From Halanaerobium praevalens DSM 2228 (GTDB taxonomy: Bacteria; Bacillota; Halanaerobiia; Halanaerobiales; Halanaerobiaceae), in NCBI RefSeq assembly GCF_000165465.1, contig NC_017455.1, positions 2,170,001-2,234,000 on the forward strand: a stretch of DNA of 64,000 nt. Direction: 5' to 3'. The first letter of the stretch is position 1, and each line of letters opens with the position of its first letter. The notes under the pieces were generated by a model that was not told the DNA's origin, searched no databases, and saw only the letters and a list, made by a program, of their open reading frames with translations. A program made the position numbers and the translations under genes. Shown here in pieces: positions 1 to 64,000 of this stretch.

Positions 1-27
1 TCAGCTCTAATTAGTTTTCAACTAGCT

Positions 28-606
28 TTAATCAGTTCTCAGACTATGACAACTGCGGCAGCGGGCTTCATAAACTTCGGCTGCTCCAACTAAGATTACT
101 GGATCATCTGCCCGAGCTGGTTGACCATTAATTAAACGCTGAGTTCTACTGGCAGGTTCTCCACACTGGATACAGATAGCGTGCAGTTTATCAACATATT
201 CAGCTCTAGCCATTAGTTCTGGCATTGGTCCAAAAGGTTGATTGCGGAAGTCACGATCAAGGCCAGCCAAAATAACACGAATTCCCTCATCAGCTAATTC
301 TTCACAAATTGCAACTAAGTCTGAATGGAAAAATTGAGCTTCATCAATACCGACTACATCAACTGTTTTGTCTATTCTTTTTAATATCTCTTCTGGATGA
401 TCAACTGGCACTGCTTCTATACTGTTTCCACTGTGAGAAACTACATCTTTTTTGCTATAGCGATCATCTAAAACGGGTTTAAAGACCCTTACCTTTTGCT
501 TAGCAATTTTTACTCTATTTAGCCTGCGAATTAACTCTTCACTTTTACCGCAGTACATCGGCCCAGTTATAATTTCTAACCAGCCACTTTTTGTTATTTT
601 ATACAA
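28..606 (-). CDS. tdk: Thymidine kinase (type II)
   Basis: Cytoplasmic salvage enzyme that phosphorylates thymidine to dTMP with ATP. The P-loop GPMYCGKS lies at residues 15-22, the catalytic Glu89 sits in the DEAQFF motif at 88-93, and the lasso zinc site is formed by Cys145/Cys148 and Cys183/Cys186. Length (192 residues) is normal for the tetrameric type II family. It is last in the rightward-to-leftward series fbaA, CaCA exchanger, rho, rpmE, tdk; rho-rpmE-tdk is a classic Firmicutes neighbourhood. A rho-independent terminator separates it from rpmE, so it probably has its own promoter in the AT-rich gap upstream. Confidence 0.96.
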
Positions 607-704
607 TTACTACACCTCATTATTATGATTTTTAAATTTTACACTAAAATAAATTTCAATTTTATTTAAAAATCAGCTTTTAAATTAAATAATGAAAATT
701 TTTC

Positions 705-735
705 TAAAAAAAAAGCAGAGCTATTAAAGCCCTGC
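705..735 (-). terminator. Rho-independent terminator after rpmE
   Basis: On the minus strand GCAGGGCT and AGCTCTGC pair in an 8-bp stem (one G-T pair) around a five-base loop, followed by a long T run. It lies just past the rpmE stop codon. Confidence 0.85.
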
Positions 736-761
736 AGCAGAAAAAGAATTTCTTTTTCAAC

Positions 762-986
762 CTACTCAGAATCTTCTGAGTCAGTTTCAGAAATCCCATA
801 TTTTTTATTAAATCTTTCGACACGACCACCTTTTTTGGCTTTACGCTGTTTTCCTGTATAGAATGGATGACAGCTAGAACAAACTTCAACCCTAATATTT
901 TCTTTAGTTGATTTAGTCTCATAAACCTCGCCGCAGGCACAGGTTACTGTAGTTTCTTTAACGTCTGGGTGGATTCCTTCACGCAT
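762..986 (-). CDS. rpmE: 50S ribosomal protein bL31, zinc form
   Basis: Large-subunit protein bL31 that helps bridge the two ribosomal subunits. This is the zinc-binding (C+) form: Cys16, Cys18, Cys36 and Cys39 are all present. The N-terminus [10 protein letters not shown] is diagnostic, and the short acidic tail (SETDSEDSE) fits a halophile. The start is preceded by GAGAGGTGATATAG. It has its own promoter about 100 bp upstream and its own terminator. In many bacteria zinc-free L31 paralogues replace this form under zinc limitation; none is seen here. Confidence 0.97.
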
Positions 987-1080
987 CTATATCACCTCTC
1001 TTGCATACATAATTATTGTTACACCGATTACTTTTTGAAGCATAACCAGGCTGAAGACATAAATCTTCACGCTAATATTT

Positions 1081-1109
1081 ATTATAACACAGCCTTTTTA
1101 GCTATGCAA
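1081..1109 (-). promoter_or_regulatory. Sigma-A-type promoter of rpmE
   Basis: Reading the minus strand, TTGCAT and TATAAT are separated by 17 bp. The leader between this and the rpmE start (about 90 nt) contains a small hairpin, TGAAGA-TTTATG-TCTTCA, whose role is unknown. Confidence 0.7.
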
Positions 1110-1134
1110 GGAAAAAGAAAAGTTAACTGCTACT

Positions 1135-2406
1135 TTAATTTTTAAAGATTTTATCTAGAGTCTGGAGCAATTCTTGATTATCTTTAGTATTTTTTAATTG
1201 TTTTAGTAAAGTGCTCATCAGCTCATAATCAGTCATATTAGCAGTCTGCCTTCTTAATTTCCAAATTGTTTCTAATTCTTTTTTAGCTAATAGCATTTCT
1301 TCTTTTCTGGTTCCAGAACGATTAATATCAATTGCTGGGAAAATTCTTCTTTCTGCTAAACGACGATTTAAATGTAATTCCATATTTCCAGTCCCTTTAA
1401 ATTCTTCGTAAATTACATCATCCATTCTACTACCAGTATCAACTAAAGAAGTAGCAATAATTGTTAAACTACCACCTTCTTCGATATTCCGAGCAGCTCC
1501 AAAAAAGCGTTTAGGAAAATGCATAGCTGTCGGATCTAAACCTCCAGAAAGAGTCCTTCCACTGGGAGGAATAGTAACATTAGCTGCTCTAGCTAATCTG
1601 GTAATACTATCTAAGAGAATAACTACATCGTTTTTGTGTTCAACTAATCTTTTGGCTTTTTCTAAAACTAATTCTGCCACTTGAATATGCTCTTCTGGCG
1701 GCTCATCAAAAGTTGAAGCTATAACTTCAGCATCAACTGAACGACTCATATCTGTGACCTCTTCTGGGCGCTCATCAATTAAGAGGATCATCATTTTAGC
1801 TTCAGGGTAGTTATGCCTAATACTATTTGCTATTTTCTTTAAGAGCACTGTTTTTCCCGCTTTAGGAGGAGAAACCAAAAGTCCACGCTGACCTTTACCA
1901 ATTGGAGACATTAAATCGATCATCCGCGAAGATATTTCATTTTTATGGTACTCTAACTTATATCTTTCTTCTGGATAAAGAGGAGTTAAATCTTCAAAAT
2001 GAGAACGAGATCTTGCTTTTTCTGGATCTTGATAATTAACAGCCTCAATTCTCAAAATAGCAAAATATTTTTCACTATCTTTTGGTTCTCTTACCTGACC
2101 TGAAACAACATCTCCTGTTCTTAAATCAAAACGTCTAATTTGAGAAGCAGAAATATAGATATCATCACTTGAAGGAATATATTTAGAAGGTCTTAAAAAT
2201 CCATAACCTTCAGTTTTAATGATTTCCAGTACTCCTTCGGCAAAAATATTACCTCCGTTTTCTGTTCCTTTTTTTAAAATAGCAAAAATCAAATCTTTTT
2301 TCCGCATCTGCGAATAACCACTAAGTTCCATCTTTTTGGCTATTGTATGTAATTCAGTAATTGTTTTTCTTTCTAATTCACTAATATTAAGCACATTAAA
2401 GTCCAC
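1135..2406 (-). CDS. rho: Transcription termination factor Rho
   Basis: Hexameric RNA helicase that ends transcription of untranslated RNA. Domain order is a Rho N-terminal helical domain (about 1-45), a cold-shock-like RNA-binding domain (about 50-125) and a RecA-type ATPase domain. Visible motifs are the P-loop SPPKAGKT, the Walker B strand followed by DSITRLARA, and the C-terminal [15 protein letters not shown] segment. Length (423) is standard. It starts 10 bp after the CaCA exchanger stop and precedes rpmE, so exchanger and rho are probably co-transcribed. Confidence 0.98.
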
Positions 2407-2416
2407 CTTTCATTTC

Positions 2417-3433
2417 TTAAATTACATTAATCCCCAATTGAAAAAGCAAATAAACCCCTGCAAAATAAACTACTGCAGCTGCAATTGCATCCCAGCCCAT
2501 CCAGAGAAAAGAACGCCGAGAACGATAAAATAAGCCGATCAAAATAATTGTTGCCATCAAAATACCGACAGTAGCTGTTAAAATATGAACTATTTTGGCA
2601 TCTTCTAATAATACTCCCTGCCGGTAAAATAGATCAGCAAAGAAAATAACGGTCATATTAAAGATATTACTGCCAAAAACATTTCCAACTGCCATATTAT
2701 AAGCACCAATTTTAATAGCAGAAATTGTAGCAACTAATTCGGGCAGAGAAGTGGCTGCAGCCACTAAAATAGAACCAATAAAGCTCTGATCGATTCCGGT
2801 TAACATAGCTATTTGATCAGCAGCAAGTGTTAGCCGATAACCACTAAAAACTATTACCAAACCGCAAGCTGCAAAACCCAGCAAAGCCTTATTTAGGGTG
2901 TAATCTGGATTTGGATCTTCTTCTTTTATTGTTTCAGGATCAAGAGGGTTTTTCTTGTCATAACGATAAATCATTCTTACACTTACAATATATGTAATTA
3001 AAAGCAAAATGCTATCTACTCCAACTCCAAAAATACTTAAATTAAAATTCATAAAATGGGAGAGAATTAAACTAAAAACAACTAAAGTAGAAAGTAAAAT
3101 GCCAACTAAACCAGAGAGTAAATGACTGTAGTTAACCTGAAGCAGTAAAGGTCCTTGACCCTGAAGAAGATCTGCAAAAGCTAAAATAGCAAGGTTAAAA
3201 GTATTACTACCAAAAGCATTACCAACTGCAATATCTGGGGCTCCTACCAAAGCTGAACTAATACTTGTTACTAGTTCTGGTAGAGAAGTTGCCACTGCAA
3301 TTAAAATTCCACCAATAAAAGCCTGTCCTAAACCACTTTTATCAGCAATTATATCACCAAAACGAGATAAATAAGTACCAGAAATAATAATTAATAAAGC
3401 CATTAAACTAAATTCTGACCAAAGTTCTATCAC
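2417..3433 (-). CDS. CaCA-family Na+/Ca2+ antiporter (YrbG-like)
   Basis: Inner-membrane cation/Ca2+ exchanger with about ten membrane segments. The two inverted alpha-repeats of the family are clear: ATSLPELVTSISSAL with GNAFGSNTFNL in the first half, and ATSLPELVATISAI with GNVFGSNIFNM in the second. A short hydrophilic loop (KKNPLDPETIKEEDPNPDY) separates the halves. A Na+/Ca2+ role is the family default; the ion pair cannot be read from sequence. It lies between fbaA and rho, and the gap to fbaA holds a long palindrome that may terminate fbaA transcripts. Confidence 0.9.
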   Translation of the reverse strand: MIELWSEFSLMALLIIISGTYLSRFGDIIADKSGLGQAFIGGILIAVATSLPELVTSISSALVGAPDIAVGNAFGSNTFNLAILAFADLLQGQGPLLLQVNYSHLLSGLVGILLSTLVVFSLILSHFMNFNLSIFGVGVDSILLLITYIVSVRMIYRYDKKNPLDPETIKEEDPNPDYTLNKALLGFAACGLVIVFSGYRLTLAADQIAMLTGIDQSFIGSILVAAATSLPELVATISAIKIGAYNMAVGNVFGSNIFNMTVIFFADLFYRQGVLLEDAKIVHILTATVGILMATIILIGLFYRSRRSFLWMGWDAIAAAVVYFAGVYLLFQLGINVI

Positions 3434-3472
3434 TTAAATCCTCCTAACTTATAATTTTTAGCTTATAATAAA

Positions 3473-3545
3473 ATACCGGGCACCCGTAAAAACCCCTCAG
3501 CCTTTATTTCAAAGCTAATTAGGGATAATTACAAGTACCCGGTAT
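3473..3545 (-). repeat. Long palindrome with TACCCGGTA ends
   Basis: ATACCGGG and CCCGGTAT frame a 73-bp imperfect inverted repeat with further internal pairing (AGCTTTG/AAAGGCT). It occupies the gap between fbaA and the CaCA exchanger and could act as the fbaA terminator. The ends share the core of a repeat seen at 10823-10875 and 28721-28787. Confidence 0.65.
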
Positions 3546-3554
3546 CAAAAAAAT

Positions 3555-4415
<861 letters not shown>

Positions 4416-4438
4416 TTATTCCTCCTTATAAGATATTA

Positions 4439-4477
4439 GTTCAGGGTCTTTTAAAAATTATTTGGTTTTCCCTGAAC
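4439..4477 (-). other. Hairpin overlapping the 3' end of the zinc-ribbon gene
   Basis: GTTCAGGG and CCCTGAAC form an 8-bp stem whose loop contains the stop codon at 4451. No clear T run follows on the minus strand, so it is a weak terminator candidate or an mRNA processing/protecting structure ahead of fbaA. Confidence 0.4.
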
Positions 4478-5083
4478 AGAATGCAGCTGCACTTGGTTAA
4501 ACTGCTGTAAAAGATTTAAATCAGATTGATCTACAACAGCTATATTTAAGCGAGAACCGCAGTTATTACAAATTAATTGGATTTTATCAGAAAATAATTC
4601 TATATTTATATGATTACTACCACATTTACAATTTAATTGACCTGCTGCAGCAATATCGTGAATAAAGTCTAGTGCTTTTAACATGATCTCTGGATTTTTA
4701 AAATCATCAAAACCTAATTCCTCAGCCATTAATTTTAAGTCATTTTTTTCATTTTGGATTACTTGATCAACTAAAGCAGCTGGACCAAAAAATCCAGGGT
4801 TAAGACCTGTTTCCCTACAAGCAAGTGGAATTATTTTTTGAGAATGCCAGAAATTATGAGCAGAAATTAAAATTTTATGTGCCTTATTACAATGTAAGCA
4901 AAAATAACTTAGCTGCAGCTGAGACTTTGTCTTTCTTTTAATAGCAGCTTTTTCGGCTCCACAACTACAACTTATCTTTTTGAGTTTACCTACTGGTAGT
5001 TCAAAAATATTTATTTTTTCTTTTTCTAAACGACCATAGGCAGGACAACTTAAAGCAACTTTTGTGACAAGATTGATTAACAT
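4451..5083 (-). CDS. Uncharacterised protein with two zinc-ribbon-like segments
   Basis: I do not recognise the family. The 210-residue protein carries two similar Cys pairs: CSCG...FCLHCNKAHK in the N-terminal half and CKCG...LICNNCGS in the C-terminal half, each looking like a four-Cys zinc ribbon. The middle (HNFWHSQKIIPLACRETG) is His/Cys-containing too. No signal peptide or membrane segment is seen. It sits between the crotonase-like gene and fbaA and has its own promoter. Its ATG has only a weak adjacent ribosome site; a strong AAGGAGGT lies 37 nt upstream, across a stable hairpin. DNA or RNA binding is possible but only a guess. Confidence 0.75.
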   Translation of the reverse strand: MLINLVTKVALSCPAYGRLEKEKINIFELPVGKLKKISCSCGAEKAAIKRKTKSQLQLSYFCLHCNKAHKILISAHNFWHSQKIIPLACRETGLNPGFFGPAALVDQVIQNEKNDLKLMAEELGFDDFKNPEIMLKALDFIHDIAAAGQLNCKCGSNHINIELFSDKIQLICNNCGSRLNIAVVDQSDLNLLQQFNQVQLHSVQGKPNNF

Positions 5084-5090
5084 TATCTAT

Positions 5091-5128
5091 CCCGGCCTGT
5101 CAACTTGAGGCCAGGTCTTCACCTCCTT
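5091..5128 (-). promoter_or_regulatory. Shine-Dalgarno separated from the start codon by a hairpin
   Basis: The minus strand reads AAGGAGGT (5128-5121), five bases, an 8-bp stem CCTGGCCT/AGGCCGGG (one G-T pair, nine-base loop, 5115-5091), seven bases, then ATG at 5083. The hairpin would shorten the effective SD-to-start distance from about 37 to about 12 nt, as known for T4 gene 38. No other in-frame start fits, because a TAG lies just upstream. Confidence 0.55.
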
Positions 5129-5164
5129 AACCTAACTATTCTTCATTAATTAGAAAAATCCTTT

Positions 5165-5194
5165 TTTATATTCAGATAATTAGATTAAGGTCAA
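5165..5194 (-). promoter_or_regulatory. Putative promoter of the zinc-ribbon gene
   Basis: Minus-strand TTGACC and TATAAA lie 18 bp apart directly after the crotonase stop codon, about 80 bp before the zinc-ribbon gene. Confidence 0.5.
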
Positions 5195-5196
5195 TT

Positions 5197-5979
5197 TTAG
5201 CTATCAGCTTTAATTATTTTTTGAATTTCTCGAATGCGAAGCCGGTGATCTTTAGTTTTAAAACATTCAGCAAAAGCCTGACTCTCATATTCGAGAGCGG
5301 ACTGATTGTTTTGAGAATGTTTCTGATTAATAGCTTTTTTGATATACTCAACTGCTTTAGTTGAGCGCTCGGTTATTTTAAGGGCCAGCTCCTCTGCCTC
5401 TGCCAATAAACTACGGGGAGTAACTACCTTATTGATCAAACCTAAGTTATAGGCTAAAGTCGAATCAATAATTTCTCCTGTATATAACAGCTCTTTGGCC
5501 TCTCCTTCTCCAATTAAACGCGGTAAGCGCTGAGTCCCACCAAAAGCAGGGATCATTCCTAGCTTTACTTCTGGCTGACCAAAACGAGAACGAGTTGAAG
5601 CTAAACGCAAATCACAGGCTAAAGTAATTTCCATTCCTCCACCTAAAGCATAACCATCTACAGCAGCAATTACTACCTGAGGCATGGACTCAATTAGCTC
5701 ACAAAGTTTTTGACCTCTTTTGGACAAGGCCTGAGCCTCTTTACTGCTTAGATTTTCTAGATAATCAATATCGCCTCCAACTGAAAAAGCTTTATTCCCA
5801 ACCGAAGTCAAAATAACAGCTGCTATCTGATCTGAGTCAGAAATTTGCTTTAAAGTCGCTTCTAGTTGAGTTAATAAATCTGCATTATAAGCATTTAAAA
5901 CCTGAGGTCGATTAAGTTTAACCGTGGTTATTGGAGCTTTAAAATCAGATTTAACAAGTTCTCCTGCCATTTTTGCCAT
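5197..5979 (-). CDS. Enoyl-CoA hydratase/isomerase (crotonase) family protein
   Basis: Crotonase-fold enzyme acting on an acyl-CoA, probably hydrating a 2-enoyl-CoA. Both hydratase glutamates seem present: the one in FGQPEVKLG and the one in AKELLYTG. The oxyanion-hole segments are KAFSVGGDID and YALGGGMEIT. Length (260) is normal. No other fatty-acid or butyrate genes are adjacent, so the substrate is unclear. The start used has GGGGG seven bases upstream; Met4 is an alternative. It lies 12 bp beyond pyrG. Confidence 0.85.
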   Translation of the reverse strand: MAKMAGELVKSDFKAPITTVKLNRPQVLNAYNADLLTQLEATLKQISDSDQIAAVILTSVGNKAFSVGGDIDYLENLSSKEAQALSKRGQKLCELIESMPQVVIAAVDGYALGGGMEITLACDLRLASTRSRFGQPEVKLGMIPAFGGTQRLPRLIGEGEAKELLYTGEIIDSTLAYNLGLINKVVTPRSLLAEAEELALKITERSTKAVEYIKKAINQKHSQNNQSALEYESQAFAECFKTKDHRLRIREIQKIIKADS

Positions 5980-5991
5980 TATTTATTCCCC

Positions 5992-7629
<1,638 letters not shown>

Positions 7630-7669
7630 TTAGCTATTTTAAAATTTATTTGGCATTACATTTTTGGAC

Positions 7670-9331
7670 TTACATTTGTTCTGGGGCACTAATACCTAAA
7701 ACAGTTAAAACATTTTTCAATACCTGACGCGCTGCATTAACTAAATATAATCTAGCTTCTGCTAATTCTTTGCTATCAGTATTTACCCGACAATTATTAT
7801 AAAACGAATGGAACTCAGTTGCAAGGTCATAAGCATAAGTTGTTAAATGATGAGGCTGTCTTGATTCTGCACTCATCTTAATTTCTTCTGGGAACTTAGC
7901 TAACATCTTCATTAAGGCAATTTCTGATTCATGTGTTAATAAATCAAGGTTTTCTGCCTTAGCTTCTAATTCAGAATTATCAATAATACTATGGATTCTA
8001 GCATGAGCATATTGAACATAATAAACTGGATTATTAGTTGATTCTTCTTTGGCTAATTCAAGGTCAAAATCAAGGTGACTATCTGTGCTCCGCATTACAT
8101 AATAATAACGGGCAGCATCGATTCCAACTTCTTTATTTACTTCATTCATAGTTACAAAACTACCAGCTCTTTTAGACATTGGCATTTTTTTACCGTTCCG
8201 CAGTAAAGTAACCATTTGCACTACAATTACTTCTAATTTATCTGGCTTGTGACCAAAAGCTTCAATAACTGCTCTTACACGGGGAATATAACCATGGTGG
8301 TCTGCTCCCCAAACATTGATTAACTTATCAAAACCACGCTCAAGTTTATCTAAATGATAAGCCATATCAGCAGCTAAATAAGTTGGAGAACCATCTGATT
8401 TAATAATTACTCGGTCTTTATCATCACCAAAATCAGTTGCTTTAAACCAAAGAGCATCTTCTTCTTCAAAAATATAGCCCTTTTCTTTTAAAATCTCTAT
8501 TGCTGCTTCAATTTTATCAGGGTGGAGACTCCGCTCACTAAACCAATTATCAAATTCAATTCCAAATTCGCCTAGATCAGCTTCAATATTTTTTAACATT
8601 TTTTGATAAGCATATTCTCGACAAATTTCAAGTTTTTTAGATTCTTCTTTTTCAATTAAATCTGCTCCATATTCAGCATATAGTTCTTGGGCTATTTCCT
8701 TAATATAGTCACCTGCATAAACATCTTCTGGCATTTCAATTTCTTCACCCAAAATCTCTCTATATCTTAAAAGGGTGGACTCTGCTAAAATATCCATCTG
8801 ATTACCAGCATCATTAATATAGTATTCTCTTTCTACATCATAGCCAGCTGTTTCCATAATTGAAGCTGTAACATCTCCTACTACTGCTCCCCGACTATGA
8901 CCAACATGTAAAGGTCCAGTTGGGTTTGCAGATACAAACTCTACCTGAACACTTTTTCCCTTGCCAGCATCGATTTTACCATAGTCTGCTCCTCTTTCAG
9001 TAATTAACTTTAAGTTATTCCACAGCCAAGCATTATTTAATTTAAAGTTAATAAATCCCGGGCCAGCAATATTTGTGGACTCCACAATCTCACTTTCAAA
9101 GTTAGCAACTATAATTTCGGCAATCTTGCGAGGGTTCATCCCGGCCTTTCCCGCTAAAACCATGGCCAAATTAGTTGCATAATCACCATGTTCTTTTTCT
9201 CTAGGTACTTCAATCGAAACTTCAGGCACCTTTTCTAAGTCTAAATCTCCAGCAAAAATAGCTTTTTTTACACTTTCGACCAAAAAGCTAACCAATTCAG
9301 CTTCTACAGCGGCCTGTAAATTTTTTTTCAA
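7670..9331 (-). CDS. argS: Arginyl-tRNA synthetase
   Basis: Class I synthetase charging tRNA-Arg. It has the N-terminal Add-1 domain, the HIGH-type motif in ANPTGPLHVGHSRG near residue 115-130, a degenerate KMSKS (MPMSKRAG), and the DALR anticodon-binding domain up to the C-terminus ending in LTVLGISAPEQM. Length (553) is usual. It follows the DUF1934 gene by 22 bp, the same pairing as ywiB-argS in Bacillus. Confidence 0.97.
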   Translation of the reverse strand: MKKNLQAAVEAELVSFLVESVKKAIFAGDLDLEKVPEVSIEVPREKEHGDYATNLAMVLAGKAGMNPRKIAEIIVANFESEIVESTNIAGPGFINFKLNNAWLWNNLKLITERGADYGKIDAGKGKSVQVEFVSANPTGPLHVGHSRGAVVGDVTASIMETAGYDVEREYYINDAGNQMDILAESTLLRYREILGEEIEMPEDVYAGDYIKEIAQELYAEYGADLIEKEESKKLEICREYAYQKMLKNIEADLGEFGIEFDNWFSERSLHPDKIEAAIEILKEKGYIFEEEDALWFKATDFGDDKDRVIIKSDGSPTYLAADMAYHLDKLERGFDKLINVWGADHHGYIPRVRAVIEAFGHKPDKLEVIVVQMVTLLRNGKKMPMSKRAGSFVTMNEVNKEVGIDAARYYYVMRSTDSHLDFDLELAKEESTNNPVYYVQYAHARIHSIIDNSELEAKAENLDLLTHESEIALMKMLAKFPEEIKMSAESRQPHHLTTYAYDLATEFHSFYNNCRVNTDSKELAEARLYLVNAARQVLKNVLTVLGISAPEQM

Positions 9332-9353
9332 AACAATAAACCTCCTATTAATT

Positions 9354-9785
9354 TTAATTTACTACTTTATAATTTATTTTTAAACGGTGTTCTGCATTGA
9401 GCTCCCCACCTAAATAAACTTGATAATCAATTTCTATTAAACCTGATTCAGCCTCTAGCTCCATAACTAAGCTTTTAGTTTTAACAGCTAATTTAATTTC
9501 TCCATAAGCAGTTTTAAAATAGCCTGGTTTTTTAGAACCAGAACTAAAATCTTGTTTCATCGCTGCTGGATCCTGCCTTAAGAGCAGTACTCTTTCTTGG
9601 CTTGGATCAATTTTAAGAATAGTCTGAGCTCCATCTATGCCTTCGGCATCATCTTGGTAACTTAAATATAATTTTTGGTTTTTTAAATAAAAATCACCTT
9701 GATAATGATTTTTAAACTGCTGTAATTCTTGATCATTAATTAATTTTTGTTCATTTTCTAATTTAATAGAAACTTTTTTAGTCAT
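9354..9785 (-). CDS. DUF1934 (YwiB-like) protein
   Basis: Small cytoplasmic protein predicted to form a lipocalin-like beta-barrel; the function is not established. Visible family features are the N-terminal VSIKLENEQKL strand, the QDDAEGIDGAQTILKI segment and the C-terminal LGGELNAEHRLKINYKV strand. The gene directly precedes argS, which is the conserved context of this family in Firmicutes and the best support for the call. Confidence 0.8.
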   Translation of the reverse strand: MTKKVSIKLENEQKLINDQELQQFKNHYQGDFYLKNQKLYLSYQDDAEGIDGAQTILKIDPSQERVLLLRQDPAAMKQDFSSGSKKPGYFKTAYGEIKLAVKTKSLVMELEAESGLIEIDYQVYLGGELNAEHRLKINYKVVN

Positions 9786-9868
9786 TATTTTATCCTTAAT
9801 CCTCCTCAGCCAGTATTCTGACTTTGCTAATAAATTTTAAACTCTGCTAGCTTAAAATAATATAATTT

Positions 9869-9902
9869 GAAAAAACCACAGCCCAAAATTTAACTGCGGT
9901 TT
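9869..9902 (-). terminator. Terminator after the flavodoxin-like gene
   Basis: Minus-strand AACCGCAG and CTGTGGTT pair (8 bp, one G-T) and are followed by TTTTTT. Confidence 0.75.
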
Positions 9903-9908
9903 TAAATT

Positions 9909-10316
9909 CTATATATTAATATTTTCTCCAAATTTGAATGCCGAGTCTTGATTTTTAAGTGCTTTAAAATTTTTAACTATACAGCCTTGGGCCTCTAAAG
10001 CTGCCATTACTTTTTTTAAAGCCTTATTTGTTACAAAAAAGTGAGGCTTTACAAAAGCTACAGCATCTGTACCAGTAGTTCTTTTGGCATCTGCTAAAAA
10101 TGAAGCTAAGGAATTATCAAGCTTAGCTTTAAATATACCAGAAACTGAACTACCTGCTAAAATTAAATCATAGGGGTAAAAAGAAACTCCAGTTCCTCTA
10201 TCTTTTGTGTTTTTCAAATCTACCCTTAAACCCTGACTTTCTGCTCCTTTTTTTATAGCTTCTGCTATAGCTTTGAGCTCAGGATCAGGAGTATGAATAA
10301 TTAGTAAACGCTGCAC
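9909..10316 (-). CDS. Flavodoxin-like domain protein
   Basis: Short flavodoxin-fold protein (135 residues). The N-terminal strand LLIIHTPDPELKAIAEAIKK resembles a flavodoxin P-loop start, and YDLILAGSSVSGIFKAKL resembles the second FMN-contact region with its typical GSP-like loop. The frame extends 13 codons further, but AAGGAGG seven bases before the GTG at 10316 marks that codon as the start. FMN binding is inferred. It stands alone between trxA and the DUF1934 gene and has its own terminator. Confidence 0.65.
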   Translation of the reverse strand: MQRLLIIHTPDPELKAIAEAIKKGAESQGLRVDLKNTKDRGTGVSFYPYDLILAGSSVSGIFKAKLDNSLASFLADAKRTTGTDAVAFVKPHFFVTNKALKKVMAALEAQGCIVKNFKALKNQDSAFKFGENINI

Positions 10317-10393
10317 TAAGAGTCCTCCTTTTTTAATCAATCTTAATTTTATCATAAAACTTTATAATTTTACAGGGTTATCTGCAATAAATA

Positions 10394-10431
10394 TAAAAAT
10401 CCTCTCTTCTTATAGAAATAAAAAGAGAGGA
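10394..10431 (-). terminator. Terminator after trxA
   Basis: TCCTCTCTT and AAGAGAGGA form a perfect 9-bp stem, followed by TTTTT on the minus strand. Confidence 0.85.
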
Positions 10432-10454
10432 AAGAAAAGAAAAAACTATTCTAT

Positions 10455-10775
10455 CTATTCTAAACCAAGTTCTTGCACTAATTTATTTTTTGGCAGATAG
10501 CCAACTAATTTATCAGTAACTTCCCCAGCTTCCATAACTAACATTGTAGGAATACTCATTACCTCATATTCAGCAGCTGTTTTTTGATTTTCATCAACAT
10601 TTAATTTAACTACTTTAATTTGATCCCCATATTCAGCAGCTAATTCTTCTAAAACAGGTGCTATCATGCGACAAGGCCCACACCATTCTGCCCAAAAATC
10701 AACTAAAACTTTTCCATCTGCTTTTAAAACTTCACTCTCAAAATTTTGATCTGTTACTTTTACTGGCTTATTCAT
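10455..10775 (-). CDS. trxA: Thioredoxin
   Basis: Small protein disulfide reductase of the cytoplasm. The active site WCGPC is at residues 31-35, the cis-Pro loop is SIPTM, and the length of 106 is standard. It is reduced by thioredoxin reductase, encoded at 37.8 kb. Upstream lie a pair of 24-bp direct repeats and a glutaredoxin-like oxidoreductase gene on the same strand, forming a thiol-redox group. The start has AGGAGG in front. Confidence 0.96.
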
Positions 10776-10822
10776 CTAAATTTCCTCCTGTTTAATTTAT
10801 TTTAATTTAATTTTTAGCGTGT

Positions 10823-10875
10823 TTGTACCCGGTACAAGTGAAATTTATCATTTGTACCCGGTTTAAGTGAAATTA
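10823..10875. repeat. Two 24-bp direct repeats containing TTGTACCCGGTACAA
   Basis: Copies at 10823-10846 and 10852-10875 differ at two positions and are 5 bp apart. Each contains TTTGTACCCGG followed by AAGTGAAATT; the first core is fully palindromic. They fill the gap between trxA and the gene upstream. The same unit occurs at 28721-28741 in the other orientation. Either a REP-like intergenic repeat or a paired operator. Confidence 0.75.
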
Positions 10876-10886
10876 AACACAATACC

Positions 10887-11546
10887 TTATTTTACTGCCA
10901 AGTCCAATGCTTTTATTTTTTTCAAAATTGTTTTGGCTGGTACTGCTCCCACTTGTTCTGCAGCTCCAGAATTAATTACTGTTTTAGGAACTCCAGCTAC
11001 ATCAAAGCTAGCAGTTAACTCTTCAAACTCCATGGCCTCTATCATTTCTCCTCTAATTTTAGGATTTAAAATTGCCATCTGATGAGCAGCTCTAACTGCC
11101 CGTGGACAATAAGGACAAGTTGGAGTTATAAAAACCTGGAGTAAGACCTCAAAGTCAATTGCCTTAATTTCTGCTTTAATTTTAGCTTTTAAATCAATAT
11201 TTTCTTGATCAGATACATCAATAATATCTTCAACTAAAGAAGTAAATTCATAGCCAGAAGGGATTCCATAAAAACGGATTCCTAAATCCTGGCCAGCCTG
11301 ATCTAAAATCACAATTGCTGGTACTTTATCCACCTTAAATTCTTCTGCCTGACTGCTAGCTAATGAATATTTTTCATAATTTACTTTTTCATCTAAAGCA
11401 GTCAGTTCACTTAAAATTTCTTCTGTATCAGCACAATACTGACAAGCTTCAGCTTCAGCAAAGAAAAGCAACTTAACCTCATCTTTTAATTTATTAGCAA
11501 ACAAATTTTTAATTTTATTTTTTTCTTCCCTATCTATCTTTGCCAC
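10887..11546 (-). CDS. Glutaredoxin-like protein disulfide oxidoreductase (two thioredoxin folds)
   Basis: Resembles the archaeal/thermophile PDO family: two tandem thioredoxin-fold halves with CQYC at residues 35-38 and CPYC at 144-147. Both CxxC motifs are intact, as are the cis-Pro segments KVDKVPAIVI and DVAGVPKTVI. It probably exchanges disulfides with thioredoxin reductase or peroxiredoxins. The 219-residue length fits the family. It lies just upstream of trxA on the same strand, separated by the direct-repeat pair. Confidence 0.85.
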   Translation of the reverse strand: MAKIDREEKNKIKNLFANKLKDEVKLLFFAEAEACQYCADTEEILSELTALDEKVNYEKYSLASSQAEEFKVDKVPAIVILDQAGQDLGIRFYGIPSGYEFTSLVEDIIDVSDQENIDLKAKIKAEIKAIDFEVLLQVFITPTCPYCPRAVRAAHQMAILNPKIRGEMIEAMEFEELTASFDVAGVPKTVINSGAAEQVGAVPAKTILKKIKALDLAVK

Positions 11547-11676
11547 AAAAAATCACTCCTTGAGTTTTTTCAACTCTAAAACTTATTTAAATTTACAGCT
11601 TCAATTATACAACATCTATTATATACGATATAATTTTAATTAAAGTTAAACAATTAACATTAACTAAAATTAAAAG

Positions 11677-11714
11677 CAAAAACACAGGAAAAGTCCGCCA
11701 GACTCCCCCTGTGC
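11677..11714 (-). terminator. Terminator after the M18 aminopeptidase
   Basis: Minus-strand GCACAGGGG...CCTGTG outer stem with an inner GAGTC/GACTT pairing, followed by a T-rich stretch. Confidence 0.7.
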
Positions 11715-11737
11715 CTTTATTTAATTTATACTTAGAT

Positions 11738-13138
11738 TTATTTTTCTAAAAATACATTATAAGCTAAATAAGAGTGATAAACATCTGCCTTACTTACAAC
11801 TTCATAGGGAGAATGCATTGAAAGCACAGCTGGACCACAATCTAAAACATCCATATTATAATTAGCTAAAAATTGAGCGATAGTGCCTCCACCACCCTCA
11901 TCTATTTTTCCTAGCTCAGCTGTCTGCCAAACAACTCCAGCCTGATTAAAGAGCCCTCTAATTTCTCCCATAAACTCAGCACTAGCTTCAGAAGCACCAG
12001 CTTTACCGCGGGAACCTGTATATTTAGAGATAACAATCCCTTTACCTAAATAGGCGGAATTATGTTTAGCATAAACTTCAGCAAAATCAGGGTCATAAGC
12101 TGCACTAACATCAGCAGAAAGCACCTTAGAATTTTGCATTACTTTTCTAACAATCAATTCACTATAATCACTATAATAAAGATCAACTAAATTAGCAACT
12201 TGATCTTCAAAGAAATGAGACTGCATACCAGTAGAACCCATACTTCCTACTTCTTCCCGATCCATTAATAAAACTACAGAAGTATATAAAGGATCATTTA
12301 AATCTAAAATTGCTTCTAAAGCAGTATAACTGCAGACGCGATCATCATGACCATAACCTGCAAGTAAACCTCTATCAAAACCAGCATCTCTAGTTTTAAA
12401 AGCAGGAACAACCTGTAAATCAGCACTAATAAAATCTTCTTCTTGGAAATCATATTCAGCTTTTAAATGATTTAATAAAGCTGCTTTTATTTTATCTTTG
12501 GCTTCAGAATCAGCTACTGGAATACTGCCCACAACAACATTTAATTGTTCTCCACTAATTCCCTCAGTCATTGATTTTTTCATTTGTTTTTTACCTAAAT
12601 GTGGTAAAACATCACTAATAAAGAAAACTGGATCATCTGCTTTTTCTCCAATTTTAATTTCTATCTGACTACCATCATCTTTAACAACTAAACCATGTAA
12701 AGCTAAAGGCATAGTTACCCATTGATATTTTTTGACTCCACCATAGTAATGAGTTTTAAACATGGCCATTTCTCCATCTTCATAAAGTGGATTAGGTTTT
12801 AAATCAAGTCTTGGAGAATCAATGTGACTACCTACAATTTTTAAACCTTCTTTTAGATCTTTTTCTCCAATTACAGCTGCCATTAAAGCTCGAGAACGAT
12901 TTTCTATATAAACCTTGTCACCTTTTTCAAGGCTTTTGTACTCTTTAATATTTTTAAAACCAGCAGCTTCTAATTTCGCAATAGCTGCCCCAGCAAATTC
13001 TCTTTCTGTTTTATTTTCAGTTAAAAAATCTGCATAGTTTTTGTTAAAAGCAAAGACTTCTGCTCGCTCATCTTCTTTCATCTCTGTCCAGGCATTTTTA
13101 GCCTCATATGAATTTTTATTCTTTTTTTCTTTAGTCAT
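11738..13138 (-). CDS. M18 family aminopeptidase (aspartyl aminopeptidase type)
   Basis: Dinuclear zinc exopeptidase of the cytoplasm that removes N-terminal, often acidic, residues. The metal ligands appear in GSHIDSPRLDL, GHDDRVCSY, DREEVGSMGSTG, SADVSAAYDP and the C-terminal MHSPYEVV. Length (466) fits the family. The frame begins at a TTG, but the next codon, ATG at 13138, is preceded by GGGAGG at the right distance and is taken as start. It is monocistronic with its own terminator. Confidence 0.92.
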   Translation of the reverse strand: MTKEKKNKNSYEAKNAWTEMKEDERAEVFAFNKNYADFLTENKTEREFAGAAIAKLEAAGFKNIKEYKSLEKGDKVYIENRSRALMAAVIGEKDLKEGLKIVGSHIDSPRLDLKPNPLYEDGEMAMFKTHYYGGVKKYQWVTMPLALHGLVVKDDGSQIEIKIGEKADDPVFFISDVLPHLGKKQMKKSMTEGISGEQLNVVVGSIPVADSEAKDKIKAALLNHLKAEYDFQEEDFISADLQVVPAFKTRDAGFDRGLLAGYGHDDRVCSYTALEAILDLNDPLYTSVVLLMDREEVGSMGSTGMQSHFFEDQVANLVDLYYSDYSELIVRKVMQNSKVLSADVSAAYDPDFAEVYAKHNSAYLGKGIVISKYTGSRGKAGASEASAEFMGEIRGLFNQAGVVWQTAELGKIDEGGGGTIAQFLANYNMDVLDCGPAVLSMHSPYEVVSKADVYHSYLAYNVFLEK

Positions 13139-13364
13139 CAATAATGCCTCCCTTTATTTATTCTTAATTATTATATCAGTTTAAAGCAAAAATTGTAAGT
13201 AATCTTTTAACAATAATTAAAGACTAGTTTCTAAACCAAGTAAGCAAATATTTTTTTATTTTCAACTTCCAATTCTTGATTCTTATATTCTTTATTTTGA
13301 TTAAAATTAAAAATGCAAAACTAAAATAAGCAGTTTCTTGAAGATTTTTTGCAAAAATAAAACT

Positions 13365-14048
13365 CTATAAAGCCTGAGCTTTAAATTTATAGCCAACTCC
13401 CCAAACTGTTTCAATAGCTGCAGCTGCTTCTCCTAATTTTTGTCTTAAAGACTTAATATGAGTATCAACTGTCCTTACATCACCAAAATAATCATAACCC
13501 CAAACAGCTTTCAATAAATTTTTGCGACGAAAAACTTTTTTAGGATTTTGAGCCAAATGCCACAGTAGTGAAAATTCTTTAGGAGTTAAATCAATATTCT
13601 CTCCTTTATATTTTAAATAATGTTCCTGCTTATTGATTTTTAAAGCTCCAAACTGCAGACAATTGTCAGCTGCTGCACCACTATCATAGCGCCTTAAAAC
13701 AGCCTTGATCCGAGCAATAACCTCCTGGGGACTAAAGGGCTTACCAATATAATCATCTGCTCCCAGCTCTAAACCAGTTATTTTAGCTTGAGCCTCAGTT
13801 TTAGCACTTAAAAAAATTATTGCTAAGTCAAAATCTTTTCTAACTCGCTGACAAAATTCTAAACCGTTTTCATTTGGGAGCATAATATCCAACAATAAGA
13901 GGTCTATCTCATCTTTTGCTAAAATTGAATATCCAATTTCAGTATTTTCCGCTACTCGAACTTTAAAGTCCTCGAATTTTAAATAATCTTGCAAAATTTT
14001 TATAATATGGGGGTCATCATCAATAATTAAAACTTTTTTGGCTCCCAT
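13365..14048 (-). CDS. OmpR/PhoB-family response regulator, orphan
   Basis: DNA-binding response regulator. The receiver domain has the acidic pair at D10-D12, the phosphoacceptor Asp54 in LLLLDIMLP and the conserved Lys103. The winged-helix output domain (about 130-225) contains LTPKEFSLLWHL and RTVDTHIKSLRQKLG. No histidine kinase is adjacent: downstream are about 220 bp of AT-rich DNA, and an IS605-type element sits about 100 bp upstream and may affect its promoter. Its target genes are unknown. Confidence 0.92.
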   Translation of the reverse strand: MGAKKVLIIDDDPHIIKILQDYLKFEDFKVRVAENTEIGYSILAKDEIDLLLLDIMLPNENGLEFCQRVRKDFDLAIIFLSAKTEAQAKITGLELGADDYIGKPFSPQEVIARIKAVLRRYDSGAAADNCLQFGALKINKQEHYLKYKGENIDLTPKEFSLLWHLAQNPKKVFRRKNLLKAVWGYDYFGDVRTVDTHIKSLRQKLGEAAAAIETVWGVGYKFKAQAL

Positions 14049-14146
14049 TTTTTCACATCCTTAAATTTTAACTTATTCAGATTCTATTTTTGAACTTAAA
14101 TATTTAAACTTAATTCTAGTTTATCATTTATTAAAGCTGCTTAAAA

Positions 14147-14616
14147 TTGACATCCTCCCCGCCCGTTCGCAAAGCTTACAAACGAGGATTCCTTAAAGGA
14201 ACTTTCACCGAAACTCTTTTTTTGTATTACGAAATTCTAGTTTCAATATTAGCCAGCGAGCCCATTTCAATAACCCTACATTTGTGATACGCATAGTTGG
14301 GTTAGCATTAGGCTATCGAGGCCTTCACGAGGTTGTCTGCTGATTAAATGCCAGTCCATTTCTGGTAGGCAAGTGCACTGAAACTCTCTTTGTAGTTGCG
14401 TATTGATAGTTTCAGTATTAGGTCATCGAGACCGTCTCATCTAAATTTTCTTTTTTATTACGCAATGATAATTTAGATATTAGGTCATCGAGACCGTCAT
14501 GACGCAAACTTCAGGCTGTGCCATCAGCCCTCCTGAGATAGCCGACTATGCATTCTAATAGCATATTCCTAGCACTATTGCTAATATAGGCACTCAGGCA
14601 CTTAGACTATTACCAT
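14147..14616 (-). ncRNA. IS605 tail: candidate omega-RNA region with repeated hairpin units
   Basis: Untranslated 470 bp between the tnpB stop and the right end. It holds four related units at about 14207-14263, 14264-14323, 14378-14434 and 14436-14497. Each has a variable stem enclosing a TATTACGCAAT-like loop, then a conserved second hairpin GGTCATCGAGACC. Copy 2 lacks the fourth unit. TnpB omega-RNAs map to this end of IS605 elements, so the region probably includes the scaffold; exact RNA ends cannot be seen. Confidence 0.6.
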
Positions 14617-15834
14617 CTAAGCAGATTGTTGTTCTAAATATTTATTAGCTATATTACGACTTGCATTTAAATCAGAGTGGATATGATTACCACACTCACA
14701 AGAGTATAGATTAGCTTTGCGGTTAGATTTTTTAACTTTAGCACATCTAGAACAACTCTGGGAAGTGTACTTTGGATTTATATATTCCACCTTAATCCCA
14801 GCTAATTCAGCTTTGTATTCAATAAACTGTTGAAGTTGATAAAAAGTCCAGCTATGGATGTTTCTATCAGCTCTATTAAGACTCTTAGTAGTATTTCGGA
14901 TATTCTCTAGATTCTCCATAATTATAGAACCAACTTTCTCCTGCCGTCTTACGCTCGGCACTTTTTTCGCCTCGCTGCAGACACTTGGCCCACAGGACCG
15001 TCGCAGCAAAGCAGATTAATAAGTTGGCGACTAATTTTATGGTTTAAATCAGTCATCCTTCTCTGCTCTTTGTCATTAATATTTTTAATAGCTTTAATTT
15101 TTTTAGATTGACCCAGTTTTTTTCTTAACATACGATACTTTTTGCGGATAAAACCTGCCTGTTTACCATTGTAGAATTGGCGATTAATCTCTTTGCCATG
15201 TGGGTTTTTAACACTGGCAACCGCTAATTGGCGAAGCCCTATGTCAACTCCCATTAAATTAGAGTTAGTGGTTTTTTTAGCTTCAATTTTAATTGTTACA
15301 GCAAAATACCATTTACCTTTTTTGTAGAAGAGACTGGCTTTACCCAATTTGCAGCCACTATCGATATGCTGGTGCAGCTTTTCAAACCTTTCAGTCTGCT
15401 TAACAGGAAAAGCAAATCTTTTGCATTTGCTGGTATAAAGCGGAATTGAAATTATATGGTGATCAATCTTATAATTTTGATTATTATAGCAAATAGGTTG
15501 ATTCTCTTTAAACTCTATATTTTCTTTTTTAGAGTTAGACTTTAAAAACTGTTTATAGAGTGCTTTAACTTCTCTAATATTCTGATTTTTAACAGCAGCG
15601 ACGGTCTCGATGACCTAGTGCTGGGCCGACCTTGCGTTTATAATGAAGGCTCAGTGATGGTAGATTTACCTCTTTAAAATCAGCAGAACTCAAGTTAATT
15701 TCTCCTGTTTTAAGTTTTGCAGCAATAGCCTGACGATTCTTAACTACTTCTACAATGTTATTTAAGAATATATTTTCTTTTCTCTTAGTTGGTTTTAACA
15801 ACTCTAAAATATAGGTTAGCTGCATATTAATCAC
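14617..15834 (-). pseudogene. tnpB of IS copy 1, disrupted by two short insertions
   Basis: Compared with the intact copy at 24528-25616, the frame is broken twice. At 15600-15655 about 56 bp is inserted, carrying GGTCATCGAGACC and a CTGAGCC/GGCCCAG stem; it shifts the frame into a stop. At about 14945-15010 a second, unrelated-looking GC-richer insert of about 65 bp breaks the frame again. The remaining pieces still encode the RuvC segments, the CSRC...CECG zinc finger and DLNASRNIA. The encoded nuclease should be non-functional in this copy. Confidence 0.9.
15600..15655 (-). repeat. Mobile hairpin unit inserted in tnpB
   Basis: On the minus strand: CTGAGCC, a TTATAAACGCAA loop, GGCCCAG, then CTAGGTCATCGAGACCG. 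This matches the units of the IS tail (14207-14497) but lies in the opposite orientation and has no counterpart in copy 2 at the same place, where GAGCTTAACCTTCCC runs directly into CTGCTG. Confidence 0.75.
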
Positions 15835-16220
15835 CTTTGATTTTCAATGTAGTGTTGGATAGTTTCAGAACTCACATTACCTGCAGTAGCTACAAAATAT
15901 GCTCTAGTCCAAATAGAAACTTTAATATTCAACTCTGGAAAGTGCTTTGATATTCTCCCTCCAGTAGTACCTTTAATGATATTCATTAGCTTACTGGGAG
16001 AATACTTAGGCAAAGCTGATATAAAAAGGTGTATATGATCTGGCATTATTTCAGTAGCCAATACTTCAAATTTATGCTTATCAGCTAATTCATTGATAGT
16101 ATCTAAGGTTAATTGTTTAATTTTAGGATTATCTAAAATATGTTTTCTATATTTAGGAATCCATATAAAATGATAATTTAAAAGAAACTTTGCATGTCTT
16201 GTGTTTTTATAGGTATTCAT
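15831..16220 (-). CDS. tnpA: IS200/IS605 Y1 transposase TnpA (copy 1)
   Basis: Single-strand HUH transposase of 129 residues. The HUH motif is His62-Ile-His64 in MPDHIHLF, and the catalytic Tyr124 lies in IQHYIENQ. It differs from the copy at 25622 by two residues (Gly84 for Asp, Val101 for Gly), neither a catalytic residue. The stop codon overlaps the tnpB start region, as in copy 2. The start has a modest AGGAG upstream. Confidence 0.93.
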   Translation of the reverse strand: MNTYKNTRHAKFLLNYHFIWIPKYRKHILDNPKIKQLTLDTINELADKHKFEVLATEIMPDHIHLFISALPKYSPSKLMNIIKGTTGGRISKHFPELNIKVSIWTRAYFVATAGNVSSETIQHYIENQR

Positions 16221-16666
16221 TATTAAAATCTCCTAAATGTTAGCTGTTAAACACATTATATCATAAACATATGTTTATTTTAAAGAACATATTATACAAA
16301 ATTTTAATTTCCACATTGACTAAAAATTAAAATAGCTGATTCATCCCCGCCCATTATCATAGGCGAGGCTTTCTCAGCTATAATTCGGTAAAGTCTTTTT
16401 AGTTTTTTAAAAGTTTGGAATTTTTATTAAAATGCAAGTATTAATTATTAGCACTATTAAAGTATTTAAATATCAATAAAATTTTTTTCGGGAAATCTGT
16501 AATACAGCCAGGTTAAATTTTGTTGATGTCTAAAATTATGAATCTATAAATATTATCCACAATAAATCATTAGGTATAATGTCCTAAACATAAAAAAGCC
16601 CTGCTTTTAAAGGCAGGACTTTTTAAATCTAAAATTTTAACTCAAATTTTCAAGTTTAGAACTAAG
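16221..16666. other. Gene-free stretch: IS left end and AT-rich spacer
   Basis: Holds the tnpA upstream region and left-end hairpin of IS copy 1 (to 16387), the TTTAC target (16392-16388), and about 200 bp of AT-rich DNA with no ORF or RNA that I can recognise, ending in the terminator at 16590-16625. Confidence 0.6.
16590..16625 (-). terminator. Terminator after the SurA-like gene
   Basis: GTCCTGC/GCAGGGC stem (one G-T pair) flanked by A and T runs on both sides, so it could work in both directions. Confidence 0.75.
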
Positions 16667-17392
16667 TTAAATTTTAATTTCTACTTCAGCATTATCTCTT
16701 AATTTTTCTAAATATTCCTTAATTGCTTGATTCTGCTTTTGTTGTTTTAACATTTGTTCTAATCTAGGCTTAATTTGTTCATAAGAAACATCTTGACCAG
16801 TTTGAGCAAAAGCATCTTTGTTCTGCTCATAAGCCTCTTTGATTTCTTTTTCACTAACCTCAATATTATCTACAACTTCTTTTTCAATTAATTTATTGAT
16901 TTTAATTTGAGGGTTATTAGCAAATTCATTTTTATAAGCGGCTTCATTTTCAAAACCCTGTTTTTTAAGTACAGATAAAAATTGCTTTTCATCCATTTTG
17001 TTCTGTTTGAGAATAGAAGATTTCTGTTTATTATAAATCTCATCTATTTCTTCTTGGCTTAAATTAATATCAGAATCTTTTACAGCCTGTTTAAGTAAAG
17101 TATTATCAATTAAACTATCTAATTTAGCTTTGCGTAAATCTGCAAGCACTTTATTACCAGCTTCAGAATTAGTTAAAAGTTTAACCAACTGCTGATCAAC
17201 CTGACTTAGCTGACGCAAAATTTGGTTAAGTTTTGCATTTTGAGCTAGTTCTTGAGCAGTAATTTCTTCCCCATTTACAACTGCCACAACTTTTGGTTCT
17301 TGCTTGGAATCTGAATCAACATCTTGAGCAAAGACATTCATTGGAACCATCAAAACTGTCAACAACAAAAATGAAACTAAAAACTTCTTCAT
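16667..17392 (-). CDS. Secreted SurA N-terminal-domain protein, no PPIase domain
   Basis: Exported chaperone-like protein of 241 residues. Residues 1-22 form a signal peptide ending MNVFAQD. The rest is the SurA/PrsA-type helical N domain, recognised from VVAVVNGEEITAQELAQ and the pattern of helices ending EYLEKLRDNAEVEIKI. The parvulin prolyl-isomerase domain typical of PrsA and SurA is absent, and no lipobox Cys follows the signal. It is the last gene after aroC but separated by about 140 bp, so co-transcription with the aro genes is uncertain. Confidence 0.8.
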   Translation of the reverse strand: MKKFLVSFLLLTVLMVPMNVFAQDVDSDSKQEPKVVAVVNGEEITAQELAQNAKLNQILRQLSQVDQQLVKLLTNSEAGNKVLADLRKAKLDSLIDNTLLKQAVKDSDINLSQEEIDEIYNKQKSSILKQNKMDEKQFLSVLKKQGFENEAAYKNEFANNPQIKINKLIEKEVVDNIEVSEKEIKEAYEQNKDAFAQTGQDVSYEQIKPRLEQMLKQQKQNQAIKEYLEKLRDNAEVEIKI

Positions 17393-17535
17393 TAAATATA
17401 AGCACTCCTTTAAATTATAGAATAATTCTAGCTTAGCTATAAATTCATTTTTAGCTAAGTTTTATTTTCCTTTATCACTTAATTAAATTATAGAGTAGAA
17501 ATGTGATAGAAATGTGATAGAAAGATTAGATTATG

Positions 17536-18732
17536 CTAAAATTCACTTAATTGCTTTAAATAAGCTTGATAATTCCTTTTAATTTCGCTTAAACTGTCAC
17601 CACCAAATTTGGCTGTCATTAGCTGGGCCAAAACTATAGCAGTAACTGCTTCCCCAACTATACTTGCAGCTGGAACAGCACAGGCATCTGAGCGCTCTTT
17701 AGCAGCACTAACTGCCTTTTTACTAATCATATCAACTGAAGCTAAGGCTTGGGCCAGCGTCGGAATCGGCTTCATTGCCAGCTTAATTAGTAAATTTTGG
17801 CCATTACTAATCCCACCTTCAATCCCGCCAGCTTGATTTGAACCACGGTAAAACCCTGTTTTGGGCTGGTAATAAATTTGATCATGGACTAATGAACCAG
17901 GCTGAGAAGCACCTTCAAAACCTGCTCCAATTTCTAAGCCTTTAATTGCCTGAATAGCCATCAATTGAGCAGCTAATTTACTTTCTAGTTTTAGATCCCA
18001 GTGCACATGACTACCCAAACCAACAGGTAAACCTCTCACTATAATTTCGAAAACTCCACCAACAGAATCTCCCTTAGCCTGCCAGCTGTCAATTAGTTTT
18101 TGCATTGCTTTAGTCTGCTCAGAGTTAGCACAGCGCAGAGGACTTTGATCAAGTTGAGCAAAATAATTTTCAAATTCAACTTTTGAGTCTAAATCAAAGT
18201 TAGCACTCTGCTTTAACTGAGACCAGCTCTCACTTTTTAAATTGCCAATTTGAATAACATGGCTGGCAACTACAATCCCAAACTCTGCCAAAAATTGTTT
18301 GGCAATAGCTCCCACCGCTGTTCTGGCAGCTGTTTCTCGAGCACTGGCTCTTTCTAAAATATTGCGTAAATCCTTTTGATTATACTTTAAAGCTCCAGCC
18401 AGATCTGCATGGCCAGGCCTAGGATTTGTCAATTTTTGGGGCTCAGTTTCCAGCTGCAGTGGTTCCATTATTTTTTTCCAATTTTTCCAATCACGATTTT
18501 CAATTGTCATACTCAAAGGACTAGCCAAAGTTTTTTTATTTCTCAAGCCTGAATTAATAAGCACCTGGTCACTTTCAATCTCCATTCGCTGGCCCCGGCC
18601 ATAACCATGCTGTCTTCTGGCTAATTCCTTATTTATTTTATCTACCTCAATTTCAAGACCAGAAGGAAGACTTTTAATCACTGCCGTCAACCTTGGTCCA
18701 TGTGATTCACCAGCTGTTAAATATTCAAACAT
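17536..18732 (-). CDS. aroC: Chorismate synthase
   Basis: Last step of the shikimate pathway: EPSP to chorismate, needing reduced FMN. The signature segments are GESHGPRLTAVIKSLP at the N-terminus, RRQHGYGRGQRM near residue 39, ASARETAARTAVGA near 128 and the C-terminal RSDACAVPAASIVGEA. The length of 398 matches the longer Firmicutes type. It is the fourth gene of the aroA-hisC-aroF-aroC run on the minus strand. Confidence 0.97.
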   Translation of the reverse strand: MFEYLTAGESHGPRLTAVIKSLPSGLEIEVDKINKELARRQHGYGRGQRMEIESDQVLINSGLRNKKTLASPLSMTIENRDWKNWKKIMEPLQLETEPQKLTNPRPGHADLAGALKYNQKDLRNILERASARETAARTAVGAIAKQFLAEFGIVVASHVIQIGNLKSESWSQLKQSANFDLDSKVEFENYFAQLDQSPLRCANSEQTKAMQKLIDSWQAKGDSVGGVFEIIVRGLPVGLGSHVHWDLKLESKLAAQLMAIQAIKGLEIGAGFEGASQPGSLVHDQIYYQPKTGFYRGSNQAGGIEGGISNGQNLLIKLAMKPIPTLAQALASVDMISKKAVSAAKERSDACAVPAASIVGEAVTAIVLAQLMTAKFGGDSLSEIKRNYQAYLKQLSEF

Positions 18733-18789
18733 TTTACCACACCTTTGCTCAGAAACTTATTTAATCTATTAAAAATTTAAGCCCGTTTC

Positions 18790-19635
18790 CTATTTAGCTA
18801 AAGTGAAAAAATCTAAAGTTGACTGCAGAACCTTAATTTCCTGCATTAATTCCCAAAATTTATTTGGATTTAAAGACTGAAAACCATCTGATACAGAATC
18901 ATCTGGTTGAGGATGAACTTCAACCATAATTCCATCTGCCCCTACAGCTAAAGCAGCTTTAGACATAGGCTTTACTAACTGCCAACGCCCAGTACCATGA
19001 CTTGGATCAACAATTACTGGTAAATGACTCAACTGCTGCACTAAAGGGACTGAACTTAAATCAAGAGTATTACGAGTTTCCTGACTAAAAGTCCTAATTC
19101 CTCTTTCACATAAAATTACCTTTTGATTACCTGCCTCCATTATATATTCAGCTGCCAGCAACCATTCTTTAATTGTAGCTGCCATTCCTCTTTTAAGCAT
19201 AACTGGTTTATCTAATTTACCAACTGCCTTTAAGAGAGGATAGTTATCCATATTGCGCGACCCAATTTGAATAATATCAGTATAATGATTAACAAGTTCT
19301 AAATGCTCAACATCCATTAACTCTGTAATTATTTTAAGACCTGTCTTTTCTCTAGCTGCTGCTAACAGTTTAAGTCCTTTTTCTCCTAAACCCTGAAAAG
19401 AATAAGGAGAAGTGCGGGGTTTAAAAGCACCTCCTCGCAGAATTTCAGCTCCAGCTGCCTTAACTATTTTGGCTATCTCAAAGATCTGTTCTTCATTTTC
19501 CACAGCACAAGGCCCAGCAATAACTGTTAGGCTTTGATCACCTATTTTAACTCCATCCCCAAGGTCAATTACTGTTTTATTTTCTTTATGTTTCCAACTA
19601 GTCAAATTATAAGTTTGTTTTTGTTTTTTATCCAT
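18790..19635 (-). CDS. aroF: DAHP synthase, AroF/AroG(beta) type
   Basis: First committed enzyme of aromatic synthesis, condensing PEP with erythrose 4-phosphate. It belongs to the Bacillus/Thermotoga-type family: [45 protein letters not shown] and VDPSHGTG are all visible. At 281 residues it starts just before the catalytic domain, so the N-terminal ferredoxin-like feedback domain found in Thermotoga and the fused chorismate mutase found in Bacillus are both missing. It ends one base before the hisC-type gene begins. Confidence 0.94.
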
Positions 19636-19636
19636 T

Positions 19637-20740
19637 TTAATTCATCAACACCTTTTTTAAATTTCTAATAAAAAATTCATTATCTGCTCTAGTTCCAATT
19701 GTAACTCGAATCCAATTTTCCATCCCAAACTGACTTCCAGGACTAATAATCACTCCCTTTTTAAGTAATTTTTGATAAACCTCTTGGTCTGATTTTTCTA
19801 AATTTATCATCATAAAATTAGACTCAGTTTGAATATACTCTAAACCTAACTTTTCTAATTTTTGATAAAGAGCTTCTTTTTGACTTGCATTTAAATCATG
19901 GCAAGTCTTTAAATAAGATTCTGATTCTAAAGCAGTCAAAGCTGCCTGTTGAGCTAAAATATTTATATTAAAAGGACCTCTAATTTTATTGAGCAGACTA
20001 ACTAAACTAGAATTAGCTAAAGCATAACCTATTCTCATCCCAGCCAAACCATAGGCCTTCGAGAAAGTCCTCAATAAAACTAAATTAGAATGTTTAGCTA
20101 ACTGATCAACACCACTAAAAAATTCAGGATCTGTAATATACTCTTGATAAGCCTGATCAACTATCACTAATATATCATCTGGAATTCTGCTTAAAAATGA
20201 TTCAATTGCTTCTGCCTGCAGCATTGTTCCTGTTGGATTATTTGGATTACAAATAAAAATAGCCCTTGTTTGATCTGTAATCTGAGCTTCCATTGCTGCT
20301 AGATCGTGCTTGTAATCAGCTGTTAAAGGCACTTTAACACTTTTGCCCCTTCTACTTTTTACAGCTAATTCGTATTTAACAAAAGTAGGATCTGCCTGAA
20401 TCACTTCAGTTCCGGGCTCTAAAATTAAAGTCAACAAAAGATCTATTATTTCGTCTGATCCATTACCTAAAAAAACCTGCTCTGCTGCTAAATCATATTT
20501 AGCTGCTAGCCCTTCTTTTAAGGCTGAACTTTCTGAATCAGGATAGGCATTTACATTTTTTGCCTCAGCTTGAATAGTATCAATCACCTGAATAGCTGGT
20601 CCTAAAGCATTGACATTTGAAGCTAAATTAACTACCTTTTCTAAATCATATTCTTCTTTAACCTGAGCTGTACTCTTACCCTTTTGGTAGCGATCTATTT
20701 CTTTGATTTCCTTCGGAATTCGTTTAATAAATTTTTCCAT
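19637..20740 (-). CDS. HisC-type aminotransferase (histidinol-phosphate or aromatic)
   Basis: PLP-dependent class I/II aminotransferase of 367 residues. The PLP lysine is in [24 protein letters not shown] and the upstream [13 protein letters not shown] are typical of the HisC family. No other his genes are near. Because it is embedded between aroA and aroF, it may instead (or also) transaminate phenylpyruvate and 4-hydroxyphenylpyruvate, as HisC does in Bacillus. The stop and the aroF start are one base apart, and the start touches the aroA stop. Confidence 0.88.
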
Positions 20741-22030
20741 CTAAATCACCTCTGCTAATAATTTTTTGAAATTTGGAAATGAAGTCATAATAATCTCACT
20801 ACCTTGAATAGAAAGACCCTGCTTAGTTTTTAAAGCAAGTATTGCTAGTGACATTGCAATTCGATGATCATAATAACTTTTGAGCTGAACTCCCCCTTCT
20901 ACTTGCTGTGGCCCTATAATTTCCATGCCATCAGCTTGAGCTTCAATTTCAATTCCCAGTTTTCTAAATTCAGTTACTAGTGCCTTAATCCTATCAGTTT
21001 CTTTAACTCTCAGCTCAGCTGCATCTTTAATTACTGTTTTACCCTCTGCAAAAACAGCTAAAACTGCAATAATAGGCAGTTCATCAATTAAACGCGGAAT
21101 TATTTTTCCTTTAATTTCCACCGCTTTTAAAGTAGAAGGCCTAACTAAAATATCAGCTATTTTTTCACCAGCTTCTTCTTTTTTATTTAAAATTTCAAAA
21201 TTAGCTCCCATGGCCTTGATTACTTCCAAAAAACCACTTCGAGTCTGATTAATCCCTACATTTTTAATTAAAAGCTCACCTTTTTTAGCTAAAATAGCAG
21301 CAGCTATAAAAAAAGCAGCTGAAGAAATATCACCAGGAATCTTGCTTCTTAAGGGTTTGATTCTTCTTTTTTTAGCTTGTTTAAGAATTATTCTATCTGC
21401 TAAAATTTCTAAATCTACCCCTGCTTCTTTTAACATCCGCTCAGTATGATCCCTAGAGACAGCTGGTTCGATAATCACTGTTTCAGCTTCTGTTTTTAAA
21501 GCTGCTAAAAGAATTGCAGATTTAAGTTGGGCACTAGCTACAGGTAAATTATATTTTAAAGCTTTTAGCTTTTGGCCCTGAATACTTAAAGGGGCCAGCC
21601 CTTTTTTTCTGGACCAAATTTTTGCTCCCATCTGCGAAAGAGGCTTAATTATTCTGGCCATCGGTCTTTTTAAAAGAGAATGATCTCCACTTAAAACTGA
21701 ATAAAAATCTTGAGCTGCTAAAAGCCCTGTTAAAAGCCGCATTGAAGTCCCCGAATTACCACAATCTAAAATGTTTTTTGCTTCTTTTAAACCATTTAGG
21801 CCTTGACCTTTAATTAAGTATTCTCCAGCTTTGATTTTAACTATTTCAGGACCCAAATCAGCCATAATATTTAAGGTTTTTAAACAATCTTCAGCTTCTA
21901 AAAGACCCTCTATTTTACTTTCTCCTTCTGCTAAAGCTGCCAATATAATTGAGCGATGAGAAATTGACTTATCACCTGGAACTTCAATTTGGCCACTAAT
22001 TTTAGTAGCTGGTTTAACCTGATAGGCCAT
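20741..22030 (-). CDS. aroA: EPSP synthase (3-phosphoshikimate 1-carboxyvinyltransferase)
   Basis: Transfers enolpyruvate from PEP to shikimate 3-phosphate. The motifs PGDKSISHRSIILAALAEG near the N-terminus, LDCGNSGTSMRLLTGLL near residue 88, SAQLKSAIL near 165 and the C-terminal RVKETDRIKAL and SYYDHRIAMSLA are all present. Length (429) is standard. It is the first gene of the operon, with AAAGGAGG before the ATG and an approximately 270-nt leader from a consensus promoter with a terminator hairpin in it. Confidence 0.97.
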   Translation of the reverse strand: MAYQVKPATKISGQIEVPGDKSISHRSIILAALAEGESKIEGLLEAEDCLKTLNIMADLGPEIVKIKAGEYLIKGQGLNGLKEAKNILDCGNSGTSMRLLTGLLAAQDFYSVLSGDHSLLKRPMARIIKPLSQMGAKIWSRKKGLAPLSIQGQKLKALKYNLPVASAQLKSAILLAALKTEAETVIIEPAVSRDHTERMLKEAGVDLEILADRIILKQAKKRRIKPLRSKIPGDISSAAFFIAAAILAKKGELLIKNVGINQTRSGFLEVIKAMGANFEILNKKEEAGEKIADILVRPSTLKAVEIKGKIIPRLIDELPIIAVLAVFAEGKTVIKDAAELRVKETDRIKALVTEFRKLGIEIEAQADGMEIIGPQQVEGGVQLKSYYDHRIAMSLAILALKTKQGLSIQGSEIIMTSFPNFKKLLAEVI

Positions 22031-22087
22031 AATTACCTCCTTTTTTTGCTGTTTAGAAAACTAAAAAGTATAGAAATTTTGAAATAC

Positions 22088-22203
22088 AAAAAAATCGCCC
22101 CTCCGTCAGGGCGATTAATATCGTGACAACACCTGTCTTAATCTTCCTTAGAACAGATTATCTCTACTAAAAATTAAGACTTACTTACTTGTTATAAGTC
22201 TTA
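22088..22203 (-). promoter_or_regulatory. Candidate transcription attenuator in the aroA leader
   Basis: In transcript order: a 9-bp hairpin TAAGACTTA/TAAGTCTTA (22203-22175); a hairpin GATTAA...TTAATC with inner GACA/TGTC (22143-22113); and a terminator AATCGCCC/GGGCGATT with a 7-base T run (22116-22088). The AATC of the second hairpin is shared with the 5' arm of the terminator, so the two exclude each other. The T-box sequence AGGGTGGNACCGCG is absent and no leader peptide rich in aromatic codons is obvious, so the signal is unknown. Confidence 0.6.
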
Positions 22204-22306
22204 TTTTAAATTTTAAAAACTTAAGTTTCAGCTCTTAACTCAAAAAAATATCTATTTAAATTTATTCGCAAAATTTTATAATTTAAATTTTGATTATTTC
22301 ATACTA

Positions 22307-22335
22307 ATTATAGCAAGCAATCCTGCTTATGTCAA
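22307..22335 (-). promoter_or_regulatory. Consensus sigma-A promoter of the aro operon
   Basis: Minus-strand TTGACA and TATAAT with exactly 17 bp between, both perfect consensus. Transcription would start near 22300, giving a leader of about 270 nt before the aroA ATG. Confidence 0.85.
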
Positions 22336-22380
22336 ATAGGAGACCCCTATTTTGATTAAGCTTAAAACCTCTATTTTAGT

Positions 22381-23868
22381 TTAAATTATATTTCTTTTAT
22401 TACATTCTGACTCAAGATAACCAATAAATTCTTCGGCTTTAGCTTGAGGAGCTTTAGTTAGCAAACTAACTCCAATAAAAATAGCTGTAGTAATTACTAA
22501 AGTCCAGACTCCTGCTCCCAGGCCCAATGGTCTTAAAGCACTAAATTGTAAAATAAGAGTAGTCAGCGAACCTAGAAAAATACTACTCAAGGCAGCTGCA
22601 GCTGTGGCTTTTCTCCAAAAAAAGGCACCAAAAATTGAAGGTACTACAACTAAGAGGCCAACTGAAGCTGCTACCGAAAGAGTTGCAATTAGATTTAACT
22701 CTTGAGCGGCAAAGAAAAAACCAAGTAAAGCAATAATTAAAATAGCCATTTGAGCTAGTTTAAGTTCTTTTAAATCTTGATTTCCTTTTAAATCTAGTTC
22801 TTTTTTTCTAAAAATATCTTTAACTAACAAAGACGAAAGAGTTAGCATAATCGAATCAATAGTAGAAATAGCCGCTGCTGTAATCCCTACCATAGCAACT
22901 AAAGCTAAAAGATCAGGTACATATTTAGAAGCTAATAATTGAGGAGTAGCTAAATCTGGATTAGCTAGCTTTGGTAATAAGAGGCTGGCAGAAAAACCCC
23001 AAAAAACAGCAACTAAGGTATAAATAAAACCGAAGATCAAAAAGCCTTTAATCATAGTTTTCATTGCCTTTAAATCACGGGGTATAAATAGGCGCTGGCT
23101 TACCTGAGGATTAGAAATTGAAAAGAAAAACCAGGGTAAACTTAAGGCTAAAAATCTTCGCCAATTAAAAAAGCCTGAGCCTGGTACAGTCAAAACTTGA
23201 GCTTCTAAAGCAGAAAGTGAACTAAACAATTCTCTAAAACCACCTAAATGCTGATAAACTACATAAAATAAAATAATGATACTAACTAAAATCATAATTA
23301 GTGACTGGAGAGAATCAGTCCAAGTCACTGACTTCATGCCTGCCATTAAGGCCCAAGCAATTGCTAAAAAAGTAGCAATCCCGACTCCAAACAAAAAAGG
23401 AATCTGACCTCCACTTAAACTATTGAGCAAATAACCAACTCCCATCAACTGCACAGCTAAATAGGGAATTAAAAAAATACAGGCTGTTAAAGCAGCCAAA
23501 AAAGCAACAGCTTGATTTTGATAGCGATCACCTAGCATTTCATAAGGAGAAAGATAATTATTTTTTTTACCAATTAACCAAAAACGAGGGCCAAAAAAAG
23601 CGACTAAAGATAAGCCTGACAAATAAATTAATTCAAAACCAAGAGCTCCTACCCCACCTGAATAAGTAAAACCAGCTAAACCAATCATCATAAAAGCACT
23701 ATAAGTTGTAGCACTATAAGATAAGGCTGCAATAACTCCATTTGTATTTCTACCACTTAAAAAATATTCGACTAAACCAGGTTTCATCTCTTTTCTGGCT
23801 TTAAATGCAACTAAAAAACCAATAATAATATATAAAAAAATTGCTATGTACAAATATCTTGCTGACAT
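22381..23868 (-). CDS. Sodium:solute symporter (SSF family)
   Basis: Polytopic inner-membrane symporter of 495 residues with about 13 membrane segments, belonging to the SSS/PutP-PanF family. Recognisable parts are the N-terminal FLSGRNTNGVIAALSYSATTYSAFMMIG and the segment AAISTIDSIMLTLSSLLVKDIF, which corresponds to the Na2-site region. The substrate cannot be told; pantothenate, carboxylates or amino acids are all possible. It starts 3 bp after a 65-residue two-helix membrane protein, the usual small partner of such transporters. Confidence 0.88.
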   Translation of the reverse strand: MSARYLYIAIFLYIIIGFLVAFKARKEMKPGLVEYFLSGRNTNGVIAALSYSATTYSAFMMIGLAGFTYSGGVGALGFELIYLSGLSLVAFFGPRFWLIGKKNNYLSPYEMLGDRYQNQAVAFLAALTACIFLIPYLAVQLMGVGYLLNSLSGGQIPFLFGVGIATFLAIAWALMAGMKSVTWTDSLQSLIMILVSIIILFYVVYQHLGGFRELFSSLSALEAQVLTVPGSGFFNWRRFLALSLPWFFFSISNPQVSQRLFIPRDLKAMKTMIKGFLIFGFIYTLVAVFWGFSASLLLPKLANPDLATPQLLASKYVPDLLALVAMVGITAAAISTIDSIMLTLSSLLVKDIFRKKELDLKGNQDLKELKLAQMAILIIALLGFFFAAQELNLIATLSVAASVGLLVVVPSIFGAFFWRKATAAAALSSIFLGSLTTLILQFSALRPLGLGAGVWTLVITTAIFIGVSLLTKAPQAKAEEFIGYLESECNKRNII

Positions 23869-23871
23869 AAA

Positions 23872-24069
23872 TTATTCCCTCCAGTAACTTGTAATTTTGA
23901 TAGTTAAAAAAATAACAATTAAAGCAAAAATAAGCCAGAATAAAAAGGCTCCTCTAAATAAGTTAATTGAGCTAAATAAAGTATAAGGTACAATGAAAGC
24001 AGAAATTACTAAAACTAAAATTAGACTGAGATAAAGCCAGCGTAATTTTTTTAATTTGCTTTTTTTCAT
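23872..24069 (-). CDS. Small two-helix membrane protein, SSF transporter partner (YhdT/DUF997-like)
   Basis: 65 residues: a basic start (MKKSKLKKLRW), a hydrophobic helix at about 11-32, a second at about 40-60 and a short tail. Small proteins of this form are encoded directly upstream of SSF symporters such as PanF. It is 3 bp from the symporter start and probably translationally coupled. IS copy 2 lies 50 bp upstream of its start and may have displaced the native promoter. Confidence 0.7.
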   Translation of the reverse strand: MKKSKLKKLRWLYLSLILVLVISAFIVPYTLFSSINLFRGAFLFWLIFALIVIFLTIKITSYWRE

Positions 24070-24119
24070 TTTGATTAATCACTCCTTTTTTATTTTTTGA
24101 CTTTACAGCTGTCTTGACA

Positions 24120-24527
24120 TTGACATCCTCCCCGCCCGTTCGCAAAGCTTAGGACCGAGGATTCCTTAAAGGAACTTTCACCGAAACTCTTTTTTTGTAT
24201 TACGAAATTCTAGTTTCAATATTAGCCAGCGAGCCCATTTCAATAACCCTACATTTGTGATACGCATAGTTGGGTTAGCATTAGGCTATCGAGGCCTTCA
24301 CGAGGTTGTCTGCTGATTAAATGCCAGTCCATTTCTGGTAGGCAAGTGCACTGAAACTCTCTTTGTAGTTGCGTATTGATAGTTTCAGTATTAGGTCATC
24401 GAGACCGTCATGACGCAAACTTCAGGCTGTGCCATCAGCCCTCCTGAGATAGCCGACTATGCATTCTAATAGCATATTCCTAGCACTATTGCTAATATAG
24501 GCACTCAGGCACTTAGACTATTACCAT
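24120..24527 (-). ncRNA. IS605 tail: candidate omega-RNA region (copy 2)
   Basis: About 408 bp between tnpB and the right end, matching the copy 1 tail except for one missing hairpin unit. By analogy with characterised TnpB systems the RNA scaffold should run to the right end and the guide should be the bases just outside it: TGTCAAGACAGCTGTAAAGT on the minus strand (24119 downward). Confidence 0.6.
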
Positions 24528-25616
24528 CTAAGCAGATTGTTGTTCTAAATATTTATTAGCTATATTACGACTTGCATTTAAATCAGAGTGGATATGATTA
24601 CCACACTCACAAGAGTATAGATTAGCTTTACGGTTAGATTTTTTAACTTTAGCACATCTAGAACAACTCTGGGAAGTGTACTTTGGATTTATATATTCCA
24701 CCTTCATCCCAGCTAATTCAGCTTTGTATTCAATAAACTGTTGAAGTTGATAAAAAGTCCAGCTATGGATGTTTCTATCAGCTCTATTAAGACTCTTAAT
24801 AGTATTTCGGATATTCTCTAGATTCTCCATAATTATAGAACCAACTTTCTCCTGCACAGCAAGATTAATAAGTTGGCGACTAATTTTATGGTTTAAATCA
24901 GTAATCCTTCTCTGCTCTTTGTCATTAATATTTTTAATAGCTTTAATTTTTTTAGATTGACCCAGTTTTTTTCTTAACATACGATACTTTTTGCGGATAA
25001 AACCTGCCTGTTTACCATTGTAGAATTGGCGATTAATCTCTTTGCCTTGAGGAGTTTTAACACTAGCAACTGCTAATTGGCGAAGCCCTATATCAATTCC
25101 CATTAAATTAGAGTTAGTGGTTTTTTTATCAGCAATTTTAATTGTTACAGCAAAATACCATTTACCTCTCTTGTAGAAGAGACTGGCTTTACCCAATTTG
25201 CAGCCACTATCGATATGCTGCTGCAGATCTTCAAACCTTTCAGTCTGCTTAACAGGAAAAGCGAATCTTTTGCATTTGCTGGTATAAAGCGGAATTGAAA
25301 TTATATGATGATCAATCTTATAATTTTGATTATTATAGCAAATAGGTTGATTCTCTTTAAACTCTATATTTTCTTTTTTAGAGTTAGACTTTAAAAACTG
25401 TTTATAGAGTGCTTTAACTTCTCTAATATTCTGATTTTTAACAGCAGAGGGAAGGTTAAGCTCTTTAAAATCAGCAGAACTCAAGTTAATTTCTCCTGTT
25501 TTAAGTTTTGCAGCAATAGCCTGACGATTCTTAACTACTTCTACAATGTTATTTAAGAATATATTTTCTTTTCTTTTAGTTGGTTTTAACAACTCTAAAA
25601 TATAGGTTAGCTGCAT
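24528..25616 (-). CDS. tnpB: TnpB, RNA-guided RuvC nuclease of IS605 (intact)
   Basis: Programmable nickase/nuclease that keeps IS605 elements in the genome by cutting empty donor sites. The RuvC residues look complete: Asp in MGIDIGLRQLAVAS, Glu in IIMENLENIRN and Asp in HIHSDLNASRNIAN. The zinc finger is CSRC...CECG. The frame opens at a GTG (25625) overlapping the tnpA stop, but AAAGGTG favours the ATG at 25616, giving 362 residues. The target motif should be TTTAC, the sequence next to the left end. Confidence 0.93.
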   Translation of the reverse strand: MQLTYILELLKPTKRKENIFLNNIVEVVKNRQAIAAKLKTGEINLSSADFKELNLPSAVKNQNIREVKALYKQFLKSNSKKENIEFKENQPICYNNQNYKIDHHIISIPLYTSKCKRFAFPVKQTERFEDLQQHIDSGCKLGKASLFYKRGKWYFAVTIKIADKKTTNSNLMGIDIGLRQLAVASVKTPQGKEINRQFYNGKQAGFIRKKYRMLRKKLGQSKKIKAIKNINDKEQRRITDLNHKISRQLINLAVQEKVGSIIMENLENIRNTIKSLNRADRNIHSWTFYQLQQFIEYKAELAGMKVEYINPKYTSQSCSRCAKVKKSNRKANLYSCECGNHIHSDLNASRNIANKYLEQQSA

Positions 25617-25621
25617 ATTAA

Positions 25622-26011
25622 TCACCTTTGATTTTCAATGTAGTGTTGGATAGTTTCAGAACTCACATTACCTGCAGTAGCTACAAAATATGCTCTAGTC
25701 CAAATAGAACCTTTAATATTCAACTCTGGAAAGTGCTTTGATATTCTCCCTCCAGTAGTATCTTTAATGATATTCATTAGCTTACTGGGAGAATACTTAG
25801 GCAAAGCTGATATAAAAAGGTGTATATGATCTGGCATTATTTCAGTAGCCAATACTTCAAATTTATGCTTATCAGCTAATTCATTGATAGTATCTAAGGT
25901 TAATTGTTTAATTTTAGGATTATCTAAAATATGTTTTCTATATTTAGGAATCCATATAAAATGATAATTTAAAAGAAACTTTGCATGTCTTGTGTTTTTA
26001 TAGGTATTCAT
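25622..26011 (-). CDS. tnpA: IS200/IS605 Y1 transposase TnpA (copy 2)
   Basis: 129-residue HUH single-strand transposase with His62/His64 (DHIHLF) and nucleophile Tyr124. It cuts and rejoins the top strand during replication or transcription, with no target duplication. Its stop overlaps the upstream edge of tnpB, so both proteins are expected from one transcript. Same product as at 15831 apart from two substitutions. Confidence 0.95.
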   Translation of the reverse strand: MNTYKNTRHAKFLLNYHFIWIPKYRKHILDNPKIKQLTLDTINELADKHKFEVLATEIMPDHIHLFISALPKYSPSKLMNIIKDTTGGRISKHFPELNIKGSIWTRAYFVATAGNVSSETIQHYIENQR

Positions 26012-26292
26012 TATTAAAATCTCCTAAATGTTAGCTGTTAAACACATTATATCATAAACATATGTTCATTTTCAAGAATATATTATACAAAATTTTAATT
26101 TCCACATTGACTAAAAATTAAAATAGCTGATTCATCCCCGCCCATTATCATAGGCGAGGCTTTCTCAGCTATAATTCTGTAAAGACAGCAATTGCAAAAA
26201 TTATTTTTTTTAGTTAAAAAAGGATTTTCAAAACTTTTGCATAATTAGTTAATTGAGAGACAGAAAATAAATTAAAATGGAAGGTGATTTTA

Positions 26293-26730
26293 ATGCCAAT
26301 GGCAAATTATTCAATCAAAGCTAAAAGTAAAAGTGCTGCCAAAATTATATCTAAAACTCAAGGTGGGTTTGAAATTATAATTGATGAGCCCGAAGAACAA
26401 GGAGGGACTAATGATGGCCCAAATCCAGTTGAATATGTTTTATCTGCTTTAGCTGGCTGTCTGAATGTAGTTGGTCATTTAGTTGCTCAAGAAATGGGTT
26501 TTAATTTAAAAGATTTAGAAATCGAAATTAGCGGTCAGCTTGATCCAGCCAAGTTTATGGGTCAATCAGATGAAGCTAGAGCTGGTTACCAAAAAATTGA
26601 AGTTAAAATGATTGCAGATACAGATGCAGACCAAGCTACTTTAGCTAAGTGGTTAAAAACTGTTGAAGCTCGCTGCCCAGTTAGTGATAATTTGAGTAAG
26701 CAAACACCTGTTGAAATTGGACTTAAATAA
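26293..26730 (+). CDS. OsmC/Ohr-family protein
   Basis: Cytoplasmic thiol-dependent peroxide-scavenging family. The two redox cysteines are in LSALAGCLNVVGHL and VEARCPVSDNL, matching the OsmC pattern. The protein has 145 residues if the ATG at 26293 is used; GGAAGGTG lies in front of it, whereas the upstream GTG at 26284 is part of that ribosome site. It is one of the few plus-strand genes in the window and is monocistronic with a bidirectional terminator. Substrate (organic hydroperoxide or sulfur species) is unknown. Confidence 0.88.
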   Translation: MPMANYSIKAKSKSAAKIISKTQGGFEIIIDEPEEQGGTNDGPNPVEYVLSALAGCLNVVGHLVAQEMGFNLKDLEIEISGQLDPAKFMGQSDEARAGYQKIEVKMIADTDADQATLAKWLKTVEARCPVSDNLSKQTPVEIGLK

Positions 26731-26756
26731 TTAAAATTAATAATTAACTAAAAAAC

Positions 26757-26797
26757 TAAAACCCTGCTTAAGCTTCTATAGCTCAGCAGGGTTTTTA
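26757..26797. terminator. Bidirectional terminator between OsmC and the COG3650-like gene
   Basis: AAACCCTGCT and AGCAGGGTTT pair around a 16-base loop, with A and T runs on the two sides. It lies between convergent genes. Confidence 0.85.
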
Positions 26798-26823
26798 TTT
26801 TGAGTTTCTAATTGTTTACTTTT

Positions 26824-27246
26824 TTATTCTTCTGTCTCAACTAAAAGCTTTCCGCCACCAACATAGCTTTTATTTGGGAAAACTACTCTAACTTGATAAG
26901 GTAATCTTTCCCCACTCATACTATCTTGATAATCTTTTTTCATTACAACAACCTGAAACTGAATTGCATCATTTTCGACATAATAAATTTTGTCTTCTCC
27001 AACTGGGCCAATCCAAAGATCATCAACAGGTGCCTTAAGCTCTAAATCACCATAGTTATTAACAAATTTTATTCTCTGATCTTCTCTAATTTCTACCAGC
27101 CAGCCAGGCTCATTTCCTACTGCTCTAAATTGAACTCCTTCTGCCTTGGCTTCCTGCCAAACATCCTGTGCTTCAGCTCCAACTGGTAAAACAATGAGTA
27201 AAGTTAAACTTAAAGCCAAAATTAAAATAAAAGTATTTTTCTGCAA
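26824..27246 (-). CDS. Exported COG3650-like protein
   Basis: 140 residues. A signal peptide covers about 1-25 (ending VGAEAQD). The mature part has FRAVGNEPGWLVEI near its start and KKDYQDSMSGERLPYQVRV near its end, which match the paired motifs of COG3650 proteins (putative membrane/lipoproteins, some next to heat-shock HslJ domains). No lipobox Cys. Function unknown. It follows the methyltransferase gene by 13 bp and is probably co-transcribed with it. Confidence 0.65.
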   Translation of the reverse strand: MQKNTFILILALSLTLLIVLPVGAEAQDVWQEAKAEGVQFRAVGNEPGWLVEIREDQRIKFVNNYGDLELKAPVDDLWIGPVGEDKIYYVENDAIQFQVVVMKKDYQDSMSGERLPYQVRVVFPNKSYVGGGKLLVETEE

Positions 27247-27259
27247 GACTTTTCCTCCT

Positions 27260-27898
27260 CTAGGATTTTAATAAAATATATTTTTGCTGGTCAGTATAAA
27301 CTATTTCTAAACCATATTTGGCAGCAATTTTTTTAAAAGTTTTATGATTATAAAAGGTGATATGGGTTGGATCCCAGGTATACCACCAATCAGAAAACTC
27401 TGCTGGCCCAGGATGGAAAGAAGTCATAATTGCCAAATACCCACCCTTTTTTAAAAGAGATTTTAATAATTTAATTTCTTTAACTGGATCCACAAAGTGT
27501 TCAAAAACTTCTGTGGAAGTAATTAAATCATATTTTTTCTCTTTAAAATCTTCTTCTGGATAAAAATAGGGATCATATAATTGAACATCTAAGCCTTTTG
27601 CTGCCAAAAGATCCGCTAAAACCGGGCCAGGACCACAACCAAACTCCAAAACACTATCTATTTGCTTTAAATCAAGCTGAGGCTCAATTACTTGCTTAAT
27701 AAAATCCTCAAACATCTGCACATAGCCTTCATTTTGATGATTATTATCATGACCCTCATATCTTGACTTTTCTACTTCTGGTTCAACTACTGCTTCTGGC
27801 TCAATAAAAATGAGTCGACAATTTTTACAATAATAATATTTATCTTTAGTACCTAATAAATCTAAATCACTACTACTTCCGCAAAGCTTACAAAGCAA
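27260..27898 (-). CDS. Class I SAM-dependent methyltransferase with N-terminal zinc ribbon
   Basis: 212 residues. Cys3/Cys6 and CKNC near residue 24 form a zinc ribbon, then a Rossmann methyltransferase domain begins at about 75 with the SAM motif VLEFGCGPGPVLADLL. STEVFEHFVDP and GGYLAIMTS are later family motifs. The arrangement resembles methyltransferases acting on sugars or quinone-like small molecules; the substrate is unknown. A TATAAT-type -10 lies upstream on the minus strand. Confidence 0.82.
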   Translation of the reverse strand: MLCKLCGSSSDLDLLGTKDKYYYCKNCRLIFIEPEAVVEPEVEKSRYEGHDNNHQNEGYVQMFEDFIKQVIEPQLDLKQIDSVLEFGCGPGPVLADLLAAKGLDVQLYDPYFYPEEDFKEKKYDLITSTEVFEHFVDPVKEIKLLKSLLKKGGYLAIMTSFHPGPAEFSDWWYTWDPTHITFYNHKTFKKIAAKYGLEIVYTDQQKYILLKS

Positions 27899-28108
27899 AA
27901 TCTCACTCCTTTATCAAATTTTATAGTTCCATATAACATTATATGATATAAGTAGTGGCTTTGTAAATTATTTTTAGCAAAAAATAAATAAATTTTAAAT
28001 CAGCAAATTGTTAAATAGTAACTTTTCTTTTTAATTTAAACTTGATAAAATTACTATGGTTAATCACCGCGGCTAATAGTTAGATTATAATAAGGAGGAA
28101 ATTAGAAA

Positions 28109-28705
28109 TTGGCCAGAAAAAGAAATCCAAGGTTTAAAGAGTCAAGAAGATTAGGTCTTAATATTTATGGACATCCAAAAGCAATGAAAAGAGCAGATGG
28201 CACTTTTAATAGAGCAAATAGAAAATTATCAAATTACGGACAGCAGTTACTCGAAAAACAGAGGCTGAGAGCTTACTATGGTTTAATGGAAAATAAATTC
28301 AGCCGTTATGTAAAAGAAGCTGTGAAAGAAAATGGTGTTGCAGGTGATAATTTGATTAAAAGTCTAGAAAAAAGACTTGATAATTTAGTCTATAGAGCTG
28401 GTTTTGCTCGTTCAATTAGACAAGCTAGACAAATGGTAGTTCACGGCCATATACTTGTTAATGGCAAAAAAATAGATATCCCCTCATATGCAATTAAAAT
28501 CGGGGATCAAATTTCTTTAAGAAATAAATATAGAAAAAATAATTTATTTAGAGAAAACTTTTTAGATAGACATTTAAGTGAGTTTGAATACTTAGAGCGT
28601 GACTATGATAATTTCTCAGCTAAATTAAAAGCAGAAATAGAAATCGACGAAATTCCAATTGAAATAAATGATCAATTAGTAATCGAATTTTATTCACGCA
28701 AATAG
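28109..28705 (+). CDS. rpsD: 30S ribosomal protein uS4, cysteine-free paralogue type
   Basis: Binds 16S rRNA early in small-subunit assembly. The S4 RNA-binding domain is at about 92-155 ([35 protein letters not shown]). The N-terminus [16 protein letters not shown] lacks the zinc cysteines found in many S4 proteins. It starts with TTG after AAGGAGG. It stands alone on the plus strand; in many Clostridia-related genomes a stand-alone S4 exists beside or instead of the copy in the rpoA operon. Confidence 0.95.
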
Positions 28706-28718
28706 GGTATTGTTATTT

Positions 28719-28790
28719 TATTCACTTGTACCGGGTACAAAAGAGTTTAACAATTGTTAAAATTGTTAACAACTTTTTGTACCCGGTCTT
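28719..28790. repeat. Inverted pair of the TTGTACCCGGTACAA unit between convergent genes
   Basis: TTCACTTGTACCGGGTACAA at 28721-28740 and TTTGTACCCGGT at 28776-28787 face each other, and the interval (GTTTAACAATTG...) is itself self-complementary, giving one long imperfect hairpin. It lies between rpsD (+) and rlmH (-), so it can serve as a bidirectional terminator. Same unit as the direct repeats upstream of trxA. Confidence 0.75.
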
Positions 28791-28808
28791 TTATTTTAAA
28801 AAATGAAT

Positions 28809-29297
28809 TTATAAATGATAAGGCTCATTATTATTAATTTTAAAAGCACGATAAATCTGTTCTAATAAAATTAAACGAATCATCTGGTGAGTAAAAGTCA
28901 TATGTGATAGGGAAAATCTATAATCTGCTTTTTTTAAAACAAAATCACTTAAGCCTGTTGCTCCTCCAATAATAAAGCTAAAAGAACTATAACCTCTAAC
29001 CTGTAAATTATGGAGTGATTTAGCAAAACCAGTTGAAGTCATGGGTTTTCCCTTAACATCTAGAGCAAAAACATAACTTCGTTCAGGTAGAGCCTCTAAA
29101 ATTTTCTCTCCCTCCAAAGCCTGCAGAGCAGCCAGATCCTTAGCAGAGCTGTTTTTAGGCACAGTTTCTGCCTTAACTTCGACAAAATTCAAATCACAAT
29201 AATGTTTTAATCTTTTTTCAAATTCTAAAATCCCAGCTTCTAAAAATGAAGCTTTTAAAGCCCCAACTGTTATTAAATTAATTTTAATTTTAACCAA
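28809..29297 (-). CDS. rlmH: 23S rRNA (pseudouridine1915-N3)-methyltransferase
   Basis: SPOUT (knotted) methyltransferase that modifies helix 69 of 23S rRNA in assembled ribosomes. FIIGGATGLSD forms the SAM-binding knot, followed by LSHMTFTHQMIRLILLEQIYRA, and the protein ends in EPYHL like the family. Length (162) is typical. Its start overlaps the walJ end by 8 bp, as in the yycJ...rlmH region of Bacillus near the replication origin. Confidence 0.95.
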   Translation of the reverse strand: MVKIKINLITVGALKASFLEAGILEFEKRLKHYCDLNFVEVKAETVPKNSSAKDLAALQALEGEKILEALPERSYVFALDVKGKPMTSTGFAKSLHNLQVRGYSSFSFIIGGATGLSDFVLKKADYRFSLSHMTFTHQMIRLILLEQIYRAFKINNNEPYHL

Positions 29298-30108
29298 CTC
29301 CCTTTACTTGAGCTTTACTGTCAATCCGAAATAAAGAGGTGGTTTTTGCCTGAGCAGCACACTCTAAATGCAAATCTTTTCCAACTTCTAAACCCGCTTC
29401 TTTTAAACCATTATTAACAGTTATATAAGCTACCTTGGGGTTATTATTTTCCTCACTCAAATGGGCTAAAACTACAGTTGGAAAATTATCAGCAACTAAA
29501 CTAGGTAGCAAAGCTGCTGCTGCATCATTTGATAAATGACCTTCTGTACCCTTAATTCTATTTTTTAGAAAATAAGGGTATTTACCTGTCATCAGCATTT
29601 CTAAATCATGATTTGATTCTAAAACATAAAAATCTGCTCCCTTAATTTTAGCAATCACTTCTGCAGACATGAGGCCTGTATCAGTAGCAACCACAATCTT
29701 TTTATCTTCTACTTGACAAGTGTAGCCAACTGGTTGGGCTGCATCATGTGAAAGTGAGTAGGGAGAAAATTTTAAGTTTCCAACCAAAAAATCACCAGTA
29801 AAAACTCGCTTGTTTTCTGCTTTTATTTTACCTAAATCAGCCTCAGCAGCTCCCCAAGTACCATCATTAGCATAAATGGGGATCTTATAGCGTCTGGACA
29901 AAACACCTATACTTTTAATATGATCTTTATGTTCATGGGTTACTAATAAAGCATCTAAATCTGCTGGATCTAAACCCAGACAATTCATTCTGGCCTCAAT
30001 AGCTTTACCACTTAAACCAGCATCAACTAAAACTGAATTTTTGCCTGCTCTAATATAAGTGGAATTACCTTTGCTGCCACTTGCTAAAACTGCTGTTTCA
30101 ATCTTCAA
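29290..30108 (-). CDS. walJ: Metallo-beta-lactamase-fold protein WalJ/YycJ
   Basis: Predicted zinc or manganese hydrolase/nuclease of the MBL fold. The metal site THEHKDH is at residues 57-63, preceded by LASGSKGNSTYI, a WalJ hallmark; further ligands are in YSLSHDAAQPVG, VATDTG and LAHLSEENN. In Firmicutes it is linked to coordination of cell wall growth and division through the WalRK region; no walRK is seen here. It overlaps rlmH by 8 bp and follows rex by 3 bp. Confidence 0.9.
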   Translation of the reverse strand: MKIETAVLASGSKGNSTYIRAGKNSVLVDAGLSGKAIEARMNCLGLDPADLDALLVTHEHKDHIKSIGVLSRRYKIPIYANDGTWGAAEADLGKIKAENKRVFTGDFLVGNLKFSPYSLSHDAAQPVGYTCQVEDKKIVVATDTGLMSAEVIAKIKGADFYVLESNHDLEMLMTGKYPYFLKNRIKGTEGHLSNDAAAALLPSLVADNFPTVVLAHLSEENNNPKVAYITVNNGLKEAGLEVGKDLHLECAAQAKTTSLFRIDSKAQVKGVG

Positions 30109-30111
30109 AGC

Positions 30112-30765
30112 TTATTCACCCTTCGCTTCCATTTCTTGCCAACTTAAATTATAAATTAAAGAAACAATACCAACTGCTAAGTCTTCATTTTTAACATCAA
30201 CATCATCTGGTACATATAATCTGGTGGGAGCAAAATTCCAAATAGCTTTAATCCCAGCAGCTACCATCTGATCTGCAACATCTTGTGCTGCTTCTGTCGG
30301 AACTGAAATAACTCCTAATTTAATCTCATTTTCTTTAATTATTGCTTCCATTTTTTTAATATCTTCAACTTGACGCTCATTAATCTTGGTTCCAATTTTT
30401 GTAGAATCATTATCTAAAACATGTGTTATCTCAAAACCCATTGTAGTAAAAGTCTTATAATTAACTAAAGCATGGCCCAAATGTCCAGCTCCAGCTAAAA
30501 CTGCAGGCCAGATTCGGTCAACACCTAAAATTTTACCAACAGATGTTTTTAATTCATTAACATTATAACCAACACCACGACGACCAAACTCACCATAATA
30601 AGAGAGATCTTTGCGAACCTGAGTCGAAGGGATTCCTAATTTACCCCCTAAATCTTTAGATGAGACAACTTCAACTTCTTCGAAAGTATCCATTTTATCA
30701 AGGCATCTGTAATATAACGGCAGTCGCTCAATTGTCGCTTTTGGTATATTCTCTCTGCTTTTCAC
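30112..30765 (-). CDS. rex: Redox-sensing transcriptional repressor Rex
   Basis: Senses the NADH/NAD+ ratio and represses fermentation and electron-transfer genes. The N-terminal winged helix (about 1-80, with SSKDLGGKLGIPSTQVRKDLSYYGEFGRRGVGY) and the Rossmann NAD(H) domain (AVLAGAGHLGHALVNY near residue 90) are clear, and the C-terminal swapped helix ends SLIYNLSWQEMEAK. Length 217. Rex binding sites of the form TTGTGAANNNNNNTTCACAA were not found upstream of its own gene by eye. Confidence 0.96.
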   Translation of the reverse strand: MKSRENIPKATIERLPLYYRCLDKMDTFEEVEVVSSKDLGGKLGIPSTQVRKDLSYYGEFGRRGVGYNVNELKTSVGKILGVDRIWPAVLAGAGHLGHALVNYKTFTTMGFEITHVLDNDSTKIGTKINERQVEDIKKMEAIIKENEIKLGVISVPTEAAQDVADQMVAAGIKAIWNFAPTRLYVPDDVDVKNEDLAVGIVSLIYNLSWQEMEAKGE

Positions 30766-30811
30766 TTTTTATTCCTCCAATTTCTATATTTATTATTATT
30801 TTACTTAACTT

Positions 30812-32773
30812 CTATTTTACTTGACTTCCATTTGCAATTTCAGAACTAACTGTAGATAAAACCATATTACCTTCAGGATCAGAAGCTGCTAAAATCATAC
30901 CTTCAGATTTAACTCCAAAAATTGTGGCAGGTTCTAGATTAGCAACAATTAAAATTTGCTTCCCAATTACAGCTTCAGCCTCAAATTTCTTAGCAATTCC
31001 AGCTACTAATTGTCTTTTTTCTAAACCAATATCAACTTGTAATTTAAGTAATTTATTGCTACCTTCAATTTTTTCTGCCTCTAAAATTTCGGCAACTCTT
31101 ATATCGGCATCCATAAAATCACTAAATGTAATTCTTTCTTTAATTTCAACTAAATCCATTTTTTCTCTCTCCTTTAAATCTTTATCTTTAGATTTTTCTT
31201 TTCTCTGCTCAACTTTTTCAAAATATTCTTCCAGAACTATACGAGGGAACATAGGCTCTCCATTCTTAACTTTAACTCCTGTTTTTAATGATCCCCAAGT
31301 TGCAGCTTCCCAATCAGCATCTTCTATAGCCTCTAGTTGTCCTAACTGCTGGCCCATTTTAAAAGGAGCTTCTGTTAAAAATGGTTTTAACATTACAGCT
31401 ATAATTCTGAGAGATTCTAAAAGATTATAGAGTACTGTTTTTAGACGATCTCTTTTTGCAGGCTCTTTTGCTAAAAGCCAAGGACTTGTTTGATCAATAT
31501 ATTTATTTGTCCTCCGCACAAAGTTCCATATTTTTTCTAAAGCTACAGTATATTTTAGTTTTTCCATTTCGATTTCTACTTCTTTTTTAGTTTGAGCAGC
31601 CAAATCGATTAATTCTTGATCTAAATCTGCTTTTTCTGCTACTTTTGGAATTTCACTATCAAAATACTGGTCTACCATTGACACTGTTCTATTTAAAAGG
31701 TTACCAAGATCATTTGCTAAATCAGAATTAATCCGCTGAATCAATGATTCGGTAGAATATTTTCCGTCTGTACCAAAGGCAACTTCTCTTAAAAGATAAT
31801 AACGGATAGCATCTTTACCAAAGTCATCAATTAAAACAACTGGATCAACTACATTACCTTTTGATTTAGACATTTTGCCTGTTTCACTTAAAAGCCAGCC
31901 GTGACCAAATACCTGTTTTGGCAGCTCTAAATCCAAGGCCATAATAATAATAGGCCAGATTATAGTGTGAAAACGAAGTATATCTTTACCAACTAAATGC
32001 AAATCAGCAGGCCAATATTTTTCGAAATTTTCCTGATCAGTTTGATAACCAATTGCTGTTAAATAATTACTTAAAGCATCAATCCAAACATAAATAACAT
32101 GATCATCATCAATTGGCACTGGTATTCCCCACTCAAAAGTAGTTCTAGAAACACTCAAATCATCTAAACCATTTTCAATAAAATTAATCATTTCATTGCG
32201 GCGAGATTCAGGTTCAATAAACTCAGGATGATCTTTAATATGCTCTAAAAGTCGATCTGCATATTTACTCATTTTAAAGAAATAGCTTTCTTCTTCTACC
32301 CATTCTACTTCTCTATGGCAGTCAGGACAAACTTTTTCTTCTTTTGCTTCTTCTAATTGCCTTTCTGTCCAAAAAGCTTCACAAGGTGTACAATACCAAC
32401 CCTCATACTTACCTTTATAGATATCACCTTGGTCATAAAGTTTTTCAAATATCTGCTGCACAACTTTTTCATGTCTAGCTTCAGTTGTCCGAATAAAATA
32501 ATCATATTCAATATCTAATTTGTCCCACAGGTTTTTAAAAGTTGCTACAATCTGATCAACATATTCTTTAGCTTCTTTACCTGCTGCCTGAGCTTTACGC
32601 TCTATTTTTTGACCGTGTTCATCTGAGCCAGTCAAAAACATAGTGTCAAAACCTCGCATTTTTTTGTAGCGAGCAATTGTATCGGCAGCAACTGTTGTAT
32701 AAGCATGGCCGATATGTAATTTATCACTGGGGTAGTAAATTGGAGTTGTTACATAATAGGTATCTTTAGTCAA
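30812..32773 (-). CDS. metG: Methionyl-tRNA synthetase with C-terminal tRNA-binding domain
   Basis: Class I synthetase for initiator and elongator tRNA-Met. HIGHAY is at about residue 21, a zinc knuckle with CTPCEAFW...CPDCHREV follows near 126-150, and the KMSKS loop is in GKMSKSKGN near 300. Residues from about 545 form the EMAP-like tRNA-binding domain (ITFSDFMDADIRVAEIL). Length (653) fits the dimeric form. It follows rsmI by 16 bp, as in the Bacillus yabC-metS region. Confidence 0.97.
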   Translation of the reverse strand: MTKDTYYVTTPIYYPSDKLHIGHAYTTVAADTIARYKKMRGFDTMFLTGSDEHGQKIERKAQAAGKEAKEYVDQIVATFKNLWDKLDIEYDYFIRTTEARHEKVVQQIFEKLYDQGDIYKGKYEGWYCTPCEAFWTERQLEEAKEEKVCPDCHREVEWVEEESYFFKMSKYADRLLEHIKDHPEFIEPESRRNEMINFIENGLDDLSVSRTTFEWGIPVPIDDDHVIYVWIDALSNYLTAIGYQTDQENFEKYWPADLHLVGKDILRFHTIIWPIIIMALDLELPKQVFGHGWLLSETGKMSKSKGNVVDPVVLIDDFGKDAIRYYLLREVAFGTDGKYSTESLIQRINSDLANDLGNLLNRTVSMVDQYFDSEIPKVAEKADLDQELIDLAAQTKKEVEIEMEKLKYTVALEKIWNFVRRTNKYIDQTSPWLLAKEPAKRDRLKTVLYNLLESLRIIAVMLKPFLTEAPFKMGQQLGQLEAIEDADWEAATWGSLKTGVKVKNGEPMFPRIVLEEYFEKVEQRKEKSKDKDLKEREKMDLVEIKERITFSDFMDADIRVAEILEAEKIEGSNKLLKLQVDIGLEKRQLVAGIAKKFEAEAVIGKQILIVANLEPATIFGVKSEGMILAASDPEGNMVLSTVSSEIANGSQVK

Positions 32774-32789
32774 AGTTAATCATCCTTTC

Positions 32790-33665
32790 TTAATTATTTT
32801 CAAATTTATTTTTATCAACCGAAATAGCTACAGCTTCTTTGTAAACCTTGCTTTTAGGGAGTTCTCTTAACTTAGCAACTTTTTTAATTGCTTGTTTTTT
32901 AGTCATTCCACTTCCAATTAAAAGCTCAAGGTGTTCTAAAATACTATATTCTTCCCAACCTTCAGTTTCAACCTGAACCTGATTTCTCCCTGAAACAACT
33001 ATTACTATTTCGCCTTTAATTGTTTGATCACTTAATTCTGCTGCTAGTTCAGCTAAACTGCCATAATATTTTTGTTCGTGGATTTTAGTTATTTCTCGAG
33101 CTACTAAAGCCTGCCTAGCTCCTAATTCCTGACTAAAGTCAGCTAAATCCTTTAAAGTCTCTTTAAGTCGATAAGGTGATTCGTAAAAAGCTGTTGTTGT
33201 TTGGGCTAAAGCCAGCTCTTCTAAGAATTTTTTTCTTTTTTTACCAGAACGAGGAATAAAGGCCTTAAAAGAAAAAGCAGAAATATCAAGTCCTGAAACA
33301 ACAAGAGCTGCTAAAAAAGCACTTGGCCCAGGAATAGGAATTACTTCAATTCCAGCTTTGATTGCTTTTTTGACTAAAATCTCACCGGGATCAGAAATAG
33401 CAGGCATCCCAGCATCACTAACTAAAGCAATATTTTTGCCTTCTTGCATTAGAGAAATAAGTTCTTCACTTCTAGCCTGCTCATTATGTTCATGATAACT
33501 AATCAATTTTGTTTTAATAGAAAAATAATTCAGAAGCTTCTGGCTCCTGCGAGTATCTTCACAAGCTATTAAATCAACTTTTTTTAAAGTCTGCAGCAGG
33601 CGCTGACTTACATCATCTAAATTACCAATTGGGGTTCCACATAAATAAAGTTTTGCTTCTTGCAA
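32790..33665 (-). CDS. rsmI: 16S rRNA (cytidine1402-2'-O)-methyltransferase
   Basis: Tetrapyrrole-methylase-fold enzyme that methylates the ribose of C1402 in the decoding centre. LYLCGTPIGNLDDVSQR, ACEDTRRSQKLL, SDAGMPAISDPG and the PGPSAFLAAL loop are diagnostic. A short C-terminal helical domain (MTKKQAIKKVAKLRELPKSKVY) is normal. Length 291. Part of the run trmN6-rsmI-metG. Confidence 0.95.
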   Translation of the reverse strand: MQEAKLYLCGTPIGNLDDVSQRLLQTLKKVDLIACEDTRRSQKLLNYFSIKTKLISYHEHNEQARSEELISLMQEGKNIALVSDAGMPAISDPGEILVKKAIKAGIEVIPIPGPSAFLAALVVSGLDISAFSFKAFIPRSGKKRKKFLEELALAQTTTAFYESPYRLKETLKDLADFSQELGARQALVAREITKIHEQKYYGSLAELAAELSDQTIKGEIVIVVSGRNQVQVETEGWEEYSILEHLELLIGSGMTKKQAIKKVAKLRELPKSKVYKEAVAISVDKNKFENN

Positions 33666-33734
33666 AAAATAACCTCCTGTTTCAAAACATTAACTTAACT
33701 TTAAAACTAATTTTAAAGATTTGTTAAAAGTTAA

Positions 33735-34457
33735 TTAAAGTCCATAAATTTCTTTTAGTTCTGCTGTATACTCACTACTATCAGCCTGATAAATAATCAA
33801 AACTGGTTTAACTCTCAAGCCAGGATTAGCTCCTTTTTTAGCTTTGAGTAAAAAGATATCGGCTTCTTTATCCTGCCGAGCTTGGACCAAGCGTAGTTCT
33901 TTGGCCTGACAGTTATGACGAGCTAAAGTTTCAATTACTTCTGTCAATCTTTCTGCCCGATGAACAAGAAAAAAATGGCCTCCATATTTTAAAAGTCTGG
34001 CTGCCTCAGCTACTACAGCTTCTAAATCTGCTTTGAGCTCATGTCTAGCAATTGCTACATAATCATTTTCCTTTAATTTTCCACTTGCTACTGGTAGATA
34101 AGGTGGATTAGAAACTACAACATCAAAAGAACCTGTTTTATATTTAGAGTCTAAAGTGCAAAGGTCTTGATTAACAATTTCAATTTGCTCACTTAAGTTA
34201 TTAAACTCCACATTTTTTTGAGCTAAAGCAGCTGCTTCAGCCTGAATTTCAACTCCAGTTACTTTTATTTCTGGATTTTTATATGCTAAAAGCAGTGGAA
34301 TCACACCACTGCCTGTACCGAGATCAATAACTTGATCTCCACGTCTCAATTTTACAAAGTTTGCCAAAAGTACAGAATCAGTTCCAAATTTAAAAAATCT
34401 ATCATCTTGTATAATTTCTAGTTCATTTTCAATTAAATAATGAATCTTTTCCATCAC
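33735..34457 (-). CDS. tRNA1(Val) (adenine37-N6)-methyltransferase-like protein (YabB)
   Basis: N6-adenine methyltransferase of the TrmN6 family. FGTDSVLLANFVKLRRG is a family marker, LGTGSGVIPLLLAYK is the SAM motif and VVSNPPYLP is the NPPY catalytic motif. The Bacillus equivalent yabB lies in the same place (yabA-yabB-...-yabC). Modification of tRNA A37 is inferred from the family. It starts next to the yabA stop. Confidence 0.88.
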   Translation of the reverse strand: MMEKIHYLIENELEIIQDDRFFKFGTDSVLLANFVKLRRGDQVIDLGTGSGVIPLLLAYKNPEIKVTGVEIQAEAAALAQKNVEFNNLSEQIEIVNQDLCTLDSKYKTGSFDVVVSNPPYLPVASGKLKENDYVAIARHELKADLEAVVAEAARLLKYGGHFFLVHRAERLTEVIETLARHNCQAKELRLVQARQDKEADIFLLKAKKGANPGLRVKPVLIIYQADSSEYTAELKEIYGL

Positions 34458-34784
34458 TTATTTCTCCTTACCCTGATTTTCAAGTAGATTTAAACAAAAA
34501 AGGCATTCTCCTTTTCTTTTTTCACCAAAACTTAAAGGACAAACATGATAACCTTCATCATAAATGTGAATTAAATTACTATAACCTTCTTTTTCAACTA
34601 CTGATTCTTCTGCTTCTTCTTGGTCTTTAAAAAGCAAAGACCTCAATTCTTCATTTTCTCGCTGCAGCTCTTCATTCTCCTGATACAGTTGGTAGGTTAT
34701 ATCTTTAAGTTTATGAAACCTGAGGGAAAGTGCCTCAATTTGCTCCTGAAAATGGGCAAGGCTGCTTAGTATTTCCTGGTCCAT
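34458..34784 (-). CDS. yabA: Replication initiation control protein YabA
   Basis: In Bacillus this tetramer bridges DnaA and the DnaN clamp to limit initiation. The N-terminal half is a coiled coil with heptad-like spacing (LYQENEELQRENEELRSLL), and the C-terminal zinc site is formed by His, Cys, Cys, Cys in YHVCPLSFG...CLFCLNLL. Length (108) fits. It lies between ricT and trmN6, the conserved order. Confidence 0.9.
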   Translation of the reverse strand: MDQEILSSLAHFQEQIEALSLRFHKLKDITYQLYQENEELQRENEELRSLLFKDQEEAEESVVEKEGYSNLIHIYDEGYHVCPLSFGEKRKGECLFCLNLLENQGKEK

Positions 34785-34804
34785 TAAATTTCCTTCCTTT
34801 CAAA

Positions 34805-35623
34805 TCAAGTTAAATCATAGTCAGCCAAATCTTCGACATTTATCTCCAAATTTTCTTCAGTGCCAATATCAACTTCTATAGTATGTTTAACTAAATTACG
34901 ATCTACAACTTTTCCTTTACCCATCTCTAATTCAATTTTAGTTCCAATATTTGGCATTAGTTGTTTTAGTTCTTTGTAGGTCTGAGCTTCATAACGTAAG
35001 CAGCACATTAAACGGCCACATAAGCCAGATATTTTGGAAGGATTAAGGGATAAATTTTGTTTTTTGGCCATTTTAATTGAAATTGGTTGAAAATCACGTA
35101 AAAAAGTAGCACAACAGACAGGAAGTCCACAAGGACCTAAACCACCCAGCATTTTAGCTTCATCTCTAACCCCTATTTGCCTTAATTCAATTCTTGTTTT
35201 AAAAACAGAGGCTAAATCTTTAACTAATTCTCTAAAATCTACTCTACCATCAGCGGTGAAATAAAAAATTATTTTATTATGATCAAAAGTATATTCAACA
35301 TCTATTAATTTCATTGGTAAACCATGTTTTTTAATTTTCTTAAAGCAAATAGTTTTAGCTTCTTTTTCTAATTCTAAATTATGCTCATGTTTATCTCTAT
35401 CTTTTAAAGTCGCTTTTCTCATTACATCTTTTAAAGGAGCAACTATTTCTTCATCAGCAATCTCTTTTTTTCCAACAACTACTTCGGCATATTCTATACC
35501 GCGAGCAGTTTCCACTATTACATAATCACCGGTCTTCAGCTCAAGTTCACCAGGGTCAAAATAATAGATTTTCCCGGCTTTTTTGAAACTAACTCCAACT
35601 ACCGTATTCATTAAAATACACAC
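34805..35623 (-). CDS. ricT: PSP1-domain protein RicT (YaaT)
   Basis: Subunit of the Ric (Y-) complex, which in Bacillus binds 4Fe-4S clusters and guides RNase Y processing. The PSP1 domain contains LGGLGPCGLPVCCATFL and SGLCGRLMCCLRYE, with the conserved Cys residues all present. Length 272. Start chosen at the upstream Met; Met5 of the track frame is an equally good start. It lies between holB and yabA. The partners RicA and RicF are not in the window. Confidence 0.93.
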   Translation of the reverse strand: MCILMNTVVGVSFKKAGKIYYFDPGELELKTGDYVIVETARGIEYAEVVVGKKEIADEEIVAPLKDVMRKATLKDRDKHEHNLELEKEAKTICFKKIKKHGLPMKLIDVEYTFDHNKIIFYFTADGRVDFRELVKDLASVFKTRIELRQIGVRDEAKMLGGLGPCGLPVCCATFLRDFQPISIKMAKKQNLSLNPSKISGLCGRLMCCLRYEAQTYKELKQLMPNIGTKIELEMGKGKVVDRNLVKHTIEVDIGTEENLEINVEDLADYDLT

Positions 35624-35635
35624 CTCATTTATCTA

Positions 35636-36622
35636 TTATTGATCAGGCTGGCGCAGTTTGAAAAATAAAACTTCCAGACTAAGTTCTGCCCTAATATTCA
35701 GTTCTATATTTTTTTCACTCTCTGCTATTAGCTCTAAGTTTTTAATTATTTGCTTTAAGTCTAAAGTTTGAGCAAGTTTTTTTAAGTCAGATAAATAGTC
35801 TTTATTGATCACTGCTTCCAGATAATCCTGTTTAATCATCATTATATCGCGATACCAGTCTGATAGCAAATCAAAACAGGGAAAATCAGTCTGTAAAAGT
35901 TCACTTAATTTTTTTGTAATTGCAAAAATCTCAATTGTATTTTTATTCCTCACATCTCTTAAAAAATCATAAACTTCTTTTCTCTTTTCAAAATAAGCTT
36001 CAATTTTCGAAATAGCAAGTGCCTTACCAGGACTGCCAGCAGCAGTTCTACTTATTATTTCAGCCTGTTCTGAATTTAAACCTTTATTTAATAACAATTT
36101 TTGGATCTTGGACTGACTAACACTTTTTAATTCTATTTGTTGACAACGCGAAACAAGTGTTGGCAGTAATTTACCGGTGTCTTCTGTTAATAAAATGATA
36201 GTAGCAAAAGAAGGTGGTTCTTCCAAAGTTTTTAAAAGCGAATTAGCTGCTTCTTTAGTCATTTTTTCGGCAGCTTCAATAACATAAATTTTGTGTTCAC
36301 TATCATAAGGTTTATAGGCTATTTCTTTTTTTAAATCTCTAATCTGAGCAATAGAAATAGCAGTTTTAGCTTCTAAAATAGAAATGATTTTAAAATCAGG
36401 ATGGTTTTGATGCTCTAATTTACGACAATTAATACATTGGCCACAGCTATCAAGTTCAGATTCCTGACAAAAAATAGCTTTAGCAAACTCAAAAGCTAAT
36501 TTAGATTTACCACTACCTTTTTTGGCAGCAAAAAGATAAGCATGACTTATCCTCTCTTTTTTAATCTCATCCTGCAAAATCGAAACGGCTTCTTCTTGTC
36601 CAATAATTGAGTTAAAACTCAT
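35636..36622 (-). CDS. holB: DNA polymerase III delta' subunit
   Basis: Clamp-loader subunit. It has the AAA+ fold with KKGSGKSKLAFEFAKAI (P-loop kept), a zinc module CGQCINCRKLEHQNHPDF, the SRC motif LVSRCQQIELK, and the sensor segment EEPPSFATIILLTED. Length 328. The position between darA and ricT matches Bacillus. DnaX from 41.7 kb is its partner in the loader. Confidence 0.93.
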   Translation of the reverse strand: MSFNSIIGQEEAVSILQDEIKKERISHAYLFAAKKGSGKSKLAFEFAKAIFCQESELDSCGQCINCRKLEHQNHPDFKIISILEAKTAISIAQIRDLKKEIAYKPYDSEHKIYVIEAAEKMTKEAANSLLKTLEEPPSFATIILLTEDTGKLLPTLVSRCQQIELKSVSQSKIQKLLLNKGLNSEQAEIISRTAAGSPGKALAISKIEAYFEKRKEVYDFLRDVRNKNTIEIFAITKKLSELLQTDFPCFDLLSDWYRDIMMIKQDYLEAVINKDYLSDLKKLAQTLDLKQIIKNLELIAESEKNIELNIRAELSLEVLFFKLRQPDQ

Positions 36623-36640
36623 TTAAAAACTCCTCTTGCT

Positions 36641-37000
36641 CTAAATTTTAGCAAATTGTTCTACATCAATAATAAAGATAGTAGCTCCTCCAATTTTAAT
36701 TTCCATGGGAAAAGAATAATACCCTTCTAAAGAATTTGCTACAGGTGACATGGGAGCTACTGTTTTTTTGCGAGACTCACAATTAGCTTTAATAATATCT
36801 AAAACTTCTTCTACATGTTCCTCATCAGAACCAATTAAAAAAGTTGTATTTCCTTCTCTTAAAAAACCACCAGTTGATGCCATCTTAGTTGCTTGAAAAC
36901 CAGCTGTAGTTAGAGCTTCCAAAAGATCTGCTGCATCATGGTCATGGACTATAGCGATTACCATTTTTACTGTTTTGCCTGCATCTGCTTTTTTTTCCAT
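36641..37000 (-). CDS. darA: Cyclic-di-AMP-binding PII-like protein DarA/PstA
   Basis: Trimeric PII-like receptor of c-di-AMP; its output is unknown in most species. MVIAIVHDHDAADLLEALTTAG is the PII-like first strand and helix, FQATKMASTGGFLREGNTTFLIG carries the ligand-contact loops, and the tail GGATIFIIDVEQF is typical. AGGAGG lies 8 bp before the ATG used; the family usually starts 12 residues later at MVIA, so the short N-terminal extension is unusual but supported by the ribosome site. It overlaps the tmk stop by one base. Confidence 0.92.
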   Translation of the reverse strand: MEKKADAGKTVKMVIAIVHDHDAADLLEALTTAGFQATKMASTGGFLREGNTTFLIGSDEEHVEEVLDIIKANCESRKKTVAPMSPVANSLEGYYSFPMEIKIGGATIFIIDVEQFAKI

Positions 37001-37647
37001 TAGAATAACCTCCTGGCAATAATATTTTTAATATCTTTTTCTATTTCTACAATACTTCTTGCTGCATTGATTAAGCAAAATCTTTCTGCAACAGCCATTT
37101 CCAAATAAGCTTCTCTGACCCGCTGGTGAAAATCATCAACTTCTCTTTCTAATCTATCTCCAGCTTGGTCAAAACTAAGTTTTCTGGCTCTTTCTAAGCC
37201 TTTTTTGATATCTATATCTAAAATAAAAGTTAAATCAGGCCAGGTAGAACCAATAACCCAATTATTAATTTGATAAACCTGCTCATAATCAAGTCCCCGT
37301 CCAGCTGCCTGATAAGCAAGGTTTGAATCCACAAAGCGATCTGAAATAACTATTTTACCTGCTTTTAAAGCAGGTTTTATTTTTTCTTTAACATGTTGAG
37401 CGCGATCAGCAGCATAAAGTAGAATTTCAGTTTTATAATCCATTGTATCAAAATGAGGATCTAAAAGAATTTTGCGTATTTTTTGCCCTAATTCAGTTCC
37501 TCCCGGCTCTCTACTAATTAAAACATCATGCTCATTTTTCCTCAAATAATCTGCTAAGCGATTAATCTGAGTTGTTTTACCGGAACCCTCGATACCTTCA
37601 AATGTAATAAAAAAACCTTCTGCCAAAACTGCCAGCCCCTCTCCCAA
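37000..37647 (-). CDS. tmk: Thymidylate kinase
   Basis: dTMP to dTDP. The P-loop ITFEGIEGSGKTTQ, the DRX segment SDRFVDSNLAYQAAGRGLD and a lid with RARKLSFDQAGDRLE are present. No ATG precedes the P-loop; the frame opens at TTG 37647, while a later TTG at 37626 has GAGAGGGG at a good distance, so the N-terminus is uncertain by seven residues. Directly coupled to darA, as in Bacillus. Confidence 0.94.
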   Translation of the reverse strand: MGEGLAVLAEGFFITFEGIEGSGKTTQINRLADYLRKNEHDVLISREPGGTELGQKIRKILLDPHFDTMDYKTEILLYAADRAQHVKEKIKPALKAGKIVISDRFVDSNLAYQAAGRGLDYEQVYQINNWVIGSTWPDLTFILDIDIKKGLERARKLSFDQAGDRLEREVDDFHQRVREAYLEMAVAERFCLINAARSIVEIEKDIKNIIARRLF

Positions 37648-37712
37648 CCTTGTTAAATATATCTTAATTGTATTTTAATTATACAATAATCATCTCTCTA
37701 ATGCAATAAAAG

Positions 37713-37764
37713 AAAAGTCGACAAAAGTTAGCTAAATAACTCTTAGCCTAGTCTGTCGACTTTT
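37713..37764 (-). terminator. Terminator after trxB
   Basis: AAAAGTCGACA and TGTCGACTTTT form a perfect 11-bp stem with an inner GCTAA/TTAGC pairing. Confidence 0.85.
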
Positions 37765-37792
37765 AAAATCTCTGTTTAGATTTTAAGTTAAA

Positions 37793-38836
37793 TTAATTTA
37801 AATTCAAACTTAAATCAAGTTCTTCTTTTTCTGACTCAGACAAAGATTCAGTGCTTTCTAAATCATAATCATCTAATTTTAATTCTTTTAAAGCAAAGCT
37901 ATCTGTTTTAGCTTCTATATATTCGGAAGCTTCGATGGCAGCTTTGGCTCCAGAACCAGAAGCAATAACAACCTGTCTATAATCAGGGTCTTGAACATCT
38001 CCACAAGCAAAAACACCTGTTATATTAGTATGCTGCTTTTTATCAGCCTTGATATAACCATATTGATCAAGCTCAATTTGTCCTTGCAAAAAATCTGTTC
38101 TAGGACTATGACCAATTGCAACAAATAAGCCGTCAACATCTAACTCTTTTTCTTCCCCAGTTTTGTTATTAAAAATATTAAGGCCTTTTAACTTTTTATC
38201 TCCTCTTAGGCTTTTAACTTCTGTATCCCAAAGAATCTCAATATTAGCTTTAGCCTTAACTTTATCACTTAAAATTTTAGCCCCTCTAAACTTATCTCGC
38301 CGATGAATAATATATACTTTAGAAGCAAATTTAGTCAAAAAGGTAGATTCCCATAAAGCAGTATCTCCACCACCAACAACAGCTACTTCTTTATTTCTAA
38401 AAAAGGCTGCATCACAAGTTGCACAATAGGAAACTCCATTTCCTCTTAAACTATCTTCTTTGGCTAAACCTAAAGTTTTAGGCTCAGCTCCAGTAGCAAT
38501 AATTACAGAATCGGCAATATACTCTTGACTTTCAGTTTTAACTATAAATTTAGCACCCGAAAAATCAACTTCAGCTGCAGTTTCATATTTTAAGCGGACC
38601 CCAAATTTTTCCGCTTGTTTAGTCATTTTTTGAGTTAACTCAAAACCACCAATTGGATCTGGAAAACCAGGATAGTTTTCGAGTTCAGAAGTTGTTGCAA
38701 TCTGGCCCCCAGGTTCTGGCCCATTTAAAACTAGGGGAGTAAAACCATTACGAGCTGCATAAATAGAAGCTGTCAAGCCTCCAGGTCCCCCACCAAGTAT
38801 AATTAAATTTTCTTCTTGTCTTGTTTGAACATCCAT
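37793..38836 (-). CDS. trxB: Thioredoxin reductase
   Basis: NADPH-dependent flavoprotein that reduces thioredoxin. FAD motif ILGGGPGG at the N-terminus, redox-active CATCD, NADPH motif VVGGGDTALWE, and the C-terminal FAD segment GVFACGDVQD are all present. The frame opens upstream, but CTGGAGG before ATG 38836 marks the start, giving 347 residues. After the normal end (near AAIEASEYIEAK) there is an extra acidic tail of about 40 residues (LDDYDLESTESLSESEKEE), not usual for this enzyme. Confidence 0.95.
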   Translation of the reverse strand: MDVQTRQEENLIILGGGPGGLTASIYAARNGFTPLVLNGPEPGGQIATTSELENYPGFPDPIGGFELTQKMTKQAEKFGVRLKYETAAEVDFSGAKFIVKTESQEYIADSVIIATGAEPKTLGLAKEDSLRGNGVSYCATCDAAFFRNKEVAVVGGGDTALWESTFLTKFASKVYIIHRRDKFRGAKILSDKVKAKANIEILWDTEVKSLRGDKKLKGLNIFNNKTGEEKELDVDGLFVAIGHSPRTDFLQGQIELDQYGYIKADKKQHTNITGVFACGDVQDPDYRQVVIASGSGAKAAIEASEYIEAKTDSFALKELKLDDYDLESTESLSESEKEELDLSLNLN

Positions 38837-38989
38837 TTTAATTCCTCCAGTTTTAAACTGTCTCAAATTTGATCAGCAAATAAAATTAGCTTTTTATTCT
38901 TATTTAAAGTCAACTATAATCTTAATATTATTTTCGCTTTATTTCTGTTAAACCAATAACAAAGCAGAAGCTCTCTTAATTAAAGACGA

Positions 38990-39023
38990 CAAAAAACTCC
39001 CTACTCAAAAAGAGCAGAGAGTT
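38990..39023 (-). terminator. Terminator after guaB
   Basis: AACTCTCTGCTC and GAGTAGGGAGTT pair (imperfect 12-bp stem, five-base loop), followed by TTTTTT on the minus strand. Confidence 0.85.
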
Positions 39024-39046
39024 TAATTAAAGCTCTCAAACTTAAT

Positions 39047-40840
<1,794 letters not shown>

Positions 40841-41440
40841 TTAGAGCTCTCTTCTTCCCTCTAAGGCTTTTGATAAAGTTACCTCATCTGCATACTCTAA
40901 GTCTCCACCTACAGGAATACCATGAGCAATTCGGGTTACTTTAACCCCTAAAGGCTTAATTAACTTAGCAAGATACATTGCAGTTGCATCTCCTTCTGCA
41001 TTAGGATCAGTTGCTACAATAATTTCTTCAACTGCATCTTGTTTTAAGCGAGGAATTAAAGAGCGGATTTTTATTTCATCAGGGCCAATCCCATCCATTG
41101 GCGAAATAGCCCCATGTAAAACATGGTAAAGACCTTTGTATTCACCAGTCTTTTCCATTGCTACAACATCCCGTGGACTTTCGACTACACAAATTGTTCT
41201 TCTGTTTCGAGCTTCAGATTGACAAAAAGTACAGGTTTCACCTTCTGTTAAATGATTACAGTTTGAACAATAATTAATTTGTTCACGGGCTTCTAGCAGA
41301 GCATCTGCCAGATTTTTTACATCTGTTTTCGGTTGACCCAAAATATAAAAAGAAAGACGGCGAGCAGTTTTAGGCCCAATTCCGGGCAGTTTACTGAGCT
41401 CACCGATCAATTTCCCCATTGGCTTAGGATATGGGTTCAT
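40841..41440 (-). CDS. recR: Recombination mediator RecR
   Basis: Acts with RecO (and RecF) to load RecA on gapped DNA. An N-terminal helix-hairpin-helix ([17 protein letters not shown]), a four-Cys zinc finger ([16 protein letters not shown]), and a Toprim domain ([28 protein letters not shown]) are in the normal order. Length 199. Its start overlaps the ybaB stop by one base. The run dnaX-ybaB-recR is conserved across bacteria. Confidence 0.97.
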
Positions 41441-41748
41441 TAGGGCATACCTGGTAGGTTCATTCCACCAGTCACTTTACCCATTTCATCATTTACCATT
41501 TCCTGCATTTCTCTCATACCTTGATTTACAGCAGCTAAAACTAAATCTTCTAACATTTCTACATCATCAGAATCAACTACTTCAGGGTCAATTTGTAAAT
41601 CAACTACTTCTTGTTTACCATTCACAACTACCTTAACAGCTCCACCACCAGCAGTTGCCTCAAGTGTTTTGCTTTCCATTTCTTTTTGCATCTTTTGCAT
41701 TTTTGCCTGCATTTTTTGAGCTTGTTTCATCATTTTTTGCATATTCAT
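41440..41748 (-). CDS. YbaB/EbfC nucleoid-associated protein
   Basis: Small dimeric DNA-binding protein (102 residues). The Met/Gln/Lys-rich N-terminal helix ([20 protein letters not shown]) and the [19 protein letters not shown] strand pair are typical. It lies between dnaX and recR as usual; its start is 2 bp after the dnaX stop. Confidence 0.95.
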
Positions 41749-41749
41749 T

Positions 41750-43735
41750 TTAGTTTCCTCCTCTATTTTTTAAAATTGATTGGTCAACCTCAATTACTTC
41801 ACCAGCAAAAAGCTTGGCTAAGTTTTCTATATCTAAATCACCATCTGGCCCCATTTTTGGTTCTTTTAAGTGAGCAGAAGGTTTTTCAGCCTTTTTAGTT
41901 TTTTGCTCTATATTTTTCTCTAAATTTTCTGTATTAGCTTGAACTTCATTTTGCTTTGAGCTTTGATTTAACTTTTGTTTAGTTTCTTTTTCAGCCTCTA
42001 GTTTTGTAGCTTCAACCTCTGAATGAGGATCACTATTTTGCTTAGCTATTTTTTTTTTAGCCCCTAGCTGAAATTCTAATTCAACAGTCTGAGCTAAAAC
42101 TTTTCTTAAAACTTTAAGGATCAAAGCCTGATTTGATGAAGCACCTTTATAATGGAATTTTTTATCTTCTGGAAAAGCCACTATAACTGTTTTTCCTTTA
42201 ACAGCAGCTGGGCGTCCTTCTCTTAATAAAGCCTGAACTGAAATATCTTTTGTTCTAACTTTTTGTAAAACTCCAGCCCAATTTTCTTTAACAGCTTCTA
42301 AACTAAGAGTTTTACCTTCAGAACTTTGTTTTTTAGAACTTTGCTTTCCAGCTTGAGACTGCTGCTTAGGGTCAGTCTGAGACTGTGTCTGAGGCTGTGT
42401 CTGAGGCTGTGTCTGAGGCTGTGTCTGAGGCTGAGACTTAACTTTTTCAGTCTGACTAGCAGCTTCTTTTTTAAAATCACTTTCTCTTTTTGGCTTATTT
42501 TGGGCAGCAGCTTGTTTTTGAGCTGTCAATTCTTCTTGTTTAATTTTAGTTTTTGTTTCAGTTTGAGAGTTTCTACTACTTTTTATATAATTATCTAATT
42601 TGAATTCTAATTCGGAAAGCCGACTAGCCAAAGAATGATCTGTACTACCTCTATTACTTAATTTTATAACACTTATTTCTAATTGTAAACGGGGTCTGGC
42701 ACTTGAACGCAATTTTTCTTTTAAAGAGGCAAATTCGTCAATAATATCAGTAATTTTAGTTGTACTAAAATTAGCAGCTACAGAAGCAATTTCTTCTAAG
42801 TAACTACGCGAATACTCTAAAATTCCAGACTCAATTCCACATTCTTTGATTAATAATAGTTCACGACAATATTCAATTAATTCATCACTAAATCTTTCAA
42901 TTCCTAGGCCAGATTCTAACTGTTTGTTTAACAGTTCTAAAGCTTTTTGACCTTCTTTTTGACTTAAATAAATTAAAAATTCTTTTAAATCTGCTTTATC
43001 AATTCTACCTAACATCATTGCTATTTGTTCAGCATTAAGCTGACCATCACTAAAAGAAATTGCCTGATCTAAAAGACTAATGGCATCTCTCATCCCACCT
43101 CGGGCACTACGAGCTAAAATATCAAGTGCTTCTTTTTCAATCTCATATCCTTCAGCTTGAGCAATATAGGCTAAACGTTTTTTTAAATTAGTTAAAGTTA
43201 GTAAACTAAAATCAAAACGCTGACAACGAGAAATTATAGTTGTTATTACTTTATGAGGCTCTGTAGTTGCTAAAATGAAAACTACACTATCTGGTGGTTC
43301 TTCTAAAGTTTTTAAAAGAGCATTAAAAGCACCTTTTGTTAACATATGAACCTCATCAATAATATATACCTTATATTTACCTTCACCAGGATAGAATTTG
43401 ACCTTTTCTCTCAATTCTCTAATTTCATCAATACCCCGATTTGAGGCAGCATCAATTTCAATTACATCAAGAGAGTTTCCTTTTTCTATGCGCTGACAAG
43501 AATTACACTCACCACATGGCTCAAAATCAGCAGTTGGATTAGCACAATTAAGTGATTTGGCAAAAACTTTAGCAGCTGAGGTCTTTCCCGTCCCACGCGG
43601 GCCAGCAAAGAGATAAGCATGAGCTACTCTATCATTTTTTAAAGCATTTTTTAAAGTCTGCTTAACCTGATCTTGACCAATTAGATCATTAAAATTCTCT
43701 GGTCGATATTTACGATAAAGAGAGAGAAAGGACAT
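41750..43735 (-). CDS. dnaX: DNA polymerase III gamma/tau subunit
   Basis: Clamp-loader ATPase. The AAA+ domain has P-loop [13 protein letters not shown], zinc module [13 protein letters not shown], Walker [17 protein letters not shown] and SRC motif [10 protein letters not shown] collar domain follows to about 370, then a low-complexity linker with a QPQT repeat (about residues 430-455) and a C-terminal tau region. The frame opens upstream, but GAGGTG before ATG 43735 marks the start (661 residues). An A10 tract at 42058-42049 near codon 560 is a possible slippage site. Confidence 0.96.
42049..42058 (-). other. A10 tract in dnaX, candidate slippage site
   Basis: Coding-strand GCT AAA AAA AAA ATA GCT. 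One A fewer gives AAA TAG and one A more gives AAT AGC TAA, so a slip by one base in either direction meets a stop within three codons. The product would be about 560 residues instead of 661. Thermus dnaX uses an A9 tract for transcriptional slippage to make gamma. Confidence 0.5.
42371..42438 (-). repeat. 12-bp tandem repeat inside dnaX
   Basis: Four to five copies of a 12-bp unit (plus strand TGTGTCTGAGGC) encode the QPQT repeat in the linker of DnaX. Such a repeat can change copy number without shifting the frame. Confidence 0.85.
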
Positions 43736-43767
43736 TTTTTTCACCTCAAAAATAGTATTATATAACA

Positions 43768-43792
43768 AAAACACCCTATTCCGGGTGTTTTA
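43768..43792 (-). terminator. Terminator between SRP RNA and dnaX
   Basis: AACACCC and GGGTGTT form a 7-bp stem with loop GGAATA, followed by TTTTTG. Confidence 0.8.
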
Positions 43793-43798
43793 AAAAAG

Positions 43799-44070
43799 TG
43801 ACCGCACACCGTGTTTCGAAGATTTTCTCCCAGGCGTTACCCTGCTAGTTGGCTCGAACCAGGCACCCTCGCGGCACATGAAGCGACTTGTTTACCGCTG
43901 CTTCCTCCCGGATCTGACGGGGTTCACAAGACTTCATTGCGCGAGACCCAATTGTCAACACTACTTTTCAGGGCCAGACCCTGAAAGAAAAAATCCTCAG
44001 CCACGGCATCAATCCTACTCTAGCGGGTTGTAGGTTATAGGGCACCGCTACCACCCCATTTAGTGCGGCC
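43799..44070 (-). ncRNA. ffs: Signal recognition particle RNA, large (Bacillus) type
   Basis: About 272 nt. The domain IV core GTCAGATCCGGGAGGAAGC, which binds Ffh, is unmistakable. The 5' end GGCCGCAC pairs with GTGCGGTC at the 3' end, and the 5' half contains GGGGTGGTAGCGGTGCCC for the Alu-like domain. It lies directly upstream of dnaX on the same strand, as scr does in Bacillus. The ends are placed to within a few bases. Confidence 0.95.
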
Positions 44071-44100
44071 AAATATTAATAAAAAATTTATAAAAATTTT

Positions 44101-44194
<94 letters not shown>

Positions 44195-44313
44195 GTAAAG
44201 AAGTAAAAGCTAAGAATTAAAAGTAAGATTAAATTCGAATCCTCAAATTTAATAACACTTTTTTCTAAGTCTCTACTTTAAAATATATATAATCTATGGT
44301 TGATAAAATCTAA

Positions 44314-44406
44314 TGGCGGAAGGAGAGGGATTTGAACCCCCGAGACAGTAAGACTGTCTACTTGATTTCGAATCAAGCGGTTTTAGCCAGACTCACCCAT
44401 CCTTCC
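44314..44406 (-). tRNA. tRNA-Ser(CGA)
   Basis: Class II tRNA with acceptor GGAAGGA, T-loop GGTTCAAATCC, anticodon loop TTCGAAA (CGA, reads UCG) and encoded CCA. Its 5' fourteen bases overlap the 3' end of tadA. Confidence 0.96.
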
Positions 44407-44857
44407 GTAATCTTAACTCACGGAAAAAATCTTTTAAAAGCTGAGCTGATTCTTTTTCCATAATACCTGCTTCGACTTTTACTTGATGATTAAAACGATT
44501 ATCATCTAAAAGCTGGTAGAGGCTTCTGACAGCTCCGGCTTTGGGATCACTGGCTCCATAAACAAGGCGTTTAATTCTTGACTGCAAGATTGCTCCTGCA
44601 CACATTGGACAGGGTTCTAGAGTCACATAAAGCTGGCAATCTTCCAAGCGCCAGCTAACCTTATTTGAGGCAGCTTCTCTTAGAGCAATTATTTCGGCAT
44701 GAGTAGTTGGATCCTGAGTTTGCTCCCGGAGATTAAACCCACGGCCAACAACTTGATCATTACAGACAACAACTGCACCGATTGGAACTTCTGCTCTTTG
44801 ATAAGCTTTCCTGGCTTCTGCCAGGGCCATCTTCATATATTTTATATCATTTTCCAT
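44393..44857 (-). CDS. tadA: tRNA-specific adenosine deaminase
   Basis: Converts the wobble adenosine of tRNA-Arg(ACG) to inosine. The zinc/catalytic motifs THAEIIALREA and LEPCPMCAGAI are present. The frame opens at 44908 but AGGAGAATATTCT before ATG 44857 marks the start, giving 154 residues. The last codons (K-D-G-stop) are formed by the 5' end of the tRNA-Ser(CGA) gene. Its substrate tRNA-Arg(ACG) is encoded 43 bp upstream on the same strand. Order tadA-ffs-dnaX matches Bacillus. Confidence 0.96.
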   Translation of the reverse strand: MENDIKYMKMALAEARKAYQRAEVPIGAVVVCNDQVVGRGFNLREQTQDPTTHAEIIALREAASNKVSWRLEDCQLYVTLEPCPMCAGAILQSRIKRLVYGASDPKAGAVRSLYQLLDDNRFNHQVKVEAGIMEKESAQLLKDFFRELRLRKDG

Positions 44858-44900
44858 AGAATATTCTCCTGTTAAAAAAACAAAAAACAAAAATTTAAAA

Positions 44901-44977
<77 letters not shown>

Positions 44978-45360
44978 ACAGTTAAAAGTTTTCTTAAGCA
45001 ACAATAAATATTATAACAGCTAATCTTATTATCGTCAAGGTTTTTTAGAGAAAAAATTATTTTTATTAGTCTGACAGTCTTTGTGAGCTGATTAAGTTGG
45101 TAATTTAAGTGTCTTGACGACAATAAAAAAGACCATCTTTAGAAAATATTTAGAGTTATTTAAGTAAGATTTCCAGTATTAAAATTTGAAAAGCGTTTGA
45201 CTTTTTGGGTATTAACACTTTTGACCCTGCAAAACCTTCCGTAGTTTCTAGACTACATTATTTAGGTTGAAAAGTCAAGTTTTTTGATCCTGATTGGATA
45301 GGGTTTGAACTAAGAAATCTTTAAAATTATAACTCGGTTATTTTAGATTTAGTTCTCTAT
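44978..45360. other. Gene-free stretch after the tRNA cluster
   Basis: About 380 bp marking the change from housekeeping genes to the accessory island. It holds a TAGTCTAGAAACTA palindrome near 45240-45260 and no ORF, RNA gene or att-like duplication that I can recognise. Confidence 0.5.
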
Positions 45361-45597
45361 TTATTCAGTTCTTATTTCCATTATATCTTCAAATTCATTA
45401 GTCTTAAATATTTTTGTAATATCACTGTTATCACCAATATTCAATTTAAACACGTCATTTGTATCTAATAAAGATTCTGGTACATCTAACGCTATTCTGA
45501 ACTCATTCTGATAATTATAGTCCTCAAACTTCTTAAATAAACCCATCCTGCCACTATAGATGTTTTTATCAACATATTCAACTAATCCGTCTCCTAG
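45361..45597 (-). pseudogene. C-terminal fragment of an unidentified protein
   Basis: An open frame of about 78 codons (GDGLVEYVDKNIYSGRMG then LFKKFEDYNYQNEFRIALDV) with an in-frame stop just upstream and no start with a ribosome site. QNEFRIAL resembles the last part of a phage- or defence-associated protein, but I cannot name it. Probably the remnant of a larger gene truncated in the island. Confidence 0.5.
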
Positions 45598-45700
45598 TGG
45601 CTAAATATCTTTATTCCTATCCATTAACCTCTTCATCTATCCTAATCTTCAATCCCATGTTACACAATACAATTCTTTATCTCTTTAACAAAAAGAATTT

Positions 45701-46228
45701 TTATATGTCAATTAGTTTCATCCTTTGATTTGGCTTTTGATGCCAAACTAATAATAAATTTTCTTCATTAATACTTTCAACTTTATTTTTTATATTTTCT
45801 TTAAAATAATTCCTGTCTTTATTTCCGTAAATCAACATGATTCCCTTATAATATTGACATCTATCAATGAACTTTTTTATTTTCTCTATATCACTTTTCA
45901 AATTATTAGCTCTCACATCTATCGGCTTAACTTCAATAACAGCCAAATTATTCTCCATATCTCCTCGTTTATGAATTACAAAATCAGGCTTTACTCTTCC
46001 AAGAGACTCTTCGATAATTGAATGACCACTTTTATCTAACTCTCCATCTAAATTATAATAAAAATCAACTATTTTATTCTTCAATTGGTGATAAAGCTCA
46101 TAACAATATACTCTTTCTCTTTGAATTAACTCTCTTGAACCGGCTTCTTTTAAATTAAAATAATCCTCACTTATTTCCTCTCCTGCACTTTTTAAAGATT
46201 CAATAAAAGAATTGAACATTCTTTCCAT
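45701..46228 (-). CDS. Putative PD-(D/E)XK nuclease-like protein
   Basis: 175 residues, no signal or membrane segment. Asp82 in KPDFVIH and Glu99-x-Lys101 in LAVIEVKP match the spacing of a PD-(D/E)XK active site; RERVYCYELYHQLK ahead of it is also seen in restriction-like nucleases. The family is not recognised beyond that. It lies 37 bp downstream of the HEPN gene on the same strand and is probably co-transcribed. A defence role is inferred from the context. Confidence 0.55.
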   Translation of the reverse strand: MERMFNSFIESLKSAGEEISEDYFNLKEAGSRELIQRERVYCYELYHQLKNKIVDFYYNLDGELDKSGHSIIEESLGRVKPDFVIHKRGDMENNLAVIEVKPIDVRANNLKSDIEKIKKFIDRCQYYKGIMLIYGNKDRNYFKENIKNKVESINEENLLLVWHQKPNQRMKLIDI

Positions 46229-46265
46229 ATAAAACCCCTCCAGTTCTCAACAAAATATAGGTGCA

Positions 46266-47528
46266 TTATTGCTTTTCAAAGTAATTAACTAAAGATTTCA
46301 TGGCAATGTCCTGCACATCTTTCAAAGGATAAGAGTTGAAATGATTTTGATAGTCTATTATACCTTTCCAATCATTTATATAACTAGAACCACCATGAAC
46401 TAAATCAGATCGCAACTTGTAAATTCTTTTAATCTTTTCTTTATTGAATTCGGTATCAGTATCAGAAACACCTTCAATTATACTTTCTTCTACTTTACCA
46501 TCTGAGCCAAATAATGCGTCTAATGAAATAAAATAATGAAGAAATTTGTCCACCTCAGTTTTTCTAGTTATTCCATACTGTACAAATTGAGCCCCTTTAC
46601 TTGCTCTATTAAAATCATCAGATTTATATTGATTCTTGTACCAATTGCTAACTTTATTTAATAATTCATTAGTAATTTCTATATCAATTAATAAAGGATG
46701 TAAAATTACTCCAATATGTGAATAGTTAAAAGAACTATTAATATTAGAAGATACTTGCATTGAATACGAAATTTCGGATTGATAACTATGAGAAGTTATA
46801 CCAGGCTCTTTATTATATAAATGAGATAACAATGTGCCAATAAATTTACGCATTAAATTACCAGCTTTTTCTCTGGATATATTTTCAGATCCATTTATTT
46901 CACAAATCAACCAGGTCTCTGGTTTGTATTGAGAAAAAACACTGTTGTTACTTTGAACTTCTTTACCTTTTACAGGATCCCAACCTTCCAAAGCAGGATA
47001 CCTTCCCACAATATTTTTCCAAAATCTTTCATCTTCAGAATCCATTAAGGATAAACCATCATAGTTAAATTTTAATGACTTAGTTTTTATTCTTGGTAAA
47101 GGATAAAATATAACCCAATCTTTTAAATTTGCGGATAGTTCTTTTTTTATAATATGCCAAACTTTTAAAGCAAATTCTCTTTTTTCAAGATTTTTATTAA
47201 TTGAATTAAAGATTTTGGTCTTTTTTGAAGAAATAATTGATTCAACTTCAAAAAAATATTCATTAAAAATTATATTTTCAAAGATCTTCTCTATTATATC
47301 CTTGAAATCATCAACATTTCCATTCTTTAAATTTGAATCATACTGGATACTCATTAAGGAAATTTCTCGACATATATCTATCCCACTTTGAGTAAACCAA
47401 ATATCAAAAGAAACTAATGGAACATAACTTATTAAATAATTGTGTTTATAAGATTTCTCTTTAGGTTCTTTTAAATATATGTTTTTGGTTAATTGTAATA
47501 TCTTCCCTAAAATAGACTCTAAATTCAT
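46266..47528 (-). CDS. HEPN-domain protein with RxxxxH motif (ApeA-like)
   Basis: 420 residues. The C-terminal part (HYFISLDALFGSDG...IIEGV...KIKRIYKLRSDLVHGG) looks like an Apea-type HEPN domain with Arg373 and His378 in the RNase motif RSDLVH. The N-terminal 280 residues are uncharacterised. HEPN proteins of this type cleave RNA in abortive-infection systems. It is flanked on one side by a TRADD-N-type membrane protein and on the other by a nuclease-like protein, all on the same strand with gaps of about 40-60 bp. Confidence 0.7.
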   Translation of the reverse strand: MNLESILGKILQLTKNIYLKEPKEKSYKHNYLISYVPLVSFDIWFTQSGIDICREISLMSIQYDSNLKNGNVDDFKDIIEKIFENIIFNEYFFEVESIISSKKTKIFNSINKNLEKREFALKVWHIIKKELSANLKDWVIFYPLPRIKTKSLKFNYDGLSLMDSEDERFWKNIVGRYPALEGWDPVKGKEVQSNNSVFSQYKPETWLICEINGSENISREKAGNLMRKFIGTLLSHLYNKEPGITSHSYQSEISYSMQVSSNINSSFNYSHIGVILHPLLIDIEITNELLNKVSNWYKNQYKSDDFNRASKGAQFVQYGITRKTEVDKFLHYFISLDALFGSDGKVEESIIEGVSDTDTEFNKEKIKRIYKLRSDLVHGGSSYINDWKGIIDYQNHFNSYPLKDVQDIAMKSLVNYFEKQ

Positions 47529-47587
47529 AATGCTAACTCCTAATGGCTTAGTTTTTATTCAAATATATAATAATAGAAAATATTCAA

Positions 47588-48367
47588 TTAGTTTTCTAAG
47601 GCGGAAAATCTATTGTTGTTTTCTCTAGAGCTTCTCTTGATTAAAGAATCTATAATTTTTTCTTTAGCGTTATTTCTCTTTTCCTCTTTTAAACTATTAC
47701 ACAATTTTATAGAAAGCATAATATCTTGCATGTCTACCAATTCGCTATAAAAATAGTTTAATTGCTTTTTATTTTCTTTGTACATATAAAAATATGCTCC
47801 ACCAATAAATTCCAGAATTATTCCAGCTACTGATGTTAATATAGAAATACTTAAGTTTGAATTAATATCAAAATAAAATATCCATATGCCAAATATAATT
47901 GTAAACAGACCTAAGATTATTGCAAGAATACTTAAATTATAACTCTTTTTAGCCTGGTTTTTGCTAATAGTATAATATTCAGTAATTTGATTTAAATTTA
48001 GTCTGATTATATTAAAAATATCTTTTTGTTCGCTTTCTTCAGTTTTTAAGTCATTTTCTAATTTTTCTCTTTCTTCTCTTAGATTTTGCAAATCCAATTT
48101 TGTTGTTTTCATATTATCAACTTCAATTTCTGTATAAGAAAGTATAATTACAAATAATGAAATTATAGTTGAAACTGCAAGAATTGCACTGAATTCTTTA
48201 AGGTTTTGATATCCCTGTTGAAAATATTTGAAATAGAATAATAAAATTAATGATAAAAATAATAAAATGATAGATATAATTAAACTATACTTTCTCATTT
48301 TAGTATTGTTTCTAAATTTCTCTACCAGCTGCAATAATATCTCTTTTATTCTATCAATCAAACTCAA
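47588..48367 (-). CDS. TRADD-N-associated membrane-domain protein
   Basis: 259 residues with about four membrane helices (near 28-46, 60-78, 145-165 and 172-195) and a cytoplasmic coiled coil (LREEREKLENDLKTEE) between the pairs. The second half, from LNQITEYYTISKNQAKKSYN to FIGGAYFYMYKENKKQLNYF and MQDIMLSIKL, matches the TRADD-N-associated two-helix membrane domain described in predicted bacterial conflict systems. It may act as a membrane effector or sensor for the HEPN neighbour; that part is inference. Confidence 0.65.
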   Translation of the reverse strand: MSLIDRIKEILLQLVEKFRNNTKMRKYSLIISIILLFLSLILLFYFKYFQQGYQNLKEFSAILAVSTIISLFVIILSYTEIEVDNMKTTKLDLQNLREEREKLENDLKTEESEQKDIFNIIRLNLNQITEYYTISKNQAKKSYNLSILAIILGLFTIIFGIWIFYFDINSNLSISILTSVAGIILEFIGGAYFYMYKENKKQLNYFYSELVDMQDIMLSIKLCNSLKEEKRNNAKEKIIDSLIKRSSRENNNRFSALEN

Positions 48368-48430
48368 TAAATTTCACCTCTACTATATCCTTAAAGTTTA
48401 TAAACTTTATTTTTTGCCTAATAACCAATA

Positions 48431-48976
48431 TTATAATGAAAAGTTTTTCATCGAATTGTCCATGACATCCTGATTAATACCAATATAATCTAAAGTGATA
48501 CTGGGAGCAGAATGATTGAACAGCTCCTGTAACAGGGCCACATCTTTGTACTGCTTATAATGATGATAACCGAATGTTTTACGGGTTGAGTGACAGCCTA
48601 TATTATCTAACCCTACAGTTTCTCCTGCTTTGTTTAACACCCTATATGCCTGGCTACGGGATAATGGCTGATTGGTTCCATTCCTACTCTGAAATAAATA
48701 TTCATGGTCGTACATGTTTTTAATATATCTATCCAGGGCTTCTCGTAAAACAGAGTTAATAAAAAACTTCTTAGTCTTGCCGGTCTTCTGCTCTTTTAAA
48801 ATGATATGAATTTTATTTCTTACATCTTGAACTTTTAGCTTTAAGATATCACCAATTCTTAATCCTGTGTTTATTCCTAAAACAAAAAGCAAATAATTGC
48901 GGTAGTTATCTTTTAAAAGCTCAGTCTTAATTTCTTCAATTAAACTTTTGTCTCTGATTGGATCGACTTTATTCAT
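48431..48976 (-). CDS. Small tyrosine recombinase/integrase
   Basis: 181 residues, catalytic domain only, lacking the N-terminal arm and core-binding domain of larger integrases. Arg in NTGLRIGD, Lys in EQKTGKTK, His-x-x-Arg in GCHSTRKTFGYHHY, His in FNHSAPSIT and Tyr in LDYIG are all in place. AGGAGAT before ATG 48976 decides the start. A truncated near-copy lies at 51549-51903 in the same orientation. Confidence 0.88.
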   Translation of the reverse strand: MNKVDPIRDKSLIEEIKTELLKDNYRNYLLFVLGINTGLRIGDILKLKVQDVRNKIHIILKEQKTGKTKKFFINSVLREALDRYIKNMYDHEYLFQSRNGTNQPLSRSQAYRVLNKAGETVGLDNIGCHSTRKTFGYHHYKQYKDVALLQELFNHSAPSITLDYIGINQDVMDNSMKNFSL

Positions 48977-49367
48977 TAAAACCATCTCCTATCATAAATA
49001 TAATTTAGATCCATTATACACTATTAAATAGGAAAAGTATATATGATATAGTTCATTGAAAACTAATTGATTGCTGCAAAATCATCATTAACCCTGTGAT
49101 GACAAAGAGCAAGCAACTTATAGTCAATGCGACTTAACATAACCTATGTTGTATTGATGTATTTTTATTGAAACTTAATTTTTCCTTAAACTGTTTCCTT
49201 TTTTACTATCACTTTTACATTCATATTTTTAAAATTAAATTTGGTTTTACCAACTTACAGATATGTATCCCTAATATTTAATAGCTTCACATTTTATTTT
49301 TAAAATATGAATAAAATATCATACTGTACCTTTGGAAACAGCACAGTATGATTAAATAATAGTAAAA
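48977..49367. other. Gene-free stretch with a terminator-like hairpin
   Basis: About 390 AT-rich bases. ATCATACTGT and ACAGTATGAT at 49319-49352 form a 10-bp hairpin just beyond the end of the nurA-like pseudogene. Nothing else is recognised. Confidence 0.6.
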
Positions 49368-50736
49368 TCATTCTCCAATATTGTCCTTAGCAAACTTTTC
49401 TAGAATTTTAGAACTAGGATGCGATGATAAAGAAACTAACTGATTGACTAATGCAACGGACATAATTGAATTATCGAACATATCACATCTTAGGTTACCT
49501 ATACAATTCAAAATTAATAAAATCTTCCTTTTTAGGATCATGCACTGCTTCTTCTATTCTAGTTGGGATAGAAAAAACATAAACTCGTTCATTGTCTAGT
49601 CTAAATATTATTTTATTACCATAGTTGCTAGTAATTCAATAAGGTTTATTGGGACCAACTGAGCCATTTTTTATATATTGATATATATATATTGATCATT
49701 TAAGATTATTGCTTGTTTATTTTTCCTCAAAAATTTTGATTCATTTTTATTAGTCATAGAAAGAATCTCTTCTGCATGATAGTAAAAGCACCAGATTTTT
49801 CTATACCTATCAAATTAATTTCATATTTATCATCTAAATATATCATTAATTCTCTCATAGGCTTATACATATTTGCAGTTTGACCAAAAAATCCTAAAGG
49901 ACCATCTTTAATAAACAATGTTTTTTAAGAGCATCTAAATTTAATTTAACCATTATTCTGATAATATGAATTAATACTATTTGTTCCATTAGTGTAACTG
50001 TATATCCCAAAATTCCAGCAGCCCCAGTATCATTATCAATGGCCTGATGTAGCCTGAAAACATCAGTTAAACAAATCTCTTCTTTACATTCAGGGTTTGG
50101 ACAAGAAAAAGTATAATCATTCAATTTCTGTTTTTCTATTTCTATATTTTTTCATTACAATGAGGACATGTTGATAATATCTATGTATCTTTAGAATCCT
50201 TCTCTTTATATTCACGAAAAATAAACCAATATAATGTTTCAATAAATCTTTCTGATTCTTCTTCAGGATTATTATTAAAATAATCAAAAATAATTCTTAT
50301 AATAGAATTAATTATGCTATTTTCTGTCTTAAGAGCAGTATTCTTTAAAGGTATTACAATTTCAGACCTTTCAATTTCTTTTAACTTTGCCATATCAGAA
50401 GGATCTATAAATTGCTTTTCTTCTAAACTAATTAAGTCTTTCATATCAAAATTAAAGCTCCTATTTGAAAAAAGCAATCATTGCTGAAGGAAAATCATCT
50501 TTTACAGATACATCAGTATATCCGCCATCTACTGTAAAAACTGTTTTTATTTTATTGATATCTTTTTCCAAAACATCAATAACTAAATCATCAGCTAAAT
50601 TAAATTCTTGTCTCCCTTTAGGAAGATTTAGCTTTTTTATTAACTCTTTAACATTTTTGTTATTTATAATTTGAGAATGACTTGCTTTACTTGCATATTC
50701 AATGGGTCTCTTACCCCTACTACTATTATATCCCAC
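49368..50736 (-). pseudogene. Decayed NurA-like nuclease gene
   Basis: A chain of minus-strand fragments reads as one NurA-domain protein broken by at least four frameshifts or stops. In order: VFTVDGGYTDVSVKDDFP (N-terminal metal-site region), IDPSDMAKLKEI, CPNPECKEEICLTDVFRLH, a KDGPLGFFGQTANMYKPMRE segment typical of NurA, IEKSGAFTIMQ, then FSIPTRIEEAVHDPKKED. NurA works with the HerA translocase in end resection or in bacterial defence. It starts with GTG overlapping the stop of the preceding remnant. Confidence 0.7.
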
Positions 50737-50944
50737 TACTCATCATCCTCTTCTTTCTCGACTTTAAATCTATCAATTTGAACAAGGACAATAAACTGAC
50801 TTGAATAAGTTTTCATTTTTATAAATCCTTTATCTGTACGAGCATTAAATTTAGTTAATTCATCGATAAAATCTTCGAAATCATAATATTTCTTTATTTC
50901 ATTCAATTCTTCAGTATTATTAATGAGTATATTTGAAACTTAAA
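50736..50944 (-). pseudogene. C-terminal remnant of a gene upstream of nurA (herA-like by position)
   Basis: About 65 in-frame codons (LNEIKKYYDFEDFIDELTKF ... FKVEKEEDDE) ending in a TAG that overlaps the nurA GTG. An in-frame TAA lies upstream and no start is visible. The coupled position suggests the tail of the HerA-type ATPase that normally precedes nurA; the sequence alone does not prove it. Confidence 0.4.
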
Positions 50945-51026
50945 TGCAATTATAATATAATTTTTATAGAAGAGGATATAATTTCTAAAGGAGTGATTAA
51001 TTATTTTTGATTTTCTAAAAAATGCT

Positions 51027-51311
51027 GTGAATAATTCTGTTGGAAGTAATTATAGAAAAATATATTTTGATGCTCATCCACAAAGATATCATAACTGTAA
51101 AATATGTGGAACTAGATTAGATAAAGAAATTTCTGGAGAAGTAACTGTTGACCATATTGTCCCTCAAAACTTAAATGGTACAAACGCCCTTTCTAATCTA
51201 CAAGTTTTATGTCGTAGTTGTAATTCTAAAAAAAGCGATAAAATTAATGCATTAACTATGAAATATTCAGGAAATGCTCTAATAAGAGAAATTAAAAGAA
51301 AGTTTAGATAA
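51027..51311 (+). CDS. HNH endonuclease
   Basis: 94 residues from the GTG. CKICGTRLD and CRSCNSKK form the zinc cage, TVDHIVPQN the HNH His pair and LSNLQVLC the Asn. The GTG has no good ribosome site, whereas AAAGGAG at 50990-50996 points to an in-frame start eight codons upstream (ATT TTT GAT TTT CTA), possibly an unusual ATT start. It is a plus-strand gene in an otherwise minus-strand region and overlaps a 51-codon membrane peptide. Confidence 0.8.
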   Translation: MNNSVGSNYRKIYFDAHPQRYHNCKICGTRLDKEISGEVTVDHIVPQNLNGTNALSNLQVLCRSCNSKKSDKINALTMKYSGNALIREIKRKFR

Positions 51312-51466
51312 TGAATATTCTCCTAATTATAATCGCATCTATTGTATTTTATAAAATAGTAACCAAAAAATTTTCAGGTGCATTTGTAATAGTTTTAGGC
51401 CTTCTTTTATTAACCTCAATCCCATTTATTGGTGTTCCTCTAACAATAATTGGCTTGTTTATATAA
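51311..51466 (+). CDS. 51-residue hydrophobic membrane peptide
   Basis: ATG overlaps the last base of the HNH stop codon (TAATG). The product has two hydrophobic stretches, NILLIIIASIVFYKIV and AFVIVLGLLLLTSIPFIGV, separated by a basic KKFSG turn, so it should be a two-helix membrane peptide. Translation is probably coupled to the HNH gene. No family recognised; an immunity or lysis-like role is only a guess. Confidence 0.5.
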   Translation: MNILLIIIASIVFYKIVTKKFSGAFVIVLGLLLLTSIPFIGVPLTIIGLFI

Positions 51467-51548
51467 ACTTTAAAATTAAATTCTTATTTAAAATATTTAA
51501 ATAAAAAATCATATCCTCTTCTTAAGACTAAAATTAATATGATAATAT

Positions 51549-51903
51549 TATTATAACGAAAAGTTCTTCATCGAATTATCCATTACATCTTGATTGATCC
51601 CGATATGATCTAAAATGATACTGGGAACAGAATGATTGAACAGCTCCTGCAGCAGAGACACATCTTTATATTGCTAATAATGATGATAACCGAATGTTTT
51701 ACGGGTAGAGTGACAGCCTATATTATCTAAGCCTACAATTTCTTCTGCTTTATTTAACACCCTATATTCCTGGCTGCGAGATAATGGCTGATTGGTTCCA
51801 TTTCTACTCTGAAATAAATATTCATGATCGGACATGCTTTTAATATATCTATCCAAAGCTTCTCGTAAAACAGAATTGATAAAGAATTTCTTAGTTTTCC
51901 CTG
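51549..51903 (-). pseudogene. Truncated second copy of the tyrosine recombinase
   Basis: Closely similar to 48431-48780 (same GCHSTRKTFGYHHY, SRNGTNQPLSRSQ and RYIK segments) but with a stop after HHY and with the N-terminal part, including the first catalytic Arg, missing. The similarity ends at KKFFIN...GKTK, 18 bp before the first CRISPR repeat, so the gene was cut at or beside the array. Confidence 0.85.
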
Positions 51904-51920
51904 TGGATCGGGTATATCCT

Positions 51921-52245
51921 GTTTCAATCCTTGTTCTAATGGACTTAGTATTTAAACCTTGCGTAGCTTTCTGCGGTTTATCATTCTCGCTTTGTTTCAA
52001 TCCTTGTTCTAATGGACTTAGTATTTAAACACATTAAGATTTTTAGGCAAAATATTATGGTTAAGTTTCAATCCTTGTTCTAATGGACTTGGTATTTAAA
52101 CAAGTATAGTTGAGCAAACTTTTAACACTTATATTAGGTTTCAATCCTTGTTCTAATGGACTTAGTATTTAAATACAACGAACCCTTGCAGGAAGGAGTT
52201 ATTACTTAGTTTCAATCCTTGTTCTAATGGACTTAGTATTTAAAC
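51921..52245 (-). CRISPR. Orphan CRISPR array: five 37-bp repeats, four spacers
   Basis: Repeats at 51921, 51994, 52065, 52138 and 52209, each 37 bp, beginning GTTTCAATCCTTGTTC and ending GTATTTAAAC on the plus strand. Read on the minus strand they end ATTGAAAC, the usual crRNA 5' handle of type I-B/III repeats, so transcription is probably leftward. Repeat 3 has one A-to-G change and repeat 4 a changed last base. Spacers are 36, 34, 36 and 34 bp. No cas gene is in the window. Confidence 0.93.
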
Positions 52246-52933
52246 CCGTCAAGCTTCAAATTCTTTATTATAAAAGCATTCATAGCAATTTTCTTAGAAA
52301 AGAAGATTACTATTTTTAACTCAAAAAATTTATTAAAAAGCCAAATTTAAAGCAAATGCGCGACTTTGACCATCCTGACCAAACTATTATATCAATAATT
52401 TTCAAGGTTCATGATTTTTGAATAAAATAATTTTGCTTCAGAATTTAAAAATATAAGTTATTTTTTATATTTGATTATAGCATAAACACTCTTTTCTAAC
52501 AAATAATATTTAAAAAATATTTGCATCGCTTTTGGTAGATGATTTTTCTTCACAAAGAAATATTATGTTTTTTTATGTAGAACTTTTTTAAGCTTAAAAT
52601 ATTAGATTATTTATCATTTAATCTAATATACCATTTAGCATTTTCTCAGACTTTACCTAATTTTGTTCTCTTAAAAAAATAATATAATGCTTAAACAAAG
52701 TTGGAATTTTGATCTGTAATATTTCTTCTAAACATTATTATATGATTCTTTTAACTCTTTTCCTAGCCTCTTTAAATATAATTCCAGAACTTTCTCGTTA
52801 TATATTTAAAATTAATTTTGTTTTGTAATACTCTTAAATTCAACTTTTATTTTAAACTAACATTTTTCGGCCTTTATTTTATAAAATTATAAGATGCAGG
52901 AAAAAAACTAAGTCCTGCACCTTATTTACTTTG
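52246..52933 (-). other. AT-rich gene-free stretch, candidate CRISPR leader
   Basis: About 690 bp without a recognisable gene. The part next to the array (52246-52500) is the expected leader position if the array is read leftward. Near 52890-52922 TGCAGGA and TCCTGCA form a stem just downstream of the chemotaxis receptor gene, a weak terminator candidate. Confidence 0.5.
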
Positions 52934-54922
52934 CTAAAGCTTAAATTTACTTACAGCTTCTGTTAAATCATTTGCCATATTTGCTAAATCTTCAGCAGCA
53001 CTGACTATTTCCTCAGTTGAGGCAGCTTGTTCTTCACTAGCTGCAGCTACCTCTTGCGAATTACTAGCTGCTTCTTGACTAACTGCCGCTATTTCTTTAA
53101 CACTTGTGTCAATTTGATTACTACTTTTATTGACTACATCTGCTTTTTCACTAATTTTTTCAATAAAATCTCTTAAATTAGCAGCAGCTGTATCAATTTC
53201 TTTAAATGACTGACCAGTAATATCAATAGTGTTCACACTATCGTCTACAACTTCTTCGGTCTCTCCCATTTTTTCAACTGCATTTTTAACACTTTTTTGT
53301 ATCTTTTTAATCAAATTACTTATTTGATCAGTTGCACTAGCTGACTCATCTGCTAACTCTCTAATCTCATCTGCTACCACAGAAAAACCTCTACCCGCTT
53401 CACCCGCTCTAGCTGCTTCAATAGCAGCATTTAAAGCAAGCAAATTAGTTTGGTCTGCTATATTATTAATCAAGTTTACAATTTCACCAATTTTATTTGA
53501 TAAATCTCCTAATTCACTAATAGTATTTGCAACTTCAGTTGAATTGTTTTTAACACTTTTTATTTTTGCCACTGATTGACTTACAGCAGAATCACCTTCA
53601 TTAAGATGTTTCATTACATTATCTGCCTGCTGGTCCATTTTATCTGAACTCAACTTAACATCATTGATCTGTAAAATTAGTTCTTCTATATTACTAGTAG
53701 TTTCTTCAACCTGAGCTGACTGTTCTTCAGCTCCAGAAGCTACATCTTGGATTGCTTTTCCTACATGTTCAGCTGAGGCTGCCACTTCTTCTCCAGAAGC
53801 TGATAATTCTTGGCTAGAAGCAGATAAATTACCTGCTATATCGATTACCTGTCTAATTAGGCTTTGCAAATTAAGATTCATATCAGCAAAAGAATTTGCT
53901 AATTGACCAATTTCATCTTCTTTATTTAAAATTTTAGCTGAAACTTTTTGGCTTAAATCTCCAGCTGCAATTTTTTGAGCATAATCTGCAATCTCTATAA
54001 TCGGTTTTGTTAGCTTATGAGCTAAGTAATAAACAAAAATCAAGGCGATAATTAAGATTAGAGCTGAAATTAAAATTATTAAACTTTTCATTCTATTAAG
54101 TCCAGCTAAAACTTCTTCTGCTGCTGCTGAAACACTAACTATCCAATCTGTGCCTTCAACTGCTGTATAGCCTCCATAAAACTCCTCTTCAGCAAAATTA
54201 TACTTAGCAAAACCACTCTGATTATTTAAGCCTTTACTCATATATTTAGCTAAACTACCATATGTAATTTGGTCTGCCTCTAGAGGATTTAACTGTTCCA
54301 TTACATAATCTTTATTTTGATGAGCAACAATAGTTCCCTGATCATTGAACATAAAAGCAGTTCCATTTTCCTTTAACTTAACATCTGTAATAATATTAAT
54401 TACATCTTCTCCTAGCATTCTAGCAATTAAAACTCCCACAATCTTGCCATCTCTTTTAACAGGGACAGAAGCCATTGCCACCGGCTTATTAATCGCCCTA
54501 CTAATTAGCATATCTGACACATAAGAATTACCAGCAAAAGCTTCTTTTACATAATTGCGGTCACCAAGTTCTAAAGTGTTTCCATTGATATAATTAGTTA
54601 AACCACTTGGCTGAACTAAAGCAATTGTAGCAAAATCACTCCTTTTAGTTTCCTCTGCTAAATAGGCTTGGATTTGATTCCAATCCATTGTTTTTATTAC
54701 TTTTTGATTAGCAATTGTTTCTAATTCTCTCAATCTAGCATCTAATCTTGACCTAACTAAATTTCCAACATCAGCTGCCTTTTCAATCAGTCTTTCCTCA
54801 ATTTCCACCTCTATAATCTTAGCTGTATTAAAGTAGGTGGCTAAGCCAAGACTAAGACAAATAACAAGTACTAATAAACCAATAGTAATAATTTGTTTAC
54901 TTTTTAATGATTTTAAGTTCAA
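52934..54922 (-). CDS. Methyl-accepting chemotaxis protein with dCache sensor
   Basis: 662 residues. Transmembrane helix at about 12-34, periplasmic dCache-type sensor at about 35-280, second helix at about 281-303, HAMP domain to about 356, then the cytoplasmic signalling coiled coil. The hairpin tip [20 protein letters not shown], which contacts CheA and CheW, is intact. Gln/Glu pairs for methylation are visible near both ends of the coil. The start is a TTG with AGGGAAG upstream. No che genes are adjacent; the ligand is unknown. Confidence 0.95.
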
Positions 54923-55001
54923 ATTTATCTACTTCCCTTTTTTAAAAATTATTTTAAATTGTTTTAAAAACTTAACTCCTTCTATTTTACTTCAATTATA
55001 G

Positions 55002-56018
55002 TTAATCCTCTTTTTCAACATATTTCGCTATTTGAGCCAAGTAATTCTTTTTCTCCGCTTCACTTATCCAGGCTACCTCAAAGGAGTTTTTTGCTAATTG
55101 AATGATCTCAGCTTTTGTTAACTCTACAGCTTGAGCTAAAGTATAGATATCATCTGAGATATAGCTTTGAAAATAAGCTGGGTCATCTGAATTAATTGTC
55201 ACCTTGATACCTTGGTCTAAAAGACTTTTTATTTCTTTACTTTTCAAATCTCCGGTCACAAATCGATTGGAAACTGGACATTTAGTAAAGCCAATTTCAT
55301 TTTCGACAGCATAATCTACTAAGCTCTGATCTTCAATAATATTAGTTCCATGATCAATTCTTTGAGCCCCAATTTGATATAAAACAGCTTCTATATGTTT
55401 GATAGAATCTTTTTGGTCAATGTCACAATGCATAGTAATTTTATAGCCGTCATTTTTTGCCATTTTAAAAAGTTCAGCAAATTTTAAAGGTGGATTATCC
55501 CTTTCATCTGAATCTAAACCAATTCCTAAAATCCAATCTTGATATGCTTTAGCCATCTGATAATGTTCTAAAGCAGACTCAGCACTCATATCTCTTAAAA
55601 AACACATAATTAAATTAGCCTTAATCCCTAATTTTTTTGCAGCTTGTGTCGCCTTATAATAACCTTCAATTACTTCTTCAAAAGCAACACCTCTTGTTGT
55701 ATGAGCCTGGGGATCAAAAAACACTTCCGCATATTTAACATTATGTTTTTGAGCAGTTTTGAAATATTCCATGGCTAAATTATAGAAATCATCACGGTCT
55801 TGCAGTACTTCCATTCCTTGATAATATACATCTAAAAAAGAGCTTAAATCATCAAATTGATATGTTTCTTTAATTGCTTCTACTGTATCCATCCCTAAAT
55901 CTATATTGTTTTTCTTAGCTAATTTAAGTTTTAGTTCAGGCTCTAATGATCCTTCTAAATGAATGTGCAACTCCGCCTTGGGCATCCCATAAATAAATTC
56001 TTTAGTTACTTTTGACAT
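55002..56018 (-). CDS. Adenine/adenosine deaminase family protein
   Basis: Zinc hydrolase of the TIM-barrel deaminase family. HIHLEGSLE carries two zinc His residues, MHCDID another, RIDHGTNI the catalytic His, and NSDDPAYF the last zinc Asp. The SDDPAYF form is typical of the adenine deaminase branch (yeast Aah1, Pseudomonas PA0148), whereas E. coli adenosine deaminase differs here, so adenine may be the real substrate. Length 338. The start has GGAGG at the normal distance. Confidence 0.85.
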   Translation of the reverse strand: MSKVTKEFIYGMPKAELHIHLEGSLEPELKLKLAKKNNIDLGMDTVEAIKETYQFDDLSSFLDVYYQGMEVLQDRDDFYNLAMEYFKTAQKHNVKYAEVFFDPQAHTTRGVAFEEVIEGYYKATQAAKKLGIKANLIMCFLRDMSAESALEHYQMAKAYQDWILGIGLDSDERDNPPLKFAELFKMAKNDGYKITMHCDIDQKDSIKHIEAVLYQIGAQRIDHGTNIIEDQSLVDYAVENEIGFTKCPVSNRFVTGDLKSKEIKSLLDQGIKVTINSDDPAYFQSYISDDIYTLAQAVELTKAEIIQLAKNSFEVAWISEAEKKNYLAQIAKYVEKED

Positions 56019-56216
56019 CTTAAAACCTCCATTTTTTATTTAAACTTGACTTAATTGCTTATCTTATTTAAAATTCTATTTTTTTACAATAAATGCTATA
56101 CTTCCACCTTATTTTATTATATAATTTTATAAAAGACAAATCACTGAAAATTAATAAAATTATAGTCTGCTAGCAAAGCTCAATTAGGAGGCTTACCACC
56201 AAGGAGGATCAGGATA

Positions 56217-57320
56217 TTGAATAATGAAAAAAATGGATTTTATCCTCAAAAAGACAAAATTAGTTATATAGGAAATATTTTTGTTATTATGATAATTCCT
56301 ATTTCACTATTTTTTTTAGAACTTTGGGTTGAAAACGGTTCAGATGACTTTTATAATGAATATATTAGTAAATTTGTAATGTATAAAGTTCCAGTTTTAG
56401 GAGTCCCTGTACTTGGAATTATATTTTTGGGTAGCATATTTTATCTATATTCTAAATTAGTTATACAAAAAGTAAAAAATGATTTAAGATATCAGAAAAA
56501 AATTAATAACTATTATTTAGAACAATTAGAAGATAAATCCAAATTAATGTGGAGAAATCATAAGAAAATTATGGGGATTAAAGATCAAGAAGTTTTAAAT
56601 CAAGTTGTAAAAAACTATGTTTTACGTAATAAATATATTTATGGTATTCAATTATATACATATACAACAAAAGTTAAATATAAAAAAACTAAAATTAAAA
56701 TCAATTATAAAAGGGGTTATATAGATGAAGATATTAATATAAATGCAATGATGCAAAACTATTTTGAAATTAGCACTGATTTATACAATGATTTTAATAA
56801 TATAATATTAAAAAGCAAAGATAACAGTGATCTTGATAATAAAATCAAAAAAACTGAAAAATTTATAAAAAAATATACTGAATCATTAAAAACTAGTCCA
56901 GCAAAGAATTATACTTATGAAGACGCTAATAAATATGCTTTAAGTCTTTTAGCTATCCAAATATTATTTTCTGATTTCTCTAATAATTTAGAAGATAATC
57001 ATATAAGTCTTTTAGAAGACGATAAAGAAGAATATTTAAAAAGTAATTTTAGAACTGGTATTTTTAGAGGTATATTAATTGGTTCAGATTATCTATTTAA
57101 ACATGAAAGTAGCAGCAGTGATAAAGACAATCGTTTTTATGTTTCTATTCCATATGACTTTCAAAATGAAAAATGCATTTTTATTATAACATTCAATAAT
57201 GAGATCCTTAAAAAAGAAGAAGGAGAAGAACAAGTTATAAATTTATGTGATAATATAATTAAAAAACTTGATAAAGAATTAGAAAGCAAGTATAATAAAA
57301 GTATAGAAAATAATTTTTAG
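56217..57320 (+). CDS. Uncharacterised two-helix membrane protein
   Basis: 367 residues, not recognised. Two membrane helices lie near the N-terminus (about 18-36 and 57-77), so most of the protein is cytoplasmic. The soluble part is Lys/Asn/Ile-rich with a predicted helical middle and a C-terminal alpha/beta section (FRGILIGSDYLFKH, FYVSIPYDF, CIFIITF) that could be GAF-like. It starts with TTG after AAGGAGG. It is a plus-strand gene followed 13 bp later by a small basic ORF. Composition is more AT-rich than the core genes, suggesting transfer. Confidence 0.6.
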   Translation: MNNEKNGFYPQKDKISYIGNIFVIMIIPISLFFLELWVENGSDDFYNEYISKFVMYKVPVLGVPVLGIIFLGSIFYLYSKLVIQKVKNDLRYQKKINNYYLEQLEDKSKLMWRNHKKIMGIKDQEVLNQVVKNYVLRNKYIYGIQLYTYTTKVKYKKTKIKINYKRGYIDEDININAMMQNYFEISTDLYNDFNNIILKSKDNSDLDNKIKKTEKFIKKYTESLKTSPAKNYTYEDANKYALSLLAIQILFSDFSNNLEDNHISLLEDDKEEYLKSNFRTGIFRGILIGSDYLFKHESSSSDKDNRFYVSIPYDFQNEKCIFIITFNNEILKKEEGEEQVINLCDNIIKKLDKELESKYNKSIENNF

Positions 57321-57333
57321 GAGGTTATTTCTT

Positions 57334-57483
57334 ATGCCAAATAAAAATACTAAAGAATATATTATTAAAAAATTCAATGAAGCTGGCATTCCTTTAGAAG
57401 TTAAAAAAACAAATGCTTATACAGATAAGAATTTTTCTAGAATAATAAATAAAAAAGCTAAAAAAAATGTTGTTAATAGTTAA
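57334..57483 (+). CDS. 49-residue basic protein
   Basis: Short ORF with an excellent AGGAGG site nine bases upstream of ATG. The product (starting MPNKNTKEYIIKKFNEAG) is Lys/Asn-rich, with one likely amphipathic helix and no membrane segment. It follows the two-helix membrane protein by 13 bp and precedes a strong terminator, so both form a two-gene transcript. Function unknown. Confidence 0.6.
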   Translation: MPNKNTKEYIIKKFNEAGIPLEVKKTNAYTDKNFSRIINKKAKKNVVNS

Positions 57484-57496
57484 ATAGCAATTTAGA

Positions 57497-57525
57497 AAAG
57501 CCTTCTTTAAAGAAGGCTTTTTTAT
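57497..57525. terminator. Bidirectional terminator
   Basis: AAAGCCTTCTTT and AAAGAAGGCTTT are perfectly complementary (12 bp), with A and T runs outside. It separates the plus-strand pair from the convergent SdpI-like gene. Confidence 0.9.
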
Positions 57526-57860
57526 TTTTCTTTTCTATTTCCTTTTTCATCAAATATTTTCCTTAAATGATGTTCTACGCGATAAATAACTAAAACTACT
57601 ATTATCAAAAAAACTAGCCCATAAAAATGTTTTGAGAGTTCTGTAAAAATGTTAACTAAAATAGAACCAACTATTATAGCAATAATCCCCCCAGAAATTA
57701 ATTGCTTGGCCCCATATTTTTGTGCCTCATTCCAAGTTTTTTTATTTTTTTGAGCATAATTAGAACGCCAGCCATAGAAATTATTAATCTTTGTCGGAGG
57801 AAATAATTTTAAAATAATTCCTGCTATTAAAAGTATAATTCCACCTACTAATAATGGCAT
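57522..57860 (-). CDS. SdpI/YhfL-like membrane protein
   Basis: 112 residues with three membrane helices (about 3-20, 51-72 and 78-95). The loop LFPPTKINNFYGWRSNYAQKNKKTWNEAQKYG is the SdpI-family signature (usually LPPxKxNxxYGYRT...W). SdpI itself gives immunity to the SDP toxin, but most family members are uncharacterised. It is alone on the minus strand beyond the restriction operon. Confidence 0.8.
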   Translation of the reverse strand: MPLLVGGIILLIAGIILKLFPPTKINNFYGWRSNYAQKNKKTWNEAQKYGAKQLISGGIIAIIVGSILVNIFTELSKHFYGLVFLIIVVLVIYRVEHHLRKIFDEKGNRKEK

Positions 57861-57886
57861 AGTAATTAGCTCCTTATAATTTGATT

Positions 57887-58789
57887 TTATTCACTTTTTT
57901 TGCTATCAATTTTCTTAATTGATGAATTTATTAAGTCTATTTTAGAATAATCTGGAAATAAATTTTTGGCCTCCTCTGGTGCAGTTAAAGAATGATGAAT
58001 TTCAGTACCTTCAAACATTAGTTTTCCTAAGGTTTTGATAGAGTATTTAATTTTACCAAAATATTCGTTATCATAATCCATTTTTTCTTTTTCTAATAAG
58101 TTTTTTGCTTCTATTTCAACTAAGCTATTAATTTCTTTTTCTAACCCAGAACTTATTGATTTTAAAGCATCATTTTTAATATCTAAAGCTTGAACTTGCC
58201 TTTCCAAAATTTCGGCTTCAAGATGTTTTTTTCTTATTACAGCAGCTGCCCAACATAAACCTGCAACAAAATTTAAGGCAGCAGCACTACCCACAATTAC
58301 TTCTACCCATTGTGAACCAGTATCAAAGTTTTGAAGCTTTATTTTACCATTAATCTTTTCATTAACCAGTGATTGATTTAATATATTATCTATATTTTTA
58401 AAGAAATCTGATATCCTAGATAAATCTTTATAATCAGGCAATTTTATGCTGATAGAGTTTTTATTTTGTTTTGGTATTGCTTCATCAATTAAATCAAGAA
58501 CAGTTCGACATTTTTGATTAATCATCTTGATAATGTTACTAAATTCTTTTTTAGTTCTATGATTAATTCTCACTTTGTCTGAATTTGACTTATTATAATA
58601 TATATTCTCTAATTTTATAAGTTTTTTATATTCTTTTTGAATAAACTTAAATTCACTTAAATTTTCAATAGCATCAATTGCTTTTTGATAATCAGAAATT
58701 TCTGCTATAGTTTGATTAATTTTTTTGGATTGATAATTTATTTGATTTATATTTTCATCAATTATTTTTCTAATCTGTCTTAATCTCAT
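57887..58789 (-). CDS. Uncharacterised coiled-coil membrane protein after hsdR
   Basis: 300 residues, not recognised. The N-terminal 160 residues are helical and probably coiled coil (INQINYQSKKINQTIAEISD). One clear membrane helix spans about 163-187 (VEVIVGSAAALNFVAGLCWA), then a second coiled coil (AEILERQVQALDIKNDALKS) and a short tail. It begins 31 bp after the hsdR stop on the same strand, so it is probably the fourth gene of the restriction operon. Not a known restriction subunit. Confidence 0.6.
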   Translation of the reverse strand: MRLRQIRKIIDENINQINYQSKKINQTIAEISDYQKAIDAIENLSEFKFIQKEYKKLIKLENIYYNKSNSDKVRINHRTKKEFSNIIKMINQKCRTVLDLIDEAIPKQNKNSISIKLPDYKDLSRISDFFKNIDNILNQSLVNEKINGKIKLQNFDTGSQWVEVIVGSAAALNFVAGLCWAAAVIRKKHLEAEILERQVQALDIKNDALKSISSGLEKEINSLVEIEAKNLLEKEKMDYDNEYFGKIKYSIKTLGKLMFEGTEIHHSLTAPEEAKNLFPDYSKIDLINSSIKKIDSKKSE

Positions 58790-58820
58790 TTAATCACCTT
58801 TCTCGTATTTTAAATATTTT

Positions 58821-61805
58821 TCACTCGGCCCTCAAACTCTGATACAGATCAATCATAATTAAATCCATCAGCTTTTCTTTGAAATCTTTGTCATTAAGCA
58901 CTTTACCATAGAACTCAGTATTTTCATTATAAGATTCAACAACTGTGTCTTCAAATTTCTTTTGTACTGGTATCTTAAAGTCCTCAAAACTATTTGCTTG
59001 AGCCCATTTCTTCAAATTATTATTCTTCTCCAACTTATTTTTCATCTGATCAATAGCAACTTTAGCTGAATCTGAAAAATTGGTCTGGAATTTTTCGTTT
59101 AAACGCTCAATAATTACACTCAAATGCTCTTTTTCTTCCTCTTGATAGCTGCCACTACCCAGAGCTGGCCCAGTGAGTTCTTTTTCCCCAATTAAGCCGA
59201 TACTCTGCTGACCTTTATTCTCCAGCTGATAATATTCCAAGACAACTTTATCCGAAATATCTACATTGTTTGGAGTTTCAACATCAATTCTTTTCAGCAG
59301 AAATTTTAAATAAATATTCAGTTTATGCAGCTCAATATCTTTAATTGGATGGACCTGCAGCACTAAATTATAGAGGTTGATAAAACGCTTCATTTGAGAT
59401 CTAAATTCTAATTTATCCTCTTTAGATAAATTCTCAATTCTGGCTGTACTATGTGAGAGAGCATTATCTCCAGCTGCTATTATTTCTTCTGTAGAATCAT
59501 TCTCATAATAACAGTGAGCAAAAGCATCAATATCAGCTTTATCAATCAACATGGAATCCATTATCTCATCATAAAGAGTATACATCTGATTAGGATCTAT
59601 ATTATCTGAATCTAGCTTTGTTAGGTCATAATATGGTTCAAAAGCATTTTTAATATCATCAGCTTCATTAACAAAATCAAGAACAAAGGTATCTTCTTTA
59701 ATCCCTTTGTAGGTTCTGTTTAAACGAGATAAAGTCTGGACAGCATTAACTCCCTGCAGCCTCTTATCAACGAACATTGTGTGCAGTTTTGGCTGGTCAA
59801 AACCAGTCTGATATTTATTGGCAACTAAAAGGATCTGGTATTCATCTTTATCAAATTCTTTGGCTGTTTCTGATTCAGGGATACCGTTATTCAGCTTAGG
59901 TTCAGTGTATTCAAAGCCATCATCTTTAACTGTGCCTGAAAAAGCGACTAGACTTTTTAAATTCTTGTAGCCTTTGTCTCTAATGTATTTATCAAAAGCA
60001 TTTTTATATCTCACTGCATGTAGGCGAGAAGAGGTAACTAACATTGCTTTAGCTTCTCCCCCAATTTTATGCATTGTCTTATCCCGGAAATGCTCAATCA
60101 TAATTTCTGTTTTCTGTGATATATTATGAGGGTGCAGGCTCACAAATCTGGCAATCTCCTTTGAAGTTCTGGATTTTTCGAATTCAGGATCAGCTTCAAT
60201 TTTTTTATTAACCTGATAATATGTTTTATATGTCATATAATTTTCTAAAACATCTAAAATAAAACCTTCTTCAATAGCCTGCCGCATTGAATAAAGGTGA
60301 AAAGCCTCTTTTTTACCTGCCTGATTAGTAGAACCAAAAAGCTCTAAAGTGGCTGGTTTAGGAGTAGCGGTAAAGCCAAAGAAGCTCAAGGAATCAAGAC
60401 TCTGGACCCGCTTTAACTCTTTATTAATCTTATCCTCAACATCATCAGAATTCATTTCTGCCTGTCTATCTAATTCAGCTGCTTCTTCTAGAGATAGTGA
60501 TTCTTTTAAAGCTAAAATATTTTTGCCACTAGTAGAAGAATGGGCCTCATCAATTATAATGGCAAAGTTTTTAACTTTAGTATCTGAAACCTTATCTAAG
60601 ATAAAGGGAAACTTCTGGATTGTACTGATAATAATCTTGGTGCCAGCATTTAATTCAGCAGCTAATTGATGTGAATCTTTTTTAATCGGAGCGACTACTC
60701 CCAGTTTATGATCTATCTGATAAATCGTTTCCTGCAGCTGCTGGTCTAGGGAAACTCTATCTGTCACAACTATGACACTGCTAAAAATGGGGTTATTTTC
60801 TCTATCATGTAAACTGGATAATCGATGGGCCAGCCAGGTGATGGAATAGGTTTTACCTGAGCCTGCACTATGTTGAATTAAATATTTAGAGCCCGCTTTT
60901 TTTTCTTTGACATCCCCCAAAATTTTAGAGACTACATCTAATTGGTGATAGCGAGGAAAAATTATTTTCTCATCTTGTTTAAGATTACCCTGTTGATCAA
61001 TATCTTCTTCTTGATCAATGAAAACAAATTTCTGCAGAATCTCTAAAAGCTGATCTTTTTTGAAAATATCCTCCCAGAGATAATGAGTTTTTATTTTGCC
61101 TGCAACTGTAGGATTCCCTGCTCTTTTGGCTTTACCCTTGCCTTGACCTTTGTTAAAAGGTAAAAAGAAGGTATCTTTTCCCTTAAGCTCAGTTGTCATA
61201 TAGACTTCAGCTTTATCAACAGCAAAATTTACTATTGAGCGCTGTTTAAATCTAAATATTTTTTCATTGGGAGACCTCTCAGTTTTATATTGTTTAATAG
61301 CATCTTTGTAGCCCTGACTTGTATCCTGATTTTTGAGCTCCATTGTGATAATCGGGAGACCATTTAGAAAAAGAACTATATCAAGTCGTTTATTATCCTG
61401 ATAATTTAGTTCATCAATTACAGAAAAAATGTTCTGTTGATATAATTTATTTAGCTTTGCATTAAAATCTGTCGGGGGCTTAAAATAGGCTAAATCTAAT
61501 TTTTTACCATAATCTTTAATTCCATGCTTAATTACATCAATCATACTTCTTCTGGCTAATTCTGCATTTAATCTTTTAACTATTTTTTGCTTATATTCAG
61601 GTCCATAAATATTTTTTAATTCCTGCATGGTTTTTTCCTGTGTTGTTTCCAGAAATTCAAATAAGATTTCTGTATCTAGAGCATGATATTTATCATAGTT
61701 TTGATTACTGCTTTCAAGATAAGCATTTTCACTAATTAGATGCTTTTTAATTAAGTTCTGAAATTCTTTCTCTGTCAATTGGGCTGGTGTGCCTGTGCTC
61801 AGCAA
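58821..61805 (-). CDS. hsdR: Type I restriction enzyme R subunit
   Basis: 994-residue motor and nuclease subunit. The N-terminal nuclease motif is in KRLDIVLFLNGLPIITMELKN (Asp and Glu-x-Lys). The helicase part has HSAGSGKTYS (motif I), IIIDEAHSST (motif II, DEAH), FFGFTATPKP (motif III) and LSRLNRTYKG (motif VI). The C-terminal region should bind the methylase. It follows hsdS by 1 bp. The nuclease and ATPase residues look intact, so the system may be active. Confidence 0.95.
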   Translation of the reverse strand: MLSTGTPAQLTEKEFQNLIKKHLISENAYLESSNQNYDKYHALDTEILFEFLETTQEKTMQELKNIYGPEYKQKIVKRLNAELARRSMIDVIKHGIKDYGKKLDLAYFKPPTDFNAKLNKLYQQNIFSVIDELNYQDNKRLDIVLFLNGLPIITMELKNQDTSQGYKDAIKQYKTERSPNEKIFRFKQRSIVNFAVDKAEVYMTTELKGKDTFFLPFNKGQGKGKAKRAGNPTVAGKIKTHYLWEDIFKKDQLLEILQKFVFIDQEEDIDQQGNLKQDEKIIFPRYHQLDVVSKILGDVKEKKAGSKYLIQHSAGSGKTYSITWLAHRLSSLHDRENNPIFSSVIVVTDRVSLDQQLQETIYQIDHKLGVVAPIKKDSHQLAAELNAGTKIIISTIQKFPFILDKVSDTKVKNFAIIIDEAHSSTSGKNILALKESLSLEEAAELDRQAEMNSDDVEDKINKELKRVQSLDSLSFFGFTATPKPATLELFGSTNQAGKKEAFHLYSMRQAIEEGFILDVLENYMTYKTYYQVNKKIEADPEFEKSRTSKEIARFVSLHPHNISQKTEIMIEHFRDKTMHKIGGEAKAMLVTSSRLHAVRYKNAFDKYIRDKGYKNLKSLVAFSGTVKDDGFEYTEPKLNNGIPESETAKEFDKDEYQILLVANKYQTGFDQPKLHTMFVDKRLQGVNAVQTLSRLNRTYKGIKEDTFVLDFVNEADDIKNAFEPYYDLTKLDSDNIDPNQMYTLYDEIMDSMLIDKADIDAFAHCYYENDSTEEIIAAGDNALSHSTARIENLSKEDKLEFRSQMKRFINLYNLVLQVHPIKDIELHKLNIYLKFLLKRIDVETPNNVDISDKVVLEYYQLENKGQQSIGLIGEKELTGPALGSGSYQEEEKEHLSVIIERLNEKFQTNFSDSAKVAIDQMKNKLEKNNNLKKWAQANSFEDFKIPVQKKFEDTVVESYNENTEFYGKVLNDKDFKEKLMDLIMIDLYQSLRAE

Positions 61806-61806
61806 T

Positions 61807-63210
61807 TTATTCTCCCCCTTTTAATTCGTAATCTCGCAAGTCTATTTTACCTGTAACAGCCTCAAAGATTAGTGATTTTTTGTATTCTTTATATTTTTGG
61901 ATTGAAGTTTTGGTTTTTTGGATTAGGTTGTCTATTAGTTCGGTTTTTTTATCAAGATAATTTATTATTTTATTTTGTGAATGTTTATCTATCTTTGGTA
62001 AATACAAATTATCCAACTGTTCTTGTGAAATCATCGGGACTGCTGTTGATGATACAATTAAATTAAAAAATTCAGAAACAGAATTAGAAATTAAATAATA
62101 ATAAAAATATTTAGCTTTTATTTCAAGATTATTAACAAGAATTAAACTAGGATTTATTGTAGCTTCACCAATGTTCTTATCAATTATTGCTACTTTTCCA
62201 ATACTACCTCTTTGGACAACAACTAAATTATTATATTCTATCATAATTTCTGGCGATTCATAATATTTATCCCAACTAATATAAGTTGGGTCACTTAAAT
62301 CTAACTGATTTCTATCATTAATATGCTTACCACCTAAAGTTAAAGCTCCTTGTCCTTTATCAACTAAATCATCTTTTGTATATCCTCTATAACCTATTCT
62401 TCCATGAATGTCTGCTATATATTTAACTTTACTAATATCATAAAAGTGAGGAACATCTCTTATCCATTCAATTCCACTATCTTTCATTTCTACTTCATCA
62501 ACTAAATCTCCATCCTCATTAAGATATTTATCTCCTAATTTACCTTTAGTTACAGCATCAGTTATAACTGATTTTTTATATTTTTCGAGTTGGTCTATAA
62601 GCTTTTCTTTTTTGTTCGTTATCTCATCTATTTCAGCAGTTTTTTGGTCGAGGAATGATGCTATTTTTTGTTGTTCCTCAATACTAGGCTTTAAAACTAG
62701 AATATCATTTATATCTTTCATTCCTAGATTTTTCTGAGTATTTGAATTAGATAATAAATCAGTTTGAATTTGAAAATATGAGCTTTTCATTGAGTATTCT
62801 AAATAAGAAGATTCTATTTTATAGTTAGGTTTTATTAACGCTAGAGGAGACCATATAGAAAATGGAAAATCCACATTAATTTTAGCAACCTTTCCAACAG
62901 AAGCAGCCTTGCCTAATAAAATATCTTCTTTCTCAGGATTGCTTTTATTTCTGTAAATCTTGTGATCTTTAACTGAAATTTGTCTGCAATTTTCAAAAAC
63001 CAACTTGCCATTTTGAATACTATCTACTGATAAAAATGGGACACCATTATCATATACATAATCAGGTGTTTCATGTGGTCCATCTGATACTGGTTCTTTC
63101 ACAAGATATTTTATTTTACTAATTATCCAATTTTTAGGTATATCAGCAATCCACTCAATTCCACTATCCTGATACTCCTCATATCTCTTATATTCTCTCA
63201 TCATAACCAC
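61807..63210 (-). CDS. hsdS: Type I restriction enzyme specificity subunit
   Basis: 467 residues with two target-recognition domains, each opened by a similar segment (YQDSGIEWIADIPKNW near residue 11 and MKDSGIEWIRDVPHFY near 240) and each closed by a conserved helix (LDQKTAEIDEITNKKEKLID near 190 and LDKKTELIDNLIQKTKTSIQ near 420). Together they read a bipartite DNA site, which cannot be predicted. The frame is intact. It overlaps the hsdM stop by one base. Confidence 0.94.
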   Translation of the reverse strand: MVMMREYKRYEEYQDSGIEWIADIPKNWIISKIKYLVKEPVSDGPHETPDYVYDNGVPFLSVDSIQNGKLVFENCRQISVKDHKIYRNKSNPEKEDILLGKAASVGKVAKINVDFPFSIWSPLALIKPNYKIESSYLEYSMKSSYFQIQTDLLSNSNTQKNLGMKDINDILVLKPSIEEQQKIASFLDQKTAEIDEITNKKEKLIDQLEKYKKSVITDAVTKGKLGDKYLNEDGDLVDEVEMKDSGIEWIRDVPHFYDISKVKYIADIHGRIGYRGYTKDDLVDKGQGALTLGGKHINDRNQLDLSDPTYISWDKYYESPEIMIEYNNLVVVQRGSIGKVAIIDKNIGEATINPSLILVNNLEIKAKYFYYYLISNSVSEFFNLIVSSTAVPMISQEQLDNLYLPKIDKHSQNKIINYLDKKTELIDNLIQKTKTSIQKYKEYKKSLIFEAVTGKIDLRDYELKGGE

Positions 63211-64000
63211 TAACCTAAAACTTTCTGCATAATCTCATTAATCTCTGCTTCCAGCTTTTCTATATCTTCTTTAATCTTATGAGAAGGTTCTAGCTCTTCA
63301 AACTCATAAAAGTATCTGGTAAAAGGAATCTCATAACCAACTCTAGTATAAGAATAATCAACCCAAGCTTCTGGCACATGTGGTTTTACTTCTTCTTCAA
63401 AATAAGTTTGAATATTATCTTTTTCTTTTTCCACAAAATCAGAATAATCCTGTTTATATCCTTCTACCTTGTGACTAAAAAGAATTCTCTCATAATCACG
63501 AAGATCTGTATCTGATTCTATTTTGCCTCGCTTTTTGCAATAATCAGCAGTTTCATCTCTTTTAGCAAGACCATTTCTGACAGCTTTCATTAAGGAGCGC
63601 TTTAAATCCAAATCTCCTAAAATTTCTTTCAGCACTTCTTTAAATTCTTTTCTGTTTTTCCAGACTTTATCCTGCTCAATATTTGCTCTCAATCTATTTA
63701 AAATTTTATCCTGCAGTTTTTTACCTGCTTCCAGTTTTTCTAATTTATTTTTATCCTTAGACTTAAACTCAGGAGCTTCTGATAGTTTCTTCAGCTTCTT
63801 ATATTTCTCTTCATCAAATAACTTGGAGAAGGTATTTTCAGCATAAATATTTTCAATTCTATCTTCAGTAATCTTAAAATTTAATTTAAGTGGTCTTTCA
63901 ATTCGAACTTTAAGATAACCAAATTCTTCTTTATCAAATATTTGGGAGTATTCATTATCCTGGAAGGCACCATAGATTTCAGTTATTCTATTAATCTGTG
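63210..64000 (-). CDS. hsdM: Type I restriction enzyme M subunit, C-terminal part (5' end beyond window)
   Basis: The open frame runs from the right edge to 63210 without a break; an internal Met at 63692 is not the real start. The visible 260 or so residues are the C-terminal region, with ITEIYGAFQDNEYSQIFD and FGYLKVRIERPLKLNFK typical of HsdM tails and helical segments that contact HsdS. The SAM and NPPF motifs lie outside the window. Confidence 0.88.
   Translation of the reverse strand, partial: QINRITEIYGAFQDNEYSQIFDKEEFGYLKVRIERPLKLNFKITEDRIENIYAENTFSKLFDEEKYKKLKKLSEAPEFKSKDKNKLEKLEAGKKLQDKILNRLRANIEQDKVWKNRKEFKEVLKEILGDLDLKRSLMKAVRNGLAKRDETADYCKKRGKIESDTDLRDYERILFSHKVEGYKQDYSDFVEKEKDNIQTYFEEEVKPHVPEAWVDYSYTRVGYEIPFTRYFYEFEELEPSHKIKEDIEKLEAEINEIMQKVLG

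Follow-up and report, generated by a model that had tools for sequence, protein, structure and literature searches.

A five-repeat CRISPR array of Halanaerobium praevalens, probably a cas-less orphan of a Halanaerobium type III / I-B family, with a conserved leader

Halanaerobium praevalens DSM 2228 carries a five-repeat CRISPR array that is, in all likelihood, an orphan, a cas-less relic of the type III / I-B CRISPR-Cas family of Halanaerobium. We analyzed this array within a stretch of 64,000 nucleotides (hereafter the window) of the single-contig genome (2,309,262 bp, completeness 99.99%). A table in the genome paper of H. praevalens GSL(T) gives 'CRISPR repeats 1' (PMC3156398), and beyond this count we found no discussion of the array in the accessible portions of the open-licence literature. 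Our analysis indicates that this array, the sole CRISPR of the H. praevalens type strain, probably does not work as an immune system, and the analysis allows the family to which the array likely belongs to be named. Orphan arrays are already documented, and the present one is real and ordinary. The accessible text of PMC5294841 and PMC12814883 describes arrays in genomes without cas genes; our array resembles these in that no cas locus was found in its genome, and differs from them in that a subset of the cas families was searched here.

The array consists of near-constant direct repeats and unique spacers of similar length (36, 34, 36 and 34 nt, all four different), with a leader at one end (Table 1). 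Over 36 nt, four of the five repeats are identical and the other has 1 mismatch; nucleotide 37 is T in the fourth repeat and C in the remaining four. The repeat was matched 0 times in 100 shuffles of the window, and all five copies, aligned along the entire 37-nt model on the minus strand, exceeded the gathering score of the Rfam family CRISPR-DR7 (RF01320), in agreement with an earlier sequence-only reading of this DNA, which had described a five-repeat CRISPR array. The minus-strand repeat ends in ATTGAAAC, as repeats of this kind usually do, so the crRNA sense runs from right to left, with the recombinase fragment at the trailer end. As read from the sequence, the orientation of the array is given by the repeat and by the leader alike: the CRISPR-DR7 strand and the position of the leader on the other side also place the trailer end next to the recombinase fragment, where it had been presumed to lie. 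While the earlier description was correct as to the array, it overlooked the leader of ~205 bp opposite the recombinase side. A promoter scan returned 9 sites versus 9.9 in shuffles, and one terminator-like site was found inside spacer 1 versus 0.4 in shuffles.

Table 1. Positions in the window of the CRISPR array, its leader and the neighboring recombinase sequences.
Feature	Position	Strand	Description
CRISPR array	51921..52245	minus (crRNA sense)	five 37-nt repeats and four spacers
Repeats	51921-51957, 51994-52030, 52065-52101, 52138-52174, 52209-52245		
Spacers	51958-51993, 52031-52064, 52102-52137, 52175-52208		
Leader, ~205 bp	52246..52455	minus	homologous to leaders of the 11 other arrays in the alignment
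Leader blocks	52364-52383, 52398-52410, 52425-52442		
Junction, 16 bp, between trailer-end repeat and recombinase fragment	51905..51920	none	
Recombinase pseudogene	51549..51904	minus	67 of 184 residues missing at the start; one TAG in frame; LDH in place of LDY
Intact tyrosine recombinase, 184 aa, Pfam Phage_integrase	48431..48985	minus	for comparison only, not part of the array

A genome-wide check for further copies of the repeat and for four cas families, of the kind proposed in the sequence-only reading, was negative on both counts. With up to 3 mismatches allowed, the 36-nt repeat occurs in its own genome only at these five places, which does not support the suggestion that the array has been displaced from a larger locus. 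Profiles for Cas1 (PF01867), the RAMPs (PF03787), Csh2 (TIGR02590) and a genus-type Cas6 (built from two relatives) each gave 0 matches in the H. praevalens genome, and these families are present in 8, 2, 8 (5 above the curated cut-off) and 6, respectively, of 12 genus genomes, our own included. The absence of cas genes reported here covers these four families and does not extend to Cas2, Cas3, Cas4, Cas9, Cas10, Cas12 and Cas13 taken singly. The Pfam Cas6 model PF10040 matched 0 of the 12 genomes, including the six with a Cas6-like gene, and is therefore uninformative. No type III-A effector was recognized in the genome by way of the RAMP family, with Cas10 itself outside the search. Within the window, 151 ORFs from ten cas-bearing stretches of relatives gave 0 matches by tblastn at E<=1e-3 (a search run without a positive control), in keeping with the earlier statement that the array has no cas genes nearby.

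We found nucleotides 1-27 of the repeat, at no more than 3 mismatches, in 7 of the 59 genomes of the class: H. praevalens and three others of the genus (H. saccharolyticum MSL 17.2, G006; H. saccharolyticum WC1, G007; H. salsuginis ATCC 51327, G009), two further out (G024 and G048), and G018, which has a single copy. The 36-nt repeat, at the same number of mismatches, is present in 0 of the 11 other genus genomes. A degenerate full-repeat pattern gave 0 matches in genome_contigs, a set that may not contain the H. praevalens genome, and the repeat and leader patterns gave 0 in viral_contigs. The nearest repeat, which differs at 1 of the 27 nt, is on contig C32 of G007, ~1.3 kb from a Cas10/Csm1 gene that is followed by Csm2, Csm3, Csm4 and Csm5 (NCBIfam assignments); a 229-aa gene beside the Csm genes has no NCBIfam match and was called Cas6-like by its position. 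That the nearest repeats are found in relatives with type III genes agrees with the type I-B/III look earlier ascribed to the repeat. Besides the repeat, this type III-A locus shares with ours a leader that is 73% identical, and it differs in that Csm1-5 and the Cas6-like gene stand beside the array there, whereas our genome has none of the families searched, and in that the repeats are >3 mismatches apart over 36 nt.

Two further relatives were informative. Contig C47 of H. salsuginis carries Cas8b/Csh1, Csh2, Cas5b, Cas3, Cas1, Cmr1, Cmr2 and Cmr4, together with a Cmr3 match below cut-off and a Cas6-like gene, and the arrays of this genome are on other contigs. The array on contig C14 of H. 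saccharolyticum MSL 17.2 (L050:1951-2787) belongs to the same repeat and leader family as ours, and its genome, a draft of 60 contigs that is 99% complete, had no match to the Cas1, RAMP, Csh2 or Cas6-like profiles, making it a second case of an array without any of these four families; it differs from ours in its 12 repeats, its draft assembly and the lack of a recombinase match on its contig. On the trailer side, the G007 arrays (L048, L049) have a hairpin, CTAGCTGC...GCAACTAG, beside an A-run, which is terminator-like in the crRNA sense.

The leader alignment comprised the window and 11 other arrays, and left out G003 (its leader at a contig start, with no array read there) and G009:C96 and G024 (only short matches). 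The closest of all the leaders aligned is that of G007:C65, at 78% identity over 205 aligned positions (82% over 239 bp); this array differs from ours in having 23 repeats and in that cas genes lie on other contigs of the same genome. The G006:C14 leader matches ours to the same extent as that of G007:C32 (73%), followed by those of four Cas6-adjacent arrays (G002, G004, G007:C41 and G010; 63-69%), three H. salsuginis arrays (59-61%) and G048 (57%). We called the G002, G004 and G007:C41 leaders I-B-linked because Csh2 scored above cut-off in these three genomes; that of G010, a genome with no Csh2 match, is presumably I-B-linked as well. Three blocks recur in a constant order; starting with the one farthest from the array they are TCTGAGGCAAAATTATTT, GAACCTTGATAAT and TTTGGTCARGATGGTCAAAG, with 1, 1 and 0 differences, respectively, in the window; TTTGGTCARGATGGTCAAAG was not found within 4 mismatches in G048 or G024. 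The block nearest the array contains TGGTCA twice, 9 bp apart, a pair that looks like a protein site. A conserved RNA fold of the leader was not found (6 pairs, 0 changed on both sides). We considered and rejected an association of the blocks with cas promoters, as among 22 sequences the blocks sit at leaders, with four weak matches elsewhere.

The leader is common to type III-linked arrays, to Cas6-adjacent arrays with other repeats, to dispersed arrays and to two genomes with none of the four cas families, and its blocks keep their order in arrays with different repeats (the window; L048-L053, L097-L101). Of our results, the sharing of one leader by arrays whose repeats differ is the one that may merit a second look. 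We entertain, as an improbable idea, that the Halanaerobium leader (three blocks, ~205 bp) is the conserved unit and could act as a common docking and promoter element, keeping orphan arrays ready for incoming cas modules.

Evidence against the relic reading comes from the state of the locus itself, as the repeats are nearly perfect, the leader is little changed, and decay is not evident. At alignment columns where the other 11 leaders agree, the window has 2 private changes, G006 has 4, other genus arrays have 0-3 and G048 has 16. As cas-bearing relatives also show 0-3 such changes, the window leader is slightly decayed, and not clearly more so than theirs. Judged by these columns, the slight decay of the leader speaks against a relic of great age. 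That two genomes with none of the four cas families have a well-kept leader provides a small case of how long arrays outlive their cas genes.

The little-decayed leader and repeats, and the retention of such arrays by two genomes, would also fit an array kept for a Cas-independent role, for instance regulation by the array transcript or the blocking of incoming cas genes by anti-cas spacers; the latter have been reported in an orphan E. coli array, as cited in the accessible text of PMC12814883. However, when each spacer was compared with six shuffles of itself, none matched the fetched loci, cas loci included, or the remaining window more closely than its shuffles did, and we regard such a role as very improbable. 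Anti-cas or self-targeting spacers were rejected as a candidate on best ungapped matches of 22-24 of 34-36 nt, never above the six shuffles. This ungapped search covered 118 sequences (the masked window and the fetched loci, many of them overlapping; 769,030 bases), leaving out 11 loci with this array and 3 with the G006 array, which was masked in two more. In the same terms, 1 of the 11 spacers of the G006 array exceeded its own shuffles, by 1 nt.

Nor did we find a credible target for the four spacers, whose comparison with phage and plasmid databases had been proposed earlier; the search covered viral contigs, phage and plasmid records, the fetched loci and the remaining window. In viral_contigs, stretches of 20-22 nt (two each from spacers 1 and 4, one each from spacers 2 and 3) had 0 exact matches. 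Among phages, blastn found no match for either spacer 1 or spacer 4, 3 records for spacer 2 and 1 record for spacer 3 (E 0.4). Among plasmids, it found no match for spacer 4, 2 records for spacer 1 (E 0.1), 1 for spacer 3 (E 0.3) and 118 for spacer 2, mainly of Acinetobacter and enterobacteria (E 0.9 among the matches listed). We took these phage and plasmid matches as chance.

If cas genes at another place in the genome served the array in trans, as the sequence-only reading had allowed, it would be functional, which would account for the near-perfect repeats and the well-kept leader; such an arrangement has parallels in G007 and G009, which hold arrays of the same family on contigs other than those on which cas genes were found. 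However, Cas1, the RAMPs, Csh2 and the genus-type Cas6, the four families searched, all gave 0 matches in a one-contig genome of 99.99% completeness, and we consider service in trans less probable again than a Cas-independent role.

We favor the cas-less relic. The ancestor would have been a leader-array unit, read leftwards on the minus strand from the right-hand leader and served by a cas locus, the genes of which would then have been lost. Without a Cas6-type nuclease, an effector or Cas1, the array is predicted to be neither processed, nor interfering, nor gaining spacers; it may still be transcribed.

At its trailer end the array adjoins a broken, 5'-truncated recombinase copy, as had been recognized earlier. 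Beginning at residue 68 of 184, the fragment matches the 3' part of the intact gene without gaps (89% identity, 317/356, to positions 48429-48784). With 67 residues missing, an in-frame TAG, and LDH in place of the LDY motif, which we take to be the site of the catalytic tyrosine, the fragment lacks the makings of a functional tyrosine recombinase. Of the 39 positions at which the fragment and the intact copy differ, 27 are third codon positions, so most of the divergence probably arose under selection. The fragment is 88.7-89.8% identical to the intact copies of its own genome, G001 and G003, and the intact G001 and G003 copies are 90.6-92.4% identical to the intact copy of H. praevalens; on these identities, the fragment represents a lineage of its own rather than a recent duplicate of the neighboring intact gene. 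Searched against plasmids, the whole locus was matched only in its recombinase part, by 4 records at 69%.

The fragment and the first repeat are separated by 16 bp, not by the 18 bp given earlier, a junction that is shorter than a spacer and perhaps the remainder of one. The trailer-end repeat is perfect here and degenerate in 3 of 6 genus arrays of the same family; a fourth genus array, G007:C65, has a further degenerate repeat copy in its flank. The short junction and the perfect trailer-end repeat suggest, without proving, a deletion of the trailer end of the array together with the first 67 codons of the recombinase. One end of this deletion would have lain in a trailer-side spacer and the other in the recombinase gene, fusing the array to the 3' part of the gene with loss of its 5' third, and we infer that this is probably what happened, no intact ancestral locus having been seen. 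Recombination at the array, as proposed in the sequence-only reading, is possible, but a link to the recombinase looks accidental, as the family was not found near the arrays of relatives. That this recombinase family moves or rearranges CRISPR arrays is the least probable reading, since, despite the adjacency here and the multiple copies of the family in the genus, the fragment is broken, tblastn of the recombinase against 21 loci, of which 17 were array- or cas-bearing stretches of relatives, matched only the three loci of its own genome, and a genus-wide search placed no copy on the array-bearing contigs G006:C14, G007:C32, G007:C65 and G009:C54, C55 and C62.

Several neighboring genes were recorded in passing. 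A gene that is chemotaxis-receptor-like by its sequence adjoins both this array and G009:C62, a parallel that we rejected: such genes are multi-copy, and the nearest copy in a relative, at G004:C12, shares no other ORF with the window over the 14 kb read. Another broken integrase-like gene, with one in-frame TAA, is present at G000:C1:1188436-1188774. In the window, a small HNH endonuclease gene (Pfam HNH; 51027-51311) adjoins the recombinase fragment, a membrane protein gene with a CyanoTRADDas_TM domain (47588-48367) adjoins the intact recombinase, and a weak PD-Lambda-3_A match (18 bits) lies at 45701-46228. Type I restriction-modification genes occupy 57887-63210, in which PADLOC identified REase_I (58821-61805) and the specificity subunit (61807-63210).
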